A DNA stretch of 64,000 nucleotides from positions 372,001-436,000 of the forward strand of contig JABFQP010000001.1 in assembly GCA_019685655.1 (NCBI GenBank), read 5' to 3'. The stretch's first letter is position 1. Every line of letters begins with the position of its first letter. A model generated the notes under the pieces. That model saw only the letters and a program-made list of their open reading frames with translations, searched no databases and was not told the origin of the DNA. Below, in pieces: positions 1 through 64,000 of this stretch. The position numbers were made by a program, and so were the translations under genes. The DNA comes from Candidatus Bathyarchaeota archaeon A05DMB-5 (GTDB taxonomy: Archaea > Thermoproteota > Bathyarchaeia > Bathyarchaeales > Bathycorpusculaceae).

Positions 1-257
1 TTTGAAGAGTTTGTTTTCCCAAAAGAAGTTTTTCTTAATCCTGTGTGGTTGATGGACTTCGAAAACGAACACTATGTCAACCAAAGCTTTAGCCTCTCTT
101 TATTCACATTATCAAACTGCATATTATTTCTAATTTGCTATGCTAAACATGCGCGGAGAAAGGCAACGCGAAAGTTTAGGTTTGATTCGAATTCTGAATT
201 CATAACTTATTTATCCACACTCGAACCTTCTTTCCTTTACAACAAAGGTGAAACCGC
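1..257. other. Left flank, no gene supported
   Basis: The plus-strand first frame is open from base 1 to 267, so the tail of a gene starting outside the window cannot be excluded. The frame would run through a promoter-like region and into the next gene, and its residues look unlike a folded protein after about codon 25. A TATA-like stretch at 206-216 lies about 45 bases before the next start codon and probably drives that gene. Confidence 0.35.
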
Positions 258-944
258 GTGTCAATAGAAAAAATTAGAGTGGATAATCCACAAGAACTGG
301 GACAAATGATAACCAAAGAAATGAGCCAAATCGAAAAAGATCTGACCATGATCTGCAATAACGTTCCAATAAATGACAGAACCACACTGGATGTTTTGTG
401 CCACGACAACAATGGACAACTCGTCATTATACAAGTAAGCGTCAAAGAAGACGACATAATGCTACTGCAAGGAATACAAAGCCTCGACTACGTTGACAAA
501 TTCAAGTCATTCTTGAAAGCCACATACAACAAACACAAAATCGACGACAAAGAAAGACCACGATTGATCTTAATCGCACCAAGCTTCTCAGACGCGCTAA
601 AACGTGCAGTCGAAAGCATGAAGGGAATGCGCATCGACCTCTACGAGTGGGAATATCTAAAGCTTGGAGACCATAAAGGCCTCCGTCTCCAACCCATTTT
701 TACTTGGGCTCCATCAGAAAAGTCAAAGGAAACTGAGGAAAAACCATCTGAGAAGAAGCGCGAGCCAAAACCAGTAAAGAAGAAGGAACCCGAACCAGAA
801 CCTAAGCCAGAAAAGAAGGAAGAACCAAAACCTGAACCGCCAAAGCCTAAACAAGAACCACCGAAAGAAGAATTTCCGTTGTCTCCGCCGCCACCAGTGC
901 CTCCGAAAGAGGAAGAGCCGAAGAGGAAGCTAAAGCTATTCTAA
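258..944 (+). CDS. NucS/PD-(D/E)XK-like protein with degenerate active site and charged proline-rich tail
   Basis: 228 residues. The GTG start follows AAAGGTGA by six bases. Residues of about 1-155 look like the C-terminal nuclease domain of the NucS/DUF91 group: a helix, a strand with LDVL, a turn DNNGQ, the strand LVIIQVSV, then helices and the strand RLILIAP. Active members have Asp on the first strand and E-x-K on the second; here the second motif reads Q-V-S, so catalysis is doubtful. From about residue 157 the protein becomes a low-complexity tail of Pro, Glu and Lys (KPEPEP-type units) ending KRKLKLF. A non-catalytic DNA- or protein-binding role is inferred; the family call is by pattern only. 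Confidence 0.6.
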   Translation: MSIEKIRVDNPQELGQMITKEMSQIEKDLTMICNNVPINDRTTLDVLCHDNNGQLVIIQVSVKEDDIMLLQGIQSLDYVDKFKSFLKATYNKHKIDDKERPRLILIAPSFSDALKRAVESMKGMRIDLYEWEYLKLGDHKGLRLQPIFTWAPSEKSKETEEKPSEKKREPKPVKKKEPEPEPKPEKKEEPKPEPPKPKQEPPKEEFPLSPPPPVPPKEEEPKRKLKLF

Positions 945-1032
945 ATAAGCCCGTGTCCAGTAGTTTCGTCCCATCTTTAAATTTCCTCTCTAAAACTTTT
1001 CTTGTGAAAAATGCTATCCGAGGTGCTTTCGT

Positions 1033-2331
1033 ATGAGAATTGGGTTTTTTGTTTGGGAATATCCGCCAGCGCTTGTTGGCGGCTTAGGCACTTACGCTGA
1101 ATACATCACGCGAGAATTTGTTGCTATGGGCAATGACGTGACAGTCTTCACTCTTAACCCTGGAAACTTAAAAACAAGAGAAATCATAAAAGGCGTGGAA
1201 GTTCACAGACCCTTAATCGCGGATGCAAGTAACGTTTTTCCCATGTTCGTCATTGACGACTTGAAAAAATGGGGAACAAACATCCGCATGTTCAACGACA
1301 TATTTATCTATAACATCCTGAGCGCGTCAAAATTCATAAACAGCATGTTGAAAAAGGAAGGCTGCAACTACGATGTTGTCTGCGTACACGACTGGTTAAG
1401 CAGTATAGCTGGGATTATAATAAAAAATGAAACCAAAGTTCCAGTGACATTTCACGTTCACAGTACAGAGTGGGGAAGAGCAGGTGGAACTGGCTCAGAA
1501 GTTGTTTCCTATCTTGAGTGGGCGACCGCGCAGAAAGCAGACAAAATAATCACCGTAAGCCACGCTATGCAAGAAGACTTGGTGAGACATGGATGGCCAA
1601 ACTCCAAAATAAGCGTGGTTTGGAACGGCGTGGATCCCGAACGTTATAATCCACGCAATTGCAAGCCTGAAGAGGTGGAGGCAATCCGCAGTAGATATGA
1701 CATAAAACGTGACGAAAAAATGCTTCTCTTTCTAGGAAGACTCACGTGGGTTAAAGGTGTTGGAAACTTGGTTCAAGCAATGCCCATGGTTTTGGAGGAA
1801 TATCCTAAAACTAAGCTTGTAATTTTGGGCAAAGGTGAACAGCAAAATGACATAATTGAAACTGCAAAGCGATTGGGAATAAGCGATAAGGTTGCTTGTA
1901 AATTTGAGTTTGTGCCAGAAAAAGAGCGCATACTACATTATGCTGCGTCTGACGTGTGCATTTTCCCATCCACCTACGAGCCTTTCGGCATAGTTAGCTT
2001 AGAAGCCATGGCGATGGCAAAACCGCTAATCGTAGGTGCACAAGGCGTAGTTGGCTTCAGAGAGCAAGTTGTCTCTTCTGGACCAGACCAAAACGGCGTT
2101 CACGTTAACGGCGGAAACGCCGCAGACATTGCATGGGGTATTAAGCAAGTGTTATGTGATACTGAAAGGGCAAAACGGTGGGGAGAAAACGGTAGAAAAC
2201 GCGTGCTGCAATATTTTACGTGGAGAAAAGCTGCTGAACAAACGCTTTACTTGTACCAGACGCTTCAGCATCCACAAGAGCATGGGGAATATCACCTAAT
2301 AGATTTGATGGAGAAAATGACTCGTACATAA
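1033..2331 (+). CDS. Glycosyltransferase family 4, glycogen-synthase-like
   Basis: 432 residues with the two-Rossmann GT-B layout. The N-terminus has the glycine-rich sugar-nucleotide loop GGLGTY at about 16-21; the C-terminal half has FLGRLTWVKG and the E-x7-E signature EPFGIVSLE near residues 317-325, which holds the donor nucleotide sugar in GT4/GT5 enzymes. It probably transfers a sugar from a nucleotide donor to a glucan or surface glycan in the cytoplasm; the acceptor cannot be read from the sequence. It stands alone on the plus strand, and its stop lies 13 bases from the convergent pgk stop. Confidence 0.8.
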   Translation: MRIGFFVWEYPPALVGGLGTYAEYITREFVAMGNDVTVFTLNPGNLKTREIIKGVEVHRPLIADASNVFPMFVIDDLKKWGTNIRMFNDIFIYNILSASKFINSMLKKEGCNYDVVCVHDWLSSIAGIIIKNETKVPVTFHVHSTEWGRAGGTGSEVVSYLEWATAQKADKIITVSHAMQEDLVRHGWPNSKISVVWNGVDPERYNPRNCKPEEVEAIRSRYDIKRDEKMLLFLGRLTWVKGVGNLVQAMPMVLEEYPKTKLVILGKGEQQNDIIETAKRLGISDKVACKFEFVPEKERILHYAASDVCIFPSTYEPFGIVSLEAMAMAKPLIVGAQGVVGFREQVVSSGPDQNGVHVNGGNAADIAWGIKQVLCDTERAKRWGENGRKRVLQYFTWRKAAEQTLYLYQTLQHPQEHGEYHLIDLMEKMTRT

Positions 2332-2344
2332 AAAGTAGGGAAGA

Positions 2345-3574
2345 TTAGGCTTTTCTAGACGCTGCCTTCTCTAACGCGACGACGCCTGGCAGTTTTTTGC
2401 CCATTAAGAATTCTATTAAGGCTCCGCCAGCAGTGCTGACATAGGAGATTTTGTTTGACAGTTTAAGTTCTTGTAGGGCAGATATTGTGTGTCCGCCTCC
2501 TGCGAGAGAAAACGCTTTTGAATTTGCGATTTCTTCGAAGATTTTCTTTGTTCCGTAAACGAATTCTTTGTTTTCGTAGACTCCCATTGGTCCGCTGATG
2601 ACTATTGATTTTGCTTTTCGTATAATCTTAGCGTATTCATCGACAGTTTTTGGTCCAATGTCAAATATTGAATGTTCCGTGGGTAATTCGTTTATGGAAA
2701 TTTCTTTTCGTTTGCCATTTACTTCTACAGCCAAATCACTGGGAGTTTTGATTTTGTCTGGATACTTTTGAATGAGCTCTTTTATGCCTGGCACTAAGCC
2801 CATGAGTTCTTTCTTTTCTAAGAATTCCATGTTTGCCTTGCCGAGGTTGGTGCCTTTTGCAACAAGAAACACGTGACCGACGACTCCGCCGGTAAGCACG
2901 TAATCAGCGATTTTATTGGTCAAAACATACTTTGAGATTTCTAAGGAGTCATCTGCCTTTGCGCCTCCAAGAATGAACACGCATGGTTTTTCTGGGCTCT
3001 CCAAGACTTTACTTAAAGATTTCAATTCTCTTTCCATTATGCGTCCTGCCGCGCTTGGCAAAACAGCCGTGAAGCCTATTATTGAGACGTGTGCTCTATG
3101 GGCTGCTGCGAATGCGTCATTCACAAACAATTGTGCCAAAGGAGCAAGGTTTTGGACAAGTTCTGTTTTGGCGTGAGCTTCTGGCGTGCCTTCTTTTGTT
3201 TCAGTAGCAAAGTTTCTGACGTTGTCTAAGACGAGAATTTCGCCGCTTTTGAGATTTTTTATTGCGTTTTTTGCTTTTTCGCCGAAAACGTCGTCTACAT
3301 ACTTTACTGGTTTTCCTAAATTTTTGCCGAGAATTTTCGCGTGCTGTTTTAGTGGTATAAAGTCTGGGTCGCCTTTTCGTCCTTGATGCGCTAAAACCAC
3401 GACTTTTGCGCCTTTCTCTGCAAGCTCTTTTATTGTTGTTTCGCCATGCGCTCTAATTCTCACATCTTCTAAGACTTTTTGAGTTCTCGGGTCTACTGGC
3501 GAGTTAAAGTCCACTCTGACGAGAACGACTTTATCCTTCACTTTTACGTCATCTATAGTTAGATATTTCACCAT
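2345..3574 (-). CDS. pgk: Phosphoglycerate kinase
   Basis: 409 residues, the usual archaeal length. It interconverts 1,3-bisphosphoglycerate plus ADP and 3-phosphoglycerate plus ATP in lower glycolysis/gluconeogenesis. Visible landmarks are the N-terminal substrate motif VRVDFNSPVD, the interdomain HRAHVS, the nucleotide-domain FILGGAKADD, and the C-terminal AGGGHTISAL loop. The ATG is preceded by AAAGGTGA. It lies 67 bases downstream of gap on the same strand, so the two are probably cotranscribed. Confidence 0.97.
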   Translation of the reverse strand: MVKYLTIDDVKVKDKVVLVRVDFNSPVDPRTQKVLEDVRIRAHGETTIKELAEKGAKVVVLAHQGRKGDPDFIPLKQHAKILGKNLGKPVKYVDDVFGEKAKNAIKNLKSGEILVLDNVRNFATETKEGTPEAHAKTELVQNLAPLAQLFVNDAFAAAHRAHVSIIGFTAVLPSAAGRIMERELKSLSKVLESPEKPCVFILGGAKADDSLEISKYVLTNKIADYVLTGGVVGHVFLVAKGTNLGKANMEFLEKKELMGLVPGIKELIQKYPDKIKTPSDLAVEVNGKRKEISINELPTEHSIFDIGPKTVDEYAKIIRKAKSIVISGPMGVYENKEFVYGTKKIFEEIANSKAFSLAGGGHTISALQELKLSNKISYVSTAGGALIEFLMGKKLPGVVALEKAASRKA

Positions 3575-3641
3575 TCACTTCACCTTTCTTGAACAAAAAA
3601 ATAGGAAGGAGATTTGTTTAAAAACTTAAGCTTTTAAAGTG

Positions 3642-4655
<1,014 letters not shown>

Positions 4656-4714
4656 TTAAATCACCTTTAATTTACTCGTGGTTTACTCTCATTCATCTAA
4701 TTAATTTTTTGCGG

Positions 4715-6061
4715 TTACTTTAGCTTCATTAGCACCATTTCAGCAGCTAAAACCAGTGGTTCCCATGTCTCGCATACTGGCGGTGCATATGCCGTGTCTG
4801 CTTTGGCTAATTCGCGGACTGTCATTTGCTTCTGTATTGCAAAGGATATGGCGTTTATGCGCTGGGTTACTTCTTCTCCACCGATTATTTGTGCTCCGAT
4901 TATTCGCTGTGATTCTTTTTCGACGACAAGTTTTACTTTGATTGGTCTTGCACCAGGGTAATAGTCTGCTTTCGTTTTTGAAGTTATTGTTCCAGTTACA
5001 ACGTCAATCTTTGCTCTTTGCGCTGCAGCTTCGGTCAATCCAGTAACGCCTGCCTCCGTGTCATAAAGTCTAGTCACAGCCGAACCTAAAACTCCAGTGA
5101 ATAGCGCGTAACCACCAGCAGCGTTAATTCCCGCGACTTTTCCATGTCTCACGGCGACCGTTCCAAGTTGTTGAACAGCTGGTTTTTGTGTGACTATGTG
5201 GATGCTTTCTGCACAGTCGCCTATCGCGTAAATGTCTTTGACGTTTGTTTCCATTCTCGCATTTGTCTTTATTGTTTTGGTTTCTCCCAAAGCAACGCCA
5301 GCGTCAACTGCAAGTTGAGTGTTGGCTCTCACGCCGAACGCGCTAACGAACAAATCCGCGTTAATTTGTTGTCCACCAGCCATTATGCCTGTCACTTTTT
5401 CTGTTCCAAGAAATTCCTCTACGCCTTTTCCGGTTAGGATGTTTATTCCTTTTGTTTGGAGCATTTCTTGAATCATGCTTGCCATGTCTGCATCAAGCAT
5501 CATTGGGAGTATCTGAGGCAATAGTTCGACAACTGTGACTTTTAAGCCTCTTTCTTGGAGAGCTACTGCTACTTCGAGACCGATTAGGCCTGCTCCCATG
5601 ACTACTGCGGTTTTAGCTCCGTTTCTGATTGCTTCTTCTATTCTTTCTCCGTCTTCTAATGTTCGTAGGGAGTGTATGCCTTGTTTTTCTTTGCCTTTAA
5701 TAGGCGGCGTGAAGGAGTTTGCGCCTGTTGCTAGGATTAGGCTGTCATAGGGTAAGGCTTCAGTTTTGCCAGTTTTGTCTACTGTTTCGACGGTTTTGTT
5801 TCCAGTGTTAATTTTTGTGACTTTGGTTTCAGTTTTGAGGTTGAGTTTCATCATTTGGTAGAAGGATGGTGGAAAAACGATTAGGTTTTGAAAGCTTGGT
5901 ATATGCCCTGCGAGCACGAATGGCAGTCCACAACGTGAGTAACCCGCGTGTTTTTCTTCTGTTATTAACGTTATTTCTGCGGTGCGGTCGGTTTTTCTAG
6001 CTGCTGATGCAGCATCGACGCCTGCAGCATGTGCGCCAATTATTACTATGCGTCTCGGCAT
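4715..6061 (-). CDS. FAD-dependent CoA-disulfide reductase / NADH oxidase-like flavoprotein
   Basis: 448 residues. The FAD dinucleotide fold begins at IVIIGAHAAG, the NAD(P)H fold at VVMGAGLIGLEVA, and the second FAD motif is IYAIGDCAE. The single redox Cys44 in YSRCGLPF is typical of class III pyridine nucleotide disulfide oxidoreductases (CoA-disulfide reductase, NADH oxidase, persulfide reductase). It lacks the CxxxxC pair of dihydrolipoamide dehydrogenase. The gene starts 13 bases after the gcvH stop, so the two are one transcription unit. CoA disulfide or polysulfide is the likely substrate; a link to lipoyl-protein chemistry is possible but only inferred from position. Confidence 0.85.
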   Translation of the reverse strand: MPRRIVIIGAHAAGVDAASAARKTDRTAEITLITEEKHAGYSRCGLPFVLAGHIPSFQNLIVFPPSFYQMMKLNLKTETKVTKINTGNKTVETVDKTGKTEALPYDSLILATGANSFTPPIKGKEKQGIHSLRTLEDGERIEEAIRNGAKTAVVMGAGLIGLEVAVALQERGLKVTVVELLPQILPMMLDADMASMIQEMLQTKGINILTGKGVEEFLGTEKVTGIMAGGQQINADLFVSAFGVRANTQLAVDAGVALGETKTIKTNARMETNVKDIYAIGDCAESIHIVTQKPAVQQLGTVAVRHGKVAGINAAGGYALFTGVLGSAVTRLYDTEAGVTGLTEAAAQRAKIDVVTGTITSKTKADYYPGARPIKVKLVVEKESQRIIGAQIIGGEEVTQRINAISFAIQKQMTVRELAKADTAYAPPVCETWEPLVLAAEMVLMKLK

Positions 6062-6074
6062 TTGCTTTTTCCTT

Positions 6075-6485
6075 CTATTTTGCTAGGCTTTTGTGCCATT
6101 CGACGGCTTTGTTGAAGTCCATGATGTTGGCTAATTCCGCTTGTAGGTTTGAGGGTTTAATAACCAGCAACCAACCTTTTCCGTAGGGGTCCTCGTTTAG
6201 CAGTTCAGGTTTCGATTGGACTTCTGCGTTTACTTCGAGGATTTCTCCGCTTATGGGTGCGACTAAATCCGAAACAGCCTTTACAGATTCCACTGTGCCG
6301 TAGGGTTCGTTTTGTTTGGTTGTTGACCCTGGGCTTGGCAGTTCAGCATAGACTATTTCTCTTAGTTGTTTTTGGGCGTAGTCTGTTATGCCCACGCGAA
6401 CCTTGTCTCCTTCAATTTTGGCCCATTCAAAATCTTTTGTGTAATATAGTCCTTCTGGCACTTCGTATCCGTCTACTTTTACCAT
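6075..6485 (-). CDS. gcvH: Glycine cleavage system H protein
   Basis: 136 residues from the ATG at 6485. H protein carries the lipoyl arm that shuttles the aminomethyl group between P, T and L proteins. The lipoylated Lys69 is in the conserved ESVKAVSD turn, followed by the second lipoyl-domain strand PISGEILEVN. A GTG nine bases further upstream is also open, but it lies inside the sequence AAAGGTGA that acts as ribosome binding site for the ATG, so the shorter form is chosen. It is cotranscribed with the flavoprotein at 4715-6061. The T protein is at 50666-51811; P protein is outside the window. Confidence 0.95.
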   Translation of the reverse strand: MVKVDGYEVPEGLYYTKDFEWAKIEGDKVRVGITDYAQKQLREIVYAELPSPGSTTKQNEPYGTVESVKAVSDLVAPISGEILEVNAEVQSKPELLNEDPYGKGWLLVIKPSNLQAELANIMDFNKAVEWHKSLAK

Positions 6486-6635
6486 GTTTTTCACCTTTTT
6501 GTAGTTGTTATTCTTTCACATATTAGCCTTTAAAATTAACTGTCTCTGGATGAGTTTTGTCATTGAAGTATTATCTTTTTAAGAAAATTCTGTTAAACTT
6601 AAGTGAAACCTTGGATGAAAAAATGTTCATAAGGG

Positions 6636-7715
6636 TTAGCGTTCTCTTTTTCCTTGTATGTATTCTTCCACCCATTCTTTGGCTATGGGGTCTGGCACTT
6701 GTATCGGCGGATGCTTAAACGCGTATGAGGATATACTTATGAGTGGACCGGCGATTTTGCGGTCTAATGCGAGTTTTGCAGCTCTTATAACGTCGATTAC
6801 GACTCCAGCGCTGTTCGGCGAATCTTCAACTTCCAGCTTGACTGTTATTGTTAAGGGTCTGTCGCCGAATTTTCTGCCTTTAAGCCAAATGTAGCATATT
6901 TTCTTGTTTCCCAGAAAGGGCACATAGTCGGAAGGACCTATTCTTGTTGGTAGCTCGTAAGGAACAAGGCTTGTTACGGCTTCAGTTTTGCTTATGCGTT
7001 TAGTGTGTAAGCGTTCTTCAACTGTCATGTTTTGGAAGTCCGTGTCGCCGCCAAGATTAAGTTGGTAAGTCTCGTCAACAATCACTCCTCTATCTACGCA
7101 TAACCTAACCAAGTTACGGTGGAGAATGGTTGCGCCCACTTGGCTTTTCACGTCGTCTCCAGCCACTGGCAATCCTTTTTCTTCAAATTTTTTGCTCCAA
7201 GCTGGGTCTGAAGTTATAAACTCTGGTATGCAGTTTACAAAGGCGCATCCAGCGTCCAAAGCTGCTTGAGCGTAGAAGCGCGTGGCGTTTCGGCTTCCTA
7301 CGGGTAAGTAGTTGACAAGGATTTCTGCTTTGGCTTCTTTGAGGGCATTCACCACGTCTGTCTGTTTGAGTTTGCTGTCGTCGTGAATATTGAATGTTTC
7401 TTTCATGTGCTCGGCTACGCCGTCTAGGATTGGTGCGGGCGAAACCTTAACGCCCAAATGTGGTACGTCTGCAAACTTGGCAACACAGTTCGGTTCAGTA
7501 AATATGGCTTCAGCTAAGTCCCTTCCAATTTTGTTTTTGTTCACTTCAAAAGCGGCAACAAACTTTACATCTCTAATGTGATATCCGCCGAAGTTCACGT
7601 GCATGAGTCCCGGCACTGTTTCGTCTTCCTTTGCGTTTTTGTAATACTGAGTTCCTTGGACGAGTGCTGATGCACTGTTACCGACGCCCACAAGTGCTAC
7701 TCGAATTTCTGGCAA
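6636..7715 (-). CDS. ino1: myo-Inositol-1-phosphate synthase (archaeal type)
   Basis: 359 residues. It isomerises glucose-6-phosphate to inositol-3-phosphate with bound NAD, feeding inositol phospholipid headgroups or compatible solutes. The NAD fold opens with VALVGVGNSASALVQG; NYLPVGS and VKSQVGATI belong to the conserved NAD-binding and catalytic core. The start codon is TTG, seven bases after GAGG. It is monocistronic, with a 140-base gap to gcvH. Confidence 0.9.
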   Translation of the reverse strand: MPEIRVALVGVGNSASALVQGTQYYKNAKEDETVPGLMHVNFGGYHIRDVKFVAAFEVNKNKIGRDLAEAIFTEPNCVAKFADVPHLGVKVSPAPILDGVAEHMKETFNIHDDSKLKQTDVVNALKEAKAEILVNYLPVGSRNATRFYAQAALDAGCAFVNCIPEFITSDPAWSKKFEEKGLPVAGDDVKSQVGATILHRNLVRLCVDRGVIVDETYQLNLGGDTDFQNMTVEERLHTKRISKTEAVTSLVPYELPTRIGPSDYVPFLGNKKICYIWLKGRKFGDRPLTITVKLEVEDSPNSAGVVIDVIRAAKLALDRKIAGPLISISSYAFKHPPIQVPDPIAKEWVEEYIQGKRER

Positions 7716-7845
7716 ACATATTCCTCTTCATTGTCTTTTGGTCAAGCTTTAGGAACTGCCTACTCTATAACTTTTTCTAGAAACATGACAAGATTAAAAG
7801 GGAACATCCCACCATTAATGAATAATTGAGGATTTGGTGGACAAA

Positions 7846-8214
7846 ATGAGTGAAGGCAACGTAGACGTGAAATTTGAACCCTTTAAAGAAATCGTCATAA
7901 TGGAACGCAACTTCTTCTCAAACCCAGACGACATAGCAAGATTCATTTCTGTCATCGCTGGAGGCAAACCCGCTGGGCTTTACTGGGCAGACGGCGTTGT
8001 GTTTCTTTATTTTCCGCTTCCCGCTTCAACAGAAATGGCTGCGAAGGCGTTAATTGAAGAAAAACGTGTTTATTGGACATTTGTTGGATATTCATTAATG
8101 CCAAAGTATCAATCCACGATTGAAACGAAAGAGAAGATAATAGTTCCTGTTATAGACATGTCTTCTAATCCTATGTTTCGAAAAGTTGCGAGTTGGTTGA
8201 AAGAGCAAAAATGA
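7846..8214 (+). CDS. Conserved hypothetical protein
   Basis: About 122 residues from the ATG at 7846; TTG at 7834 and GTG at 7837 are alternative starts, since GAGG lies at 7828-7831 and GGTGG directly before the ATG. I do not recognise the family. It is a soluble alpha/beta protein with an aromatic core (GLYWADGVVFLYFPLP, then VYWTFVGYSLMP) and no Cys cluster or membrane segment. It overlaps the start of ribK by four bases (ATGA), implying translational coupling; a flavin-linked or nucleotide-linked role is only a guess from this. Confidence 0.6.
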   Translation: MSEGNVDVKFEPFKEIVIMERNFFSNPDDIARFISVIAGGKPAGLYWADGVVFLYFPLPASTEMAAKALIEEKRVYWTFVGYSLMPKYQSTIETKEKIIVPVIDMSSNPMFRKVASWLKEQK

Positions 8215-8618
8215 ATCATGCGATAAAAAAGCTGAAAACATTGAATGTTAAAGGGAAGGTTTTCTCTGGAAGCGGCGAAGGCTCACGATTCACTAGTTTG
8301 CCGTGGGTGAAAGAGCAAATAGAAGAGAAACTTGGCTTCTCACCATCCGTTGGCACATTAAACATAAAATTACTCGACGACTACGTTGGCTTTAAGAAAC
8401 AGCTAAAAAAGGCATCGATAGAGATTCTGCCTGAAAAGGGTTTCTGCCGTGGAAGATGCTTACCCGCTCTTTTTATGGGTGAGACGAAATGTGTGATTGT
8501 TATTCCAGAAATTGCACATTATCCAGAAGACGTTATAGAAGTTATCGCGCCAATAAATTTGAGAGAAAAATTTCGGCTTAAAGACAGCGACTTGGTCGAA
8601 GTCAATCTAATACTTTGA
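8211..8618 (+). CDS. ribK: CTP-dependent riboflavin kinase
   Basis: 135 residues from the ATG at 8211. It phosphorylates riboflavin to FMN using CTP, the archaeal replacement for RibF. The family signature is visible: KGKVFSGSGEGSRF near the N-terminus, then GFSPSVGTLNIKL, and the C-terminal IAPINLREKF loop. Some archaeal homologues have an extra N-terminal HTH domain, absent here. The ATG overlaps the TGA of the preceding gene; the upstream TTG at 8193 is in frame but not needed. Confidence 0.9.
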   Translation: MNHAIKKLKTLNVKGKVFSGSGEGSRFTSLPWVKEQIEEKLGFSPSVGTLNIKLLDDYVGFKKQLKKASIEILPEKGFCRGRCLPALFMGETKCVIVIPEIAHYPEDVIEVIAPINLREKFRLKDSDLVEVNLIL

Positions 8619-8621
8619 AGG

Positions 8622-10118
8622 CTACCGTTTCTGTTTGTTTTTCAGAAAACTTTTCACATATTCTCGTAAGCATCCATTTTTCTTCAAGTAAAGTCCATAT
8701 TTTACTAGGGCGTTCATGGCTCTTGCTGCGTCTTCCGGCGAAGGATAAGCAGGAATGCCTAGTTTGTCAAATCTGAAGCGTGTGTGTAAAGCCATTTCTG
8801 TCTCTCCGATGTCGCATGCGACTATGGGTTTTTCGTATTTGCTTGCGACCTTTGCTACTCTGTCAATGTAGTCTTCCTGCAAGGCTGGTGTATGATGTAA
8901 ACCGAGCAGTATTATGCCATGGATTTCTGGGTCTTGAAAGAGAATTTCCGTTGCATATTCAAACATCTCCGAAGTTGCAGAACCCGTCACGTCCACCGGG
9001 TTTGAGTTGGTTGCAAACTTTGGAATTTTCCCTTCTTCCTTTAAGCGTTCAAATTTTCGAATTGTGCTCTGAGAAAAACGTTTAACTGTTAATCCTCTCA
9101 ATTCGCACTCGTCAACAGCCATTATGCCTGGACCACCTGCGTCTGTGATTATTCCCACGTTTTCGCCATTTGCTGGTGGCTGCATAGCCAATGCTTTTCC
9201 AGCGTCAAAAAACTCTTCCATGTCCTTTGCTCTTAAAACTCCGGTCTGTGCAAAAACAGCATCATATATTTTGTCTGAACCAGCCATGGCGCCAGTGTGC
9301 GAAGCAGCGGCTCTTGCGCCAGCTTCTGTTCTTCCAGCTTTAAGCGCCACTATTGGCTTTTTCTTTGTTACGTTTTTAGCTATTTTGATGAATTCTCTTC
9401 CAGATTTTATATCCTCAACATACAGCAGAACAACTTTAGTTTCGTCATCATACAAAAGGTAATGCAGCATTTCAGCTTCATCTACGTCGCATTTGTTGCC
9501 GAAACTTACAAACTTGCTGACTCCGATTTGGCGACCGGTTAAATAGTCAAGCGCTGAAACGCCGAAGGCGCCGCTTTGTGTGACGATTGCGATGTCTCCT
9601 TTTAACGGTCTTGGAGTCGCGACAACTTCATCTCCGGTTGTGAGAATTTTTGTTTCTGGCAGAAACAGCATGTCTACACCTGTTCTTGTGTCATAAACTC
9701 CAAGGCAGTTTGGTCCTAGAACGCGTATTCCTGCTTTTTTGGCGGTTGCTACAATTTTGTTTTCAAGTTCGTGGTTTCCGATTTCGCTGAATCCTGAGCT
9801 TATGATGACTGCGACTTTCACTTTTTTGGATGCTGCATCTTCCATTATTTTTGGAACAATGCTTGCGGGAACAACAATCACGACTAAATCAAGTTTGCCG
9901 GGAATTTTTGTCAATGTGGGATAACATGTAAATCCTAAAATGGAGTCCTCGTTGGGGTTAACTGGGAAAACCTCTCCTTTGAAAACTCCTCTTCTTTTGT
10001 TTTCAACAAAATTTTTGAAAATTACATGCCCAGCTTTGTTTATTCTTTTTGTTGCTCCAACAACTGCGACGGATTTTGGTTTAAAGAAAGCATCCAATTG
10101 CTTAATTGTTGATTCCAT
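8622..10118 (-). CDS. ADP-forming acyl-CoA synthetase, alpha-type subunit
   Basis: About 498 residues from the ATG at 10118. Domain order is the CoA-binding Rossmann domain (VAVVGATKR, NPN), then two succinyl-CoA-ligase-like domains. The phosphorylated catalytic His274 is in ASHTGAMAG and an upstream GPNCLG loop is intact. These enzymes convert acyl-CoA, ADP and phosphate to acid and ATP, the usual energy-conserving step in archaeal peptide or sugar fermentation. The ATP-grasp (beta) part is not fused and not adjacent, so a partner must be encoded elsewhere. A GTG at 10130 is in frame but forms part of the AAAGGTGA ribosome binding site. Confidence 0.88.
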   Translation of the reverse strand: MESTIKQLDAFFKPKSVAVVGATKRINKAGHVIFKNFVENKRRGVFKGEVFPVNPNEDSILGFTCYPTLTKIPGKLDLVVIVVPASIVPKIMEDAASKKVKVAVIISSGFSEIGNHELENKIVATAKKAGIRVLGPNCLGVYDTRTGVDMLFLPETKILTTGDEVVATPRPLKGDIAIVTQSGAFGVSALDYLTGRQIGVSKFVSFGNKCDVDEAEMLHYLLYDDETKVVLLYVEDIKSGREFIKIAKNVTKKKPIVALKAGRTEAGARAAASHTGAMAGSDKIYDAVFAQTGVLRAKDMEEFFDAGKALAMQPPANGENVGIITDAGGPGIMAVDECELRGLTVKRFSQSTIRKFERLKEEGKIPKFATNSNPVDVTGSATSEMFEYATEILFQDPEIHGIILLGLHHTPALQEDYIDRVAKVASKYEKPIVACDIGETEMALHTRFRFDKLGIPAYPSPEDAARAMNALVKYGLYLKKNGCLREYVKSFLKNKQKR

Positions 10119-10126
10119 GAAGTTTT

Positions 10127-10969
10127 TCACCTTTTGCTTCTAACAATGACTATGGGTTTATGCTTTACTGTCTCCAGCATCTCCCAACTTACATCAGTTA
10201 ATCCAGCTTTGAATTTTTCCGCCATGTCCCAAACAGTTTTTCCGGCGCCAAAACCTCTAACACGATTCGCTATCTGGGCGATTTCCAAAGCGTTTTCTGT
10301 AGGCAATTTACATCCAGCCACAGCTATCGGCGTGGCTCTTCGCTTGAGCTTCAAAAACCGCCCAACAATATACGTGAGAAAACCACCGAATGAATGAATG
10401 CCTTTGAATGGTTTTGGACGTGGAGTAAAATGAAAATTCATAAACGAGTAGGTTTTGTCGGTGTCCACGATTATCACTACGACTTTCTTATGCAGATTCA
10501 ACCAAATTTGCGAGCGTATTTTTTGTGCTATCTCTTGGACGTTGTTTAATGGCAAGCTAACATACGAGTATGGTAGGTTGCTTCCGTCAATTCCACCTTC
10601 CGAACCAAACATCAAAGCTTGCAGAAGCCCTGCATATTGTAACGCAACTTGCTTATGACGGCTTCCGCTCTCTAAGGGATAGTTTTTGAGGTGCTGGATG
10701 AGTTTTCCGCGAAGGCGACACAACCGACCCAGAAGGTAACCCCAAACTATGCGCATCCAAAACTTGGCAATCCGTTTGGCACTTAAACTTGGTTCAACAA
10801 CGCTTTCATCAACAATATTGTTTAAGGCTGTTGAGATTGCCTTTTCCGAAACAACAACAAAATCTCCATCAGCAATCTTTCCCTTGACATTATGGATTAT
10901 TTCTCTTAAGTAATCCTCTCCGGGACGCCAATATTTCGTTATTACAACACGCACTTTATACTTGACCAT
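10127..10969 (-). CDS. cofE: Coenzyme F420-0:gamma-glutamyl ligase family protein
   Basis: 280 residues. The family adds glutamates to F420-0 using GTP. The opening strand VVSEKAIS, the GIDGSNLPYSYVSLP segment with the metal-binding region, and the VVIIVDTDKTYSF strand match archaeal CofE-like proteins; the C-terminal part has GCKLPTENALEIAQIANRVRGFGA. The insert around residues 70-100 is rich in Arg and Leu and is not typical, so a CofE paralogue cannot be excluded. It lies just upstream of the acyl-CoA synthetase gene on the same strand. Confidence 0.75.
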   Translation of the reverse strand: MVKYKVRVVITKYWRPGEDYLREIIHNVKGKIADGDFVVVSEKAISTALNNIVDESVVEPSLSAKRIAKFWMRIVWGYLLGRLCRLRGKLIQHLKNYPLESGSRHKQVALQYAGLLQALMFGSEGGIDGSNLPYSYVSLPLNNVQEIAQKIRSQIWLNLHKKVVVIIVDTDKTYSFMNFHFTPRPKPFKGIHSFGGFLTYIVGRFLKLKRRATPIAVAGCKLPTENALEIAQIANRVRGFGAGKTVWDMAEKFKAGLTDVSWEMLETVKHKPIVIVRSKR

Positions 10970-11137
10970 TTAAATCGCATCAGTAATTCAAAATATCTCG
11001 CTAAATTGTTAAAAGCTTTGGAATACACTCTGTCAAAAAAGATTTAGAACTGTTAAAAGGAATAAATAACGTTTTAAACTATACTGACCGATTAATGCGT
11101 GCATGCAGAGGGAACTGCTTAGGGGGTTTCAAAACTA

Positions 11138-11854
11138 ATGAAACACGTTAAAATTCAAGCGTTCGACTGTCCCGATGCTTGGTATAAAACATTAAATGAA
11201 ATATGGAAGAACGGTGATATGTTCGTAGTTAAGTACGGGTCTGAATGTTCCCTTACAAAGAAGCTTAACGTAAGCATAGAAATTCTCCACCCAGAAAACC
11301 GACCCTTAGTGGATGATAAGGCTCCATGCGACATGAAATACGTTCAATGGTATGCGCTAAAATACTTGTGGTCGGGGCTAATTGAAGACGAAACCTACAC
11401 GTACGGTTCCAGACTCAGAAAACCAGTCGACCAAGTCGAAGAAGCAATCAAAAGGTATCTGGAGGAAAGAAACGACAGACAAGTAACTCTTGTGATAAGA
11501 ATGCCTGAGGACATTAAAAAGAAAATTGGAAACGAGAAACATGAGCCTCCATGCTTGAGTTTAATAGACACAGAAATACTGGATGGACAACTGCATTTGA
11601 CTTGCTATTTTAGGTCATGGGACGCCTATGCCGGCTTGCCAGCTAACATAGCAGGGATTCAGTTGTTTGCGGAAGCGCTTGTGTCAGAAATCAATGAAAG
11701 AGGAAATTTAAGCCTTCAAACTGGTAAACTAATCTTTCACAGCAAAAATTGCCACATATACGAAAGACAGTTCAAAATAGTGGAAGATTTGATTAATCCA
11801 AAGAAAACTCCGAGACGCGTTTTGTCAGGTCAAACAACACTGGCTCAACCTTAA
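11138..11854 (+). CDS. thyA: Thymidylate synthase (archaeal ThyA type)
   Basis: 238 residues, the short archaeal form. It methylates dUMP to dTMP. The catalytic Cys139 lies in HEPPCLSLID, followed by the strand LTCYFRSWDAYAGLPANIAG that holds the dUMP-binding Arg-Ser-x-Asp and conserved Asn. HIYER near the C-terminus is the usual His/Tyr nucleotide contact. A pyrimidine-poor, A-rich stretch with TTTTAAACTATAC (about 11069-11081) could hold its promoter; GGGGG precedes the ATG by about 12 bases. Confidence 0.88.
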   Translation: MKHVKIQAFDCPDAWYKTLNEIWKNGDMFVVKYGSECSLTKKLNVSIEILHPENRPLVDDKAPCDMKYVQWYALKYLWSGLIEDETYTYGSRLRKPVDQVEEAIKRYLEERNDRQVTLVIRMPEDIKKKIGNEKHEPPCLSLIDTEILDGQLHLTCYFRSWDAYAGLPANIAGIQLFAEALVSEINERGNLSLQTGKLIFHSKNCHIYERQFKIVEDLINPKKTPRRVLSGQTTLAQP

Positions 11855-11858
11855 CTTC

Positions 11859-12896
11859 TTATATTTTGGCGTATATTCGGTCACTTGTGAATCTTCCGCT
11901 CTGCATTTCTTCTTCTATTTCACGCAAAAGCAGTATTCGCCTGAATGTTGGTGGGTGGGTAGCAAACCATGTATTTATTCTTGCCCATGCGGATTTAGCT
12001 TCTTTTTCCATGGCTAACTCTAGTTCTCTCTCGTCAAGCACTCCATCCTTGTCTAAGTCATACTCTTCCTTTTTCTCCATTACAATACCCACTTCCTCTC
12101 TAGCCATTGCAGGGTCACCTATATAGAAGGCTCTGGCTCCAGACGGCGGCTTTGAAGAAAGCGATAAGCCATAGGTAATCTTTGCCAGTGCGCTTTGTAG
12201 GCTTCGAGGCGAACCCGTTAGATAGGCAGAATAGGCGTCAGCATAATGTTCTCGAAGTCTGCTGAGGCGCATTACGCATAACAGCGAAATTATGTAAACG
12301 ATGTATGACACTATTGCCGCTGCGATGAAAGCCGCTTTGATGCTGCCTTCCTCTTTCTTCTTTGACGATGAGCCGCTGAGTCTAGCCACTTCCCATGTTC
12401 CTCTAGCGATAAGATAAGCAAGAAGCGGTATAGCCGAAAGAACAGTCATTACAATGTAATCCTTATGTTTTATGTGACCCAACTCGTGTCCAATAACGCC
12501 TTTGATTTCTTCTTGGGTAAGTTTTGTTAAGAGTCCTTCGTGAACTGCAAGAGTGGCACCTTTCGCGGTTCTGCCAAACACGAAAGCGTTAGGCGTGTTT
12601 TCCGGCACCACAGCCAATTTTGGCATTGGAATTCCGCTTTTTTCTGCAAGTTCTTTCACTGTTGATTCAAGCCACGGATTTTCTCCGTCTTTCAAGTAAC
12701 GTAGGCGGGTTGAGCTTGCGACGATGGCTGGTCCGATAAGGTATTCCAATAGAATAAACAGCATCGTGCCTATCACTGCATAGATTAATGGGAAGTTGAG
12801 AATGAACATTATGGCGGACAAGAACATAGCAAATATTAGTGCCACTAGAAATATGGATGTTCCCATTGCAAGCTTTAACTCGGCTAGTCTGCCCAA
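11859..12896 (-). CDS. htpX: HtpX-family M48 membrane protease with an embedded EF-hand
   Basis: 345 residues from TTG at 12896; an ATG ten codons in is an alternative. Membrane segments lie near 13-33, 36-58, 146-166 and 187-208. The zinc motif HELGH is at 137-141 and the third ligand is in REHYADAYSA near 216. HtpX degrades misfolded membrane proteins. Unusually, residues 280-291 read DLDKDGVLDERE, a textbook 12-residue EF-hand calcium loop flanked by two charged helices, inserted before the C-terminal HPP segment. The gene is convergent with thyA (four bases between stops). Confidence 0.92.
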   Translation of the reverse strand: MGRLAELKLAMGTSIFLVALIFAMFLSAIMFILNFPLIYAVIGTMLFILLEYLIGPAIVASSTRLRYLKDGENPWLESTVKELAEKSGIPMPKLAVVPENTPNAFVFGRTAKGATLAVHEGLLTKLTQEEIKGVIGHELGHIKHKDYIVMTVLSAIPLLAYLIARGTWEVARLSGSSSKKKEEGSIKAAFIAAAIVSYIVYIISLLCVMRLSRLREHYADAYSAYLTGSPRSLQSALAKITYGLSLSSKPPSGARAFYIGDPAMAREEVGIVMEKKEEYDLDKDGVLDERELELAMEKEAKSAWARINTWFATHPPTFRRILLLREIEEEMQSGRFTSDRIYAKI

Positions 12897-13107
12897 GCTT
12901 TTCCCAGCAATATCGACATGACAACTTCGGAATTAAGTTTTTTCTTAAACAAAGCGATTAAGTTTTCTATGTGTTTGCGTATTTATTTTTGCGAAGATGG
13001 ATTCTGAATCTGACTTACAAATATGTAGAATCCATACTTCAACTTCACATCCATTAAATACTCTGCAGTGGCATTTTTTAATAACGAGGCAGATGGAGGC
13101 GGAACTT

Positions 13108-13260
13108 ATGAGTAAGAAATATGCGTATGTGATTGAAGTGGAAGTTCCAAACGGCTCAAGAGGCTGGCAAAAGGAAGTGAATAATAGAATGCGAAAGGCC
13201 ATAGAAAAATTAAGGTTAACTGTCGAAGAGCTCGGCGGAAGAGTTTGCGTCAGATACTAA
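13108..13260 (+). CDS. Small conserved-looking protein, 50 residues
   Basis: The ATG at 13108 follows GGAGGCGG by about five bases, a strong ribosome binding site, so this short frame is probably real. The product has an N-terminal strand KYAYVIEVEVP, a Gly-Ser-Arg-Gly turn, and an amphipathic helix followed by a strand GGRVCVRY. I do not recognise it. A longer start at 12997 is open but lacks a ribosome binding site. It is convergent with the Lrp-family gene (17 bases apart). Confidence 0.6.
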   Translation: MSKKYAYVIEVEVPNGSRGWQKEVNNRMRKAIEKLRLTVEELGGRVCVRY

Positions 13261-13277
13261 ACGAGGATATGGATGTT

Positions 13278-13814
13278 CTAGTGTTTTAGCTTCCTGATTA
13301 TCTCTTCATAAGACTTGTTCGGTTTCTTCTTTACACTAATTTGTATTTCTGTTGTCTCCTTACAAGTCTCAAAAACCATGCATGTAAGTGTCTTTTCTAT
13401 ACCCCTAATAAACCGTAGTCTATCGATGATAAATTTTCCAACAGCATCAACATCTTCAGCCTTAAGTTTTATCAGCAAATCCCAGTCACCAGTGATTATG
13501 TGAACCTCTTGAACTTCAGGGAACTTTACTATTTCGTTCGCAATCTCCCTCTGCGAAATTAGTTCTCCATCATTTTTAGTTCTGTAGGAAACTGAAACAA
13601 GAATGAAAGCTGTTGTGGCATTACCAAGTTTCTTTGAATCCAGAATTGTCTTATACTCTTTTATTACGCCTAACTTTTCCATACGCTTTATTTTCGCGAA
13701 AACCGTCGTTATAGGCGAATTAACCTTTCTAGCGATTTGCCTTGCGGTCAATCTGCAATTCTTCTGCAATAATGCGAGAATCGCTAAATCTTTTTCATCG
13801 AGCTTGAGTTCCAT
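13278..13814 (-). CDS. Lrp/AsnC-family transcription regulator
   Basis: 178 residues. The N-terminal helix-turn-helix (about residues 7-55: LDEKDLAILALLQKNCRLT then RQIARKVNSP) is followed by the RAM ligand-binding domain with VHIITGDWDLLIKLKAED. The C-terminal 25 residues are a basic tail. It is transcribed divergently from an asparagine synthetase, with 129 bases between. This echoes the asnC-asnA pair of enterobacteria and makes asparagine a plausible effector, although the enzymes differ in origin. The shared gap contains two operator-like repeats. Confidence 0.93.
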   Translation of the reverse strand: MELKLDEKDLAILALLQKNCRLTARQIARKVNSPITTVFAKIKRMEKLGVIKEYKTILDSKKLGNATTAFILVSVSYRTKNDGELISQREIANEIVKFPEVQEVHIITGDWDLLIKLKAEDVDAVGKFIIDRLRFIRGIEKTLTCMVFETCKETTEIQISVKKKPNKSYEEIIRKLKH

Positions 13815-13828
13815 GTTGGAATTATTAC

Positions 13829-13888
13829 ATTTTTCTCTTATAAAAATCTTGTTTTTTTGGAAAACTTGTAATTTTTCTTATAAAAAAT
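13829..13888. promoter_or_regulatory. Paired operator-like repeats in the regulator/asnA intergenic region
   Basis: ATTTTTCTCTTATAAAAAT at 13829-13847 and ATTTTTCTTATAAAAAAT at 13871-13888 are near copies, each roughly palindromic, with starts exactly 42 bp apart (four helical turns). Each contains a TTATAA core that can act as a TATA box, the second for the asparagine synthetase and the first, read on the minus strand, for the regulator. Same-face spacing fits wrapping by an Lrp-type oligomer. Binding is inferred. Confidence 0.55.
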
Positions 13889-13943
13889 TTATAATCAACA
13901 GTGCACATCAATTTTTGCAGCAGTAACATCTGGAGGCAATTGT

Positions 13944-14945
13944 TTGAAGATGGCTCCAGCATCTGCAAGAAGCATAACGATAGCTCAGAATAAACCAGTA
14001 GAGATACCAAAACCTCTAGAGCTACTCTCCGAAAGCGAGATTCAAAGAAAACAAATCGTCAGCAAAATAACAACTTTCACATTAAAATATCTCACAAGCG
14101 AATTCTTGAAAAGTGGATTCGAATGGCTGCTGCCAGTTATATTTTCCAAATCCACCGACCCTCTCTGGCCTGATCCAGGCGCATCTATCGAGAAGCGCGT
14201 TGAAGTAGAGATTTACGGAAAAACTGTTAGAGCAACACAAAGCATGATAGTTCACAAGATGGTTGCTTGCTCTCTTGTCCAGCCAAAACTGTTTACACTT
14301 TCGCCGAACGTGAGAATCGAGAAAATGGAAAGAGCAAACAGCGGATTGCATGTCTACGAGTTTACACAGTTAGATTTTGAAATCAGAAACGCAAGTTCTC
14401 GCGAAGTGAGAAGCTTCGTTGAAAAAATGATTTCAGGGCTAGTAAGAAACGTGAAAAACAATTTGAGTTTTGAATTGTCTTTTCTCAACAGAAATCACAG
14501 CTTGAAAATTCCCGAAGCACCATTCAAAGTTTATGATAGAGAGGAGCTTGAAAACGAGTATGGAAGAAACTGGGAAACACAGCTCACGCTTGAAATCGTC
14601 AACCCTGTATGGATAACTAACATTCCCCGTGAATTCTACGATTTCGAAGACTTTGAGAAAGGCATGTGGGACAACTATGATTTGCTGTTGCCCAAGTATG
14701 GAGAGGTGCTTTCTGGCTCAAAAAGAGAATGGGAATACCACAAATTAGTAAGAAAAATGGAAAGAGACAACATCAAACAAGAAAATTTCGCATTGCTGCT
14801 AAGCTTATCAAAACAAGGAAAACTAAAACCTTCTGCAGGCGCTGGAATAGGAATAGAAAGACTAGTCAGCTGGATAACAGGCGCTAAGCATGTGGGAGAA
14901 ACGCAAATGTTCCCAAAAATCCCAGGACTAGTATACGACCTATAA
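13944..14945 (+). CDS. Asparagine synthetase related to aspartyl/asparaginyl-tRNA synthetase catalytic core
   Basis: 333 residues, with no anticodon-binding domain. It has a class II synthetase core: the motif 2 region HVYEFTQLDFEIR and the motif 3 loop GAGIGIERLVSW. This matches the archaeal asparagine synthetase paralogue of AsnRS that makes asparagine from aspartate and ammonia with ATP, as characterised in Pyrococcus. TTG at 13944 follows GGAGG by seven bases and is preferred; ATG at 13950 is possible. The divergent Lrp-family neighbour supports an amino-acid-regulated role. Confidence 0.82.
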   Translation: MKMAPASARSITIAQNKPVEIPKPLELLSESEIQRKQIVSKITTFTLKYLTSEFLKSGFEWLLPVIFSKSTDPLWPDPGASIEKRVEVEIYGKTVRATQSMIVHKMVACSLVQPKLFTLSPNVRIEKMERANSGLHVYEFTQLDFEIRNASSREVRSFVEKMISGLVRNVKNNLSFELSFLNRNHSLKIPEAPFKVYDREELENEYGRNWETQLTLEIVNPVWITNIPREFYDFEDFEKGMWDNYDLLLPKYGEVLSGSKREWEYHKLVRKMERDNIKQENFALLLSLSKQGKLKPSAGAGIGIERLVSWITGAKHVGETQMFPKIPGLVYDL

Positions 14946-14968
14946 AAAAACTTTTTGATAAAGTTTAA

Positions 14969-15043
14969 TGCTCCGGCCGGGATTTGAACCCGGGTCCGCG
15001 GCTCGAGAGGCCGCTATACTTGACCGGACTATACTACCGGAGC
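14969..15043 (-). tRNA. tRNA-Glu (anticodon CTC)
   Basis: 75 nt. The seven-base acceptor stem GCTCCGG/CCGGAGC is perfect, the anticodon stem GCGGC/GCCGC carries the loop CTCTCGA with anticodon CTC, and the T arm is CCGGG-TTCAAAT-CCCGG. The discriminator is A; CCA is not encoded. No intron is seen. A TTTAAA box about 30 bases upstream and a T7 run downstream (14944-14950 on the minus strand) suggest an independent unit. Confidence 0.95.
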
Positions 15044-15109
15044 TTTCCGCTAATAGAATATGTTTTGTTGTTTAAATTTTTGATGTATTAAAACGTGGGG
15101 TTTTGGAGA

Positions 15110-15121
15110 GAGAGAAAAAAT
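15110..15121 (-). terminator. T-rich terminator of the first thermosome gene
   Basis: Read on the minus strand, TTTTTTCTCTCTC follows the stop codon by about 15 bases. Such T-runs without a stem are the normal archaeal termination signal. Confidence 0.5.
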
Positions 15122-15133
15122 CAGAGGGAGGGG

Positions 15134-16777
15134 CTATTCTTCGCTTTCGGTTTCTCCGCCTTTTGGTGGCTTTTCTTCTTTTGGTTTTGTTGCGGCGATG
15201 ACATCGTCTATGCGTAGTATCATTGATGCGGATTCTGCGGCGGATTTGACTGCTTGTTCCTTGACTATGAGTGGTTCGACTACGCCGTTGTTGTAGGTGT
15301 TTTCTGTTTTGCCTGTGAAAACGTTTACGCCCATGTGTTTTCCGTCTGTTTTTTCATGTGTAGCGCGTAGTTCAACGATTATGTCTATTGGTTCTAACCC
15401 AGCATTTTCGGCTAGTGTGCGTGGTATTACTTCTATGGCGTCTGCGAAGGCTTCTATTGCGAGTTGTTCGCGTCCGCCGACTTTTGTTGCGTAGTCTCGC
15501 AGTTCTTTGGCTATTTCGACTTCTACTGCGCCTCCGCCTGCGACGATTTTGTTGTTTTCTATCACGTCTGACACGACTGATAACGCGTCTGTCATTGCGC
15601 GTTCGGCTTCGTCAATCATTCTTTCTAGTCCTGCACGGATTAGCACGGCTACAGAACGCGGGTCTTTGCATTTTTCGACGAAAATCATTTTGTCTTCGCC
15701 GATTTTGCGTTCTTCGACTACGCCTGCGTCGCCTAGGTCTTGTTTTGTTAAGTCGGCTAAGTCTGTGATTATGCGTCCGCCTGTTGCGCGTGAGAGTTTT
15801 TCCATGTCTGACTGCTTTACGCGTCTGGCGGCAAGTATGCCTTCTTTTGCTAGGAAATGTTGTGCCATGTCGTCTATGCCTTTTTGGCAGAAAACCACGT
15901 TTGCGCCTGAGGCTTTGATTTTGTCAACCATTTCTTTGAGCATTTTGGTTTCTTGGTCGAGGAAGGCTTTCATTTGGTTGGGGTCTCGTATGCGTATTTC
16001 GGCGCTGAATTCTGTTTTTTCAATTTCTAATGGGCAGTCTAATAGTGCGATTTTGGCTTTTTCGATTTTTTTTGGCATGCCTGGGTGGACAACTTCTTTG
16101 TCAACTATTAAGCCTTGGACTAGTTGTGATTCGAGTAGGCTTTTGCCTGTTTTTTTGATTATTTGGATGTTGTCTATGTCGGCTATCATGCGGTCTCCGC
16201 GTTTTTCTGCTATTTGTTTTACTGCGTCTATGGCGATTTCTGCTAGGTGCTCGCGTGCTGTGCCTACGGCTTTGCTTGCCATTGAGGTTAAAGCTACTTT
16301 TTTGAGTGTTTGGCGGTCTTCGATGTTTACTGGTGTGGCGATTTTGTTTATGATTTCTACGGCTTTGTTTGCTGCTTTGCGGTAGCCGCTTACGATTATT
16401 GTTGGGTGGATGTTTTGGTCTAGGAGTTCTTCTGCTTTTTTGAGTAGTTCGCCGGCTAGTACTACGGCGGTTGTTGTTCCGTCTCCTACCATGTCGTCTT
16501 GTGTTTTTGCGATTTCCACCATCATTTTTGCTGCTGGGTGTTCGACTTCTATTTCGTTGAGTATGGCTGCGCCGTCGTTGGTTATTGTTATGTCGCCGAG
16601 GCTGTCGATTAACATTTTGTCCATGCCTCGTGGTCCCAGCGTGGTTTTGAGTACTTCGCCGATTACGCGGGCTGCCATTATGTTGTTTCTTTGGGCTTCG
16701 CGTCCGCGGGTTCTTGATGTGCCTTCTTTTAGTATGAGTACAGGTTGTCCGGATGCTGTTGTTGTTAAGTATGCCAT
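15134..16777 (-). CDS. thsA: Thermosome subunit (group II chaperonin)
   Basis: About 547 residues from the ATG at 16777. It forms a double-ring ATP-driven folding chamber. Nucleotide motifs [12 protein letters not shown] near the N-terminus and [15 protein letters not shown] near residues 90-104 are intact, as is the [10 protein letters not shown] segment in the equatorial domain. The C-terminal tail is acidic and Gly-rich ([11 protein letters not shown]). A GTG at 16795 is open but lies in a duplicated AAGGTGA leader. GTTTATATTT at 16851-16860 (minus strand) is the likely TATA box. A second subunit is at 38426-40075. Gene letter assignment is arbitrary. Confidence 0.96.
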
Positions 16778-16850
16778 TTTTAACTCACCTTTCACCTTTT
16801 ATTGTTAGAATGTTAGTTTTTTGCCAATTCGGAATAAGCAAAAGGCACAA

Positions 16851-16860
16851 AAATATAAAC
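16851..16860 (-). promoter_or_regulatory. TATA box of the first thermosome gene
   Basis: GTTTATATTT on the minus strand, preceded by the A-rich element AAAAGT typical of a BRE, lies about 75 bases before the ATG. The second thermosome gene has an almost identical box at 40151-40160, which suggests shared control. Confidence 0.6.
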
Positions 16861-16947
16861 TTTTACTTTTGTTTGTTGCGATTGTATAATTGAATGCATA
16901 AGGGTTAAAATTGTGGTTTGGCTCTTTGTTTTTTGGTGAGCATTTCA

Positions 16948-17241
16948 GTGCGTGTTTCAGTGCGGTTCTTCACTAGCCTACGAGAGTTGACTGGCAAGCG
17001 AGAGGAGATGTTGGAGTTTTCGGGCAAGGATAAAGTGACTGTGGGTTTGGTTTTGGAGAGGCTTTCAAAATGTTATGGGCGGGACTTTGTTGATTACGTT
17101 TTTGACCAGAAAACTGGCGAAGTGAAAGGTTTTTTGCAGTTTCTCGTTAATGGAAGAAGCGCATCAGCACTTAGTGGTTTGGATACGCCTCTTAGGGATG
17201 GGGATGTTTTGGCGATTATTCCGCCTGTGGGCGGCGGTTAA
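16948..17241 (+). CDS. moaD: MoaD/ThiS-family sulfur carrier protein
   Basis: 97 residues from the GTG at 16948, seven bases after GGTGAG; an upstream TTG at 16918 would add ten unlikely residues. The beta-grasp fold is evident: VSVRFFTSLRELTGK at the start, LVNGRSASAL, and LRDGDVLAIIPPVGGG at the end. The terminal Gly-Gly is where sulfur is loaded as thiocarboxylate for molybdopterin synthesis. A SAMP-type ubiquitin-like modifier role is also known for archaeal MoaD relatives. The stop overlaps the ATG of the next gene (TAATG), so the two are translationally coupled. Confidence 0.88.
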   Translation: MRVSVRFFTSLRELTGKREEMLEFSGKDKVTVGLVLERLSKCYGRDFVDYVFDQKTGEVKGFLQFLVNGRSASALSGLDTPLRDGDVLAIIPPVGGG

Positions 17242-18359
17242 TGGTTATGGGTAAATGTCTTGTTTGTGGTTATAGTGCCGCGACGGTTTCGGATGGTTTA
17301 GGTGTTTGTTTAAGGTGTATTAGGGAAAAGCCTGAGAAGGCGCTTGAGATAACGCGTAATGTTCATGCGAAGAGCCGCGCAGTGTTTGGTTTGCCTGCTG
17401 AGCCGCCAAGGGATGCAGATGGTTTGGCTTGTGGTGTGTGTGCGAATGAGTGTGTGATTGGTGATGGTAAGCGTGGGTTTTGTGGGCTTGTGTGCAATGC
17501 TAATGGGCGTTTGGTTCGGTATGGTGGCACGGCTGAACGTGGTGTTTTGGAGTGGTATTATGATGGTTTGCCGACTAATTGTGTTCGTTGGTGGTTTTGT
17601 CCGGGCTGCACGGGCGCGGGTTATCCGCGTTATGCGCTTAAGCCTACTGCGGAGTTTGGGTATGCGAATTTGGCGGTTTTTTACGGCGCTTGTAGCTACG
17701 ATTGTTTGTTTTGTCAGAACTGGCATTACCGGCGCTTGTCTGTTAAGCATGAGCCTGTATTGAGCGCTGAGGATTTGGCAGCTAAAGTGGACGCGCATGT
17801 TTCGTGTATTTGCTATTTTGGCGGTGACCCGTCTCCACAAATGCCGCATTCGCTTGAGACATCGCGTATAGTGTTGGAAAAGGCGAAAGCTGAGAAGCAT
17901 ATTTTGCGGGTTTGTTGGGAAACGAATGGTTACATGAATCCTCGGTTGGCGGAGAAAGCAGCAGAAATCGCCTTGGAGAGTGGTGGTAACATTAAGTTTG
18001 ATTTGAAGTGTTGGGGTGAACCGTTAAGTCTTGCGTTGTGTGGAGTTTCGAACAAGCCGACGCTGGAAAATTTTCGAATGATTGGAGAGAAGTTTTATGC
18101 AAAGCGTAGAGAGTTGCCGGTGCTTGGGGCGAGCACGCTTCTTGTTCCGGGTTACGTGGATGCGGAAGAAGTTGAGGGAATCGCCAAGTTCATAAGCGAA
18201 ATAGACACTAGTATTCCTTACACGCTTTTGGCGTTTTACCCGTGCTATGTGATGAATGATTTGCCAACTACGAGTAAGCAGCAGGCTTTGGAATGTCAAA
18301 AAGTGGCTGAGAAATATTTGAAAAACACGAGGATAGGAAATGTTCATTTGCTTTCATGA
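17241..18359 (+). CDS. Radical SAM protein, pyruvate-formate-lyase-activase-like, with N-terminal zinc-binding region
   Basis: 372 residues. The radical SAM cluster motif CSYDCLFC lies near residues 151-158 and binds the 4Fe-4S cluster that cleaves S-adenosylmethionine. The first 110 residues hold further pairs CLVC, CLRC, CGVCANEC and GFCG, probably zinc or extra Fe-S sites, and FCPGCTGAG precedes the cluster. The YFGGDPSPQ and WETNGY motifs match PflA-like relatives. The substrate is unknown. Coupling to a MoaD-like protein suggests a role with pterin cofactor or protein thiocarboxylate chemistry, but this is inference. Confidence 0.82.
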   Translation: MVMGKCLVCGYSAATVSDGLGVCLRCIREKPEKALEITRNVHAKSRAVFGLPAEPPRDADGLACGVCANECVIGDGKRGFCGLVCNANGRLVRYGGTAERGVLEWYYDGLPTNCVRWWFCPGCTGAGYPRYALKPTAEFGYANLAVFYGACSYDCLFCQNWHYRRLSVKHEPVLSAEDLAAKVDAHVSCICYFGGDPSPQMPHSLETSRIVLEKAKAEKHILRVCWETNGYMNPRLAEKAAEIALESGGNIKFDLKCWGEPLSLALCGVSNKPTLENFRMIGEKFYAKRRELPVLGASTLLVPGYVDAEEVEGIAKFISEIDTSIPYTLLAFYPCYVMNDLPTTSKQQALECQKVAEKYLKNTRIGNVHLLS

Positions 18360-18394
18360 ATGTAGTTTAATTTGATTGGTGAGGGGTAATTTAG

Positions 18395-18580
18395 TTGGTT
18401 AGAAAGGAGAAAATTGGCGGTAAGATTCTTTTTCTTTGTGAAATGTGCGGTTTAGGCTATTTGGATGAAGAGACTGCAAGTAAATGCGAGGATTGGTGCA
18501 AGAGAACTGGAACATGCTCAGTTGAGATAACTAAAAAGGCAGTATATTTCCCCAGCCCATTCAAAAAGTCTCCTACTTGA
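18395..18580 (+). CDS. Small Cys-rich protein
   Basis: 61 residues from TTG at 18395, preceded by GAGGGG. It has CEMC near residue 15, then SKCEDWC and GTCS, a spacing typical of a single zinc site in a short conserved archaeal domain I have no name for. The C-terminal VEITKKAVYFPS forms a strand. It follows the radical SAM gene by 35 bases and may be cotranscribed. Confidence 0.65.
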   Translation: MVRKEKIGGKILFLCEMCGLGYLDEETASKCEDWCKRTGTCSVEITKKAVYFPSPFKKSPT

Positions 18581-18733
18581 ACTTACAAAACTGGTGCCTT
18601 ATTTATATCATATAGTGAATAACTGCTCTAACAAGTAAGAAACAAGCGCTAAAATCCCAAAAAGTAGTATAGAACTCTTGCTGCTAATAAATGTAAGATA
18701 GTGGAGGAGCCTAAAACATGCCTGCTACATTTT

Positions 18734-19141
18734 TTATTCAATTGTTTTTCGTGGTTTTCCGAGTATAGTCAATACGCCGCCAACGAGTCCAAGAATAAAT
18801 CCTAAACTTAAACCACCCATACCTGTCCAGAGACTTATCGCGGAGAACGTTATAATTAAACCTCCCCATGACTTATGATTCAACGGTTTAAGATAAACCA
18901 TCACCGCTAAAACAATGACAAGCAACCCTATTGCTATTCCTGCTATACTCATAATCTGGATAACACCTTCCATGTGCCAAGCCTTCACGTTTTCCTTCCA
19001 TTGGTGCATAGTCTCGTCCAACCACTTCATTTCCCAACCAGCGCATAACCAAAGATATGAGAGTATCCCGCCTAAAATAATAAAAACACCAGAAACTAGT
19101 GAAACAATAGAAGCGATAATTAAAATCCAACTTGTTCTCAT
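18734..19141 (-). CDS. Four-helix membrane protein of unknown function
   Basis: About 135 residues from the ATG at 19141, nine bases after GGAG; an ATG at 19156 is also open. Four hydrophobic segments are visible, with an amphipathic loop (KWLDETMHQWKENVKAW) between the first and second. The last two are glycine-rich (GLSLGFILGLVGGVL). No family is recognised. It stands alone next to the long gap at 19142-19733. Confidence 0.65.
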   Translation of the reverse strand: MRTSWILIIASIVSLVSGVFIILGGILSYLWLCAGWEMKWLDETMHQWKENVKAWHMEGVIQIMSIAGIAIGLLVIVLAVMVYLKPLNHKSWGGLIITFSAISLWTGMGGLSLGFILGLVGGVLTILGKPRKTIE

Positions 19142-19301
19142 GTTTCGCAACTCCATTTCCGAAGGATTGCACGATTAAAGTACGTTCGCAATTACGCGTC
19201 AAGGTCTTTTAAATATTTTGCGAATTTACGCTGAAAATGAATAGAGCATCGAAAATGGAAATCCTCAGGAAAACTATGATACCTTAGAAACTTGATTCTT
19301 C

Positions 19302-19330
19302 ACCCACACACTGTTTCGATACGTGTGGGT
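19302..19330. repeat. Perfect 8-bp inverted repeat, 13-nt loop
   Basis: ACCCACAC and GTGTGGGT can pair into a hairpin. No T-run follows and no gene begins nearby, so it could be a protein-binding palindrome or part of a small RNA. Function is unknown. Confidence 0.4.
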
Positions 19331-19372
19331 CGTTTAGGGAATTTCAGGAGAGAGTCACAGTGTTATACATGA

Positions 19373-19501
19373 ACACTAAGGGCGCCAAAGAGAGAAACCT
19401 TTGACAGCAGGGCTAAAACTGTAAGAAAACTTTTGTATTTCCTCATAGCTTTAACAGTATCCTTGATGGTGTTAATCTTCTATATTAAGAAGAAAAAGTA
19501 A
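19373..19501 (+). pseudogene. Possible remnant: C-terminal membrane anchor of a surface protein
   Basis: After a stop at 19370-19372 the frame encodes a short polar stretch, then a single hydrophobic helix (LLYFLIALTVSLMVLIFYI) and KKKK before TAA at 19499-19501. This is the usual end of an archaeal cell-surface protein, but no start codon or ribosome binding site precedes it and the upstream frame is closed. A decayed gene is one reading; chance is another. Confidence 0.25.
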
Positions 19502-19678
19502 GAACCATACATAGTTCTCCACAAAAAACAGTATCGCTGAAACCAGACAAGACAAAAGTTGACAACTTAATATTTATTTCTTAACAAGCCAGTTTTTTAG
19601 CATCACTTTTAGATATCAACAACAGTCAAGCCATTTTCATACAAAAAGAGGGAAAAGCCCCACTTAACTTTCAACCAA

Positions 19679-19707
19679 AAATTCAACGTATATATAAGGG
19701 AGCTATA
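19679..19707. repeat. TATA-containing repeated element, copy A
   Basis: Core on the plus strand is GTATATATAAGGGAGCTATA (19688-19707), preceded by AAATTCAAC. It matches copies at 38308-38346 and 61856-61887. It begins about 27 bases beyond the stop of the minus-strand aIF5B gene. On the plus strand it resembles a promoter pointing into the 3' end of that gene. Confidence 0.55.
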
Positions 19708-19733
19708 ACTTCTCCTAAACGCTTATGCCTCTA

Positions 19734-21515
19734 TTACGCTGCCCAAAAAGGCGTCTTCTTCCGCATCAACGCAACAAACTCGTTCAGCACTTCCTGCTCG
19801 TCCACGCTAAGCCTATCTATAAACGTCGACAACAAAACCTTTGCATCTGCTTCAGGCACCTTCACAAACAATACATCCCTCTCAAACACATGCCGCCCAA
19901 CCATCGGCTTATCCATTGAAATCGCCACCTGCATACCCTGCTTAGCCTCCGAAAGCGCTTCTCCTTTCTCTTGAATCTGCTGTATTTCGCCTATATCTTC
20001 GCCATCCTCACCTCGAACCAACGCAACCCTCGGCTTAATCCTCCCCGCAAGCACTTCCACCCCAAAAATCGCAGGCTTCGCACGCCTAAACACATAACCC
20101 TCCAAAACCCGAATCTTCCCAGGCTTAACCAAACGCTCAAATTCCACCTCAAACTTCGCTTCCCGCTTCCCTCTAAGCCAAACCAAATAATTATCCACCA
20201 AATGATAAATAATCTGCTCCCGAAAAACCTGAACACCCTTAACTGCCGCTTCTTCCTCAGCATCCGGCAAAACCCGAACATTAAAAGCCAAAACAGCCCC
20301 ATACAAAGGCTCATGCTCCTTCACAACAGCAGCCTCAGTAACATCACGCTTACTAACATCACCCACATCCGCCAACCTAATCGGCACATTATTCTTCTTC
20401 AAATAATCAGCAATCGCCTCCAAACTCCCCAACGTATCCGCCTTCACAACAACCCCATCCACACCCGTCACAATACGAATCCGCTCAACCTCCTCCCCAA
20501 CCAACCCCACATACTTATCAACACTCTCGCCTTCCGCAACCGCATACAAAGGCGCACCCGCCAAAGCCCCCTCCAAATCCGGCGCAACAATCTTAACACC
20601 AGCCGCAGCCGAAACCACATCAACACTTGAAAAACGGTCACGCGGATCACGAATCTCATCCAAAGGCTTTGGAACCAAAATCGCACGAACACGCGTCACA
20701 ATAGGCTTCTCTCGCCCACCAACAACCACAACATCATCCCGCCGCAAAACACCATCATAAACAATCATGTTCAACGTCAAACCCAAACCAGGTTCTTCTT
20801 TAACTTCCAAAACCGTCCCTTTTGCAGCACCTTCAGTCGTTTGCAAACGCTTCTGCAAATACTGCTGCGTCAAACCAACAAGCACCATCAACAACTCAGT
20901 AACACCCTCACCAGTCTTAGCACTAACGGGCACAACCGCCACAGTCTTCGTAAAATCCTTAATCCTATCAAACCTGTCAGCCCTAAAACCCAAACGCGAA
21001 AAACCCCCAATAATCTCATACAACCGATTATCCAAATCCTCCCGCACATACCTATCCTGCGCCTGATAAGAACGCAAAAAAGGCGTATCCTCCAATGCCT
21101 TCCAACCCGGAACACGATCAATCTTATTCGCAGCAACTAAAAACGGAACCTTCCGCGCCTTCAAAATCTCAATACACTCATACGTCTGCGCCTCAAAACC
21201 ACGCAAAACATCAATCACCAAAATCGCAATATCCGCAGCGCTTCCACCACGCTTACGCAAATTAGTGAAAGCCTCATGCCCAGGCGTATCAATAATCAGC
21301 AAACCCGGAATTTCAACCTCGCCCTTAACCATCGACAACAAAGGACCAACCAACTGCTTCAACGTGTCAACTGGGAAAAAACTTGCGCCAATATGCTGCG
21401 TCATTCCACCAACTTCACGCGCCTGCACACTCGTTTTGCGAATCTTGTCCAAAAGCAAAGTCTTACCAGTATCAACATGTCCTAGAACACAAACAATTGG
21501 CTGACGAATTGGCAT
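19734..21515 (-). CDS. infB: Translation initiation factor aIF5B
   Basis: 593 residues, the archaeal length without the long eukaryotic N-terminus. This GTPase promotes subunit joining and initiator tRNA positioning. G1 is GHVDTGKT at about 12-19, G3 is DTPGHEAF, and G4 is AANKIDR; domains II, III and IV follow, with the last helix near VLNEFVALMRKKTPFW. The stretch AEEEAAVKGVQVFREQIIYHLVDNY is the domain III/IV region. No intein is present in the P-loop. Wobble bases on this gene are C-rich compared with its neighbours. Confidence 0.96.
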   Translation of the reverse strand: MPIRQPIVCVLGHVDTGKTLLLDKIRKTSVQAREVGGMTQHIGASFFPVDTLKQLVGPLLSMVKGEVEIPGLLIIDTPGHEAFTNLRKRGGSAADIAILVIDVLRGFEAQTYECIEILKARKVPFLVAANKIDRVPGWKALEDTPFLRSYQAQDRYVREDLDNRLYEIIGGFSRLGFRADRFDRIKDFTKTVAVVPVSAKTGEGVTELLMVLVGLTQQYLQKRLQTTEGAAKGTVLEVKEEPGLGLTLNMIVYDGVLRRDDVVVVGGREKPIVTRVRAILVPKPLDEIRDPRDRFSSVDVVSAAAGVKIVAPDLEGALAGAPLYAVAEGESVDKYVGLVGEEVERIRIVTGVDGVVVKADTLGSLEAIADYLKKNNVPIRLADVGDVSKRDVTEAAVVKEHEPLYGAVLAFNVRVLPDAEEEAAVKGVQVFREQIIYHLVDNYLVWLRGKREAKFEVEFERLVKPGKIRVLEGYVFRRAKPAIFGVEVLAGRIKPRVALVRGEDGEDIGEIQQIQEKGEALSEAKQGMQVAISMDKPMVGRHVFERDVLFVKVPEADAKVLLSTFIDRLSVDEQEVLNEFVALMRKKTPFWAA

Positions 21516-21615
21516 CTTAACGCATCACCCGTCAACAAGCCCTTTTTTCAAACACGCATTTCAAAACTAATAAATCATTACCCATATAAACACTAACCAA
21601 AAGGAGAAAACGCTC

Positions 21616-21933
21616 ATGCCATACTGCCCAAAATGCGGAGCCAAACTAAAAGAAGACGACAAATACTGTTACAACTGCGGAACACCCGCAACAAAAATAG
21701 TGAAAGAAGAATTCACAATATCCGCCGACAACCTAATCGAACAAGTCAAAGAACTACTCCACGAAGGAAACGTAACCAGAATAATCGTAAAAGACGAAAA
21801 AGGCAAAGTTATGCTTGAAATCCCCGCCACAGTAGGCGTAATCGGCACAGTTCTTGCACCGTGGCTTGCAGCGTTAGGCGTGATAGCAGCGTTGGCAACA
21901 AACTGTAAAATAGTAGTTGAAAGAAGAGAATAG
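21616..21933 (+). CDS. Zinc-ribbon protein with DUF4342-like domain
   Basis: 105 residues. A zinc ribbon CPKCGAKLKEDDKYCYNCG occupies residues 4-22; the rest (from about 31) resembles DUF4342, starting with a helix EFTISADNLIEQVKELLHEG, then a strand pair ending VMLEIPATVGVIG and one hydrophobic helix (LAPWLAALGVIAALATNC). Bacterial DUF4342 domains follow a UBA-like helix pair and are of unknown function. The ATG follows AAAGGAGAAAAC. It is divergent from infB. Confidence 0.72.
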   Translation: MPYCPKCGAKLKEDDKYCYNCGTPATKIVKEEFTISADNLIEQVKELLHEGNVTRIIVKDEKGKVMLEIPATVGVIGTVLAPWLAALGVIAALATNCKIVVERRE

Positions 21934-21949
21934 CCATACAGCGCAACAG

Positions 21950-22153
21950 TTACTGTTCTATTTTTGCAGTAACCAAAATTATTCCTATCACTATAGGCAG
22001 AATACTGAGGAATCCAAAAAATCCCGTAAACGTTCCCAAAGTATCGGCACTTGTGAAAGTGTAATACGCTGCTATAATGCCAATAACAACAAGTATGAAT
22101 CCAAAGAATTTTTCAGCGAGCGTTAACCCGAAACCGCCTTCTTCACTGCTCAT
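21950..22153 (-). CDS. Small two-helix membrane protein
   Basis: 67 residues from the ATG at 22153; a longer frame to 22198 lacks a ribosome binding site. After a short Ser/Glu/Gly-rich head the chain has two hydrophobic helices (FFGFILVVIGIIAAYYTF and FFGFLSILPIVIGIILVTA) separated by a Thr-Gly-rich turn. Similar small proteins are common in archaea with no known role. It is convergent with the zinc-ribbon gene. Confidence 0.55.
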   Translation of the reverse strand: MSSEEGGFGLTLAEKFFGFILVVIGIIAAYYTFTSADTLGTFTGFFGFLSILPIVIGIILVTAKIEQ

Positions 22154-22224
22154 ATCTACTTCTTCCTGAATGTGTTTTCTATAGAAATAACCGTCCAAGA
22201 TTTAAAGCATTTCCTTCTCAAACA

Positions 22225-24183
22225 CTATGCCCGTTTCTTCCGGTACTTGTAATAGTAAACAGTTCCGCCTATCACTGAAGCAATTATCGCAATTATTAAC
22301 AGAAGCCAACTCAACGGAAACCCGGAAACCGCGCCTGCGCCACCGCCTTCAGCCTTAACAGTATACGCGTTTTCTTGTGTCACTGCAGAATTCCCAGCGT
22401 TATCGTAACATTCCACAAAGAACGCGACAGTAGCATTTTCCTCTTGCCCAGGAATTACGCCAGTCCAATTGCCATTCTGCAAGCTCATAGCCAAACTGTT
22501 CCATTCGCCTTCGCCAATTTTGAACCATAAAGTGACATTTTGAATTCCGCTTCCTTCCTCAAAAACTTCTGCAGAAACATTAACTTCTTCATTAACCATA
22601 GGCTCCAATGGATTCCAAACAAGATTACTAATCAACGGCGCCGTGTTGTCCACACTAACCGAGACGCTAATTTCAGCTTCGTTTCCAGCCTTGTCACATG
22701 CCGACAAAACGATCGTGTAGACTCCGTCATCATAGTCTGTCGTTTCCCAAATGTAAGTTTGGCTTCCATCCATATTCCAAACATGGACAGATTCATCAAT
22801 CTTAAGCTTCATCACATCAAAGTTGGCGTCTTCAGCACTAATCTCAACAAAAACCATGCCTCTAACATAGCTTCCATTCAGCGGCCACGTAATTTCCACC
22901 GTTGGCGCTGTGTTATCCACTGTTATTATGCATTCTGTTTCGGCAATGTTTTCCGCTTGGTCGTGTGCTTCAAGTTTTAATGTGTAAGCTCCGTCAAGTA
23001 GCGTTGTAGTGTTCCATAAATACGTATGATATCCAACTTCACTCCACGATGTTAAAATTGTTCCGTTAACCGTTAAGTCTGCTCCGACAAAATTATCATC
23101 ATAAACATAAACCTCAACACTAGCCATTCCTGCCAAATAGCTTCCACAAGTTGGAGCGTCAATTCTGGCAACTGGCAAGAACCGGTCTTGTATAGAGTAA
23201 GAGTAAACATCCATAGCCATCCAGTTTCCAGCATTATCAAACGCGTATACTCGGTATTGAACAAATGTTCCGTAGGGAAATTCCGGAATTGTTGCGGCAT
23301 ATAATCCTCCTTGAACGCTCATTGTAGTGTTCATCCAACCTGTTCCATTATTATAAGCTAAGATTACTTCTTTGACGCCGCTGGCAAATTGCGGTTCAGT
23401 CGCATTTACAGAAACTAAAACGGTTTCATTAAAGTTTGGTTCTGCTGGCACTCGTTCAATATAAGTTATGGCTGGTGGATGAAAATCTCCCACTCTGTAT
23501 GAATAAGTTGGTGATATAGCGCCATTTCCGGCTTTATCCCATGCATAAACGAGGAAAGTAACATTCACGTTGTATGGTTGAGGAGGAATCTCCGCTGTGT
23601 AGAAACCGTCAGTTTTATTCATTGTTAGATTAAGATTTTCGCCTAAATCTGTTGAATAGTTTAAAGTTACATTGGCGACTCCGCTTTTTGAGTCAGTAAC
23701 ATACGCTACAACGCCCACGTAATCATCATATTCAGGCGTTTCTGGATAATAAAAAACTCCATGAATCACTGGCGGCGTCAAATCTTGCGGTGGAGGGCAA
23801 CAACATCCTTTAATGAGCTTGATGATTTCCTCGATTAAATTAAGCAAGTGTTCTTTCCAAGGATTGGTAACCCATTTTGTAACTGCATTTTCAATATCAT
23901 TTCTCAACTTGTTTATTGCGCCATCATAAGCTCCAGCTTCAATCTGATTTATCACGGCGTTAATTTTATTGCAGAAAGTGTTCTTCTCTGTGTTTGCGTG
24001 TTTGGAATTTTCAAATGCTTCGTTAGGCAACATTGAAACGTTGCCGCAGAGTTGTTGCAATAATAAAATAATGGATTGGCTTTGGTTGTGGCTTCGCCTT
24101 CCTGAAACGTTTGCAACTAACATTGGAGAGATTATTAAGAATAGCAAGATAATGTTAAGACTAGCAGCTAAGAGTTTTCGCAT
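22225..24183 (-). CDS. Cell-surface protein with repeated Ig-like modules and C-terminal anchor
   Basis: About 652 residues from the ATG at 24183, which follows GGAGAAAGGAGA. A signal peptide (LLAASLNIILLFLIISPML) is followed by a helical Asn/Gln-rich region, CCCPPP near residue 155, then about five beta-sandwich modules, several ending in the recurrent DKAGN or VDNTAP linker. The C-terminus has Gly/Ala, one membrane helix (WLLLIIAIIASVIGG) and the basic tail KYRKKRA. Many N-x-S/T sequons make it a plausible AglB substrate. An adhesion or S-layer-associated role is inferred. The upstream 120-base extension of the frame is not translated in my reading. Confidence 0.78.
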   Translation of the reverse strand: MRKLLAASLNIILLFLIISPMLVANVSGRRSHNQSQSIILLLQQLCGNVSMLPNEAFENSKHANTEKNTFCNKINAVINQIEAGAYDGAINKLRNDIENAVTKWVTNPWKEHLLNLIEEIIKLIKGCCCPPPQDLTPPVIHGVFYYPETPEYDDYVGVVAYVTDSKSGVANVTLNYSTDLGENLNLTMNKTDGFYTAEIPPQPYNVNVTFLVYAWDKAGNGAISPTYSYRVGDFHPPAITYIERVPAEPNFNETVLVSVNATEPQFASGVKEVILAYNNGTGWMNTTMSVQGGLYAATIPEFPYGTFVQYRVYAFDNAGNWMAMDVYSYSIQDRFLPVARIDAPTCGSYLAGMASVEVYVYDDNFVGADLTVNGTILTSWSEVGYHTYLWNTTTLLDGAYTLKLEAHDQAENIAETECIITVDNTAPTVEITWPLNGSYVRGMVFVEISAEDANFDVMKLKIDESVHVWNMDGSQTYIWETTDYDDGVYTIVLSACDKAGNEAEISVSVSVDNTAPLISNLVWNPLEPMVNEEVNVSAEVFEEGSGIQNVTLWFKIGEGEWNSLAMSLQNGNWTGVIPGQEENATVAFFVECYDNAGNSAVTQENAYTVKAEGGGAGAVSGFPLSWLLLIIAIIASVIGGTVYYYKYRKKRA

Positions 24184-24259
24184 TCTCCTTTCTCCCAGAT
24201 GCAACTCCAATTCTTGTATAAAAAGGGTTATTTCGAGGTGGTAATATGCAATTTGCATA

Positions 24260-25324
24260 TTATTTTGTTTCTTCAAGTTTCGCTGGCAAGTATTCATCAA
24301 CAATGTATGTTAAGCCGTATCTGCTGAAAGCTTCTTGTTCTGCCTTTCGTTTGATTTTCATGAATGTTTTAATTTCTCTTTGCCAAAGTGGGTCTTTGTA
24401 ACGTGGGTCTTTTTGTAGCTCGTAGAGCCTTTTCATGTCCACATCATCTAGTGGGTCTGTCGGCAGTTTGTAATTTACTATGTCTGTTGCCCACACACCA
24501 CTCCACTTTGCGTCGGGCGTATTAAGTTCTCTGAGGTGTGCAGCATTTGCCGAACCTGAAATTATCACCATGGCTATGTGCATTCCCCATGGGTCGCCAT
24601 CCGTGAAAACGTAAACTGGAAGGTTCAGTTCTCTGTTAAGCCTTCTGATAAAATGTCTTGTTGCTCTCGGGGCTTGTCCCGCCGTTAAAACGAGTAACGC
24701 GTTGAATTTTTTGTGCACATTTTCTTCTATGAAGCGTGTGAACAAACCGCCTTTCTCTATGGCTATGACTTTGTCGGCAGATGTTTTGACGAACTCAGAC
24801 GACGTCAATGCTGGTCCGATTAAGACACCGTCTGGGTGCGATGTTAGGTTTAGTGTTCTTCCCTCATAACCTGGAACAGTGTATTCTATTGTTAAGTCGC
24901 CGAAAACCGCTGAGCGTTCTTCTGGAAAAATGTTAAAGTCTTCTCTCGATAAGCCCAGAACTGTCTCCAAATCCGTTATTATATTGTTTGATTCCTGCTG
25001 ATCTGTGAAGGTCATCTCATAAGCTTGTGCAGAATAGTACACGTCTCTTAAAGTTGATGTTTTTCGTTGTGAAGTTAATTCATGAGAAAATGTTGCAGCC
25101 CAAGTGAGTTGAGTGAAAGGTTTAAGGTGGCGAATGTTGCGGGCGCTTCTGCGAACCTTTCGGTCGCCTAATATGAATTGTCTAACTTGGGGGTCGTAGT
25201 ATATGTTTTCTGTTGATCGACTTGGCATTTCTATCGATGGAAAATAGCCTCTGTCAAGCTGGTCGTAAATTTTGAGCCCTAAACTTTCTAAACTTGCTAG
25301 GACTTCTTTTCTTTTTTCTATCAT
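24260..25324 (-). CDS. top6A: DNA topoisomerase VI subunit A (Spo11-like)
   Basis: About 354 residues from the ATG at 25324, seven bases after the top6B stop; a TTG at 25351 inside top6B would add nine residues. It makes the double-strand DNA cut. The winged-helix domain holds the catalytic Tyr in TLRDVYYSAQAY and the Toprim domain has AIEKGG and the metal-binding DGDPWG. The C-terminal helix (FSRYGLTYIVDEYLPAKL) is complete. It works as a heterotetramer with subunit B, whose gene lies immediately upstream. Confidence 0.96.
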   Translation of the reverse strand: MIEKRKEVLASLESLGLKIYDQLDRGYFPSIEMPSRSTENIYYDPQVRQFILGDRKVRRSARNIRHLKPFTQLTWAATFSHELTSQRKTSTLRDVYYSAQAYEMTFTDQQESNNIITDLETVLGLSREDFNIFPEERSAVFGDLTIEYTVPGYEGRTLNLTSHPDGVLIGPALTSSEFVKTSADKVIAIEKGGLFTRFIEENVHKKFNALLVLTAGQAPRATRHFIRRLNRELNLPVYVFTDGDPWGMHIAMVIISGSANAAHLRELNTPDAKWSGVWATDIVNYKLPTDPLDDVDMKRLYELQKDPRYKDPLWQREIKTFMKIKRKAEQEAFSRYGLTYIVDEYLPAKLEETK

Positions 25325-25331
25325 GCTAACT

Positions 25332-26861
25332 TTATGTTTCTTCTGTTCCAAACCTTTTCACGCTCTTCAAAAGTTTTTCTATGTCTGGGAGTTTTTCTTT
25401 TCCAGCAAGTTTTGCTGAGAATTGGGCTATTTTTGGCAGGTACTTGCTGAAGACGCCCAGTCGTTTCTTTTCTCTATCCACATGCTCTATTCTTGTTAAG
25501 AAATGTTGAATTTGACGAGCAACTTCTCTGAGTCCATTAGCAATTTCTCTTCTGACTTCTGGTCGGTCAGCGATGAATTCTTTTCCAACAGTTTTGTATG
25601 GAACTTTTGTGCTGCAGATGTGTACTAAAATCGCGATTGGCATTTCTGGTGTGACTTTGTATCTTCTCCAGTTCATTGCGTTTATGACTTTAACTGAGAC
25701 GTCGCTTGCTTCGTCGTAAAGCAGTGGGATTCTGTTTGCAAATCGGTAGATTATGAAGGTTCCTTTCTTTGGGATTTCTCCGCCATAGGCGATGCCGACT
25801 TCAATTATGAATGGGTGGCCTGCGTATGTGGAGGGTTTACGTTGGTGGACAGCTACAAACTCTGGTTTTAGTTCTTTCATGATTCCTGCTTTCAATAGTT
25901 CTTCGCCTAAGGGAGACAAGCAACTAGCGTCAGGCGGCAAGAACTCCCTGAATTTTTTAAGCATGTGCATTAGCCTGACGATTTCTTCATGTGAAAGTTT
26001 CTTCGGATTTTTTGATGGGCTTATGTTGCTGAATTCTAGGAACTTTTGTGCTGTGATTTCTCCGACTCTGTGGAAGTGGTTTTTTAGAAATTCCAGCATG
26101 TTTTTATATGGTGTGACTTGGATTAGCCGTTGAAGAAGCTCCACGTCTACGCCGTAAGGGTGTGGTAATGTTTCTTTTGGTGGTTCGGGCATTTCTTTGG
26201 TTACTCTGGTGAATCTGTATAGCCTTCCTTTTGGGTCAACGAATGTTAAGTTTGCATATGGATTAACCATTGCTGTTTGTTTGAAGTAATCCAAAATTTT
26301 TGGCATAGCCCTCAAATAGTCGCCTTCCAAGCAGAATTCGACTATTGTTCCTCTCCATTGTTCTTTGTTTATGAGCACTTTTCTGTCAAGTATTATGGGG
26401 CGGTTTCGTTGGATGTCAATCATAAGTTTATAACTGTAAATTTTTGACATTCCACCAGTGCTGGAGATTATTGTGGCTGGCTGGTGCGTGGTGATTTGCC
26501 CGTATAAGATTGCCATTTTTCCGCCGAGACCGAATGTTCCTCTCTGTTGTTTTAGTTTGTATTTTGAGCCGAAAAGCACTTGCCCGAAGGCTGATGGTAT
26601 ATGCCTCGGCGGAACGCCTATGCCATTGTCTTCCACTCTTAGCTTGTAAATTTGGGTTTCTTTGCTGGCTTCTCCTTCATATGAGAGTCGAACGTAGATG
26701 TCTGGTGGAATTTTTAGGCTTTCTGCGGCATCTAAAGAGTTTTCAACAAGTTCTCTTATTGCTGCGAAGATGGCTCTTGATGGATTTGTGAAGCCTGCAA
26801 TGTCGCGGTTGCGGTAGAAAAAGTCTGAAGCGCTTATTTCTTCGAAGGTTATCTGAGCCAC
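25332..26861 (-). CDS. top6B: DNA topoisomerase VI subunit B
   Basis: 509 residues from GTG at 26861, preceded by GGTGG. The GHKL ATPase domain shows ELVENSLDA, the VEDNGIGVP Bergerat motif and GTFGLGGKMA. A helix-two-turns-helix region and the transducer domain follow, including the QMAILVHI-like strand PIAILVHICS with its downstream Lys (TKVPYKTVGKE), the ATP-sensing switch. Its ATP hydrolysis drives strand passage by subunit A. The two genes form one operon. Confidence 0.96.
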   Translation of the reverse strand: MAQITFEEISASDFFYRNRDIAGFTNPSRAIFAAIRELVENSLDAAESLKIPPDIYVRLSYEGEASKETQIYKLRVEDNGIGVPPRHIPSAFGQVLFGSKYKLKQQRGTFGLGGKMAILYGQITTHQPATIISSTGGMSKIYSYKLMIDIQRNRPIILDRKVLINKEQWRGTIVEFCLEGDYLRAMPKILDYFKQTAMVNPYANLTFVDPKGRLYRFTRVTKEMPEPPKETLPHPYGVDVELLQRLIQVTPYKNMLEFLKNHFHRVGEITAQKFLEFSNISPSKNPKKLSHEEIVRLMHMLKKFREFLPPDASCLSPLGEELLKAGIMKELKPEFVAVHQRKPSTYAGHPFIIEVGIAYGGEIPKKGTFIIYRFANRIPLLYDEASDVSVKVINAMNWRRYKVTPEMPIAILVHICSTKVPYKTVGKEFIADRPEVRREIANGLREVARQIQHFLTRIEHVDREKKRLGVFSKYLPKIAQFSAKLAGKEKLPDIEKLLKSVKRFGTEET

Positions 26862-26954
26862 TTTAAGCTTCCACCAGCCTCTCCCTGAAAGGTAACACCC
26901 TACGATATGCTTTGCTCATTCTTTAATTTAACTACACTTTTCAGTGTAGATAAT

Positions 26955-27377
26955 TCATTTTCGAAAAGGAAATGGCAACAACTCCTTAGTACTCTTTACT
27001 TCAATGGTTTCAAACAGTATTCTGTCATTTTTTGCTTTTGCCATGAGGATTTTAATTTTGGGATTTTCTGCAAAGTCATAAATGTACTGTAAGCATGCTC
27101 CGCATGGTCTGGGTTCTTTATTTGCATCTGCATTCATAACGAGGGCTACTGTTTTGATTTTGCGATTTCCATGCGAGACCGCGTGGTTTATTGCGCATCT
27201 TTCTGCGCATATGCCGAGCCCAGAAACCCAGCTTTCCACGTTACAGCCGCCATAGATTTTTCCGTCTTCAGCGAGAACAGCGGCGCCAGCTTTGAAACCC
27301 CAAAGAACATATGCGTTATCCATGGCTTTTAAAGCGGTATTTAGCAATTCGTTTTCTATTTTATTCAACTTAACCAT
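26955..27377 (-). CDS. cdd: Cytidine deaminase
   Basis: 140 residues from the ATG at 27377, which follows AAAGGTGA; the ATG at 27398 would overlap the abce1 stop. It deaminates cytidine and deoxycytidine in pyrimidine salvage. The zinc site is complete: CAERCAI with the catalytic Glu, and PCGACLQ with two Cys. NVES precedes it as in the family. It is the last gene of the run abce1-cdd. Confidence 0.93.
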   Translation of the reverse strand: MVKLNKIENELLNTALKAMDNAYVLWGFKAGAAVLAEDGKIYGGCNVESWVSGLGICAERCAINHAVSHGNRKIKTVALVMNADANKEPRPCGACLQYIYDFAENPKIKILMAKAKNDRILFETIEVKSTKELLPFPFRK

Positions 27378-27394
27378 GGCATTCACCTTTTGCT

Positions 27395-29194
27395 TCATTT
27401 TCGCAACTCACGTACGTAATAGTACTCTCCGATTTGTTTTTGAAACTTGTCCAGCTTTGAGTTTTCCTTGTTGACTCTTGGTCTTTTTGTAGTTGGGTCT
27501 CTTCGGAAAGTGACTTCCATGTCCTTCAAAAACATGTTCATTCCGTCTCTCAGGCTCACGGGTGGGTTTGCGGTTCCTTTCACTCCGGGCTCTCCCGTAA
27601 AAACCATTAGGCGGTCTGCTATAAAGTCTTGGGCAACCACATCATGTTCGACGACGAAGGCTGTCACGTTATGTGCTTCTACGATTCTTCTGATTGTTCG
27701 TGCCATGCTCAACCGTTCTTCAACGTCTAAGTAAGCGCTTGGTTCGTCAAGTAGGTATAGTTGAGCTTTGCGTGATAGACAAGCGGCAATGGCGACTTTT
27801 TGTAGTTCGCCACCGCTGAGTTCGGTTAGATTTCTATCCAGAAGAGGTTCTACATTTAGGGGTTGAATGATTTCTGTTTTGTACCAGCTTGAGGTGAAGT
27901 TTTCTTTTGCGACGTTTTTAAGGAGTTCTTGAACTGTACTTTCGGATTCTGCGGAGATGTATTGAGGTTTGTAGCTTACTTCTAATTCTCCAAATTTGAC
28001 CCCACCATCTGCTTCTTCGATTCCAGCAAGAATTTTCACAAAGGTTGTTTTTCCAATACCGTTTGGTCCAAGAATGCCGATGATTTCGCCTCTCTTTATT
28101 TCTCCAGGGCTTGCAACAAACTTGAAACCTTCATAGGTTTTTTCGATTTGTCCCCATTTCAGTTGTGTTTCGCCGACATCAAAGCTTGTGCGTGGAGGTT
28201 TCTCATGAAATATTATGGCTTCTTTTCTGAATCTGACGTTTTCGTCTGGGATATATCCTTCCAAGTAAATGTTTATTCCAGTTCTTACGCCGTGAACGTT
28301 AGAAACTACGCCGTAGACACCTGGCTCTCCGTAAAAAATGCAGATTTGGTCTGATAAGTAGTCTATTATTGCTAGGTCATGTTCTGCTACGATAACTGTT
28401 TTTTCTTCATCCTTTAAACTTCTTATTGCTTTAGCTACTTCCAACCTTTGTTTCACGTCTAAATAGCTTGATGGTTCGTCGAAAAGATACACGTCAGCTT
28501 CGCGGCAAATTGCCGCAGCGACGGCTACACGTTGCAGTTCGCCTCCGCTTAAAACGTCTAATGGGCGGTTCCATAGCTGTTTCAGTTCAAGTTGTTCAGA
28601 GATTTCTTCAAGTTTCTTTCTTTCGTTTACTTTCTCGAGTAGTTCTCCAACTTTTCCAGACACAGCCTTTGGAATTTTGTCTACATATTGTGGCTTATGC
28701 GAAATCTTGAGTTTATTTTCGCTCATCTTTTGGAAATATCCTTGGAGCGTTGAACCTCTATAATGTGTGATTATTCCGTTCCATTCTGGCGGCGTTTCGT
28801 AATTTCCAAGGTTTAGTTTGATTTCTCCAGAGAGTATTTTAAGCGCTGTTGTTTTGCCTATTCCGTTTTGCCCAAGCAAACCTAAAACCATGCTGGGGGC
28901 AGGTGTTGGCAGCCTGTAGAGTTTGAATGTGTTTTCTCCAAAGCGATGGCTACAATCTTTTTCTAACTCATCTGGAAGGTTGACTATTGAGATGGCTTTG
29001 AACGGGCATTTTTTTACGCATATTCCGCATCCAGTGCAGAGAGATTCAACAATTACGGCTTTGTCATCTTCAAATCGTATGGCTTCTATGCGTGTGCGCA
29101 CTATAGGGCAAAAGTGATGGCATAGTCTATTGCAACGTTTTGGCTTGCACTTGTCAAAGTCTATCACTGCAACTCTCGTCATGTCTCGTCCCAT
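27395..29194 (-). CDS. abce1: Ribosome recycling ATPase ABCE1 (RLI)
   Basis: 599 residues. Two N-terminal 4Fe-4S clusters are set by CKPKRCNRLCHHFCP and CTGCGICVKKCP; two ABC cassettes follow with Walker A GQNGIGKTT and GPNGIGKTT, signature LSGGELQ twice, and the hinge region between. It splits the 70S ribosome after termination. A TATA box (29236-29246 on the minus strand) lies about 45 bases before the ATG at 29194; an ATG four codons in is also possible. The micro-gene of EEEEW repeats lies 111 bases upstream on the same strand. Confidence 0.97.
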   Translation of the reverse strand: MGRDMTRVAVIDFDKCKPKRCNRLCHHFCPIVRTRIEAIRFEDDKAVIVESLCTGCGICVKKCPFKAISIVNLPDELEKDCSHRFGENTFKLYRLPTPAPSMVLGLLGQNGIGKTTALKILSGEIKLNLGNYETPPEWNGIITHYRGSTLQGYFQKMSENKLKISHKPQYVDKIPKAVSGKVGELLEKVNERKKLEEISEQLELKQLWNRPLDVLSGGELQRVAVAAAICREADVYLFDEPSSYLDVKQRLEVAKAIRSLKDEEKTVIVAEHDLAIIDYLSDQICIFYGEPGVYGVVSNVHGVRTGINIYLEGYIPDENVRFRKEAIIFHEKPPRTSFDVGETQLKWGQIEKTYEGFKFVASPGEIKRGEIIGILGPNGIGKTTFVKILAGIEEADGGVKFGELEVSYKPQYISAESESTVQELLKNVAKENFTSSWYKTEIIQPLNVEPLLDRNLTELSGGELQKVAIAACLSRKAQLYLLDEPSAYLDVEERLSMARTIRRIVEAHNVTAFVVEHDVVAQDFIADRLMVFTGEPGVKGTANPPVSLRDGMNMFLKDMEVTFRRDPTTKRPRVNKENSKLDKFQKQIGEYYYVRELRK

Positions 29195-29235
29195 ATCGCA
29201 TGTTAGCTAGTATAGTCTAAACATAAACATCAAAA

Positions 29236-29246
29236 TTATATAAAAA
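29236..29246 (-). promoter_or_regulatory. TATA box of abce1
   Basis: TTTATATAATT on the minus strand, just downstream of the terminator-like T-run that ends the EEEEW gene. It would place the abce1 transcript start near 29215. Confidence 0.55.
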
Positions 29247-29276
29247 CCGTTTGAATATTTTCATAAAGAAAGATAC

Positions 29277-29283
29277 AAAAAAA
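29277..29283 (-). terminator. T7 terminator after the EEEEW micro-gene
   Basis: Seven consecutive T on the minus strand, 22 bases past the TAA, followed by further T-rich sequence. It should end most transcripts of the micro-gene before abce1, though readthrough is possible. Confidence 0.45.
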
Positions 29284-29304
29284 GTTCTACGTGATACTAA
29301 ATAT

Positions 29305-29373
29305 TTACCATTCTTCCTCTTCCCACTCTTCTTCTTCCCATTCCTCTTCTTCCCATTCCTCTTCCTCTCGCAT
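29305..29373 (-). CDS. 22-residue micro-protein of four EEEEW repeats
   Basis: The ATG at 29373 follows a perfect GGAGGTGA by four bases. The product is Met-Arg followed by exactly four units of EEEEW, then TAA directly after the last Trp. The four units use different mixtures of GAA and GAG codons, so the protein repeat is exact while the DNA repeat is not; this points to selection on the peptide. TATAAAAA at 29436-29443 and the T-run at 29277-29283 give it its own transcription unit. I know of no described family. It lies directly upstream of the ribosome-splitting factor abce1. Confidence 0.7.
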   Translation of the reverse strand: MREEEEWEEEEWEEEEWEEEEW

Positions 29374-29435
29374 TTTTTCACCTCCATCTGCTTTGTGTTT
29401 AGGGATGCAAGAGAAACCTACCGTTGCTTTAAGCA

Positions 29436-29443
29436 TTTTTATA
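29436..29443 (-). promoter_or_regulatory. TATA box of the EEEEW micro-gene
   Basis: TATAAAAA on the minus strand, about 63 bases before the ATG; transcription would start near 29414, giving a leader of about 40 bases. Confidence 0.5.
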
Positions 29444-29501
29444 CGTCACTTGTCGAGAATAGCAACCAAAAGGCGTGTTTGTCTACGTATTTTTAGATGT
29501 T

Positions 29502-30461
29502 TTATTTCACGATTTTAGCCGTTAAAGAAGCAACGGTCTCTTTTGTTTCTGGCGTTTGGTATGCCCAGCACATGTTTGGTGAGTTGTGGGCTGCGCCAAA
29601 TCTTCCTTTGGTGTCAACCGCGATTAATCCCATGGAATTGTAAGTGGCTGTCATTCTCTTGTTTACGAGACTTATGGCTGACTCGACAGCTTCTTGTGCG
29701 TTTTTTCCCATTTCAATGTAATTGCAAACTGTTTTTGCCAGAACAAGCCGTATGGCTATTTCGCCAACACCTGTGGCTGAGCATGCTCCTGCTTGATTGT
29801 CCGCGTATGTGCCGCATCCTATTAACGGTGAATCGCCTATTCTTCCTGGAAGTTTTAATGGAAATCCGCCGGTTGAAGTTGCCGCTGCGACATTTCCGTC
29901 TTTGTCTAGTGCAACGGCGCCTACGGTTTCAAGCTCGAAAAATTCTGGGTGATTTTTAACTAGCCCATACAGTTTTGGCAGTTCAAACTTGCCTTCAAGA
30001 AGGATTTTCTTCTGTTGCTCATGATATTTGAGTCTGAGCTCCGTTATTGGGCTTCTTCTCTCAAGGTTGAAAATCTCGGCGAGTTTTTCTGCGCCTTCAC
30101 CAGCCACGAAAACATGGTCTGTTTTTTCCATAACTATTCTTGCCAAACGGACAGGGTTTTTAATGTCTTTTAAAAGACTTGCAGCGCCGGCTTGCAACGT
30201 TTTCCCATCCATAATTGACGCTTCCATTTCCGCTTGCTTTTCAATGTTTAAGGTCGACCCATAACCTGCGTTAAACGCGCCGTCATCTTCCATGACTGCA
30301 ACAGCTTCCATCACGCTGTCAACCGCGCTACCGCCATTATTCAAAATTTCAAAACCAGTTCTTGCCGCTCTTTTAACTCCTTCCAACCCTGGTTGGCTAC
30401 GTTCTGGTTGCCACGTGCCGGCTCCACCGTGAACTACGATTACAGGCTTTATTTCTGTCAA
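29502..30461 (-). CDS. Isoaspartyl peptidase / L-asparaginase (Ntn-hydrolase)
   Basis: 319 residues. This family cleaves itself before a Thr that becomes the nucleophile: here ETVGAVALD near residue 175 provides that Thr. VVHGGAG at the N-terminus, GAFNAGYGSTLN, and the substrate-binding GCGTYADN and ATGVGE are present. It hydrolyses isoaspartyl dipeptides and L-asparagine. It is monocistronic on the minus strand, upstream of the EEEEW gene. Confidence 0.92.
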   Translation of the reverse strand: MTEIKPVIVVHGGAGTWQPERSQPGLEGVKRAARTGFEILNNGGSAVDSVMEAVAVMEDDGAFNAGYGSTLNIEKQAEMEASIMDGKTLQAGAASLLKDIKNPVRLARIVMEKTDHVFVAGEGAEKLAEIFNLERRSPITELRLKYHEQQKKILLEGKFELPKLYGLVKNHPEFFELETVGAVALDKDGNVAAATSTGGFPLKLPGRIGDSPLIGCGTYADNQAGACSATGVGEIAIRLVLAKTVCNYIEMGKNAQEAVESAISLVNKRMTATYNSMGLIAVDTKGRFGAAHNSPNMCWAYQTPETKETVASLTAKIVK

Positions 30462-30572
30462 TGTTGATTCCTTCTCTTTAGAGTTATAGAAGTCATTTGT
30501 AGAGAAATTTAAGCCTAATGTTTACGTGCATGCATCAAAATGGATAAATCTTTGTGATTGCATGTTGAATGT

Positions 30573-30637
30573 GGGATGATGTGAGGCGACGGCTGAGAGC
30601 CAAAAGCTATGAGATAGCCACTAACCTGCACTGACCC
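30573..30637 (+). ncRNA. Candidate C/D box guide RNA
   Basis: Ordered elements are GGG (30573-30575), box C ATGATGT (30576-30582, one mismatch), D' CTGA (30593-30596), C' ATGAGAT (30609-30615, weak), D CTGA (30631-30634) and CCC (30635-30637). GGG and CCC close the kink-turn stem. Length and order fit archaeal guide RNAs. The ten bases before D' (GAGGCGACGG) could pair with CCGUC-containing sequence such as 16S helix 44. GATAAAT at 30543-30549 is a possible TATA box. It lies 24 bases before the THUMP gene, so a 5' leader is an alternative reading. Confidence 0.5.
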
Positions 30638-30660
30638 TAAAATTGTTCTATAGCAATTAA

Positions 30661-31230
30661 ATGTTAAATTTGATTGTTAACTTAATTAATAGTGAGGGTG
30701 AGGTTGTGCTTAGAGATTTTAATCTTTTAGCTACAACTTCTCGGGGAAATGAGGATGAAGCTTGCTCTGAATTGTGGTATTTGCTTGGAGAAGTGGGAGA
30801 TTCAGCGGCGACTGTTGATAAAACTGGTGTTGCAGGTTTGATTGTTGCAAAAACCGCGTTTAACCCGTTTGAAGTTATAGAGAAGCTTCACAAAATCTTG
30901 CATGAGCGTCCCTACGAATTTCGCTATACTCTTAGGATAATTCCGATAGAGAAGGTTGTCCGCACAGATTTAGGCGCTATTCAGAAGGTTGCTACTGAGT
31001 TAAGCACTAAAATAATGAAAAATGAAACGTTCCGCGTGACGGTTGAGAAACGCTTTACAGAGACATCAACAAGAGACATAATTGAGAATGCAGCAGCAAA
31101 CATAGAAAGAAAAGTTGATTTAAACAAACCCGACAAAATTCTCCTAATCGAAGTTGTCGGCGGATTGACCGGTATCTCCGTCATAAAACCTGACGAAATC
31201 TTAGCGGTCATAAAAGAAAAAGTGCTATAA
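30661..31230 (+). CDS. THUMP-domain RNA-binding protein (Tan1-like)
   Basis: 189 residues, almost wholly a THUMP domain. The RNA-binding alpha/beta pattern is visible with the helix VVRTDLGAIQKVATEL and the strand pair FRVTVEKRFTETS...DKILLIEVVGGLTGISVI. Eukaryotic Tan1 assists N4-acetylation of cytidine 12 in Leu and Ser tRNAs. There is no fused catalytic domain, so it probably acts as an adapter. The ATG is at 30661; no strong ribosome binding site is visible. Confidence 0.8.
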   Translation: MLNLIVNLINSEGEVVLRDFNLLATTSRGNEDEACSELWYLLGEVGDSAATVDKTGVAGLIVAKTAFNPFEVIEKLHKILHERPYEFRYTLRIIPIEKVVRTDLGAIQKVATELSTKIMKNETFRVTVEKRFTETSTRDIIENAAANIERKVDLNKPDKILLIEVVGGLTGISVIKPDEILAVIKEKVL

Positions 31231-31231
31231 A

Positions 31232-31798
31232 CTAACGTTGAGTAACTAACAGCGCCATCCGTTCAATAACAAGGTCGGTTAAAGCGTCTTCTATATTATC
31301 TTCTTTCGTTACGGCTTCAAGCTCCTTGTCTGATATTTTGAAAGTTTTTCGGATAGTCGCCATCTTTTGTTCGGACATTTCCAAAATTTTATCGTCAGTC
31401 TGCGCATCCATTCGCTTTGAAATAGCTGATAATGTTGCCTTCACCTTTTCTTTTTCGTCTCCAACCACGAGCACTGCTATGTTCGCTGTTTTGGGCTTGA
31501 TTCCAAGAAGCTCCATAGCCTTTCGGATTTGACGTTGCGCTGAAGCATAGAGCATTGTTTCCATTTCAAAACTTTTTGAAATGTTGCATTCGTTTTTGAA
31601 GGCGGTTAGTGCGTTTAAAACTGCAAAATACAAGTGTCGCCAGGTAGCTATAAGTTCTGCATCGAAAAATTGAATCTCCACATTTGAAGGCTTTTCCTTC
31701 CTAATTTCCTCTAAAAATTTTTTTACATCTCCGATTTTTGCGTTTTTGAAGCCTTCTATTGCCACATACTTTCTAAATTCTTCTATGCGTTTCAGCAA
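31232..31798 (-). CDS. cgi121: KEOPS complex subunit Cgi121
   Basis: 188 residues. The core from about 35 to 135 has the family pattern: VEIQFFDAELIATWRHLYFAV, then SFEMETMLYASAQRQIRKAMELLGI and a strand TANIAVLVVG. Cgi121 helps deliver tRNA to the t6A-forming KEOPS complex. The C-terminal 50 residues are a helical extension beyond the usual domain. It overlaps the phosphoribosyltransferase gene by seven bases. Sua5 for the first t6A step is at 40165-41259. Confidence 0.8.
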   Translation of the reverse strand: MLKRIEEFRKYVAIEGFKNAKIGDVKKFLEEIRKEKPSNVEIQFFDAELIATWRHLYFAVLNALTAFKNECNISKSFEMETMLYASAQRQIRKAMELLGIKPKTANIAVLVVGDEKEKVKATLSAISKRMDAQTDDKILEMSEQKMATIRKTFKISDKELEAVTKEDNIEDALTDLVIERMALLVTQR

Positions 31799-32394
31799 TT
31801 TTCTTCCTCAAAAATTTCCTTTAAAAACCTCTCGGCGATTTCTGCTGGAATTCCAGACTTTATCAGTTTCTCGATTTCTTTTTCCACCGGCGTTCCTTTT
31901 TCTCTGCATTTTTTGACTATTTTTCTAACAGTTTCTTTTATTTCCCATGGAAAAACTATCCAGCGGCTTGTTTCCTTTTCGTAGTAGTCTGGTTTTATGA
32001 TGCTCCACGGCTTGTAGTAGATTGTGGCTATTTTGACTTCTTTTGCGCCTTTTTCAAGCAAGTGCTCTTTAACTAGCTTTAGACTGTTGCCTGTGTCCGC
32101 AATTTCGTCCACAACAAGTACTCGCTTATTTTCGACTGACATAGAAACTGGCTGCGTTAAACATGGTTCACCTTTTGTTTCTGCAACTCCAATATAAAAT
32201 TCTGCTCTGACATTAGCAAGGTTAGGATTGTTCAGCAAATCGGAGAGCACTCTTGCAGGTGGCCAACCACCTCTGGAAACGCCCACAATTACGTCTGGCT
32301 TGAACTTGTTTTTGCGTATTTTTTCTGCCAAATTCAAAAGCATTGTGTATATTTGATTCCATTGAGGACTTTCAAACTCAAGTTCCATGTGCAC
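31792..32394 (-). CDS. Purine-type phosphoribosyltransferase
   Basis: 200 residues. VIVGVSRGGWPPAR forms the pyrophosphate loop and VLVVDEIADTGNSL is the PRPP-binding motif, diagnostic of type I phosphoribosyltransferases. The relatives nearest by pattern are archaeal xanthine/hypoxanthine enzymes; the base cannot be fixed here. A C-terminal helical tail of about 45 residues (KKCREKGTPVEKEIEKL) is present. GTG at 32394 follows AAGG; the ATG at 32388 is an alternative. Confidence 0.82.
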   Translation of the reverse strand: MHMELEFESPQWNQIYTMLLNLAEKIRKNKFKPDVIVGVSRGGWPPARVLSDLLNNPNLANVRAEFYIGVAETKGEPCLTQPVSMSVENKRVLVVDEIADTGNSLKLVKEHLLEKGAKEVKIATIYYKPWSIIKPDYYEKETSRWIVFPWEIKETVRKIVKKCREKGTPVEKEIEKLIKSGIPAEIAERFLKEIFEEENC

Positions 32395-32517
32395 TCAATC
32401 CTTAATTTCTTTGACAAGTATTTTTGTTGGAGCAATTATTAAGTTTTAGAATGCAGTTGCCTCTTACCATTGCATTTGAGTTGGCAGTTATATAGAAAAT
32501 GTTAAAAATGGTACGAT

Positions 32518-33405
32518 ATGATTTATCATCTGGGTTCAAAAATGAAAAAGCTAAATATGTTGCTTTTAGTTTCAATGCTAGCGATTTTCGCACTGTCTGC
32601 AATTGCTAGACCGGCTAAAGCGACTATATCATCGCACAATTGGATTGACGCTTTATTAAAAGACGAAACTGACGATTTTCTAGGAACTGTTTCCGCTGGA
32701 TACAAAACTGGGTCCACAGCAATTCTGAAAGTCAACGTTTACAACCATCTTTCTGACACTATGAACATAACTGCTGTTTACGTAGGTTTTGACTGGGGAA
32801 TCAACTACTCTTCAACTGAAGTCAACATAACTGAGTTGCTCATTTACCGATTACCACCCGGAATGTCGCATGTATTCACTATTACGTTTACCGTTCCAGA
32901 CACAACAGTGGCTTCAAACATTGTAAAACATAGCTACAAGATTTATGTAGAAGACGTTAATGCTGTTGGAACAAACTTATGGTCAAACACTCCGCAAAGC
33001 GGAAGCAATTTTGCAGTTTTATCCGACGAACAAGCAGAAGCTATAGAACTGAGACGAGAAATTGACAAATACTCATACGGTTATATGTCCCTTACTGCAA
33101 AGGCAAGAGAACTATTTCGTAGGGCTGAAGCTACGGAAGACATGGCTGACGACGATTATAAAAAAGGTAGATTTAGCGACGCAGTAAGCAATTATCAAGA
33201 TGCTTTAAGCCTATACCAAGACGCATGGAATAGCGAAACCGAGTCGCTCCTGGGATTCGAAAAGGCGTTTAAGGACATTTTATCTAATGGTTCAAGCGCA
33301 ATTACCATGGTTGGATTAGGCTACATTGTCTTCGGGCTTGGTTGGGTTTTCATTGGCATAGGCATAATAATCTACGCGGTCAGAAAGCCAAAGGCAGCCT
33401 CTTAA
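32518..33405 (+). CDS. Secreted/membrane-anchored protein with beta domain and coiled helix
   Basis: 295 residues from the ATG at 32518. A TATA box TTATATAG (32488-32495) lies about 26 bases upstream, so the mRNA may be leaderless; an ATG at 32542 is the other choice. A signal peptide (LLLVSMLAIFALSAIA) precedes a beta-sandwich region with sequons NIT, NYS and NIT, then a helical stretch with a TPR-like pair (YKKGRFSDAVSNYQDALSLYQDA), and one membrane helix near the C-terminus. No family recognised. A surface receptor or stalk is possible. Confidence 0.65.
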   Translation: MIYHLGSKMKKLNMLLLVSMLAIFALSAIARPAKATISSHNWIDALLKDETDDFLGTVSAGYKTGSTAILKVNVYNHLSDTMNITAVYVGFDWGINYSSTEVNITELLIYRLPPGMSHVFTITFTVPDTTVASNIVKHSYKIYVEDVNAVGTNLWSNTPQSGSNFAVLSDEQAEAIELRREIDKYSYGYMSLTAKARELFRRAEATEDMADDDYKKGRFSDAVSNYQDALSLYQDAWNSETESLLGFEKAFKDILSNGSSAITMVGLGYIVFGLGWVFIGIGIIIYAVRKPKAAS

Positions 33406-33500
33406 TCTTAAGTAAGCTGAAACCCCATTCTTTTTTTATCTTTCTTCAAAAATACTTATCTAATAAACATGCTTCTCATAAAGGGCGTGGAGGACTGGAG

Positions 33501-34421
33501 ATGGCTGAAATAGTGGAATGCGTGCCTAACTTTAGCACTTCAGACCCGAAAGTTGTTGAATTAATTCTTAACGAGGTTCGAAAAACGCGAAACGCGTTCC
33601 TGCTTGATTATACTTTTGATGGTTATTACAATCGGCTTGTAGTTTCAGTTGTCGGTAACAAGAAATCTGTTCTTGGCGCGGTTTTAGGCGCGTCTTTTAA
33701 GGCTGTTGAGCTTATTGACATGCGCAAGCATAAGGGTCAGCATCCACGCTTGGGCGCTGTTGACGTTGTCCCGTTTATTCCCATCAAAAACGTAACGTTA
33801 GAAGACTGCATTGAGCTTGCGAAAAAATTTGGCAAAACATTAGCAGAAAAATGTAACGTTCCCGTTTATCTTTATGGAGAGGCGCAGCCGAAGCCTGAAC
33901 GCAAAGATTTAGATTGGATTCGTGAAGGCGAATACGAAAAGCTTGCTGAAAACATCATTAAGCCAGAGCGTAAACCCGATTTTGGTCCAGCCAAGTTTAA
34001 TCCCAAAGCTGGCGCGACAATAACTGGTGCTCGTAGACTTATGGCTGGTTTTAACGTTAATTTGGGCACTGCAGATTTGGTGGTTGCGAAGAAAATTGCG
34101 AAGGCTTTGCACGCGAAAAAAGGCGGCTTTTCAAATGTTAAGGCTATGGCTGCCTTTATTCCTGAAAAGAACATCACGCAGATAGGCATGAGTATACACG
34201 ATTTTGAAAAGACACCGCTTTATCGAGTGTTTGAACTGTTGAAGGTTGAGTGTGCACGGTATAACGTGCCGATAGTAGGCTCAGAGTTCTGCGGTATGGC
34301 TCCTTTAAAAGCTCTTATTGATGTGGCTGCATATTACTTGAAGGTTGACAATTTAACAGAAGACCGCGTTTTAGAAATAGCCATACACAATGTCATGGAG
34401 AAAGGCGGTGCCTTTGAATAA
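33501..34421 (+). CDS. ftcD: Glutamate formiminotransferase
   Basis: 306 residues from the ATG at 33501, which follows GTGGAGG. It moves the formimino group from formiminoglutamate to tetrahydrofolate or its analogue, the last step of histidine breakdown. It opens with MAEIVECVPNFSTSDP and contains HKGQHPRLGAVDVVPFIP, LYGEAQ and GARRLMAGFNVNLGT, all typical. The cyclodeaminase half found in animal FTCD is absent, as in many bacteria and archaea. It overlaps hutI by 14 bases. Confidence 0.95.
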   Translation: MAEIVECVPNFSTSDPKVVELILNEVRKTRNAFLLDYTFDGYYNRLVVSVVGNKKSVLGAVLGASFKAVELIDMRKHKGQHPRLGAVDVVPFIPIKNVTLEDCIELAKKFGKTLAEKCNVPVYLYGEAQPKPERKDLDWIREGEYEKLAENIIKPERKPDFGPAKFNPKAGATITGARRLMAGFNVNLGTADLVVAKKIAKALHAKKGGFSNVKAMAAFIPEKNITQIGMSIHDFEKTPLYRVFELLKVECARYNVPIVGSEFCGMAPLKALIDVAAYYLKVDNLTEDRVLEIAIHNVMEKGGAFE

Positions 34422-35733
34422 ACCCGTCAAACCACGAGCCAGAGAAAAAGTAGACTTGCTCATTGTGAACGCTGATGAACTTGTCACTCTTGGCGGTGGC
34501 AACCAGAAACCTCGCGTTGGCAAGCAGATGCGTGAGCTTGGAATAATACGCAATGGTAGTTTAGCGATTAAAGACGGCGTTGTTGTTGCCGTTGGAAAAA
34601 CGCCTGATGTTACAAAGGTTTACAGAGCAGAAACCATACTGAGCGCTAATGGAAAAACCGTTTTACCCGGTTTTGTTGACCCTCACACGCATTTGGTTTT
34701 TGCTGGTTCACGTGAAGAAGAATTTCAAATGCGAGTTGAAGGCGCTTCTTACATGGAAATTCTCAGCGCGGGCGGCGGCATACTCAAGACTGTTAAAGAG
34801 ACAAGAAAGGCGAATGTGGAAAAGCTTGCTGATTTAGGCATAAAAACGCTTGATATTATGTTAGAGCATGGAACAACCACTGTTGAAGCCAAAAGCGGTT
34901 ATGGCTTAACAACTAAAGATGAATTAAAGATTTTGGAGGCTGCAAAACGCATAAATCAACTGCATTGCGTGAATGTGGTTTCAACTTTTCTAGGCGCTCA
35001 CGCTATTCCGCCAGAATTTAGGGATAACCCGAATGGCTACGTTAATCTTGTAGTTGAGGATATGATTCCGAAAGTGGCTGAGAAGAGCTTGGCAGAATTC
35101 TGCGATGTTTTCTGTGAAAGGGGCGTTTTCACTCTTGAACAGACTAGACGCATTTTAGTTGCTGGCAAAAATTATGGGTTAAAGCCTAAGGTTCATGCTG
35201 ATGAGATGAGCATGCTTGGTGGTGCGGAACTTGCGGCTGATGTGGGCGCTGTTTCCGCTGAGCATCTGCTTTTTTCTTCAGTTGAGGGAATAAAAGCCAT
35301 GGCTGAAAAGGGAGTGATTGCAATTTTGCTTCCCGCCGCCGCCTTTAGCCTTATGATGGGGCGTTATGCAGACGCTAGGTTAATGATTGATTCTGGCGTT
35401 CCAGTGGCTTTGGCAACCGATTTTAATCCTAACTGTTTGGTCGAGAATATGCAGTTGGTTATAGCGTTTGCCTGTCATTTTATGAGGTTAACTTCTGCTG
35501 AAGCCATTACAGCTGCAACGATAAATGCGGCTCATGCAGTTTGCAGAGCTGGCGAGGTTGGTAGTTTAGAGGTTGGCAAAAAAGCTGATGTCGTTATTTT
35601 GGATGTTCCGAATCATAAGTTTCTCGGTTACCATTTTGGCGTAAATCTCGTGGACAAAGTTATCAAAAATGGTAGAGTGGTTGTTGATAGAGAAAAGCAA
35701 GGTGAGCTGGTGCTTATTCGCGAGACCGAATAG
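34408..35733 (+). CDS. hutI: Imidazolonepropionase
   Basis: 441 residues from the GTG at 34408, seven bases after GGAG. It opens the imidazolone ring to give formiminoglutamate. The amidohydrolase metal site begins with GFVDPHTHLVFAG; KPKVHADEMS and ATDFNPN supply further ligands. It overlaps ftcD and precedes hutU, giving three of the histidine degradation enzymes. Histidine ammonia-lyase is not in the window. Confidence 0.95.
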   Translation: MPLNKPVKPRAREKVDLLIVNADELVTLGGGNQKPRVGKQMRELGIIRNGSLAIKDGVVVAVGKTPDVTKVYRAETILSANGKTVLPGFVDPHTHLVFAGSREEEFQMRVEGASYMEILSAGGGILKTVKETRKANVEKLADLGIKTLDIMLEHGTTTVEAKSGYGLTTKDELKILEAAKRINQLHCVNVVSTFLGAHAIPPEFRDNPNGYVNLVVEDMIPKVAEKSLAEFCDVFCERGVFTLEQTRRILVAGKNYGLKPKVHADEMSMLGGAELAADVGAVSAEHLLFSSVEGIKAMAEKGVIAILLPAAAFSLMMGRYADARLMIDSGVPVALATDFNPNCLVENMQLVIAFACHFMRLTSAEAITAATINAAHAVCRAGEVGSLEVGKKADVVILDVPNHKFLGYHFGVNLVDKVIKNGRVVVDREKQGELVLIRETE

Positions 35734-35745
35734 GCAAGTGATATT

Positions 35746-35985
35746 TTATTTTTTGCGTTTTCTTACTTTGTCTATTATTGTGAAGATTATCCAAACTATT
35801 ACGCCATAGATTACTGCGTTGAATATTGCTGAAGTTATTGTTTTCACTTTGAACCCTCCATATTCTATTGTTGGGTCTACGTTCATGTTTTCGCTGATTG
35901 TGTTGCCCGGTGGTAGTTCAGCATAATACAGAGTTGTAGCTAAGAAGATGAAGAAGATTGCAAGGAACACTAATACTCCTTTCAT
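35746..35985 (-). CDS. Small two-helix membrane protein
   Basis: 79 residues. The ATG follows GGAGAAAGGAGC. An N-terminal helix (VLVFLAIFFIFLATTLYY) that could be a signal anchor, a polar central loop rich in Asn and Pro, and a second helix (IFNAVIYGVIVWIIFTII) ending in KVRKRKK. It lies on the opposite strand within the histidine-degradation cluster. No family recognised. Confidence 0.6.
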   Translation of the reverse strand: MKGVLVFLAIFFIFLATTLYYAELPPGNTISENMNVDPTIEYGGFKVKTITSAIFNAVIYGVIVWIIFTIIDKVRKRKK

Positions 35986-36090
35986 GCTCCTTTCTCCTTT
36001 CGATTTACGTGAGTGTGTTCCTTAATAAACGTGACGGGTGTGAGCAAAAATTATAATGTGCTTCTGTCATTGTGGTTCACGGTGAACTGA

Positions 36091-37749
36091 ATGGTTAAGA
36101 TTAAGAGACCCGTTAAGTGTTTGACGGGTCCAGAACTGCATTGCAAGAACTGGCAGATTGAAGGCATCCTACGCATGCTTTTTAATGTTGTTGACCCAGA
36201 AGTGGCTAAAGACCCAGAAAAGCTCATTGTTTATGGCGGCACGGGCAAGGCTGCGCGAAACTGGGAATGTTTCGAAAAGATTGTTGAGACGTTAACGGAG
36301 CTTGAACCTGACGAGACTATGCTTATCCAAAGCGGCAAGCCAGTTGCTGTTTTTAAAACTCATGAGTGGGCTCCTCGGGCTTTAATTGTTAACGCGATGC
36401 TTGTGCCGAAGTGGGCTACTTGGGATTACTTTTACGAGTTGGAGCAGAAGGGCTTAATCATGTTTGGGCAGATGACGGCTGGCTCGTGGGCTTACATAGG
36501 AACGCAAGGAATTTTGCAAGGCACTTACGAGACTCTTGCGGCTGTTGCAAAAGAGCACTTCGGCGGGTCGTTGCGTGGACGGTTTGTTTTAACTGCTGGT
36601 TTGGGCGAGATGGGTGGCGCTCAGCCTTTAGCGGTTACTATGAATGATGGTGTTGCGCTTGTTGTTGAGATTGATAAGTGGGCTATTGAACGTAGGCTCA
36701 AGCATAAGTATTTAGAAATGTGGACTGACGATTTAGATGAAGCTGTAAAACTGGTTATGGAAGCAAAACGTGATGGTGTTCCACGCAGTGTAGGCTTGCT
36801 TGGTAACGCAGCAGAAGTTCATCCAGAACTGCTAAAGCGTGGAATAATTCCAGATGTTCTAACCGACCAGACTTCAGCACACGACCCGCTGAACGGTTAT
36901 TATCCTGCTGGATTATCTAAAAAGGAAGCTGATGAGCTTCGAAAGAATGACCCGAAGGAATATCTACGAAGGGCAAACGAAAGCATGCGCGTGCAAGTTG
37001 AAACTATGGTTAAGATGATGCGGAAAGGAGCTGTTACTTTTGATTATGGAAACAACCTACGACAACAAGCCTACAACGCCGGATTCAAAGACGCCTTTGC
37101 TTATCCAGGCTTTGTTCAGCGCTACATTCGACCCATGTTTTGCGAAGGACGCGGGCCGTTCCGTTGGACTTCGCTTGTTGGTAACAAAGAAGACATTTAC
37201 ACGTTGGATAACGTGATTCTGCGAGAATTCGCCTACGACAAAGAACTGTGCCGCTGGATAAAAAAAGCAAAAGAACAGGTGAAGTTTCAAGGCTTACCTG
37301 CACGGGTTTGCTGGCTTGGCTTCGGCGAAAGAGCAAGATTTGGCAAAATAATCAATGAGATGGTAGCTAAAAAAGAGCTTTCTGGACCAGTTTGGATTGG
37401 ACGAGACCACTTGGACGGCGGAAGCGTGGCTTCACCTAACCGCGAAACAGAAGCCATGAAAGACGGAAGCGACGCAGTGGCTGATTGGCCTATACTCAAC
37501 GCTTTAATCAACGCTGTTGGCGGCGCGACATGGGTTAGTGTGCATCATGGCGGAGGCGTGGGCATAGGTTACAGCATACACGCTGGCATGTGTCTCGTAG
37601 CGGACGGCACGAAAGAAGCAGAAAAGCGCATAGTTACTGTGTTGACAACAGACCCGGGAACAGCAATAGTTAGACACGCGGACGCAGGCTATGAAAAGGC
37701 ACAAAAAATAGCAAAAGAAAAGGGCGTCAAAATGCCAATGCTAAAGTAG
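36091..37749 (+). CDS. hutU: Urocanate hydratase
   Basis: 552 residues. It hydrates urocanate with a tightly bound NAD as electrophile. [28 protein letters not shown] (the NAD loop), [14 protein letters not shown] and [13 protein letters not shown] are intact. The ATG follows GGTGA by five bases. It follows hutI with the small membrane gene inserted in reverse. Confidence 0.97.
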
Positions 37750-37760
37750 GCTGGTGCACT

Positions 37761-38057
37761 TTGAAGTTTGTTGCTGCTTGCGGCATTTGCTGTGATGTTT
37801 GTGCTCTTCACACTAAACTGGGTTGTGTTTGCAGTTCAGGCGTTGAGGAAATAGCGAAAGAGAAGGTTAAAACTCAATGGGGCGGTAAGGGCGTTTTATG
37901 TTTAGTTCTAGATTGTGCAGTGAAACGCGGCGTTGCTTATTGTATGCGTGATTGCGAAGAATTTCCATGCCAAAAATATTTTGAATGGTGCTTTCCTTAT
38001 GGAAAAGACTACTTAGAAATGCACATGAAAAGAAATCCGAAACAGAAAAGTGAATAG
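37761..38057 (+). CDS. DUF3795 Cys-rich protein
   Basis: 98 residues from TTG at 37761, twelve bases after hutU. Ten Cys are arranged as CGICCDVC, GCVCS, VLCLVLDC, YCMRDCEEFPC, the layout of DUF3795 proteins, which probably bind zinc or an Fe-S cluster. Function is unknown. It is followed head-on by another Cys-rich gene. Confidence 0.75.
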   Translation: MKFVAACGICCDVCALHTKLGCVCSSGVEEIAKEKVKTQWGGKGVLCLVLDCAVKRGVAYCMRDCEEFPCQKYFEWCFPYGKDYLEMHMKRNPKQKSE

Positions 38058-38061
38058 TAAA

Positions 38062-38271
38062 TCAGCGACTGTGAACCTTAACGAACCTCTCAATAGTTCG
38101 GTCATACGTCTTCTCAACATCAGACGGAAACAAGCAACCCGGCAACTCTCCCCTTTCCCTATGATAACTTATGCATTCACAACATTTTCCACGCTTTTCG
38201 CAACTACCATAACTGCACGTGCAATCCTGCAGATTAATCTGCACATTTGGACAAGACTTCCGCTCAATCAT
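38062..38271 (-). CDS. DUF6485-like Cys-rich protein
   Basis: 69 residues. [27 protein letters not shown] and [11 protein letters not shown] follow the pattern of DUF6485. The eight or more Cys suggest a metal-binding knot. AAAGGAAGG precedes the ATG and the TATA-like CTTATAAATAGG inside repeated element B lies about 60 bases upstream. Function is unknown. It converges with the DUF3795 gene. Confidence 0.72.
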
Positions 38272-38307
38272 CTCTTAGACCTTCCTTTCGTAGCAACTAG
38301 AATATTA

Positions 38308-38346
38308 CAAATTGAACCTATTTATAAGGGGGGCTATAGCTCTCCC
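38308..38346. repeat. TATA-containing repeated element, copy B
   Basis: Plus-strand core CTATTTATAAGGGGGGCTAT (38318-38337), preceded by CAAATTGAAC and followed by AGCTCTCCC. The part after TATAA can fold into a seven-pair hairpin with a UAUA loop, two of the pairs G-U. Read on the minus strand it supplies a TATA box for the gene at 38062-38271. The same layout recurs at 19679-19707 and 61856-61887. Confidence 0.55.
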
Positions 38347-38425
38347 AAGCCTAACAAACACACTTATCATAGTCTGAAACTTTACAACCAAAAAAGAAAA
38401 AAGAAATTTGGATATTTGCCGTCTT

Positions 38426-40075
38426 CTAGTATTCTTCGCCGAACTCTGATGGCTCTTTAGGCGGTTTCTTCTCTTTCTCTTTTTCCATGCCCTTCGCTGC
38501 GATTAAATCGTCAATTTTCAGTATCATGTTCGCTGCTTCAGTCGCGGACTTCACCACTTGCTGTTTCACACGCAATGGCTCAACAATTTTCAACTCCAGC
38601 ATATCCATGACCTTACCAGAAAACACATCGACACCATAAGAAGGTGAAGCAGCGCTTTCATGTTTAGCACGCAAAGCCACCATAATATCAATAGGGTCCA
38701 AACCAGCATTTTCAGCCAAAATCAAAGGAATAGACTCCACAGCATCAGCAAAAGCCTCAATTGCCAACTGCTCTCGACCGCCAACCTTCACTGCATACTC
38801 TCTAAGTTGCCTTGCAACCTCCGCTTCAGGTGCACCACCACCAGGAACAATCTTTCCATCTTCAACCGCATTTCTAACAACACACAATGCATCATGCAGT
38901 GAACGTTCAGCCTCATCAATAACATGCTCTGTTCCGCCTCTGACAACAATTGTGACAGCCTTCGGATTCTTGCACTCCTTAACATAAACAAGCTTGTCCT
39001 CGCCAATCTTGACCTCTTCAACAACCTTTGCTTCTCCCAAAACATCACGTGACAAGTCTTTAAAGCTAGCCATAATTTTGCCGCCAGTAGCTCTCGCAAG
39101 TTTCTCCATGTCACTACTGCTTACGTTTTTCACTGCCAAGATGCTCTTCTTTGCCAAGAAATGCAAAGCCAAATCATCAATGCCCTTCTCACAAAAGACT
39201 ACATTTGCACCGGCTTCCGCTATTTTTTCAACCATTTCACGAAGCATTCGCTCCTCTTCATCCAAGAAAAGCTTCATCTGCTCTGGACTTTCAATGTTAA
39301 TTTTAGCGTCAAACTCCGTCTTTTCAATCTCCAACTTCGCATTCAGCAACGCTATCTTCGCATTTTTGACAATCTTCGGCATTTGCGGATGCGCAACTTC
39401 CTTGTCAATGACCATGCCTTTGACAAGCTCTGTTTCCTCCAAGCTTTTTCCATGCTTTTTCAGAACCTTAATCAAGTCCACATCAGCCTTGATTTTTCCA
39501 TCTTTTTTCTCTGCAACATGTTTAATTGCGTCCACAGCTAGCTTGGCAAAATGCTCTTTGGAGCCAGCGATGCCTTTGCTACCCATGGATGTTACTGCCA
39601 CATCAATAAGTTTCTCTTCATCATTCATGCTCACCGGAATCGCCATTTTCTCCAAAATTTCCTGAGCCTTTTCGCTAGCTTTCTTGAACCCTTCAATAAT
39701 CACTGTTGGATGAATGTTCTGGTCAAGCAAATTTTCAGCCTTAGAAAGCAACTCTCCAGTTAAAACCGCTGCAGTAGTCGTTCCATCACCCACCTCATTA
39801 TCCTGCGCCTTTGCAACTTCAACAAGCATCTTCGCTGCCGGATGCTGAACATCAAGCTCCTTCAAAATTGTAGCGCCGTCATTAGTTATGGCAACATCGC
39901 CGAAACTGCTGACCAACATCTTGTCCATGCCCCTCGGACCCAAAGTGGTCTTTACAGTCTCCGCTATTATCTTTGCAGCCATAATGTTATTTCTCTGCGC
40001 TTCTCTTCCTGTAGTTCTACCCGTTCCCTCTTTCAAAACTAACACTGGCACTGTACCAGATGGTGCAGCAGCCAT
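38426..40075 (-). CDS. thsB: Thermosome subunit, second paralogue
   Basis: 549 residues from the ATG at 40075, nine bases after GGAGG; a TTG one codon earlier is possible. Motifs match the first subunit ([37 protein letters not shown]) but the chain differs throughout, and the C-terminal tail ends in EFGEEY after a Lys/Pro-rich linker. The two paralogues probably alternate in one ring. TTTATATTTAAG at about 40149-40160 is the TATA box. The run of T on the minus strand at about 38387-38404 is the terminator. Confidence 0.96.
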
Positions 40076-40150
40076 CAAACATCACCTCCTACACGTTTTC
40101 ATGTATGAAGTGAAACTGAAACTTGGCAAAAATCAAAGGAAAAAGCGCTT

Positions 40151-40160
40151 AAATATAAAT
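40151..40160 (-). promoter_or_regulatory. TATA box of the second thermosome gene
   Basis: ATTTATATTT on the minus strand, about 80 bases before the start codon, with A-rich sequence upstream as in a BRE. It resembles the box at 16851-16860. Confidence 0.55.
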
Positions 40161-40164
40161 TTTT

Positions 40165-41259
40165 CTAACAATCACCAACCCTAAAAATCTTGTATCCAGA
40201 AGCCTTCCTCAACCTATTCATAACAGCCAAACCTAACCCTTCTAAAGGCACACCTTCAGCAATTATAACGTCAACTCCTTCAGAATCAAACTCTCTCAAA
40301 AACCTAAACAAGTTTCTCGCAATAGTTACAAAATCATTCCTACTTCCAAGCGACTTCACAACATCAACCCTATAAAACGCAACAGATTCATCAGTAGCAA
40401 GAACGCCAACTTTCTTACCTTCACGCATAAACACTTCCGCCAACTCCTTAATTCTAGCAACAACAGCTGACAATTCACCCTCAACAACAAACATCTCCGC
40501 TTTCGGAGCATAATGCCTATGCCTTAACCCAGGAGAACGCGCTTGATCAATCGAAAGCTGTTTCTCAGCAACCGCAATCGGATGAAGTCTAACCTCCCCC
40601 AGAATTTTCTTCAACACCTCATAAGGTGTTCCCCCAGGACGCAGAATTTGTGGAGGGTCAACCGTCATGTCCAGAACAGTTGATTCAACTCCAATACAAG
40701 TTGATCCAGCATCCAAAATCGCATCTATACTTCCCTCAAGGTCATCCAAAACATGCTTCGCAGTTGTTGGACTTGGCTTCCCAGCAAGATTCGCGCTTGG
40801 AGCAGCAATTGGACATTCGCTTTCTTTAATCAACGCTAAAGCCACATTATGATTAGGCATACGAATAGCTATCGTGCTCAAACCCGCAACAGCCACATCT
40901 GGAACTATCTCTGAACGCTTAAAAATCAAAGTTAAAGGTCCAGGCCAAAACTCACTCATAAGCCGCTCAGCTTTGTAGGGCACCTTTTTTGTTAATCTGT
41001 AAACGTCTCTAATGTTTTCCACGTGAATTATTGGAGGATTGTCCAAGGGTCTTTTTTTGGCTTCGAAAAGAGCCAAAACGGCATTTTTGTTCAATGCATC
41101 TGCGCCTAAGCCGTACACGGTTTCTGTGGGAAATGCTACTAAACCGCCTTTCTTGATGAAGTCTGCTGCCATTCGAATTTTCTCGATTTCTGGCTTCTTC
41201 GAATCTACTTTTAACACTAAAGTCTCTTTCAAGGAATACCAAGTTCCTTTATTGCTCAT
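40165..41259 (-). CDS. sua5: Threonylcarbamoyl-AMP synthase Sua5
   Basis: 364 residues, the long form with YrdC and Sua5 domains. It makes threonylcarbamoyl-adenylate from threonine, bicarbonate and ATP, the first step of t6A synthesis. GGLVAFPTETVYGLGADA and KKRPLDNPP are in the YrdC half, PSANLAGKPSPT and STVLDMT follow, and the linker SPGLRHRHYAPKAEM leads to the Rossmann-like Sua5 domain. Cgi121 of the KEOPS complex is at 31232-31798. Confidence 0.94.
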   Translation of the reverse strand: MSNKGTWYSLKETLVLKVDSKKPEIEKIRMAADFIKKGGLVAFPTETVYGLGADALNKNAVLALFEAKKRPLDNPPIIHVENIRDVYRLTKKVPYKAERLMSEFWPGPLTLIFKRSEIVPDVAVAGLSTIAIRMPNHNVALALIKESECPIAAPSANLAGKPSPTTAKHVLDDLEGSIDAILDAGSTCIGVESTVLDMTVDPPQILRPGGTPYEVLKKILGEVRLHPIAVAEKQLSIDQARSPGLRHRHYAPKAEMFVVEGELSAVVARIKELAEVFMREGKKVGVLATDESVAFYRVDVVKSLGSRNDFVTIARNLFRFLREFDSEGVDVIIAEGVPLEGLGLAVMNRLRKASGYKIFRVGDC

Positions 41260-41329
41260 CTGATTAGAGTAAAACCTAGAAATTAAACTTCTTTTTAAAA
41301 AGAGTGACTAAGCAAAAGTTTCTGTTTCT

Positions 41330-41818
41330 TTAAACAACGTAGTAATCTATTACTTTCTTCATGCTCTTCGGCGTTGCTTGTCTCATAGCAAGTTGCTTCA
41401 ATATTCTTATCATTTGAGGTTGAAAACGAGCTATGTCTGTCAGGGAGATCAAGCCCACAAGGCGTTTTCCATCGACGACAGGCAACTTTTTGATTTTCAT
41501 CTGAAACATCAACTTAACAGCTTCTTCCAAATCCATACTGGGTTCAACAACAACAAGCGGACTTGACATGACATCCTTCACTTTAGTTTTATTAGCATCT
41601 TTTGCATCCGCAACGACTCTTTTCAAAAGGTCTCTTTCAGTTATTATCCCCATCGCTTTTCCTTTTCTAATAGCAATCAAGCAGCCTATCTCAAACTTGT
41701 TCATAACTTCTGCTGCTTCTTTAACAGTCGCGTTCTCATCTATAGTTATTACTTCTTTAACCATAACATCCTCAACTTTCAATGACACGCCACTTTCTTC
41801 TTTTTTCTCTTCAGACAA
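41330..41818 (-). CDS. CBS-pair regulatory protein
   Basis: 162 residues from TTG at 41818, five bases after GGTGA. Two CBS motifs (about 15-70 and 82-135: VKEVITIDENATVKEAAEVM and SPLVVVEPSMDLEEAVKLM) usually bind adenine nucleotides. A short C-terminal helix contains KSMKKVIDYYVV. No effector domain is fused, so it may act on a partner protein. The TATA box TATTTATATAGG is at about 41857-41868. Confidence 0.87.
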   Translation of the reverse strand: MSEEKKEESGVSLKVEDVMVKEVITIDENATVKEAAEVMNKFEIGCLIAIRKGKAMGIITERDLLKRVVADAKDANKTKVKDVMSSPLVVVEPSMDLEEAVKLMFQMKIKKLPVVDGKRLVGLISLTDIARFQPQMIRILKQLAMRQATPKSMKKVIDYYVV

Positions 41819-41856
41819 TAAAATCACCAACTTCTGTATTTTCTCTCCATATCCCC

Positions 41857-41868
41857 TATATAAATAGG
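41857..41868 (-). promoter_or_regulatory. TATA box of the CBS-pair gene
   Basis: TATTTATATAGG on the minus strand is followed by GGATATGGAGAG. This resembles the G-rich tail after TATA in the three repeated elements and gives a clear example of that pattern upstream of a real gene, inside the end of ubiD. Confidence 0.5.
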
Positions 41869-41885
41869 TGTGCAGAAATTTAACG

Positions 41886-43226
41886 TCACAAACTACGCAA
41901 CTTATCAACTAGTGCTTCTACATGCTTATTTGTCGGAATTTTTGCCCGCTCAAACTTTTCTTTAGGCTTAGCGAAAGGTCTAGTAGCATCTAAACCCATT
42001 TTAGTTGTCAAGCCAGTTTCTTGGTCAGCAGAAGAATCCAACGTTGAACCGCGCACATTGTTTATGATGATGAGGTCTTCGTTGGCTTGGAAACGCGTTG
42101 CTACAGCCCACTCCACATCGGAAGCGTCAAACACGTCAATGTCGGAATCCACAACCACTGCATGCTTCAAGCTTGGATGCGCGGCGAACGCAGCGAGCAA
42201 AGCGTTTTTTCCGTCTCCGTCAAGTTGCTTTTCAATAGCTATTACTGCATGGAGCCATCCGCTTCCGCCAATTGAAAGGTTAACCTCGTGCACTTTTGGA
42301 ACAACCTTCGAAACAGCCTCCCAAATCAAAACTTCATGCGGCAAACCCATCAAAAGCTTGTGCTCTGTTCCAGAAGGCAAAAGTGCTTGGTAAACATAGT
42401 CCTTACGATGCATGACGCCAACGATTTCAACAACTGGCTGTTTCCTAACGATGTCATACGTGCCAGTTATATCCACAAATGGTCCTTCATCGACTTCCTT
42501 CTCTGCAGAAATCTTGCCCTCCAAAACTAGCTCTGCTTCGGCTGGAGCGAAAGCGTTTACATGTTCGCATTCAATTAATTGAAGTTTCTCATTCATCAAC
42601 GCGTTCGCAACGTCAAACTCGCTAACTCCAAACGGAATGGGCGAAGATGCTGCAAGCATAACTGCAGGATGAACACCAATAGAAATTGAAACATCCAAAT
42701 CTTTACTAGCTTTTTTTGCTTCTTGCCACAGTTTGAACAGATGTCGAGGAACCAAACGAATTGCTAAATGATTTTTGTCTAAAACTTGAAGGCGATGAAC
42801 TGATACATTCTCAACATTTCCATCCAAACTTCTTGCATGTACAACTGCTGAAGTAATATATGGTCCAGCATCTCTTTCGAAATGTGTTAGAACAGGAATT
42901 TTAGACACGTCATTCTCAAAAACTTCCTTCACTACGCCGTTTCTAACAATTTTGGGTTTTCTCGGAAAATGCCAAGCCTCTGTCAATCTTTTGTAAAATT
43001 CACTTTGGCTTGTAGCGAGTGCAGTGTAGATTCTTTCTCTGTTTCCGCAAACATTAGCAACAACTTTCGTATTATAACCCTTCACTTTCTCAAACAATAG
43101 CATCGCGCCTTGGCGGTCAAAACTTTTCATTATATGGGAGATTTCAAACTTGGTAGACACCCCATCTTTGATGTGTAAGACTTGTTTTTCCAGTTCCATC
43201 TGCTTAAGAAATTCCCTTAGACTCAT
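41886..43226 (-). CDS. UbiD-family prenyl-FMN decarboxylase
   Basis: 446 residues. UbiD enzymes use prenylated FMN to decarboxylate unsaturated acids. The conserved core ITGTYDIVRKQPVVEIVGVMHRKD and the E-x3-D-x2-E region (AAEAELVLEGKISAEKEVDEGPF, with EGPFVD) are visible. In many archaea the UbiD homologue decarboxylates trans-anhydromevalonate-5-phosphate in the modified mevalonate pathway; without neighbours from that pathway this stays a suggestion. It overlaps the next upstream gene by four bases. Confidence 0.88.
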   Translation of the reverse strand: MSLREFLKQMELEKQVLHIKDGVSTKFEISHIMKSFDRQGAMLLFEKVKGYNTKVVANVCGNRERIYTALATSQSEFYKRLTEAWHFPRKPKIVRNGVVKEVFENDVSKIPVLTHFERDAGPYITSAVVHARSLDGNVENVSVHRLQVLDKNHLAIRLVPRHLFKLWQEAKKASKDLDVSISIGVHPAVMLAASSPIPFGVSEFDVANALMNEKLQLIECEHVNAFAPAEAELVLEGKISAEKEVDEGPFVDITGTYDIVRKQPVVEIVGVMHRKDYVYQALLPSGTEHKLLMGLPHEVLIWEAVSKVVPKVHEVNLSIGGSGWLHAVIAIEKQLDGDGKNALLAAFAAHPSLKHAVVVDSDIDVFDASDVEWAVATRFQANEDLIIINNVRGSTLDSSADQETGLTTKMGLDATRPFAKPKEKFERAKIPTNKHVEALVDKLRSL

Positions 43227-43594
43227 GCAACTGCGCCTTCCTTTTCAGTTTCTGTGCGAACAACCTTTTCAATTAACCTTTTGAAGATTGATTGCGCTTG
43301 TATTTCGTTGATTGTCTCTAGATAGATAGAAACCAGTGCAATCTTCTTTTTGATGGAGGATACGTATTCAGCGAACATACGAGCGGAAATCGCGTTTTTA
43401 TCGCCTAAAAGTACTGATGATGAGGGTGGTCCAAGAAAATCTTTTGGTTTCGGAACCGCAATGGCAAGTGTTCCAAGTTTGTCTTCTTTTTCGCTTAGAA
43501 GAATTAGGCATGCATTTTTTGTTTCCAAATAAACTGCCAGAAAGTGCATGTTTTGCTCGATTATTTCGTCTTTAACAATTTTTGCACGTTCCAT
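43223..43594 (-). CDS. Proteasome assembly chaperone 3/4-like protein
   Basis: 123 residues from the ATG at 43594, eight bases after GGAG. The strand-helix pattern ending PPSSSVLLGDKNAISARMFAEYV then KIALVSIYL is the motif region of eukaryotic PSMG3/PSMG4, where SLLGD is highly conserved. I infer a distant archaeal relative; proteasome subunits are not in the window. The stop overlaps the ubiD start (ATGA), so they are coupled, which may indicate a different role. Confidence 0.45.
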   Translation of the reverse strand: MERAKIVKDEIIEQNMHFLAVYLETKNACLILLSEKEDKLGTLAIAVPKPKDFLGPPSSSVLLGDKNAISARMFAEYVSSIKKKIALVSIYLETINEIQAQSIFKRLIEKVVRTETEKEGAVA

Positions 43595-43665
43595 TAACAA
43601 ATCTCCATTGCTTATTTATAGCTTCACACATTCACTATTTATTATTTTCAAGGGCGATTCAATAA

Positions 43666-44316
43666 ATGACCAAAACTAACGCCGAAAAAATCTTGAAATT
43701 ACTCCAAAAAACATTTGCAATGCCAAAATGGGCGACTGCCAAGAAAGAACCCTTCGAAACATTAATAGTGACAATAATTTCACAAAACACTACTGGCAAA
43801 AATACTGCAAAAGCCTTCGAAAACCTCTTGAAGCAGTTCGAAATAACACCCGAAATGTTAGCAAATGCCAAAATAAGCCAAATTGAAGAATGCTTGAAAG
43901 TGGCAGGTTTATACAAAAACAAAGCCAAAACAATAAAGCAAGTTTCTCGAATAATTCTTGAAAAATTCCACGGAACTCTGAAACCAATTTTATCAATGCC
44001 CTTCGAAGAAGCAAGAAAAACACTACTGCAACTCCCCGGAGTTGGACCCAAAACAGCTGATGTAGTATTATTATTTTGTTCAGAAAAGCCAACAATTCCC
44101 GTGGACACCCATGTCAACCGCGTTTCAAAACGGCTCGGTCTTGCGCCTAACAATGGAAACTATGAAGGCGTTCGTGAATCTCTGCAGTCCCTTTACAAAC
44201 CAGAGAACTATTTAGCCGTCCATGTATTGCTGATTGCGCTTGGTAGAAAATATTGTAAAGCCAGAAACCCATTATGCAAGCAATGCCCACTAAACTTGCT
44301 TTGTCCCTCTAAATAA
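43666..44316 (+). CDS. nth: Endonuclease III-type DNA glycosylase
   Basis: 216 residues. It removes oxidised pyrimidines and nicks the abasic site. The helix-hairpin-helix LPGVGPKTADVV supplies the catalytic Lys and PVDTHV the catalytic Asp. The 4Fe-4S loop is C197-x6-C204-x2-C207-x5-C213. A TATA-like box CTATTTATTA about 26 bases before the ATG and no Shine-Dalgarno sequence suggest a leaderless mRNA. Confidence 0.95.
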   Translation: MTKTNAEKILKLLQKTFAMPKWATAKKEPFETLIVTIISQNTTGKNTAKAFENLLKQFEITPEMLANAKISQIEECLKVAGLYKNKAKTIKQVSRIILEKFHGTLKPILSMPFEEARKTLLQLPGVGPKTADVVLLFCSEKPTIPVDTHVNRVSKRLGLAPNNGNYEGVRESLQSLYKPENYLAVHVLLIALGRKYCKARNPLCKQCPLNLLCPSK

Positions 44317-44342
44317 CAATAAACAGAAAGTGAAATAGACTT

Positions 44343-45659
44343 TTAAAACAGTTCTCTGACCGTGAAAAATTCAGATTGGTTTTCTTCTTCCAAAAATGGA
44401 ATTTCTTTCAGGTTCTTGTCGAGTTTGACTTTTCCTATGGCAACGGTTGAAATTTCCTCTTTGATTGGAGTTAGAATTTTCAAAGTTTTTCTGGTGTAGT
44501 CGAGTTCTTGTAAGATGCCTATTCCTAGAAATTTTCTATTTGCATCGTACAAAGCTGTGAGTAATCCTTCCTCGTCGCCTTTGCGTGCTATCATGACTTT
44601 CTTTTTTGCGAATTCTTCAGCTTTGAGTAGTTTTTCTGCGTCAACCCAGCGTTTTCTTCCTATGAGTATCAGAATTTTATCTTCGAATTCTGCAATATTC
44701 AACGGTTTCATTCCTAAAATTTCGTATATCCTCTCTGCCTTCCTTGTATTCCTAACAGTCTTATCCAAATTAAACAGTTCATTTCCTTCAATTTTTAACC
44801 AGTTAAGCGGAAGCAACTGCACTTTCATATTTTTAAGGTATTTCATATATCCCAGTTCCCGCAGGTTTTTGCGTTTTTCTCTATCTCTTTGCTTTATAGC
44901 AATTGGAGAATCGACGACTATTGTTCTAAATTTTTCAAAGACGTCCACAAGTCGATTTGTCTCATCTTTTTGCTGAATGCAGAAAATCAAGTCTGGATTG
45001 AGTTTGCTGACAAGCTGCATTTTATAGTTGACCGCGTCTTCTCCTTCAACCCACCCATCAGTGTTTACAATGATGAAGTCTGGGTTTTCATTCAGAACTT
45101 CCGTTTTTAGTAAACTTAACCCTTCTATTACCTTGTTGATGGCTCTGCTTGGAGAAGTTACGCCTACAAAAAAGGCGTTTTTTGCCTCTAGACTAAACAA
45201 ATCAGTAATCGGTTTAGTGACTATTGCATAAGCAAGAGTGCATGGAGGACCCACATCAGACTGACCCAAATCTCCATCCAAAATCACGCATTTTCTTTTT
45301 TCTTGCATAATCCTGTTTATTAGGTAAGTGCAAAAACTCGACTTTCCAGAATCAACAGCACCTAACACTACGGCCGTGGAAGGCTTTGCTTGGAGATTCG
45401 AAAGTTCCTCGCTTGCCTTAATCCAAGAAGACGGAATAGTGCTTCCTTCAACTTCCTCAATAGTTGCGCCTTCTCCTAACGAAATTTCGAACGTTGTTGT
45501 TTCCTCAACTACAAAAGGCAACCGTTTCCCTTCACGTATCACAACCTTCTTTACGCTACTCAAAGAGGAACCAAACACTTCCGTCTTACCGGAAATGACT
45601 GTGACAGAAGCTGGGCCGTCCACTAAAAGAGTCTTACCTTTTTCAATTGTGCGATTCAC
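44343..45659 (-). CDS. Polynucleotide 5'-hydroxyl kinase of the Clp1/Grc3 family
   Basis: 438 residues from the GTG at 45659, six bases after GGAGGAAG; a start at 45689 would deepen the overlap with the upstream gene. An N-terminal beta domain precedes the P-loop GAVDSGKSS near residue 98, with the lid and Walker B-like ILDGDLGQSDVGPPC, and VNTDGWV. It phosphorylates RNA or DNA 5'-OH ends and in archaea is tied to tRNA splicing and RNA repair. It overlaps the RuvC-like gene by 17 bases. Confidence 0.88.
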   Translation of the reverse strand: MNRTIEKGKTLLVDGPASVTVISGKTEVFGSSLSSVKKVVIREGKRLPFVVEETTTFEISLGEGATIEEVEGSTIPSSWIKASEELSNLQAKPSTAVVLGAVDSGKSSFCTYLINRIMQEKRKCVILDGDLGQSDVGPPCTLAYAIVTKPITDLFSLEAKNAFFVGVTSPSRAINKVIEGLSLLKTEVLNENPDFIIVNTDGWVEGEDAVNYKMQLVSKLNPDLIFCIQQKDETNRLVDVFEKFRTIVVDSPIAIKQRDREKRKNLRELGYMKYLKNMKVQLLPLNWLKIEGNELFNLDKTVRNTRKAERIYEILGMKPLNIAEFEDKILILIGRKRWVDAEKLLKAEEFAKKKVMIARKGDEEGLLTALYDANRKFLGIGILQELDYTRKTLKILTPIKEEISTVAIGKVKLDKNLKEIPFLEEENQSEFFTVRELF

Positions 45660-46296
45660 TCGTCTTCCTCCGTGGAAATTTATGTCCATTCCTTCCAGCT
45701 ATCCTTATGGCTGAAACGATATCTCTTAAGCCTCGTCTATGCTTGGTTTCATTTAAGTTACGGTTTGTTCCTGCTTCACTTACACTTTCTAAACTTACAT
45801 TTGAAGGTAACGCATTATCTAAATCATGCAGTAATCGTTCTCTATATGTTGGAACTCCGTCACCAATTTTGACCGAGATTGATGTCACTGGAGCAGTCTC
45901 AAGGTTTCTTATAATACTTTTTATTTTTTCTAAAGTTTCGGCAACGCTAAAACAGTTTTCTGTCTCGATGACTTTTCCATTCGCCAGAACTGCCAACCCA
46001 AACACTTCACCGGGATCCACGCCTATGACGATTTTTTCGTAGAATTCTTTTCCTCGAATGATCTGCAATGCCTCGTTTATTAACGCTTCCACTTCTCCTT
46101 CTTCATGATACACCAAGACTTTTTCGTGGTTTATCAAGTGTTGCTCTTTTTCTGTGGTTATGACTGCCTTAATGTCTATTGGAATGGGTTCATTTGGTGT
46201 CAAACTTACAAAGGGTATGTTCTTTCTCTTCAGTTCATTAACAATTAAGTAGTAGGCTTTCCCTGAAACGGTTACAACCGCGATATTTGCTTTCAT
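45643..46296 (-). CDS. RuvC/YqgF-like RNase H-fold protein
   Basis: 217 residues from the ATG at 46296; ATG at 46308 is also open. From about residue 90 it has the RNase H-fold pattern of Holliday junction resolvases: IGVDPGEVFGLAVL with the first Asp, ETENC strand, ESVSEAGT with a Glu, and LRDIVSAIRIAGR with the last Asp. The first 80 residues form a separate alpha/beta domain. It overlaps the Clp1-like kinase gene and is divergent from radB, so a nucleic-acid repair or RNA-processing role is likely. Confidence 0.7.
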   Translation of the reverse strand: MKANIAVVTVSGKAYYLIVNELKRKNIPFVSLTPNEPIPIDIKAVITTEKEQHLINHEKVLVYHEEGEVEALINEALQIIRGKEFYEKIVIGVDPGEVFGLAVLANGKVIETENCFSVAETLEKIKSIIRNLETAPVTSISVKIGDGVPTYRERLLHDLDNALPSNVSLESVSEAGTNRNLNETKHRRGLRDIVSAIRIAGRNGHKFPRRKTSESHN

Positions 46297-46364
46297 ACAG
46301 CTTTCCATTTCTTGCGTTATACAAGCGCAAAGCAAATTATTAGTTTGGCGGTTTATATTCGTTG

Positions 46365-47084
46365 ATGTGCATTAAAGTGCTACAGAAAATTCCAACAGGT
46401 TGCAGAACAATTGACAAAATTCTGGAAGGAGGAATCCACTCCAAAACAATTAGTTTAATCTATGGCGAAGCAGAAACCGGAAAAACCACCCTAGCAATGC
46501 AATGCGCCGTAAACTGCGCAAAGAAAGGATACAAGACATTGTTTGTAGATTGTGATGGCACTTTTTCAGCACTGCGATTGTCTCAAATTGCTTCTGAAAG
46601 CTTCAAAGAAATTGCTGACCTTGTCATTCTAGCAAAACCTAATAATTTTCGAGAGCAAGCCACACTAATAGACCAGCTAACAAACCTCATAGCAAAAAAT
46701 TTCGGACTGGTTGTCATAGACACAATTACATCACTTTATCGCGCCAAAATCGCGGAATCTCCAGAAAAGGCATTTGACCTAAACCGCGAATTAAACAGGC
46801 AAATGGCACTATTAGCGCAGAACGCTAAAACTCAGAAAGTCGCAGTATTAGTAACCAGCCAAGTGCGAAGCGTCTTTAATGATACTTACGTCAGAGTTGA
46901 ACCCGTTGCCACAAGAGTTTTGAAATTCTGGGCAGAAACAATAATTGAAATGAAACCAACCGAAATACCCCAAGAAATTAGGGCAATTTTAGAAAAAAAC
47001 CCAATAAAAGATAAAAAGCCTCAACTAGTAACTTGCCACTTAAAAATAGGAAAAACAGGGATACATGAGTATCTGCCACATTGA
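46365..47084 (+). CDS. radB: DNA repair and recombination protein RadB
   Basis: 239 residues, lacking the N-terminal domain of RadA. The Walker A motif is GEAETGKTT near residue 35, Walker B is LVVIDTITSLY, and LVTSQVRSVFNDTYVR follows. RadB is a RecA-fold modulator of recombination typical of Euryarchaeota and some other lineages. The ATG at 46365 has no Shine-Dalgarno sequence; an A/T-rich box about 25 bases earlier suggests a leaderless mRNA. The stop overlaps the carS start (TGATG). Confidence 0.9.
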   Translation: MCIKVLQKIPTGCRTIDKILEGGIHSKTISLIYGEAETGKTTLAMQCAVNCAKKGYKTLFVDCDGTFSALRLSQIASESFKEIADLVILAKPNNFREQATLIDQLTNLIAKNFGLVVIDTITSLYRAKIAESPEKAFDLNRELNRQMALLAQNAKTQKVAVLVTSQVRSVFNDTYVRVEPVATRVLKFWAETIIEMKPTEIPQEIRAILEKNPIKDKKPQLVTCHLKIGKTGIHEYLPH

Positions 47085-47599
47085 TGGTTATTAAAATGAA
47101 CATAGCACAACTACTTATCGAAGCGTTAAAATTCATATTTCCAGCATATTGCGCAAATGCGATACCAGTAATTGTTGGTGGAGGCTACCCTATAGATTTT
47201 GGAAAGAAGTTTTTTGATGGAAAACCAATTTTCGGAAAAAACAAAACTTTTCTAGGATTTTTCGCTGGTCTTGCTGTCGGAACAGCCGTCGGTTTAGTTG
47301 AAACTGCGCTTTTCCCAGAATATCCTGCATTGTTTGGTTTCACATTAGCTTTGGGAGCGTTACTTGGAGATTTAGCTGGAGCTTTCCTAAAAAGAAGGCT
47401 TGGGCTTGCGCCAGGAGAGTTGTTGCCTGTAGTTGACCAGGTTGACTTCGTGTTTGGAGCAATTCTGTTTTCGCTTCTTCTTCCTATGCCTTCGATGTCT
47501 TTAGAGCTTATTATTGTGGTGTTAATCGTAACGCCACCTATACATCTGCTAACAAATTTTGTGGCATATAAGCTAGGGTTAAAAACTAATCCTTGGTAA
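47084..47599 (+). CDS. carS: CDP-archaeol synthase
   Basis: 171 residues with four to five membrane segments. It activates digeranylgeranylglyceryl phosphate with CTP for archaeal phospholipid headgroup attachment. PIFGKNKTFLGFFAG near residue 48 and LGALLGDLAGAFLKRRLGL with the metal-binding Asp, then VVDQVDFVFGA, are the family motifs. It is coupled to radB. Confidence 0.95.
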   Translation: MVIKMNIAQLLIEALKFIFPAYCANAIPVIVGGGYPIDFGKKFFDGKPIFGKNKTFLGFFAGLAVGTAVGLVETALFPEYPALFGFTLALGALLGDLAGAFLKRRLGLAPGELLPVVDQVDFVFGAILFSLLLPMPSMSLELIIVVLIVTPPIHLLTNFVAYKLGLKTNPW

Positions 47600-47602
47600 A
47601 TT

Positions 47603-48025
47603 CTAGCCAAGTTTTAGGCGAATAACACTTTCTAAGAATATGTAAGTTATCAATAACAAGATTATTCCCGCCAGAAACATCATGTAAGCTTGCCTTGGCT
47701 TATAAGCGTACTTTGTACTTTGATACATTACTATCAACCCTGCTGCCCCTAAAGAATAAAGAGCAATTGCAATGACGCTGTCGTATATGAATTGTTCTGA
47801 CAACCGTGGATAGAGTAAGATGAAACCTACCCCGCTGCCTCCGTAATACGATGGAAGTGGTCTCATTACAATGTTGTATATACCGCCTCCAAACAAAAAC
47901 ACTGCAAAACCCATGATGAGTACTGATATGATAAGGGTTGATGGTTTTGTTGCTGATAATTTTTTGTATAATCTGTTCAGGGAGAACGACATAGAGGAAA
48001 TTTTTTTCTTAACTGGTTTTGACAT
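47603..48025 (-). CDS. OST3/OST6-like oligosaccharyltransferase subunit
   Basis: 140 residues with a basic N-terminus and three membrane helices. The stretch GGGIYNIVMRPLP after the first helix, then LSEQFIYDSVIAIALYSLGAAGLIVM, follows the C-terminal part of eukaryotic Ost3/Ost6 (transmembrane helices 2 to 4), where a G-x-x-x-N-x-I-x-x-x-P turn and a Q-F-x-x-E/D-S helix start are conserved. The thioredoxin domain of Ost3 is absent. With AglB at 51880 this suggests a compound N-glycosylation complex. Assignment is by motif and order. Confidence 0.55.
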   Translation of the reverse strand: MSKPVKKKISSMSFSLNRLYKKLSATKPSTLIISVLIMGFAVFLFGGGIYNIVMRPLPSYYGGSGVGFILLYPRLSEQFIYDSVIAIALYSLGAAGLIVMYQSTKYAYKPRQAYMMFLAGIILLLITYIFLESVIRLKLG

Positions 48026-48242
48026 TTTCTTTTTCTCCGCTTTTGCTTAGGTATTCTGACACTTCTTTAGCCCATTCTCCTGTTAACGGATTCTTAGCAA
48101 TCTCACTTAAATACTCTTTCCAAGAAATTTCTAGAGCTTTCTTCCACTGTTCATATTTTTTCAGTATGCTTTCATAAGCCTTGAAATGTAACTCGCAATA
48201 ATGGTTCTCGACTGCTTCTCTACTACATATTGCGCATTTCAA
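48009..48242 (-). CDS. Small zinc-binding protein
   Basis: 77 residues from TTG at 48242, preceded by GGAGAGG. CAIC and YCELHF give a CxxC...CxxH site near the N-terminus; the rest is two helices rich in Lys, Glu and Trp. It overlaps the topoisomerase gene by 20 bases and the OST3/6-like gene by 17, so all three are probably one unit. No family recognised. Confidence 0.6.
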   Translation of the reverse strand: MKCAICSREAVENHYCELHFKAYESILKKYEQWKKALEISWKEYLSEIAKNPLTGEWAKEVSEYLSKSGEKENVKTS

Positions 48243-50319
48243 TTCTTTTTTTCCTCTCCTCTATTAAAGGACATTGCGGATTAAAACATAACGTCCACGG
48301 GCGTCTTCCTTTAATTTTAACCTGGACGGTAGGCCAACCGCATCCGCGGCAGTTTCTTCCAAGAGGCTTTATTGTTCCTCTTTGCGGTAGTGGAAATGAT
48401 GTTTTGCATAATCCTTTGAAGTAGTTAGTGCAGCCAATGAAGCGTTTGCCTGTTTTTCTTGAGTATAATATCATTAGTTTTCCGGTGTTACATATTGGGC
48501 ATGTGCCTATTGTTCGTTCTTCAATTCTTGATTTTTTTATTGCGTTGCTTAGTTGTTCGCCTATTATTTTTTCTTTTGTTTTAAGTTCAGTCACTACTGG
48601 TTTGAGAATTTCCACAGCGTCTACAAGAACATTTTCTCTCTTTTCTTCGTTCAATTGTATTTTATTCATTCGTTCCTCAAGTTCCTTCGTTAGTTTTATT
48701 GAAACAACTGTTGGGCAATATTTTTCCAGAACTTCCAGAACATCGAAGCCCAAGTCTGTTACAACGATTCTTTCGTCTCGAACGTATCTTCTATCATAAA
48801 GTGTTTGTATAATATCTGCTCTCGTTGCTTTTGTTCCGATTTCTGCTTCTTCCATTTTTTTAAGCAGACTGCCAGGGTTGTATCTTGGTGGTGGTTTTGT
48901 GAATTTGTCTTCTGCGATTACTTTTTTGATTTTGATTGTTTGTTTCTCTTTTATTGGCGGTAATAGGACTTCTTCTGATCTTACATAGGGTCCATAGAAA
49001 CGTAGCCAACCTTCTTTTAGGGTTTGTCTTCCTCTTAGGTAGAAGTGATGTCCGTTGACGTTGATGTTAATTCTCATGCTTTGTCTTATGGCTGGTTCAT
49101 CAAAAACTGCCATGAATCTTCTTACTACGAGGTCCCAGATGTTTCTTTCAGAGTCGTCAAGTTCTCTTTCTGGCAGTTTTCCAGTTGGATAGATGGCTGG
49201 GTGTGCGGGGTCTTCCTTTTTTCCTTCTTTCGGTTTTAGTTCCGGCTTTGCTAGCAATTCTGCTGTGAGTTTGCTGTATTGTGGAAGCTTGTTTAGATTT
49301 TTCAGAATTGCCTCGTAGCCTATTGCTGGTGGAAGTTTTTGGCTGCTTGTTCGCGGATAAGATATTAAGGCGTCTAGGTATAGGCGTTGAGCGATGTTTG
49401 ATGTTCGTCTTGGCGTGTATCCGAATAAGCCGTAGGCTTCGCTTTGTAGAGCGCCTAAATCAAAGGGTAGCGGCGGTGATTGTTGGAATTGTTTAACGTC
49501 GATTTTTTCAACTGTTCCATTTTTTTCTTTGCACGCTCTTAGGATGGCTTCTGCTTCTTTCTTTGTCTCAATTGTTTCCTTTTCATACTCTGCCTCGAAG
49601 GGTTTTCCATCTATTTCCCCTTCAGCCTTGATTTCCCAGTACGGTGTTGGCACGTAGCTTCTGATGGATTTTTCTCTGGCAGCAAGAAACTTTAAGGTTG
49701 GTCCTTGCACTCTTCCCGTGCTTAATGTGGCGTATTTCCCGCTCCAGTCTCTTGCTGCTATGGTTAAGGCGCGGGAAAGGTTCACGCCGTAAAGCCAGTC
49801 AACTTCATGTCTTGCGCGTCCAGCTTCTATCAGTGCAAAATCTAATTTTGGTAACGGCTTCGTGTACGATTCTTCTAATTCTTCTTTAGTTAGAGTGGAG
49901 TATTTCATTCGTTTTGCAACGTTTTCCTTGTCACCGCATGCATATTTTAGTATGCAATATCCAATGATGCTTCCTTCAATGTCGTAGTCGCAAGCGTCAA
50001 TGAACAAGTCAGCCTCGTTTGCCAACTTTGATATGGTCTCTAACCAAGTGCGAATTTGCTTTACGCCTCTCTCGGCGATGTATCTGGGTACCCATTTGAA
50101 ACCAAAAACGGGATAGTAATTTCTTCCTCTTCTTTCTTCTGCAACTGTGTATAAATGTCCAAGAGCAGGAACGACAACTATTTCCTTGTCCCGTTTAGCC
50201 ACATAATATGGGACCCCCTTTTCCTCCATTTTTTTGGCTTTTCCCTTTGCGTCAAGGGCTAAAGCTATTCTTTGTGCAGCGTCCGGCTTCTCGGTCACAA
50301 TTAATGTGTATTTTCCCAT
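48223..50319 (-). CDS. topA: Type IA DNA topoisomerase
   Basis: 698 residues from the ATG at 50319. The Toprim domain opens with LIVTEKPDAA and has FIDACDYDIEGSIIG, the catalytic Tyr near residue 320 is in ALISYPRTS, and STGRVQGPT is the conserved nucleotide-contact loop. Two C-terminal zinc fingers (CPICN...GCTNYFKGLC; CRGCG...CFNPQC) bind DNA. It relaxes negative supercoils or decatenates; it lacks the helicase part of reverse gyrase. Confidence 0.95.
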   Translation of the reverse strand: MGKYTLIVTEKPDAAQRIALALDAKGKAKKMEEKGVPYYVAKRDKEIVVVPALGHLYTVAEERRGRNYYPVFGFKWVPRYIAERGVKQIRTWLETISKLANEADLFIDACDYDIEGSIIGYCILKYACGDKENVAKRMKYSTLTKEELEESYTKPLPKLDFALIEAGRARHEVDWLYGVNLSRALTIAARDWSGKYATLSTGRVQGPTLKFLAAREKSIRSYVPTPYWEIKAEGEIDGKPFEAEYEKETIETKKEAEAILRACKEKNGTVEKIDVKQFQQSPPLPFDLGALQSEAYGLFGYTPRRTSNIAQRLYLDALISYPRTSSQKLPPAIGYEAILKNLNKLPQYSKLTAELLAKPELKPKEGKKEDPAHPAIYPTGKLPERELDDSERNIWDLVVRRFMAVFDEPAIRQSMRININVNGHHFYLRGRQTLKEGWLRFYGPYVRSEEVLLPPIKEKQTIKIKKVIAEDKFTKPPPRYNPGSLLKKMEEAEIGTKATRADIIQTLYDRRYVRDERIVVTDLGFDVLEVLEKYCPTVVSIKLTKELEERMNKIQLNEEKRENVLVDAVEILKPVVTELKTKEKIIGEQLSNAIKKSRIEERTIGTCPICNTGKLMILYSRKTGKRFIGCTNYFKGLCKTSFPLPQRGTIKPLGRNCRGCGWPTVQVKIKGRRPWTLCFNPQCPLIEERKKRIEMRNM

Positions 50320-50482
50320 GGTAGCACAAACCACGTAGCCTATTGGAAATGGTTTCCCAGAATTAAGTGTTATCTGAAATTAAAAGTTTCTGTGCCGGAC
50401 AAATGAGGTTGTATGCCTTGACCAGCAATTGATAAATATGCGAGAGAACTTTATTGCTTTGTCGTGAAAGGAGTGGGTTGCG

Positions 50483-50647
50483 TTGCCTCAGCGGGTTGTA
50501 TGTCAACAGTGTGGTTGTGTTTTGTATGAAGGCGCTGAAATCAAACCTCCTGATGAAATTTTACATCAACATAATGGAAAATGTCCGGGATGTGGAAAGA
50601 AACTTTCGCTAATTCCCATTAATGTGGAAGTTAAACCGGTAAAATAA
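50483..50647 (+). CDS. Small zinc-ribbon protein, 54 residues
   Basis: TTG at 50483 follows AAGGAGTG by eight bases. The product has CQQCGC near residue 7 and CPGCGK near 38, a compact zinc ribbon, followed by a hydrophobic strand and VKPVK. A TATA-like GATAAATAT about 50 bases upstream gives it a promoter. Such short ribbons are frequent in archaea and unassigned. It is 18 bases upstream of gcvT. Confidence 0.65.
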   Translation: MPQRVVCQQCGCVLYEGAEIKPPDEILHQHNGKCPGCGKKLSLIPINVEVKPVK

Positions 50648-50665
50648 AAACTGCTGGGATAATTC

Positions 50666-51811
50666 TTGACTGAAAAAATCCGCAGGACACAGCTCTACGA
50701 AATACACAAGCGAACGGCAAAAATGACTGTTTTTGCAGGCTTTGAAATGCCCCTATGGTACACAAATGTGACACCTGAACATTTAGCCGTGCGAAACAAT
50801 GTTGGCATTTTTGATATTTCACACATGGGACGAGTAATAGTCAGTGGTCCAGACGCGGAGCGCTTTTTGAATTATGTCATAACAAATGATGTTTCAAAGC
50901 TGCTACCAAACAGTGCTCAATATTCAGTCATGTGCAACGAGAAAGGCGGTATAATCGATGATTTCGTTGTTTATCGATTAGAAATGGAGAAATTTTTGGT
51001 AGTTTTCAATGCAAGCAATCGAGAAAAAGACTATAACTGGCTGGTCAAAAACTCTAAGGAGTTTAACGTGAAAATTGAAGAAGTTTCGGATAGCGTAGCG
51101 ATGTTTGCGGTTCAAGGTCCAAACGCTGAAAAAACCTTAGCGAAAATTTCCTCTGAAGATTTGAGCAAAATTGAAAGATTCAAATGCGGACACACGCGTT
51201 TATCAGAAGTGGAAGTTTTTATTTCCAGAACTGGTTACACAGGCGAAGATGGATTTGAAGTTTTCGTGTGGAATGCCTCACTCGCTAAACCAGATAACGC
51301 GGTGAAATTATGGAATGCCATTCTCGAGGCTGGAAAAACCTTTGAAATAAAACCATGTGGCTTAGGAGCCAGAGATACGTTGAGGCTGGAAGCTGGAATG
51401 TGTCTTTATGGAAATGATATAGACGAGAACATAACGCCTTTAGAAGCGGCATTAGGATTTGTGGTGAAACTTCAAAAAGACAACTTCATAGGAAAGGATG
51501 CTTTGCTGAAACAGAAAACTGAAGGGATTAGACGCAAAAGGGTGGGAATACAAATGATAGACCAAGGAATACCTAGACTGGGCTTCGAAATTTATGGTGC
51601 TGATGGCGCAAAGATTGGATACGTGACAAGTGGAACGTTTTCTCCATTATTGCGGTATGGCATAGGGATGGGTTACGTGGAAGTGTCCAAAGCCTTGGAG
51701 GGAAACATCGTAAACGTGAAAATACGTGGCAAACTGGCGCATGCAAAGATAGTGTCCTTTCCATTTTATGATGCTGAAAAATATGGGTATAAACGGAAAA
51801 TCACAATGTGA
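50666..51811 (+). CDS. gcvT: Glycine cleavage system T protein (aminomethyltransferase)
   Basis: 381 residues from TTG at 50666. It transfers the methylene group from the H-protein lipoyl arm to tetrahydrofolate or tetrahydromethanopterin and releases ammonia. FDISHMGRVIVSGPDA near residue 50, the folate-contact GGIIDDFVVYRL, and RTGYTGEDGFEVF match the family; GLGARDTLRLEAGMCLYGND is typical of the C-terminal half. H protein is at 6075. Confidence 0.95.
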   Translation: MTEKIRRTQLYEIHKRTAKMTVFAGFEMPLWYTNVTPEHLAVRNNVGIFDISHMGRVIVSGPDAERFLNYVITNDVSKLLPNSAQYSVMCNEKGGIIDDFVVYRLEMEKFLVVFNASNREKDYNWLVKNSKEFNVKIEEVSDSVAMFAVQGPNAEKTLAKISSEDLSKIERFKCGHTRLSEVEVFISRTGYTGEDGFEVFVWNASLAKPDNAVKLWNAILEAGKTFEIKPCGLGARDTLRLEAGMCLYGNDIDENITPLEAALGFVVKLQKDNFIGKDALLKQKTEGIRRKRVGIQMIDQGIPRLGFEIYGADGAKIGYVTSGTFSPLLRYGIGMGYVEVSKALEGNIVNVKIRGKLAHAKIVSFPFYDAEKYGYKRKITM

Positions 51812-51879
51812 AAAATCATTAGATAACCGCAAAGGAAATAAAACACCTCATTAATCTCTGTAGGAGAGATGAATTCAAA

Positions 51880-54126
51880 ATGAAGTTTCCAGCAAGAGAG
51901 CGCATTGTCAATGCTTTGAAAAGTCTTGGAAAATTGCGAATTAAAGTAAGTCATGGCGCAATAATGGCTTCTTCGGCTTTGTTGCTCATCCTTTTAGTAG
52001 CGTTTACCATTCGCATCTTTCCATTGCGCTGGGAAATCCAAACAGGCGCACTACATCTTTCCGAATTTGACCCTTACTACCAGTATAGTTTAACAAGCTA
52101 TATGGTTAAAAATGGCTTGCTTTCACCTTATTGGCCAACTCAATGGGTTGACACACAACGTTGGTACCCTGGTGGAATAAATATGGGCATGTCCTATCCA
52201 GCATTGCCGATGACTGCTGCTTCGTTTTACATGGTAGTTACAGCGCTAGGCGTAAACATTGATTTGATGAGTTTCTGTGCGTTGTTTCCTGCAATAATGG
52301 GCACACTAGCCTGTTTTGTGATTTTTTTCCTTGGCAAAGACATTGGTGGAACATCTGTGGGATTGTTGGCATCCCTCTTTCTAGCTCTGAGCCCTTCTTA
52401 TATTCAAAGAACTTCCCTAGGATTTTTTGACGATGAAACAATAGGCATATTTGCCCTTTTGCTGTTCGCGTTTCTATTTTTAAGAGCGATTGAAACAGAA
52501 AGACCTGTAGGTTCGAGTGTGAAATATTCAGTTGGTTCAGGCTTAGCGTTGGCATATTTTATTTCTGGATGGGGCGCCGCGTTCTATCCGATTGCTCTCA
52601 CTGCACTCTTCGTTTTCTTGTTAATTCTGTTAAAAAGGTACACTTCGCGGCTCTTATTATCGTATAGTCTGACCTTTGGTTTAGGATTATTTATAGCTAT
52701 AAACGTCCCTTATATTTCACCAACTTATCTCACTGCTTCCGTTATTTTGCCTGTTGCCGGAGTTTTCGTTCTATTATGTACTTGCGAGATACTTCGCGTT
52801 TTGTCGTCAACAAAATCAAAAGTGCTTTTCGTTGCGTTACTTTTGGCACTACTAGTTGGCGGTTTTGCTGTGCTTTGGCAGCTAGGCTACATGCGGACTA
52901 TAGCTGGGAAGTTCTTTTCCGTTATTAACCCTCTTGCACGGGCAGAATCTCCTCTTGTGGAGTCTGTTGCTGAGCACAGAATTTCAGCGTGGGGTTCCAT
53001 TTATTATGAATTAGGCATAGGAATAATTTTCTTCATTGTTGGCTTCTACTTCCTTCTTAAAAATCTTAACAATAGAAACTTGTTCATGTTGCTGTTTGGT
53101 ATCACGTCGCTTTACTTCGCCAGTTCCATGGTGCGTCTGCTTGTCCTTTTGGCTCCTGCTTTCGCCATTTTAGCTTCCATTGGCATAACGGGTGTTTTGA
53201 AACCCTTTATCGCCTTATTAAAAGAGCCTCCAAAGATTATTACTAAAAAGAAGTTCGGTTTGGAACATGTTGGAAAAGAATTCAGCGGAGTTGCTATTCT
53301 TCTCATATTCATTATTTTAATGACTAACTTTGCTTTTTCACCGCAATCTGGCGGAATACCGAAAGTCTACAGTCAAGCCTATGCTCCAGTAACTATTACT
53401 GCTGGAAGCCTTCCCATAGTTCCTAATCAACCAGTGCAAGAATGGCTAGACATGCTAGACTGGCTGAAAAGCAACGTGGGATATCTACCAATAGAAGAAA
53501 AAGTTGTTTGCAGCTGGTGGGACTATGGATACTGGCTAACCATACTTGGAAACGTAACATCCCTTGCAGACAACGCTACAATAAATGGTACCCAAATAGA
53601 GAATATAGGTTTCACATTCATGGCTAACGAAACCCAAGCAGTGGACATGTTGAAACGTTACAACGCAAAATACGTTTTAGTATTCACAACGCTCTCGGTG
53701 GGACAGCAGAATAATCAATACTATGCAAGCTGGGCTGGTTACGGCGACGAAGGAAAATGGATGTGGATGGCGCGCATCTCTGGCAAGGCAAAAGATCGAT
53801 TTATACAGGAAGGTATTCTTGATGAAAGCTCTGCGTGGACTGACGAAGCAACTTTCGGGAATTACACAGAGAATAGATGGACTTGGAATGATGTAGGAAA
53901 AAACTCCACAATATATAAATTCATGCTTTACGGGAAACAGAGATGGTGCGGGGTCAATAATGCTATGGCTGTCAATGAGCAAGGACAACAGGAACCTTCT
54001 ATAGAACTATTGTACTTTAAAGAAGCTTACATTGCTGGATTGAATTTGTCTCCAAGCGATGCCCAAAGCAAATATGGCAATCTTGTTCCATTAGTGTGCC
54101 TTTACGAGATTAAGTATCCAAACTAG
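51880..54126 (+). CDS. aglB: Archaeal oligosaccharyltransferase AglB (STT3)
   Basis: 748 residues. About 13 membrane helices form the N-terminal two thirds and the catalytic WWDYGYW motif lies near residues 545-551 in the soluble part. The first external loop has the metal-binding EFDPYYQY and a later loop ESVAEH matches the SVSE region. It transfers a lipid-linked glycan to Asn of N-x-S/T. The next gene is an ALG7-like transferase, with SD AGGAGAG before each start. Confidence 0.96.
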   Translation: MKFPARERIVNALKSLGKLRIKVSHGAIMASSALLLILLVAFTIRIFPLRWEIQTGALHLSEFDPYYQYSLTSYMVKNGLLSPYWPTQWVDTQRWYPGGINMGMSYPALPMTAASFYMVVTALGVNIDLMSFCALFPAIMGTLACFVIFFLGKDIGGTSVGLLASLFLALSPSYIQRTSLGFFDDETIGIFALLLFAFLFLRAIETERPVGSSVKYSVGSGLALAYFISGWGAAFYPIALTALFVFLLILLKRYTSRLLLSYSLTFGLGLFIAINVPYISPTYLTASVILPVAGVFVLLCTCEILRVLSSTKSKVLFVALLLALLVGGFAVLWQLGYMRTIAGKFFSVINPLARAESPLVESVAEHRISAWGSIYYELGIGIIFFIVGFYFLLKNLNNRNLFMLLFGITSLYFASSMVRLLVLLAPAFAILASIGITGVLKPFIALLKEPPKIITKKKFGLEHVGKEFSGVAILLIFIILMTNFAFSPQSGGIPKVYSQAYAPVTITAGSLPIVPNQPVQEWLDMLDWLKSNVGYLPIEEKVVCSWWDYGYWLTILGNVTSLADNATINGTQIENIGFTFMANETQAVDMLKRYNAKYVLVFTTLSVGQQNNQYYASWAGYGDEGKWMWMARISGKAKDRFIQEGILDESSAWTDEATFGNYTENRWTWNDVGKNSTIYKFMLYGKQRWCGVNNAMAVNEQGQQEPSIELLYFKEAYIAGLNLSPSDAQSKYGNLVPLVCLYEIKYPN

Positions 54127-54141
54127 CAAAGGAGAGATAGC

Positions 54142-54999
54142 TTGTTTCCTAAGGTTCCGGACTACCATAAACCAAATAAGCCTTTAATTCCAAACGGTTT
54201 AGGCGTAATCTATGTTCTAGTAAGCGTAACCTACCTCTTCGCCTTGTATTATTTTAACCAACCGCCAGCGTCTAACAATGTTTCTTCTGCTTTGACATTG
54301 GCAGTTTGCATTTTGTTTGGAGGCTTTATGGGTTTGCTTGATGATTGGATGGATCTGCGGTGGCGTTACAAGGCTTTCTTCCCTCTTATAGCCTCTATAC
54401 CACTCGTTTCTTTAGCAATAAAGCTTGGACTGCGTACCTCTTTGGCGATTCCGTTTTTTGAGCCTTTAGATTTTGGTCTTCTCTATTATTTTGTGATTAT
54501 TCCGTTAATTGTGACTATAACTACTAATACCGTGAATCAGCTTGGAGGACTGAACGGCTTAGAAACAGCTTGCCCCGCGATTGTTTTGGTTGGGTTGATG
54601 GTTGTTTCTGGAGAACATGCCGTTATGCTGTATGCTCCATTAGTTACGTGGCTTTTTCTTGCCATTCTTAATTTTCAAGGGAAAATTTTTGTTGGGAACA
54701 CGGGGTCTTTTGCGATTGGAATAACGTTAGCTGCTTTCGCTATTATTTCGGATGTAAAATCTTTTTTGATTATTTCCATATTGCCGTATGTTTTAAATTC
54801 AGTGCTTATTCTGTTCGCTTATTTCTTTTATAAGTCTAAGGCGCAAGTTATGTTTGATGGTAAAAAGTTGTCTTCAGACCATAGACGCAGTTTGGTTACT
54901 TTGATTACTTATTATCGTCCTTTGACTGAACGGCAAGTAGTTGTTATAATTTCGCTTCTTTTTGCAGCTTCAACCACACTTGCTTTACTAATTTACTAG
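54142..54999 (+). CDS. ALG7/WecA-like GlcNAc-1-phosphate transferase
   Basis: 285 residues from TTG at 54142 (AAAGGAGAG upstream), 15 bases after aglB. It attaches the first sugar phosphate to the polyprenol carrier. The Mg site DDWMD, the NQLGGLNGLE motif (eukaryotic ALG7 likewise lacks the Asp found in bacterial WecA) and FVGNTGSFAIG are present, with about nine membrane helices. The usual first membrane helix before the HKP motif is missing: the chain starts directly at FPKVPDYHKPNKP and a stop closes the upstream frame. Confidence 0.82.
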   Translation: MFPKVPDYHKPNKPLIPNGLGVIYVLVSVTYLFALYYFNQPPASNNVSSALTLAVCILFGGFMGLLDDWMDLRWRYKAFFPLIASIPLVSLAIKLGLRTSLAIPFFEPLDFGLLYYFVIIPLIVTITTNTVNQLGGLNGLETACPAIVLVGLMVVSGEHAVMLYAPLVTWLFLAILNFQGKIFVGNTGSFAIGITLAAFAIISDVKSFLIISILPYVLNSVLILFAYFFYKSKAQVMFDGKKLSSDHRRSLVTLITYYRPLTERQVVVIISLLFAASTTLALLIY

Positions 55000-55151
55000 C
55001 GTTCAAGTTGATGTCTTTTCTTAGCTGTATGTATTATGGTGTTACACACAAAAGGCAAAAATCAGTTTTAAGCGAGGCTTAATTGCAAGAGGTTAGAGGA
55101 CTAGCTCACCATGTAATTGGCTAATGTGAGGAATCAATTATTTGCCCAGCT

Positions 55152-55658
55152 TTGTATGTTCCAAACGTTTCGGTTAAAGTGGAAATCACTAATTTGGTAG
55201 GTGTTCGTCTGGGTGCAAAGGGCGGTGGAGTTGAAAATATTAATTTTGATGTTAAAGCAAAGCTGGAAGAAAAAGAACGCAAAAGCCAAATGGTTGTTGT
55301 GGGTTTTGGTTTGCTTTTGAATACCAAGCCGAATGTTGTGAAATTTGAGATTGAGGGCACAGCAACCATAATGGGTAAGGATGCGGAAATCAAAAAAATG
55401 TTAGAAGTTGACCCGGAAACTAAAGTGCCGTATGTTTTCCAAAGCATTTACCAGCATGCCTTTACTGCCATGTATTTGATGTCGACAATTTTGAACGCAC
55501 CTCCCCCTCCTAACAATTTGCTTGTCCCGCCGAAACAAGGAGTTCCAGTTGAGGACGTAAGCGTTGAAGTTGGAACAGAAGCGGTTGAGGCTGTGAGTGT
55601 TCAAGCTGCAACGGCGGCGGAAGAAGAGACAAGCGAGGTCAGTGCTTCTGCAAAATGA
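55152..55658 (+). CDS. Conserved protein, possibly SecB-like
   Basis: 168 residues; the start TTG at 55152 is uncertain, with only a weak GAGG about 18 bases upstream. Residues of about 1-75 form paired beta strands, then VPYVFQSIYQHAFTAMYLMSTIL followed by PPPPNNLL. The order of a beta sheet, a long helix and a Pro-rich turn resembles SecB-fold chaperones, but no diagnostic residue is shared and I hold this lightly. The C-terminal 45 residues are an acidic Val/Ala/Glu-rich tail. A protein-folding or membrane-targeting role is a guess. Confidence 0.6.
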   Translation: MYVPNVSVKVEITNLVGVRLGAKGGGVENINFDVKAKLEEKERKSQMVVVGFGLLLNTKPNVVKFEIEGTATIMGKDAEIKKMLEVDPETKVPYVFQSIYQHAFTAMYLMSTILNAPPPPNNLLVPPKQGVPVEDVSVEVGTEAVEAVSVQAATAAEEETSEVSASAK

Positions 55659-55700
55659 TTTGCAGTAAACGTTTAATAGTCTAAAACTCTGTGCATAAGG

Positions 55701-55769
55701 ATTATTGGCGGGTGAGTGGGCCTCCACCCGTTCCGCCACTAATAAACCCCGGGAGTAGGAGGTGAAAAA
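55701..55769 (+). promoter_or_regulatory. Structured mRNA leader of queT, candidate riboswitch
   Basis: ATTATTGGCGG (55701-55711) pairs with CCGCCACTAAT (55733-55743) with one mismatch, enclosing a small hairpin GTGG/CCAC (55716-55719 with 55724-55727). A competing hairpin CGGGTG/CACCCG (55709-55714 with 55725-55730) puts CCTC in its loop, complementary to the Shine-Dalgarno GGAGG at 55758-55762, so a pseudoknot could hide the start region. Two exclusive folds next to a queuosine-precursor-type transporter are the layout of a translational riboswitch. No known preQ1 class matches. Confidence 0.55.
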
Positions 55770-56324
55770 GTGAAATTTGACACTAGAGACGTAGCCTTAA
55801 CGGTTGTTTTTACAGCATTGTACGCCCTAATCAACATTGCTCAATCGTTTTCTCCCTTTGGAAATCCTTCAATTTACGGACCCGTTCAATTGCGTATTTC
55901 AGACTTTTTGATTGCGTTAGCCGCTTTGCTTGGAATGCCCGTTGTCATCGGAGTTACAGCTGGATGTGTTGTCGTCAACATGATTGGACCAATAGGACCT
56001 ATCGATGTAATCTTTGGCTCTCTTGCAAATCTGATAGCAGCAGGCTTTGTAATGTTGCTGAGAAAACATAAGCTATTAGCGTGCATTGTAGGCTCTTTAC
56101 CGATAGGAATAATCGTTGGTGGAGGATATCTGTGGATGTTCTATCCTTATCAACCTACAGAGCTTGCTTTTATGCCAGCTTGGATTACAACGCTAATCAG
56201 CATTTTAGTTAGCAGTTTGATAGCCATTGCAGTTATTGGCTACATAGTCCTCCAAATATTCAGCAGACCGACAATCATTGAACCGTTGAAATCACGTGGT
56301 TTAAAGGTGCTGACAGACGACTAA
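55770..56324 (+). CDS. queT: QueT-family transporter (ECF substrate-binding component)
   Basis: 184 residues from GTG at 55770 with a strong GGAGGTGA. Six membrane helices with the start VALTVVFTALYALINIAQ and GPVQLRISDFLIALAALLGMP (typical of QueT, the S component that captures queuosine-related deazapurines such as preQ0/preQ1). In archaea the product would be archaeosine precursor. The transport ATPase and T component are not in the window. The leader upstream is structured. Confidence 0.85.
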   Translation: MKFDTRDVALTVVFTALYALINIAQSFSPFGNPSIYGPVQLRISDFLIALAALLGMPVVIGVTAGCVVVNMIGPIGPIDVIFGSLANLIAAGFVMLLRKHKLLACIVGSLPIGIIVGGGYLWMFYPYQPTELAFMPAWITTLISILVSSLIAIAVIGYIVLQIFSRPTIIEPLKSRGLKVLTDD

Positions 56325-56338
56325 TAATGTTACGAAAA

Positions 56339-59020
56339 TCACATGAACCTTTCCAGTTTTGTTAATCCTATTATTTCGTCAAAGTCTAAGCCTAACGCGT
56401 CTAGTACTTGGTCGAATGTTGAATGCAAGTAGGCTATGTACTTATCTACATCAATTTCATTGTTTGTTGCTAATTCAACGGGTTTGACGTGAGGCTCCTT
56501 GGCAACTTTTACAAAGCTTATCAAGTCGCCTGCTCTCAGTTCTACTCCGTTTTCTTTCAGTATTTTTGCGGCTTTGACATGTTGTGGTGTTGTTTTTGTG
56601 TAACGTTCCAGTTCTTCGCCTAAGACCACGTTGAATGCTAAATCGTTTAGGCTTTCCCATTCTCTCCGTTTTAGTCGCATGTAGCAGTCGCGGATTATTT
56701 GGCTTATGTCTTTTTTGGCGTTTTCGAAATCTGCTGGTGTCTTAACCGTTGCTAAGCGTTCTTTCATTCGGTCAAAGGCTTTTTTGATGAATGGTGGAAT
56801 GTGCTTCTTCTTGCCTGTTAATCCTTTCACGTCTACGCTTCCGTCTTCAAAAACTCCGAGATAGTTCTTTTTGCGGGAGCTGAAAACGGAGTATCTGTAA
56901 ACTTTGTCTACGTCTAAGCTCATTTTTAATTCGTGTTCTGTCCAGTGGGCGAGTTTTTCGATTTGTTCTTTTGAGGGGTTTTTTAGGAATATGCTGTCTG
57001 TGTCGCCGTAAAGAACTTGAATGCCAAGCTGCTCTGCCTTGTTTAGTATTTGTGTTAGCGAATGTCTTGCGATTGCTGCGGTTGCTTCAGCCACAGGTGG
57101 GCAATAGAGGTCGAAGGTTTCTGCTCCGAAGACTCCGTAACTGGCGTTCAAGATTACTTTGAGCGCTCCTTGAATTAGATTGTACCAGCTTCGAAGTTCA
57201 TTTGGTAACGTTTTGTCTTTTGTTTTCGGCTTGTACCATTGCACTCGCAAGTCTCTGAGTGAGCCGATTAAGAGGCTTTCTAATGCGCGTTTTTTGGTGC
57301 AGACCCAATGTGGCGTGTCTGGGATTAGATTGCTGCGACATTCTTGGTGTTGGCAGAGTATGGATTGGTAGCCGAGGTTCCAAACTTTTATTATTGATGG
57401 GTACAGGCTTGGAAAGTCCATGACTGCAACGTTGAAGTGGACGCCGGGTGTGGGTTCAACAACTATTGCGCCTTTGTATTTTTTGCCTTTGATTATGGCT
57501 TTGGTTACTGTTTTTCCTTTTACTGCGAGGATGTCTTCCATGTTTGGAATGAGCATGTTTTTTCTGCGGTGTTCGTGGTGCATGAAGTTTCTTATCCAAC
57601 GTGAAACGCCTTGGCGGCTTACGTCTTCCATTGGCATGCTGCTGATTCTGGCTAAAACTAGAATTAGTTTCATGACTAGTTCGTCTTCGAAGCTTGTTAG
57701 TTTAAAGGTGATTTCTGCGTCTCTGAAGCAGTATTGGGCGAGTTCCGTGTAGGATAGTTCGCCTAAACTTTTTTCCAGTTTGATTTTTTCCATTCCGATT
57801 AGGGCTTTGCCTACGTCGTCTAGAGTTACGTCGCGGTATCGGTTGTTGAAAGCGTAGATTTGGATTGAACGGTTGAAGAAAAACTTGTACAAGTCAATGT
57901 GCACGCCATACTTTAATAGGCAAACGCGCCTGCCAACCTCTATTGGAATTTCACTTCTTTTAAAGCCAAAATTTAATGCTCTATGCGCTAAATACCGTAA
58001 ATCGAAGTCGTCACCATTGAATGTCAATGCGAAAGGATAATTCCATAAAGCGTCAAACACGGCTCTGATGAGTTTTTCTTCTGAGTCAAAATATTCTAGG
58101 GTTACGTCGGCTGGTAAGCATTCGGTTCCTTCGCGAATTCCTTCGCGTTTTAAGAGTAAGACTTTCTTTTGTCCGTCTGAACCGTAAAGTGAAACGCACA
58201 CGATTGGGTAAGCTGCTTCTCTGGGGTCGGGCATTCTTGTTGGGACTGGTGTATAAACTTCGATGTCTAGGGCTACGCGGTGGAATTTTGGAGCTGAATA
58301 CTCTAACAGCCTAGCCCATTGCTCAATATATTGAAGTTCCTCATCCGTGGCTTCTTTGAAAATTTCACGTATGCTGTGAACCATTCTTTCGGCATCTTCA
58401 AGGCTTTTCGGAACCAAATCACCATTTTTTACTTCATAAAGCATTCCGGGCTGAAGGTTCCTATCGTAAATGTATGATTGGTAATACTTTATTTTTGATT
58501 CCCAAACCTTAATTTTCTCCGGCTCAATGGGAGTTTCTGAAACTTTTGGGAAATCTTCTGGAATTATGTCTCTTATGCACCCAGTTGGGCGTCCGCCCAC
58601 TGCAAGTGGGTCTTTTGCAACAATTTTCGTTACTTTTACATTTCGTTCTGATAATGGGTCAAATTTTTCAACAATTTCGAAATGGTCGAATCCTTCATGC
58701 TGTGTTAAGCGAGTGATTTTTTCCAGTTCGTATTGTGAAAGGTTGGTTAGGCAATAGGGCTTATGCCCAGTGTTGTCGTACCAGAAGTAGATTTTGCCGG
58801 CGTGTGGCTCGTAAAGTTTGATTAGGGCTTTTCCAGTTTTTCCGTCGTAGGTGGCTGAAACAAAATAGGACGGTGGCAAGTTATCGGGTGCCAACGGTGG
58901 AAAAGCATATTCTTTCTTTTCTTTTATTATGGTTTCCGTGAAGGGTAAGGCTTCCGCTTCGTTTTCCTTTAAAGGTTTAGCTTCAACTTTAGAGAAATCC
59001 TCTAGACGCCTCTGTGCCAT
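56339..59020 (-). CDS. polB: Family B DNA polymerase
   Basis: 893 residues. The 3'-5' exonuclease has ALDIEVYTP (Exo I), FNGDDFDLRYL (Exo II) and YCFRDAEIT (Exo III). The polymerase motifs are MDFPSLYPS (A), ILNASYGVFGAE (B) and YGDTDSIF (C), so both activities look intact. The C-terminal thumb is complete and no intein is inserted. The N-terminus begins QRRLEDF, similar to a PCNA-binding QxxLxxF box. No neighbouring replication gene. Confidence 0.96.
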   Translation of the reverse strand: MAQRRLEDFSKVEAKPLKENEAEALPFTETIIKEKKEYAFPPLAPDNLPPSYFVSATYDGKTGKALIKLYEPHAGKIYFWYDNTGHKPYCLTNLSQYELEKITRLTQHEGFDHFEIVEKFDPLSERNVKVTKIVAKDPLAVGGRPTGCIRDIIPEDFPKVSETPIEPEKIKVWESKIKYYQSYIYDRNLQPGMLYEVKNGDLVPKSLEDAERMVHSIREIFKEATDEELQYIEQWARLLEYSAPKFHRVALDIEVYTPVPTRMPDPREAAYPIVCVSLYGSDGQKKVLLLKREGIREGTECLPADVTLEYFDSEEKLIRAVFDALWNYPFALTFNGDDFDLRYLAHRALNFGFKRSEIPIEVGRRVCLLKYGVHIDLYKFFFNRSIQIYAFNNRYRDVTLDDVGKALIGMEKIKLEKSLGELSYTELAQYCFRDAEITFKLTSFEDELVMKLILVLARISSMPMEDVSRQGVSRWIRNFMHHEHRRKNMLIPNMEDILAVKGKTVTKAIIKGKKYKGAIVVEPTPGVHFNVAVMDFPSLYPSIIKVWNLGYQSILCQHQECRSNLIPDTPHWVCTKKRALESLLIGSLRDLRVQWYKPKTKDKTLPNELRSWYNLIQGALKVILNASYGVFGAETFDLYCPPVAEATAAIARHSLTQILNKAEQLGIQVLYGDTDSIFLKNPSKEQIEKLAHWTEHELKMSLDVDKVYRYSVFSSRKKNYLGVFEDGSVDVKGLTGKKKHIPPFIKKAFDRMKERLATVKTPADFENAKKDISQIIRDCYMRLKRREWESLNDLAFNVVLGEELERYTKTTPQHVKAAKILKENGVELRAGDLISFVKVAKEPHVKPVELATNNEIDVDKYIAYLHSTFDQVLDALGLDFDEIIGLTKLERFM

Positions 59021-59059
59021 TCTAGTCCTGTACCCGTTTAATTCTATGAGAGGTATAGA

Positions 59060-60338
59060 CTAAAATCTCTTACTAATGCTAATTTGAGTTATTGGCCGCA
59101 TTTCGTCTTTTTGAATGTCTTTGATTAGTTCTTCTATTTTTAGCAAGCCTATGTTTCCATGCCCATGTTTTCTAACCGCTATCTTTTTTGTTTCTGCTTC
59201 ATGTTTGCCGCAGATTATCATGTATGGAATTTTCTGAAGTTCTGCTTGTCTGATTTTGTAGCTCATGGTTGAGGAACTGTTGTCAATTTCTGCTCTTACA
59301 CCTCGACTCAACAGTTTTCTATGAACCCTTTCAGCATATTCCATATAATAATCACTGATTGGTAGTATCCTCACTTGTATAGGTGCCAACCATGCTGGAA
59401 GATTGCCTTTGTGGTGTTCTATCAGGATGGCAAAGAATCGTTCAATGGCTCCTAGAAGGGCTCGGTGAATCATTATGGCTTCGCATTTTCTTCCGTCTTG
59501 TCCAATATAATTTATGCGAAAGCGTTTTGGCAAGTTGAAGTCGAATTGAATGGTTGTACATTGCCATTCTCTGCCAGAGGCATCAATTACGTTGACGTCA
59601 ATTTTTGGGCCGTAAAACACTGCTTCGCCTTGCATTTATGATAGTTTATTTCTTTTTCTTTGAGTGCTTTTGCCAGAGAGTTCTGTGCTAGTTGCCATTT
59701 TCTTTCTGAACCCATGTATTTTTCTGGTTGGTTTGGGTCTTTTGTAGAAAGATATACTTTGTATTTGTTGAATCCAAATTTCTGCAGCATACGTTCTGCA
59801 AAGTCTATAAGCTTCAGTATTTCGCTGTAGACTTGTTCTTTTGTGCAGAAGATGTGTGCGTCGTCTTGAGTGAACCCTCTTGCTCGTAGTAATCCATGCA
59901 ACGTGCCTGAGCGTTCATACCTGTAAACTGTTCCCCATTCTGCGTATCTTATGGGAAGGTCTCTGTAGCTTCTAGGCTGAGACTTGAAGATTTGGATGTG
60001 AAATGGGCAGTTCATTGGTTTCACAACGTAAAATTCTCCTTCTTTCTCGAAGACGTACATGTTTTCCTTGTAATAGTCCATGTGTCCGGAAACCTTCCAG
60101 AGCTCTCCTCGAGCTATGTGCGGCGTGCAAACTAGTTGATACCCATTTTTCAAATGTTCTTTTTCCCAGAAATCTCTGATTACCTGCGAACCATCGCACC
60201 TTTAGGATGCCAAAGAACTAAGCCTATGCCCACTTCTTCATCTATGGAGAATAAATCCAGTTGTTGACCGAGGAGCCTGTGGTCTGCATCGGATAACTCT
60301 CTTTCCTTATTTTTATTTTCTAAAACTCTTGGGTTCAC
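59060..60338 (-). pseudogene. thrS: Threonyl-tRNA synthetase, catalytic-only form, broken by two frameshifts
   Basis: Three frames join into one class II core: GTG at 60338 to about 60184 ([18 protein letters not shown]), then [10 protein letters not shown] through YGSERKWQL-type sequence to about 59637, then QGEAVFYGPKIDVNV to the stop at 59060. Both breaks look like a lost base in a short homopolymer: GGG to GG near 60183 and AAAA to AAA near 59636. The zinc-binding Cys, motif 2 and motif 3 regions are otherwise intact, as is the anticodon domain. The usual editing domain is absent, as in the split ThrRS-cat genes of Crenarchaeota. Sequencing error is quite possible; otherwise it is a decayed gene. 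Confidence 0.8.
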
Positions 60339-60481
60339 GGGGTTTTTAGGGGTGCTTCTACTTTTTAGAAATCGTTTAGGATTGTGTTTCTAAATACCCC
60401 ATTTGTAAAACCTCAAGCCAATAATGCATAAGCCTATTTATCTTTTGTTGTTTAACAATATTCAAGTGTGGGAATACAAAA

Positions 60482-61828
60482 TTGCTCAAGGAAGCTTGGA
60501 CGCTTGCTATTGAAGCTTTAAGCTGGATGGAAATGCGAAGATTAAGCGAGCGGTTAGCTTTAGCGAAAACTGTCCAGCAATTAGGCATAAGCGATGCGGA
60601 TGCAGTACGATTGGCTCACATGCTTGTGTGCGAAACAGTAAGGCGACGAAACTTCATAGACACATTCATAAACAAAACATTAGAACCAGAAACAATAGAC
60701 GAGTTTGACCTCGGCGTTCAAGCTTTTTTGCGGCTTTATGTTTACCAAACGCGAATAGCCAAGAACTGGTCTAAAATCGACATTAAAGAAGCTGAGAATA
60801 TAGCCAAGCTTGCCCGTTCTATTCTCGGCTGGAAAACTCTCAGAAAAGTTGAACGTATCCTTGGTGAGTTGTTAACGCAAAAGCCAAAGCTGATTCTTGA
60901 AGGCGTAAGCGACGAAGAAAGAATTGGACTTTTAACGTTTCATCCAACATGGTTCGTGAAATACTGCTTAAAGACGTTCGGAAGACAAGAAACCATAACT
61001 CTTTTAGAGGCAAATATGCAGTCGCCGCTGACATACATAAGAGTGAATACGCTTAAGGCTGGCGAAAACGAGATTTTAAAAAAACTTGTTGAAGAAGGCA
61101 TTAAAATTGAGAAAGTTGAGCAGCTAAGACACGCATACAAGTTTCTTAGCGCAAAGAAACCCTTAACCCAAACCACAAGTTTTCGCGAAGGCTTATTCTA
61201 CATCCAAGACAAAGCAAGCTGCTTCGCGGCAGAAACAGCAAATCCCAAACCCGGAATGACTGTTTTAGACGCTTGTGCTGCGCCTGGAGCTAAAACCACA
61301 TATTTGGCTCAACTCATGCAGAATCAAGGCGATATATTTTCTGTGGATTATTCGAAGCGAAGAATGAACGTGTGGAAGAACGAAGTTGCACGCATGGGCG
61401 TTGCGAATACAGTGCCAATCATCGCTGATGCATGCAGCCAGCTGCCTTTCAATCTTGAAGCCGACATTGTAGTTTTAGACCCGCCTTGCACAAGCACTGG
61501 CGCATTTGGAAAATTGCCTTCTGCAAAATGGAGGCTTACAAGGCGTTCTATTGATAGGATGGCTGAGATTCAATGGCGGATGATAAACAATTGCGCGGCG
61601 CACGTGAAGTCCGGAGGCACTCTGGTTTACTCCACATGCAGCATAACATTAGAAGAAAACGAAATAATCATTGAACGATTTCTAAAATGGCATCCAGAAT
61701 TCGCTTTGGCTGAAATAACTCCGAAAATAGGCTTACCCGCACTGAGAGGACTGGAAAAATGCCAAAGACTATACCCGCATATTCACCAATGCAATGGATT
61801 CTTCATCGCCAAACTATCAAAAGAATAA
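60482..61828 (+). CDS. NOL1/NOP2/Sun RNA m5C methyltransferase
   Basis: 448 residues from TTG at 60482. An N-terminal NusB-like helical domain (1-140) is followed by the SAM-binding domain with DACAAPGAKTTYLA; the two catalytic Cys are in DPPCTSTG near 338 and YSTCSI near 386. This is the RsmB/Nop2 arrangement, methylating cytosine-5 in rRNA or tRNA. It is divergent from the ThrRS gene. Confidence 0.92.
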   Translation: MLKEAWTLAIEALSWMEMRRLSERLALAKTVQQLGISDADAVRLAHMLVCETVRRRNFIDTFINKTLEPETIDEFDLGVQAFLRLYVYQTRIAKNWSKIDIKEAENIAKLARSILGWKTLRKVERILGELLTQKPKLILEGVSDEERIGLLTFHPTWFVKYCLKTFGRQETITLLEANMQSPLTYIRVNTLKAGENEILKKLVEEGIKIEKVEQLRHAYKFLSAKKPLTQTTSFREGLFYIQDKASCFAAETANPKPGMTVLDACAAPGAKTTYLAQLMQNQGDIFSVDYSKRRMNVWKNEVARMGVANTVPIIADACSQLPFNLEADIVVLDPPCTSTGAFGKLPSAKWRLTRRSIDRMAEIQWRMINNCAAHVKSGGTLVYSTCSITLEENEIIIERFLKWHPEFALAEITPKIGLPALRGLEKCQRLYPHIHQCNGFFIAKLSKE

Positions 61829-61855
61829 GACCCAGGTGAATTCCTCTTTCTCCAT

Positions 61856-61887
61856 AAAATTGAATCTATATATAAGGGAGGGCTATA
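61856..61887. repeat. TATA-containing repeated element, copy C
   Basis: Plus-strand core CTATATATAAGGGAGGGCTA (61866-61885), preceded by AAAATTGAAT. It lies about 60 bases beyond the stop of the minus-strand agmatinase-family gene and 30 bases past the stop of the methyltransferase gene. Copies at 19679 and 38308 share the flanking AAATTGAA as well as the core. Confidence 0.55.
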
Positions 61888-61944
61888 CACACGCAAACAC
61901 ACAGTTTTTTTGGCTTTTTCAATAATAGTACGACTTAACTTCTT

Positions 61945-62853
61945 CTATTTTCGTCCACTCTTGCTAGACTTTTCCAAACAGCACAAGGCCTCAAAAATCA
62001 CTTTAGCCGCTTGAACAGCCGAAACTCCTTGGTCATAATTTGGCGCCACTTCCAAAACATCAAAGCCCACAACCCGCTTATCACATAAATCGCATAGAAT
62101 ATCCAGCAAAACGTGCGGTTCTAACCCTTCCGGTTCCGGATTCTGCACTGCAGGCGCGAATGCAGGGTCAAGCACATCCATGTCCACAGACAAGTAAATG
62201 CTCTCGCATCCTGCAAGTTTCTCATGCAACTGCTTTATAACACGCTTAACTCCATCCTTTCTAATCTGTTGCGCCGTGAAAAATTCTATCCCACTTTTCT
62301 TTGCGTAAGCTAACTCTTCCTTGCAAACAGCTCTCGTGCCAACCTCAACAATTTTCGCAGGCTTAACCTTTTCATTTATCCTACGCATAAAAGTCGTGTG
62401 AGAAAGCGTTAACCCCATAAACTCACTACGCAAATCCAAATGTGCATCAAAACTCACAATCGCCGTTTTAGACGCCCTTTTCCCCAACCCCTTCGCAACA
62501 CCCAACGTAATAGTATGTTCTCCACCAATGGTTACTGGAATTTTTCCAGCTTCCAAAATATCCGCAACCACCAACCTAATTCTTTTCAAAGTCTTTTCCG
62601 TGTCTGCAAGCACATGCAAATCACCCAAATCATGCAATTGCAAATCCTCAACATCCACATCCGTGCGAAAACTGTAAGTTTCTATATTAAGCGACGCTTC
62701 ACGAACCGCATTTGGACCAAACCTTGCCCCAGTACGATAAGTACTTGTAACATCAAAGGGAACGCCAAAAATCACATACTTCGCTTTTTCGAAAGGCTTC
62801 TGAAAACCGCTGAAAACGTTCGATTGAGAAACAAAAAACTCATGATGACTCAT
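61945..62853 (-). CDS. speB: Agmatinase/arginase-family ureohydrolase
   Basis: 302 residues. The binuclear Mn site is complete: GGEHTIT, SFDAHLDLR and SVDMDVLDPAFAPAVQNP. Agmatinase makes putrescine from agmatine in polyamine synthesis; arginase and other guanidine hydrolases have the same motifs, and the substrate loop here does not settle the choice. It is monocistronic. Confidence 0.86.
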   Translation of the reverse strand: MSHHEFFVSQSNVFSGFQKPFEKAKYVIFGVPFDVTSTYRTGARFGPNAVREASLNIETYSFRTDVDVEDLQLHDLGDLHVLADTEKTLKRIRLVVADILEAGKIPVTIGGEHTITLGVAKGLGKRASKTAIVSFDAHLDLRSEFMGLTLSHTTFMRRINEKVKPAKIVEVGTRAVCKEELAYAKKSGIEFFTAQQIRKDGVKRVIKQLHEKLAGCESIYLSVDMDVLDPAFAPAVQNPEPEGLEPHVLLDILCDLCDKRVVGFDVLEVAPNYDQGVSAVQAAKVIFEALCCLEKSSKSGRK

Positions 62854-63011
62854 ACATTTTCCTCTTTTTCTCTTCTCTATTTCACATTGGTGTTCTAAAC
62901 TTTTTCGTTAAGCACCAACTAAAGCTAATCCACTTCTTTAATAGCTTGCCAAGAAAACATTAAATTTATTAATGTTAGTGTCAATGCATCTTTAAAAAGA
63001 GCTGTGATTGA

Positions 63012-63377
63012 ATGTCCATCAAATCAAAATTTACCACGGAAAACATGGGAATGTACGCCGCATCCGCATTTTACATAATTGCCGGAATAATACTCCTCAC
63101 CATACTACCATTCGCCAATTTCCCACTACACATCAGCATAATCGGCATACTAAGCATAGTAACAGCGTATGGATTAATTAGAAAACGATTCTGGACAATA
63201 TGGCTAGTCATTATACTCTTCTTCACAGCCACAACCTTCTCAGCCTACACAATATTCACGTCCATTTCCTCACTAGGAAAGAACCTAATCTATGACATAA
63301 GCACAATTGCTTACCTAATCCTAACATGGATTTTCACAGCATACATAGCAACTAAAAGAAAAACCTTAGAAAGCTAA
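63012..63377 (+). CDS. Four-helix membrane protein
   Basis: 121 residues. Four hydrophobic helices with a short basic loop between the second and third (LIRKRFWT). The C-terminus ends in a basic tail ATKRKTLES. TTTAAAAAG lies before the ATG. No family is recognised. The stop overlaps the moeA stop by four bases tail to tail. Confidence 0.6.
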   Translation: MSIKSKFTTENMGMYAASAFYIIAGIILLTILPFANFPLHISIIGILSIVTAYGLIRKRFWTIWLVIILFFTATTFSAYTIFTSISSLGKNLIYDISTIAYLILTWIFTAYIATKRKTLES

Positions 63378-64000
63378 AACCACCTTTCTTCTAAGCCTTT
63401 AAAAAGGCGAACCAAAACCTCCTCGTCAGCATCAACAAACTGCTGGTTTTCAGCTATCTCCACGAAACCATCAGCTTTTGCAAGCGTAGTAATAGCTCCC
63501 GAAAGCCCAGATGGGACTGGTTCTGCAAGCAACCGCTTTGACTTGTCACGTTTCAACTTAACCATAACAAACGTTCGTCTACCCTTCGCTGGAAACATTC
63601 TTGTAGCCGCCAAAGCCTTAACAGTCGACAGTTCTTCTGTTTTTCGTCCCGCCAATTGCTGAATAATTGGGCGAACAAGCAAATGAAAAATTAGCAATGC
63701 CGAAGTTGGATGTCCCGGCAACGAAAAAACCAGTTTTCCATCAACCAAAGCAACCGTTGTAGGTTTTCCCGGTTTAGTCGCGATTCCACAAACAATCACT
63801 CCTGGTTTTCCAAGCGAATTCAACGTTTGTGGCATAACATCTTTCGGACCAACCGAAACTCCGCCTGAAGTTACGACCATATCTGCAGATGCCAAAGCAT
63901 GTTTTAACGCTTTCTGTATCTCATCCTTATCATCTGGAAAAACACCCAAATAAACTGGTTTTCCGCCACTTTCCAACACTGCAGTGCTCAGACTGTAAGC
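63374..64000 (-). CDS. moeA: Molybdopterin molybdenumtransferase MoeA, C-terminal part
   Basis: The frame is open from the stop at 63374 to the window edge, so the N-terminal half is missing. Residues AYSLSTAVLESGGKPVYLGVFPDD, then VVTSGGVSVGPKDVMPQTL (the molybdate/MPT-binding TSGGVSxG loop) and KLVFSLPGHPTSALLIF match MoeA. It inserts metal into molybdopterin. The C-terminal domain IV follows. A MoaD-like protein is at 16948. Confidence 0.9.
   Translation of the reverse strand, partial: AYSLSTAVLESGGKPVYLGVFPDDKDEIQKALKHALASADMVVTSGGVSVGPKDVMPQTLNSLGKPGVIVCGIATKPGKPTTVALVDGKLVFSLPGHPTSALLIFHLLVRPIIQQLAGRKTEELSTVKALAATRMFPAKGRRTFVMVKLKRDKSKRLLAEPVPSGLSGAITTLAKADGFVEIAENQQFVDADEEVLVRLFKGLEERWF

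Follow-up and report, generated by a model that had tools for sequence, protein, structure and literature searches.

The short reading frame directly upstream of abce1 in the window (the whole 64,000-nt stretch of DNA that was analyzed) would, in our preferred reading, be the gene for a trans-acting microprotein of an undescribed archaeal family that is functionally tied to ABCE1; taken as a whole, we give this reading roughly even odds (about 0.5). Its parts differ in strength. Judged from sequence comparison, the frame almost certainly encodes a real, translated, and conserved microprotein, which very probably acts in trans, and a function tied to ABCE1 or translation is somewhat favored. 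Few proteins of archaea and eukaryotes are as highly conserved as ABCE1, and a tiny, usually single-copy neighbor that recurs in many archaeal families yet is missing from protein-family libraries would provide a direct handle on ABCE1 regulation or loading in archaea. It may also mean that archaeal translation has an unrecognized protein component. The question is directly testable because genetic systems exist for Sulfolobaceae and for Thermococcales, both of which include carriers.

The Microgene and Its Expression Signals

On the minus strand of the window, ATG and CGA are followed by four EEEEW units and a TAA stop codon (Table 1). The first-pass annotation had described this MR(EEEEW)4 frame behind GGAGGTGA, with GAA/GAG choice differing among the four units, and the window sequence confirms both points. 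GGAGGTGA occurs only three times across the window, and at least 4 nt of it stand ahead of the assigned start codon in 148 of the 173 members. Among 300 Markov-1 windows matched in composition, none gave a comparable frame, defined as at least three Glu, Trp, at least three Glu, Trp, and stop.

Table 1. Features of the microgene and abce1 in the window
Feature	Position	Strand	Remarks
Microprotein gene	29305..29373	(-)	Product MREEEEWEEEEWEEEEWEEEEW*, 22 aa, net charge -15; kept in relatives
Shine-Dalgarno sequence GGAGGTGA	29378..29385	(-)	4 nt 5' of ATG
Microgene promoter core TATAAAAATGCTTAAA (BRE/TATA-like)	29428..29443	(-)	Similar element at similar distance in most relatives printed
Dyad TCGACA-NN-TG(A/T)CGA	29443..29456	(-)	Just 5' of TATA element; conserved in relatives; candidate regulator site
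T7 run	29277..29283	(-)	3' of stop codon; putative archaeal terminator; T-rich runs in most relatives printed
Putative separate abce1 promoter (TATA-like) TTTTTATATAATTTT ... TTTATG	29223..29246	(-)	Similar box in many relatives
abce1 (ribosome-splitting ATPase, two 4Fe-4S clusters)	27395..29194	(-)	Conserved neighbor, next gene on strand

The TATA box and T-run that had been reported for the microgene are likewise present, as a TATA-like element and a run of seven T residues that is likely an archaeal terminator. The dyad next to the TATA-like element, a likely regulator site, occurs once in the window's genome. Eight family genomes carry it at the microgene promoter; extra sites are limited to G005 (one) and G012 (two). 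Because it is unique in its own genome and nearly unique in relatives, it points to dedicated regulation of the microgene. In many relatives, TTTATAAC or a similar box lies about 45 nt upstream of the conserved MTRV start of abce1. Since such a box precedes abce1 and a T-rich stretch follows the microgene, the two genes are likely separate transcription units in Bathyarchaeia.

Conservation of the Encoded Peptide

For an alignment of 48 distinct sequences anchored at three Trp residues, pS is 0.71 and pN is 0.16, a pN/pS of about 0.23 computed only on codons outside the search pattern. Glu codons interchange GAA and GAG at the third position while keeping the first and second, spacing shifts by whole codons, and the Shine-Dalgarno sequence, start, and stop are conserved across members. 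This pattern of change indicates purifying selection on the coding frame. Nonsynonymous drift of the repeats had been named beforehand as an observation that would count against the frame; the exact EEEEW period does drift, but synonymous change exceeds nonsynonymous change. Similarly, the description of exactly four EEEEW units is true of the window frame but does not capture the conserved feature, as unit number and Glu run length vary. Among the relatives seen, the exact four-unit form is shared only by the second genome of the window's genus, and the four exact repeats are best regarded as an incidental, local state of the window.

What is kept in the family is acidity, interspersed Trp residues, and a mostly terminal Trp, with broad spacing between aromatic residues or Leu. 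Members are 20–60 residues long, and the distinct peptides consist of 62% Glu, 6% Asp, and 15% Trp. Position -3 is Glu or Asp in 133 of 133 distinct peptides, although the C-terminal figures of this set are biased by the search pattern. A fairer set comprises 25 more members taken from abce1-upstream regions with no requirement for a terminal Trp, and 23 of these end in Trp. The terminal Trp has been lost in G161, G086, G017, G085, and G129. As judged by these comparisons, conservation in the family lies in composition, terminal residue, and context, not in a sequence that can be aligned, and for such low-complexity sequences homology across phyla cannot be proved by alignment.

Distribution across Archaea

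Of 21 genomes, counting that of the window, a DNA search located the microgene's place in 18, and nearly every relative locus read holds a short frame built of Glu/Asp runs and Trp. Larger samples were searched with the pattern W-EEE..E-W-stop, with the reversed pattern as control. Conservation of the frame in related archaea, on which the first-pass annotation had staked its reading, holds. At least 83 of 257 Bathyarchaeia genomes match, almost always with one copy (reversed control, 0 genomes), as do at least 121 of 397 genomes in the Thermoproteota sample (reversed control, 2 genomes) and at least 26 of 115 in the Thermococcus phylum (reversed control, 0 genomes). These counts are lower bounds, as the pattern misses TAG stop codons (in its first form) and Asp or Phe substitutions. 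A global genome scan gave at least 120 matches, of which about 100 among those listed are archaeal; the bacterial ones among those listed are either out of frame or isolated tails that lack a preceding E/W pattern. Carriers were seen in Bathyarchaeia, Desulfurococcales, Pyrodictiaceae, Ignisphaera, Sulfolobales, Pyrobaculum, Thermococcus, Nanobsidianus, and Geothermarchaeota, and the frame is usually single-copy in a carrier genome. A viral origin was considered and rejected: the scan of viral contigs returned only out-of-frame or chance matches, and PHROGs gave none.

A recognizable copy is absent from many genomes, among them most of those in Bathyarchaeia families f10 and f27 and those of families f29 and f30 of the phylum, so ABCE1 does not generally require the microprotein. 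At two loci (L193 in G159 and L194 in G158), a degenerate microgene lies upstream of abce1 and is apparently decaying; that of G158 reads MIVEEKDSEEKEW-stop. Other members are longer or duplicated. Those of the Thermococcus phylum (L325-L332) reach about 50–60 aa, share a conserved basic start that reads MQPKKKVKK or MQPPKKKK, and occupy two or more different sites remote from abce1. One genome (G278) of the Pyrobaculum-like family f35 has, in addition to an ordinary copy, two extra tail copies (L271 and L272) behind a Cys-containing stretch, SGCFALIPDPFAPQHPIPVSCEEYCKK.

Linkage to abce1

That abce1 is the next gene downstream had been noted for the window; the observation is real, and the link is far more widespread than one window. 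When both genes are on the same contig in Bathyarchaeia, the microgene is upstream of and codirectional with abce1 in 61 of 62 pairs, mostly with a gap of 51–204 nt and in 12 cases with 0.6–2.3 kb between them. In Sulfolobaceae, abce1 adjoins the microgene at +32 to +55 nt. Adjacency is seen again and again, in about 25 families from several orders, including Desulfurococcales and Pyrodictiaceae, and the other neighbors are reshuffled where the two genes adjoin. In one Bathyarchaeia genome, two tandem abce1 copies lie downstream of the microgene (G110:C62:5406-9082).

The arrangement is not invariant. The two genes are divergent in some Desulfurococcales and in families f20 and f44, and at some loci whole genes separate them. 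In Thermococcus, Pyrobaculum, Nanobsidianus, Geothermarchaeota, and Bathyarchaeia family f9, the microgene is unlinked from abce1, which at such loci sits elsewhere in the same genome. Because copies are gene-separated, divergent, or unlinked, a microprotein acting in trans is favored over a leader acting in cis. Because several lineages do not have the microgene beside abce1, the link may also be inherited synteny. The Nanobsidianus microgene (L096, about 4700–4800) lies between NMD3 and aIF1A in a translation cluster, with gene names assigned by eye. At L281, the microgene is near uL4/uL23.

Proposed Mode of Action

How might so small a protein act on ABCE1? As the protein is too acidic and its spacing too variable, no fixed fold is expected, and the peptide would be disordered and engage in multivalent, low-complexity binding. 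In the window, residues 1–200 of ABCE1 carry a net charge of +9 compared with -15 for the peptide. The Glu runs and spaced Trp residues could dock on a basic and hydrophobic surface of ABCE1, with the free EEEEW C terminus serving as an anchor. A comparable case is the C-terminal tail of the archaeal stalk protein aP1, which binds aEF1A, aEF2, aIF5B, and aABCE1 and whose flexible C terminus takes different conformations on several translation factors (PMC6791870). By this analogy, the microprotein may modulate the holding of ABCE1, its delivery to the ribosome, or its release from the ribosome, and other factors that bind the stalk tail are possible further targets. A stalk-tail-like binding of ABCE1 in particular is a speculative proposal that we consider rather unlikely to be right in this specific form. 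The broader idea is tentative and falls somewhat short of even odds: a dedicated ribosome-recycling partner, a free acidic-Trp tail controlling ABCE1, may have been present in at least Thermoproteota and Thermococcales, and perhaps Nanoarchaeota, since their ancestor, with length and repeat period left unfixed.

Alternative Explanations

The main rival is a general role with no specific tie to ABCE1: the peptide would act on basic proteins of the ribosome or chromatin as a polyanionic chaperone, as a condensation partner, or by mimicking nucleic acid. Such a role would suit the Glu- and Trp-rich composition with its drifting spacing, which fits fuzzy binding, and the basic N termini of Thermococcal and some bathyarchaeial members (MQPPKKKK and MSKRKTPPK). 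It would also suit unlinked copies such as those whose neighbors are speH in Pyrobaculum and moeA or other metabolic genes in Thermococcales (names by eye). It does not account for the recurrence of abce1 as the adjoining gene in so many families while other neighbors are reshuffled, and we consider it unlikely, if the strongest of the competing explanations.

A second alternative is that the peptide is an adaptor in ABCE1 maturation, with its EEW C terminus passing apo-ABCE1 to the Fe-S insertion machinery in the manner of Lto1. There is precedent: Lto1 brings Rli1/ABCE1 to the eukaryotic Fe-S machinery, and its C-terminal Trp is needed for Rli1 maturation (PMC4523923). The microprotein ends in D/E-W-COOH beside abce1, and the terminal Trp predominates in the fairer set of 25 as well. 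The CIA signal is [LIM]-[DES]-[WF]-COOH, in which the aromatic residue and carboxylate dominate (PMC10623007, PMC13082141). The microprotein has the Trp at -1 and Glu or Asp at -2, but at -3 it has Glu or Asp rather than Leu, Ile, or Met. A C-terminal Trp is found on under 1% of Fe-S proteins in Escherichia coli and Methanocaldococcus jannaschii (PMC10623007). EEW-stop does not behave as a general tag: the window's own genome has two in-frame cases, one being the microprotein and the other an unrelated short frame, and across seven other genomes the frequency of GARGARTGGTRR is close to that of its reversed control. The archaeal relative of Cia2 (PF01883) was not found in carriers G011, G019, and G020, and where the archaeal Cia2-like protein is present it is about 99 aa long, with its alignment to fly Cia2b stopping at residue 100 of the fly chain, before the R134 anchor. 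A reading of the terminal Trp by Cia2 was rejected on these two grounds, the missing domain in some carriers and a reading region that is not alignable. A Cia2-read signal is thus weakened and a role in Fe-S maturation via another partner is possible, but the maturation adaptor is improbable overall.

Much less probable still is a leader peptide acting in cis, in which translation of the frame or stalling on it would set abce1 expression. The first-pass annotation had left two options, a sensing leader peptide and a free acidic/aromatic microprotein. The strong Shine-Dalgarno sequence and the usual distance of 100–200 nt to abce1 would be in keeping with a leader, as would the destabilization of translating bacterial ribosomes by acidic runs near an N terminus, to which the first-pass annotation had pointed. 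However, the product is kept far from abce1, in divergent orientation, and with whole genes between, where action in cis on abce1 is impossible; abce1 seems to be served by a promoter of its own near its start; and there are longer members with extra N-terminal sequence. The free microprotein fares far better and is strongly supported by the conservation of the family with and without an adjoining abce1. Finally, a repeat or a DNA or RNA element read by chance as a frame, which the low-complexity sequence might suggest, is ruled out for practical purposes by the Markov control and by the codon test, which shows third-position GAA/GAG variation with first and second positions kept, alongside conserved translation signals, whole-codon spacing changes, and almost no reversed-pattern matches.

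Comparison with Known Systems

Regardless of its target, the microprotein, tied by preference to ABCE1 in our reading, appears to be a new kind of archaeal family and a member of no known one. In agreement with the earlier remark that no described family was known to its author, Pfam, NCBIfam, PHROGs, and the PDB gave no match for pure E/W peptides, in searches whose sensitivity is limited by low-complexity sequence and filters. In the open-access literature searched, no text with WEEEEW and no described E/W microprotein family were found. The family is an example of one missed by homology searches, with composition, terminal residue, and context conserved.

The tail of the archaeal stalk protein aP1 has an acidic stretch. 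It is flexible, as the microprotein is predicted to be, and has a hydrophobic or aromatic tip that binds translation factors, aABCE1 included (PMC6791870). Unlike the microprotein, it is part of a larger ribosomal protein and has no repeated E(n)W units, and its tip is formed by hydrophobic residues other than Trp; the parallel is physicochemical only, and homology is not claimed. Lto1 (ORAOV1) and the CIA targeting (TCR) tripeptide share with the microprotein a C-terminal Trp, preceded in the TCR by an acidic residue, and act on Rli1/ABCE1 (PMC4523923, PMC10623007). In contrast to them, the microprotein has no deca-GX3 domain, being made of Glu, Asp, and Trp plus a few other residues, and no [LIM] at -3. 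Moreover, the Cia1-Cia2-Mms19 reader complex is eukaryotic, whereas the archaeal Cia2-like protein was not found in some carriers and elsewhere has no C-terminal reading region.

The amino-group carriers LysW and ArgW are small proteins with an acidic C-terminal tail that contains Trp, and LysW ends in a substrate-accepting Glu. The microprotein is similarly small and acidic with Trp in its C-terminal tail, but it ends in Trp, and a zinc ribbon is present in no member seen other than L159. There, a frame ending at 3022 encodes a LysW-like zinc-ribbon protein with the C-terminal tail EEEEWEEEEEEEWDEWEEEEW. This fusion is matched by zinc-ribbon models in a profile search and is the only one seen between an E/W tail and a recognizable domain. 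In bacterial SSB and T7 gp2.5, an acidic run with an aromatic end residue forms a protein-docking tip. In those proteins the tip is the tail of a larger protein, whereas here the tip is the whole protein.
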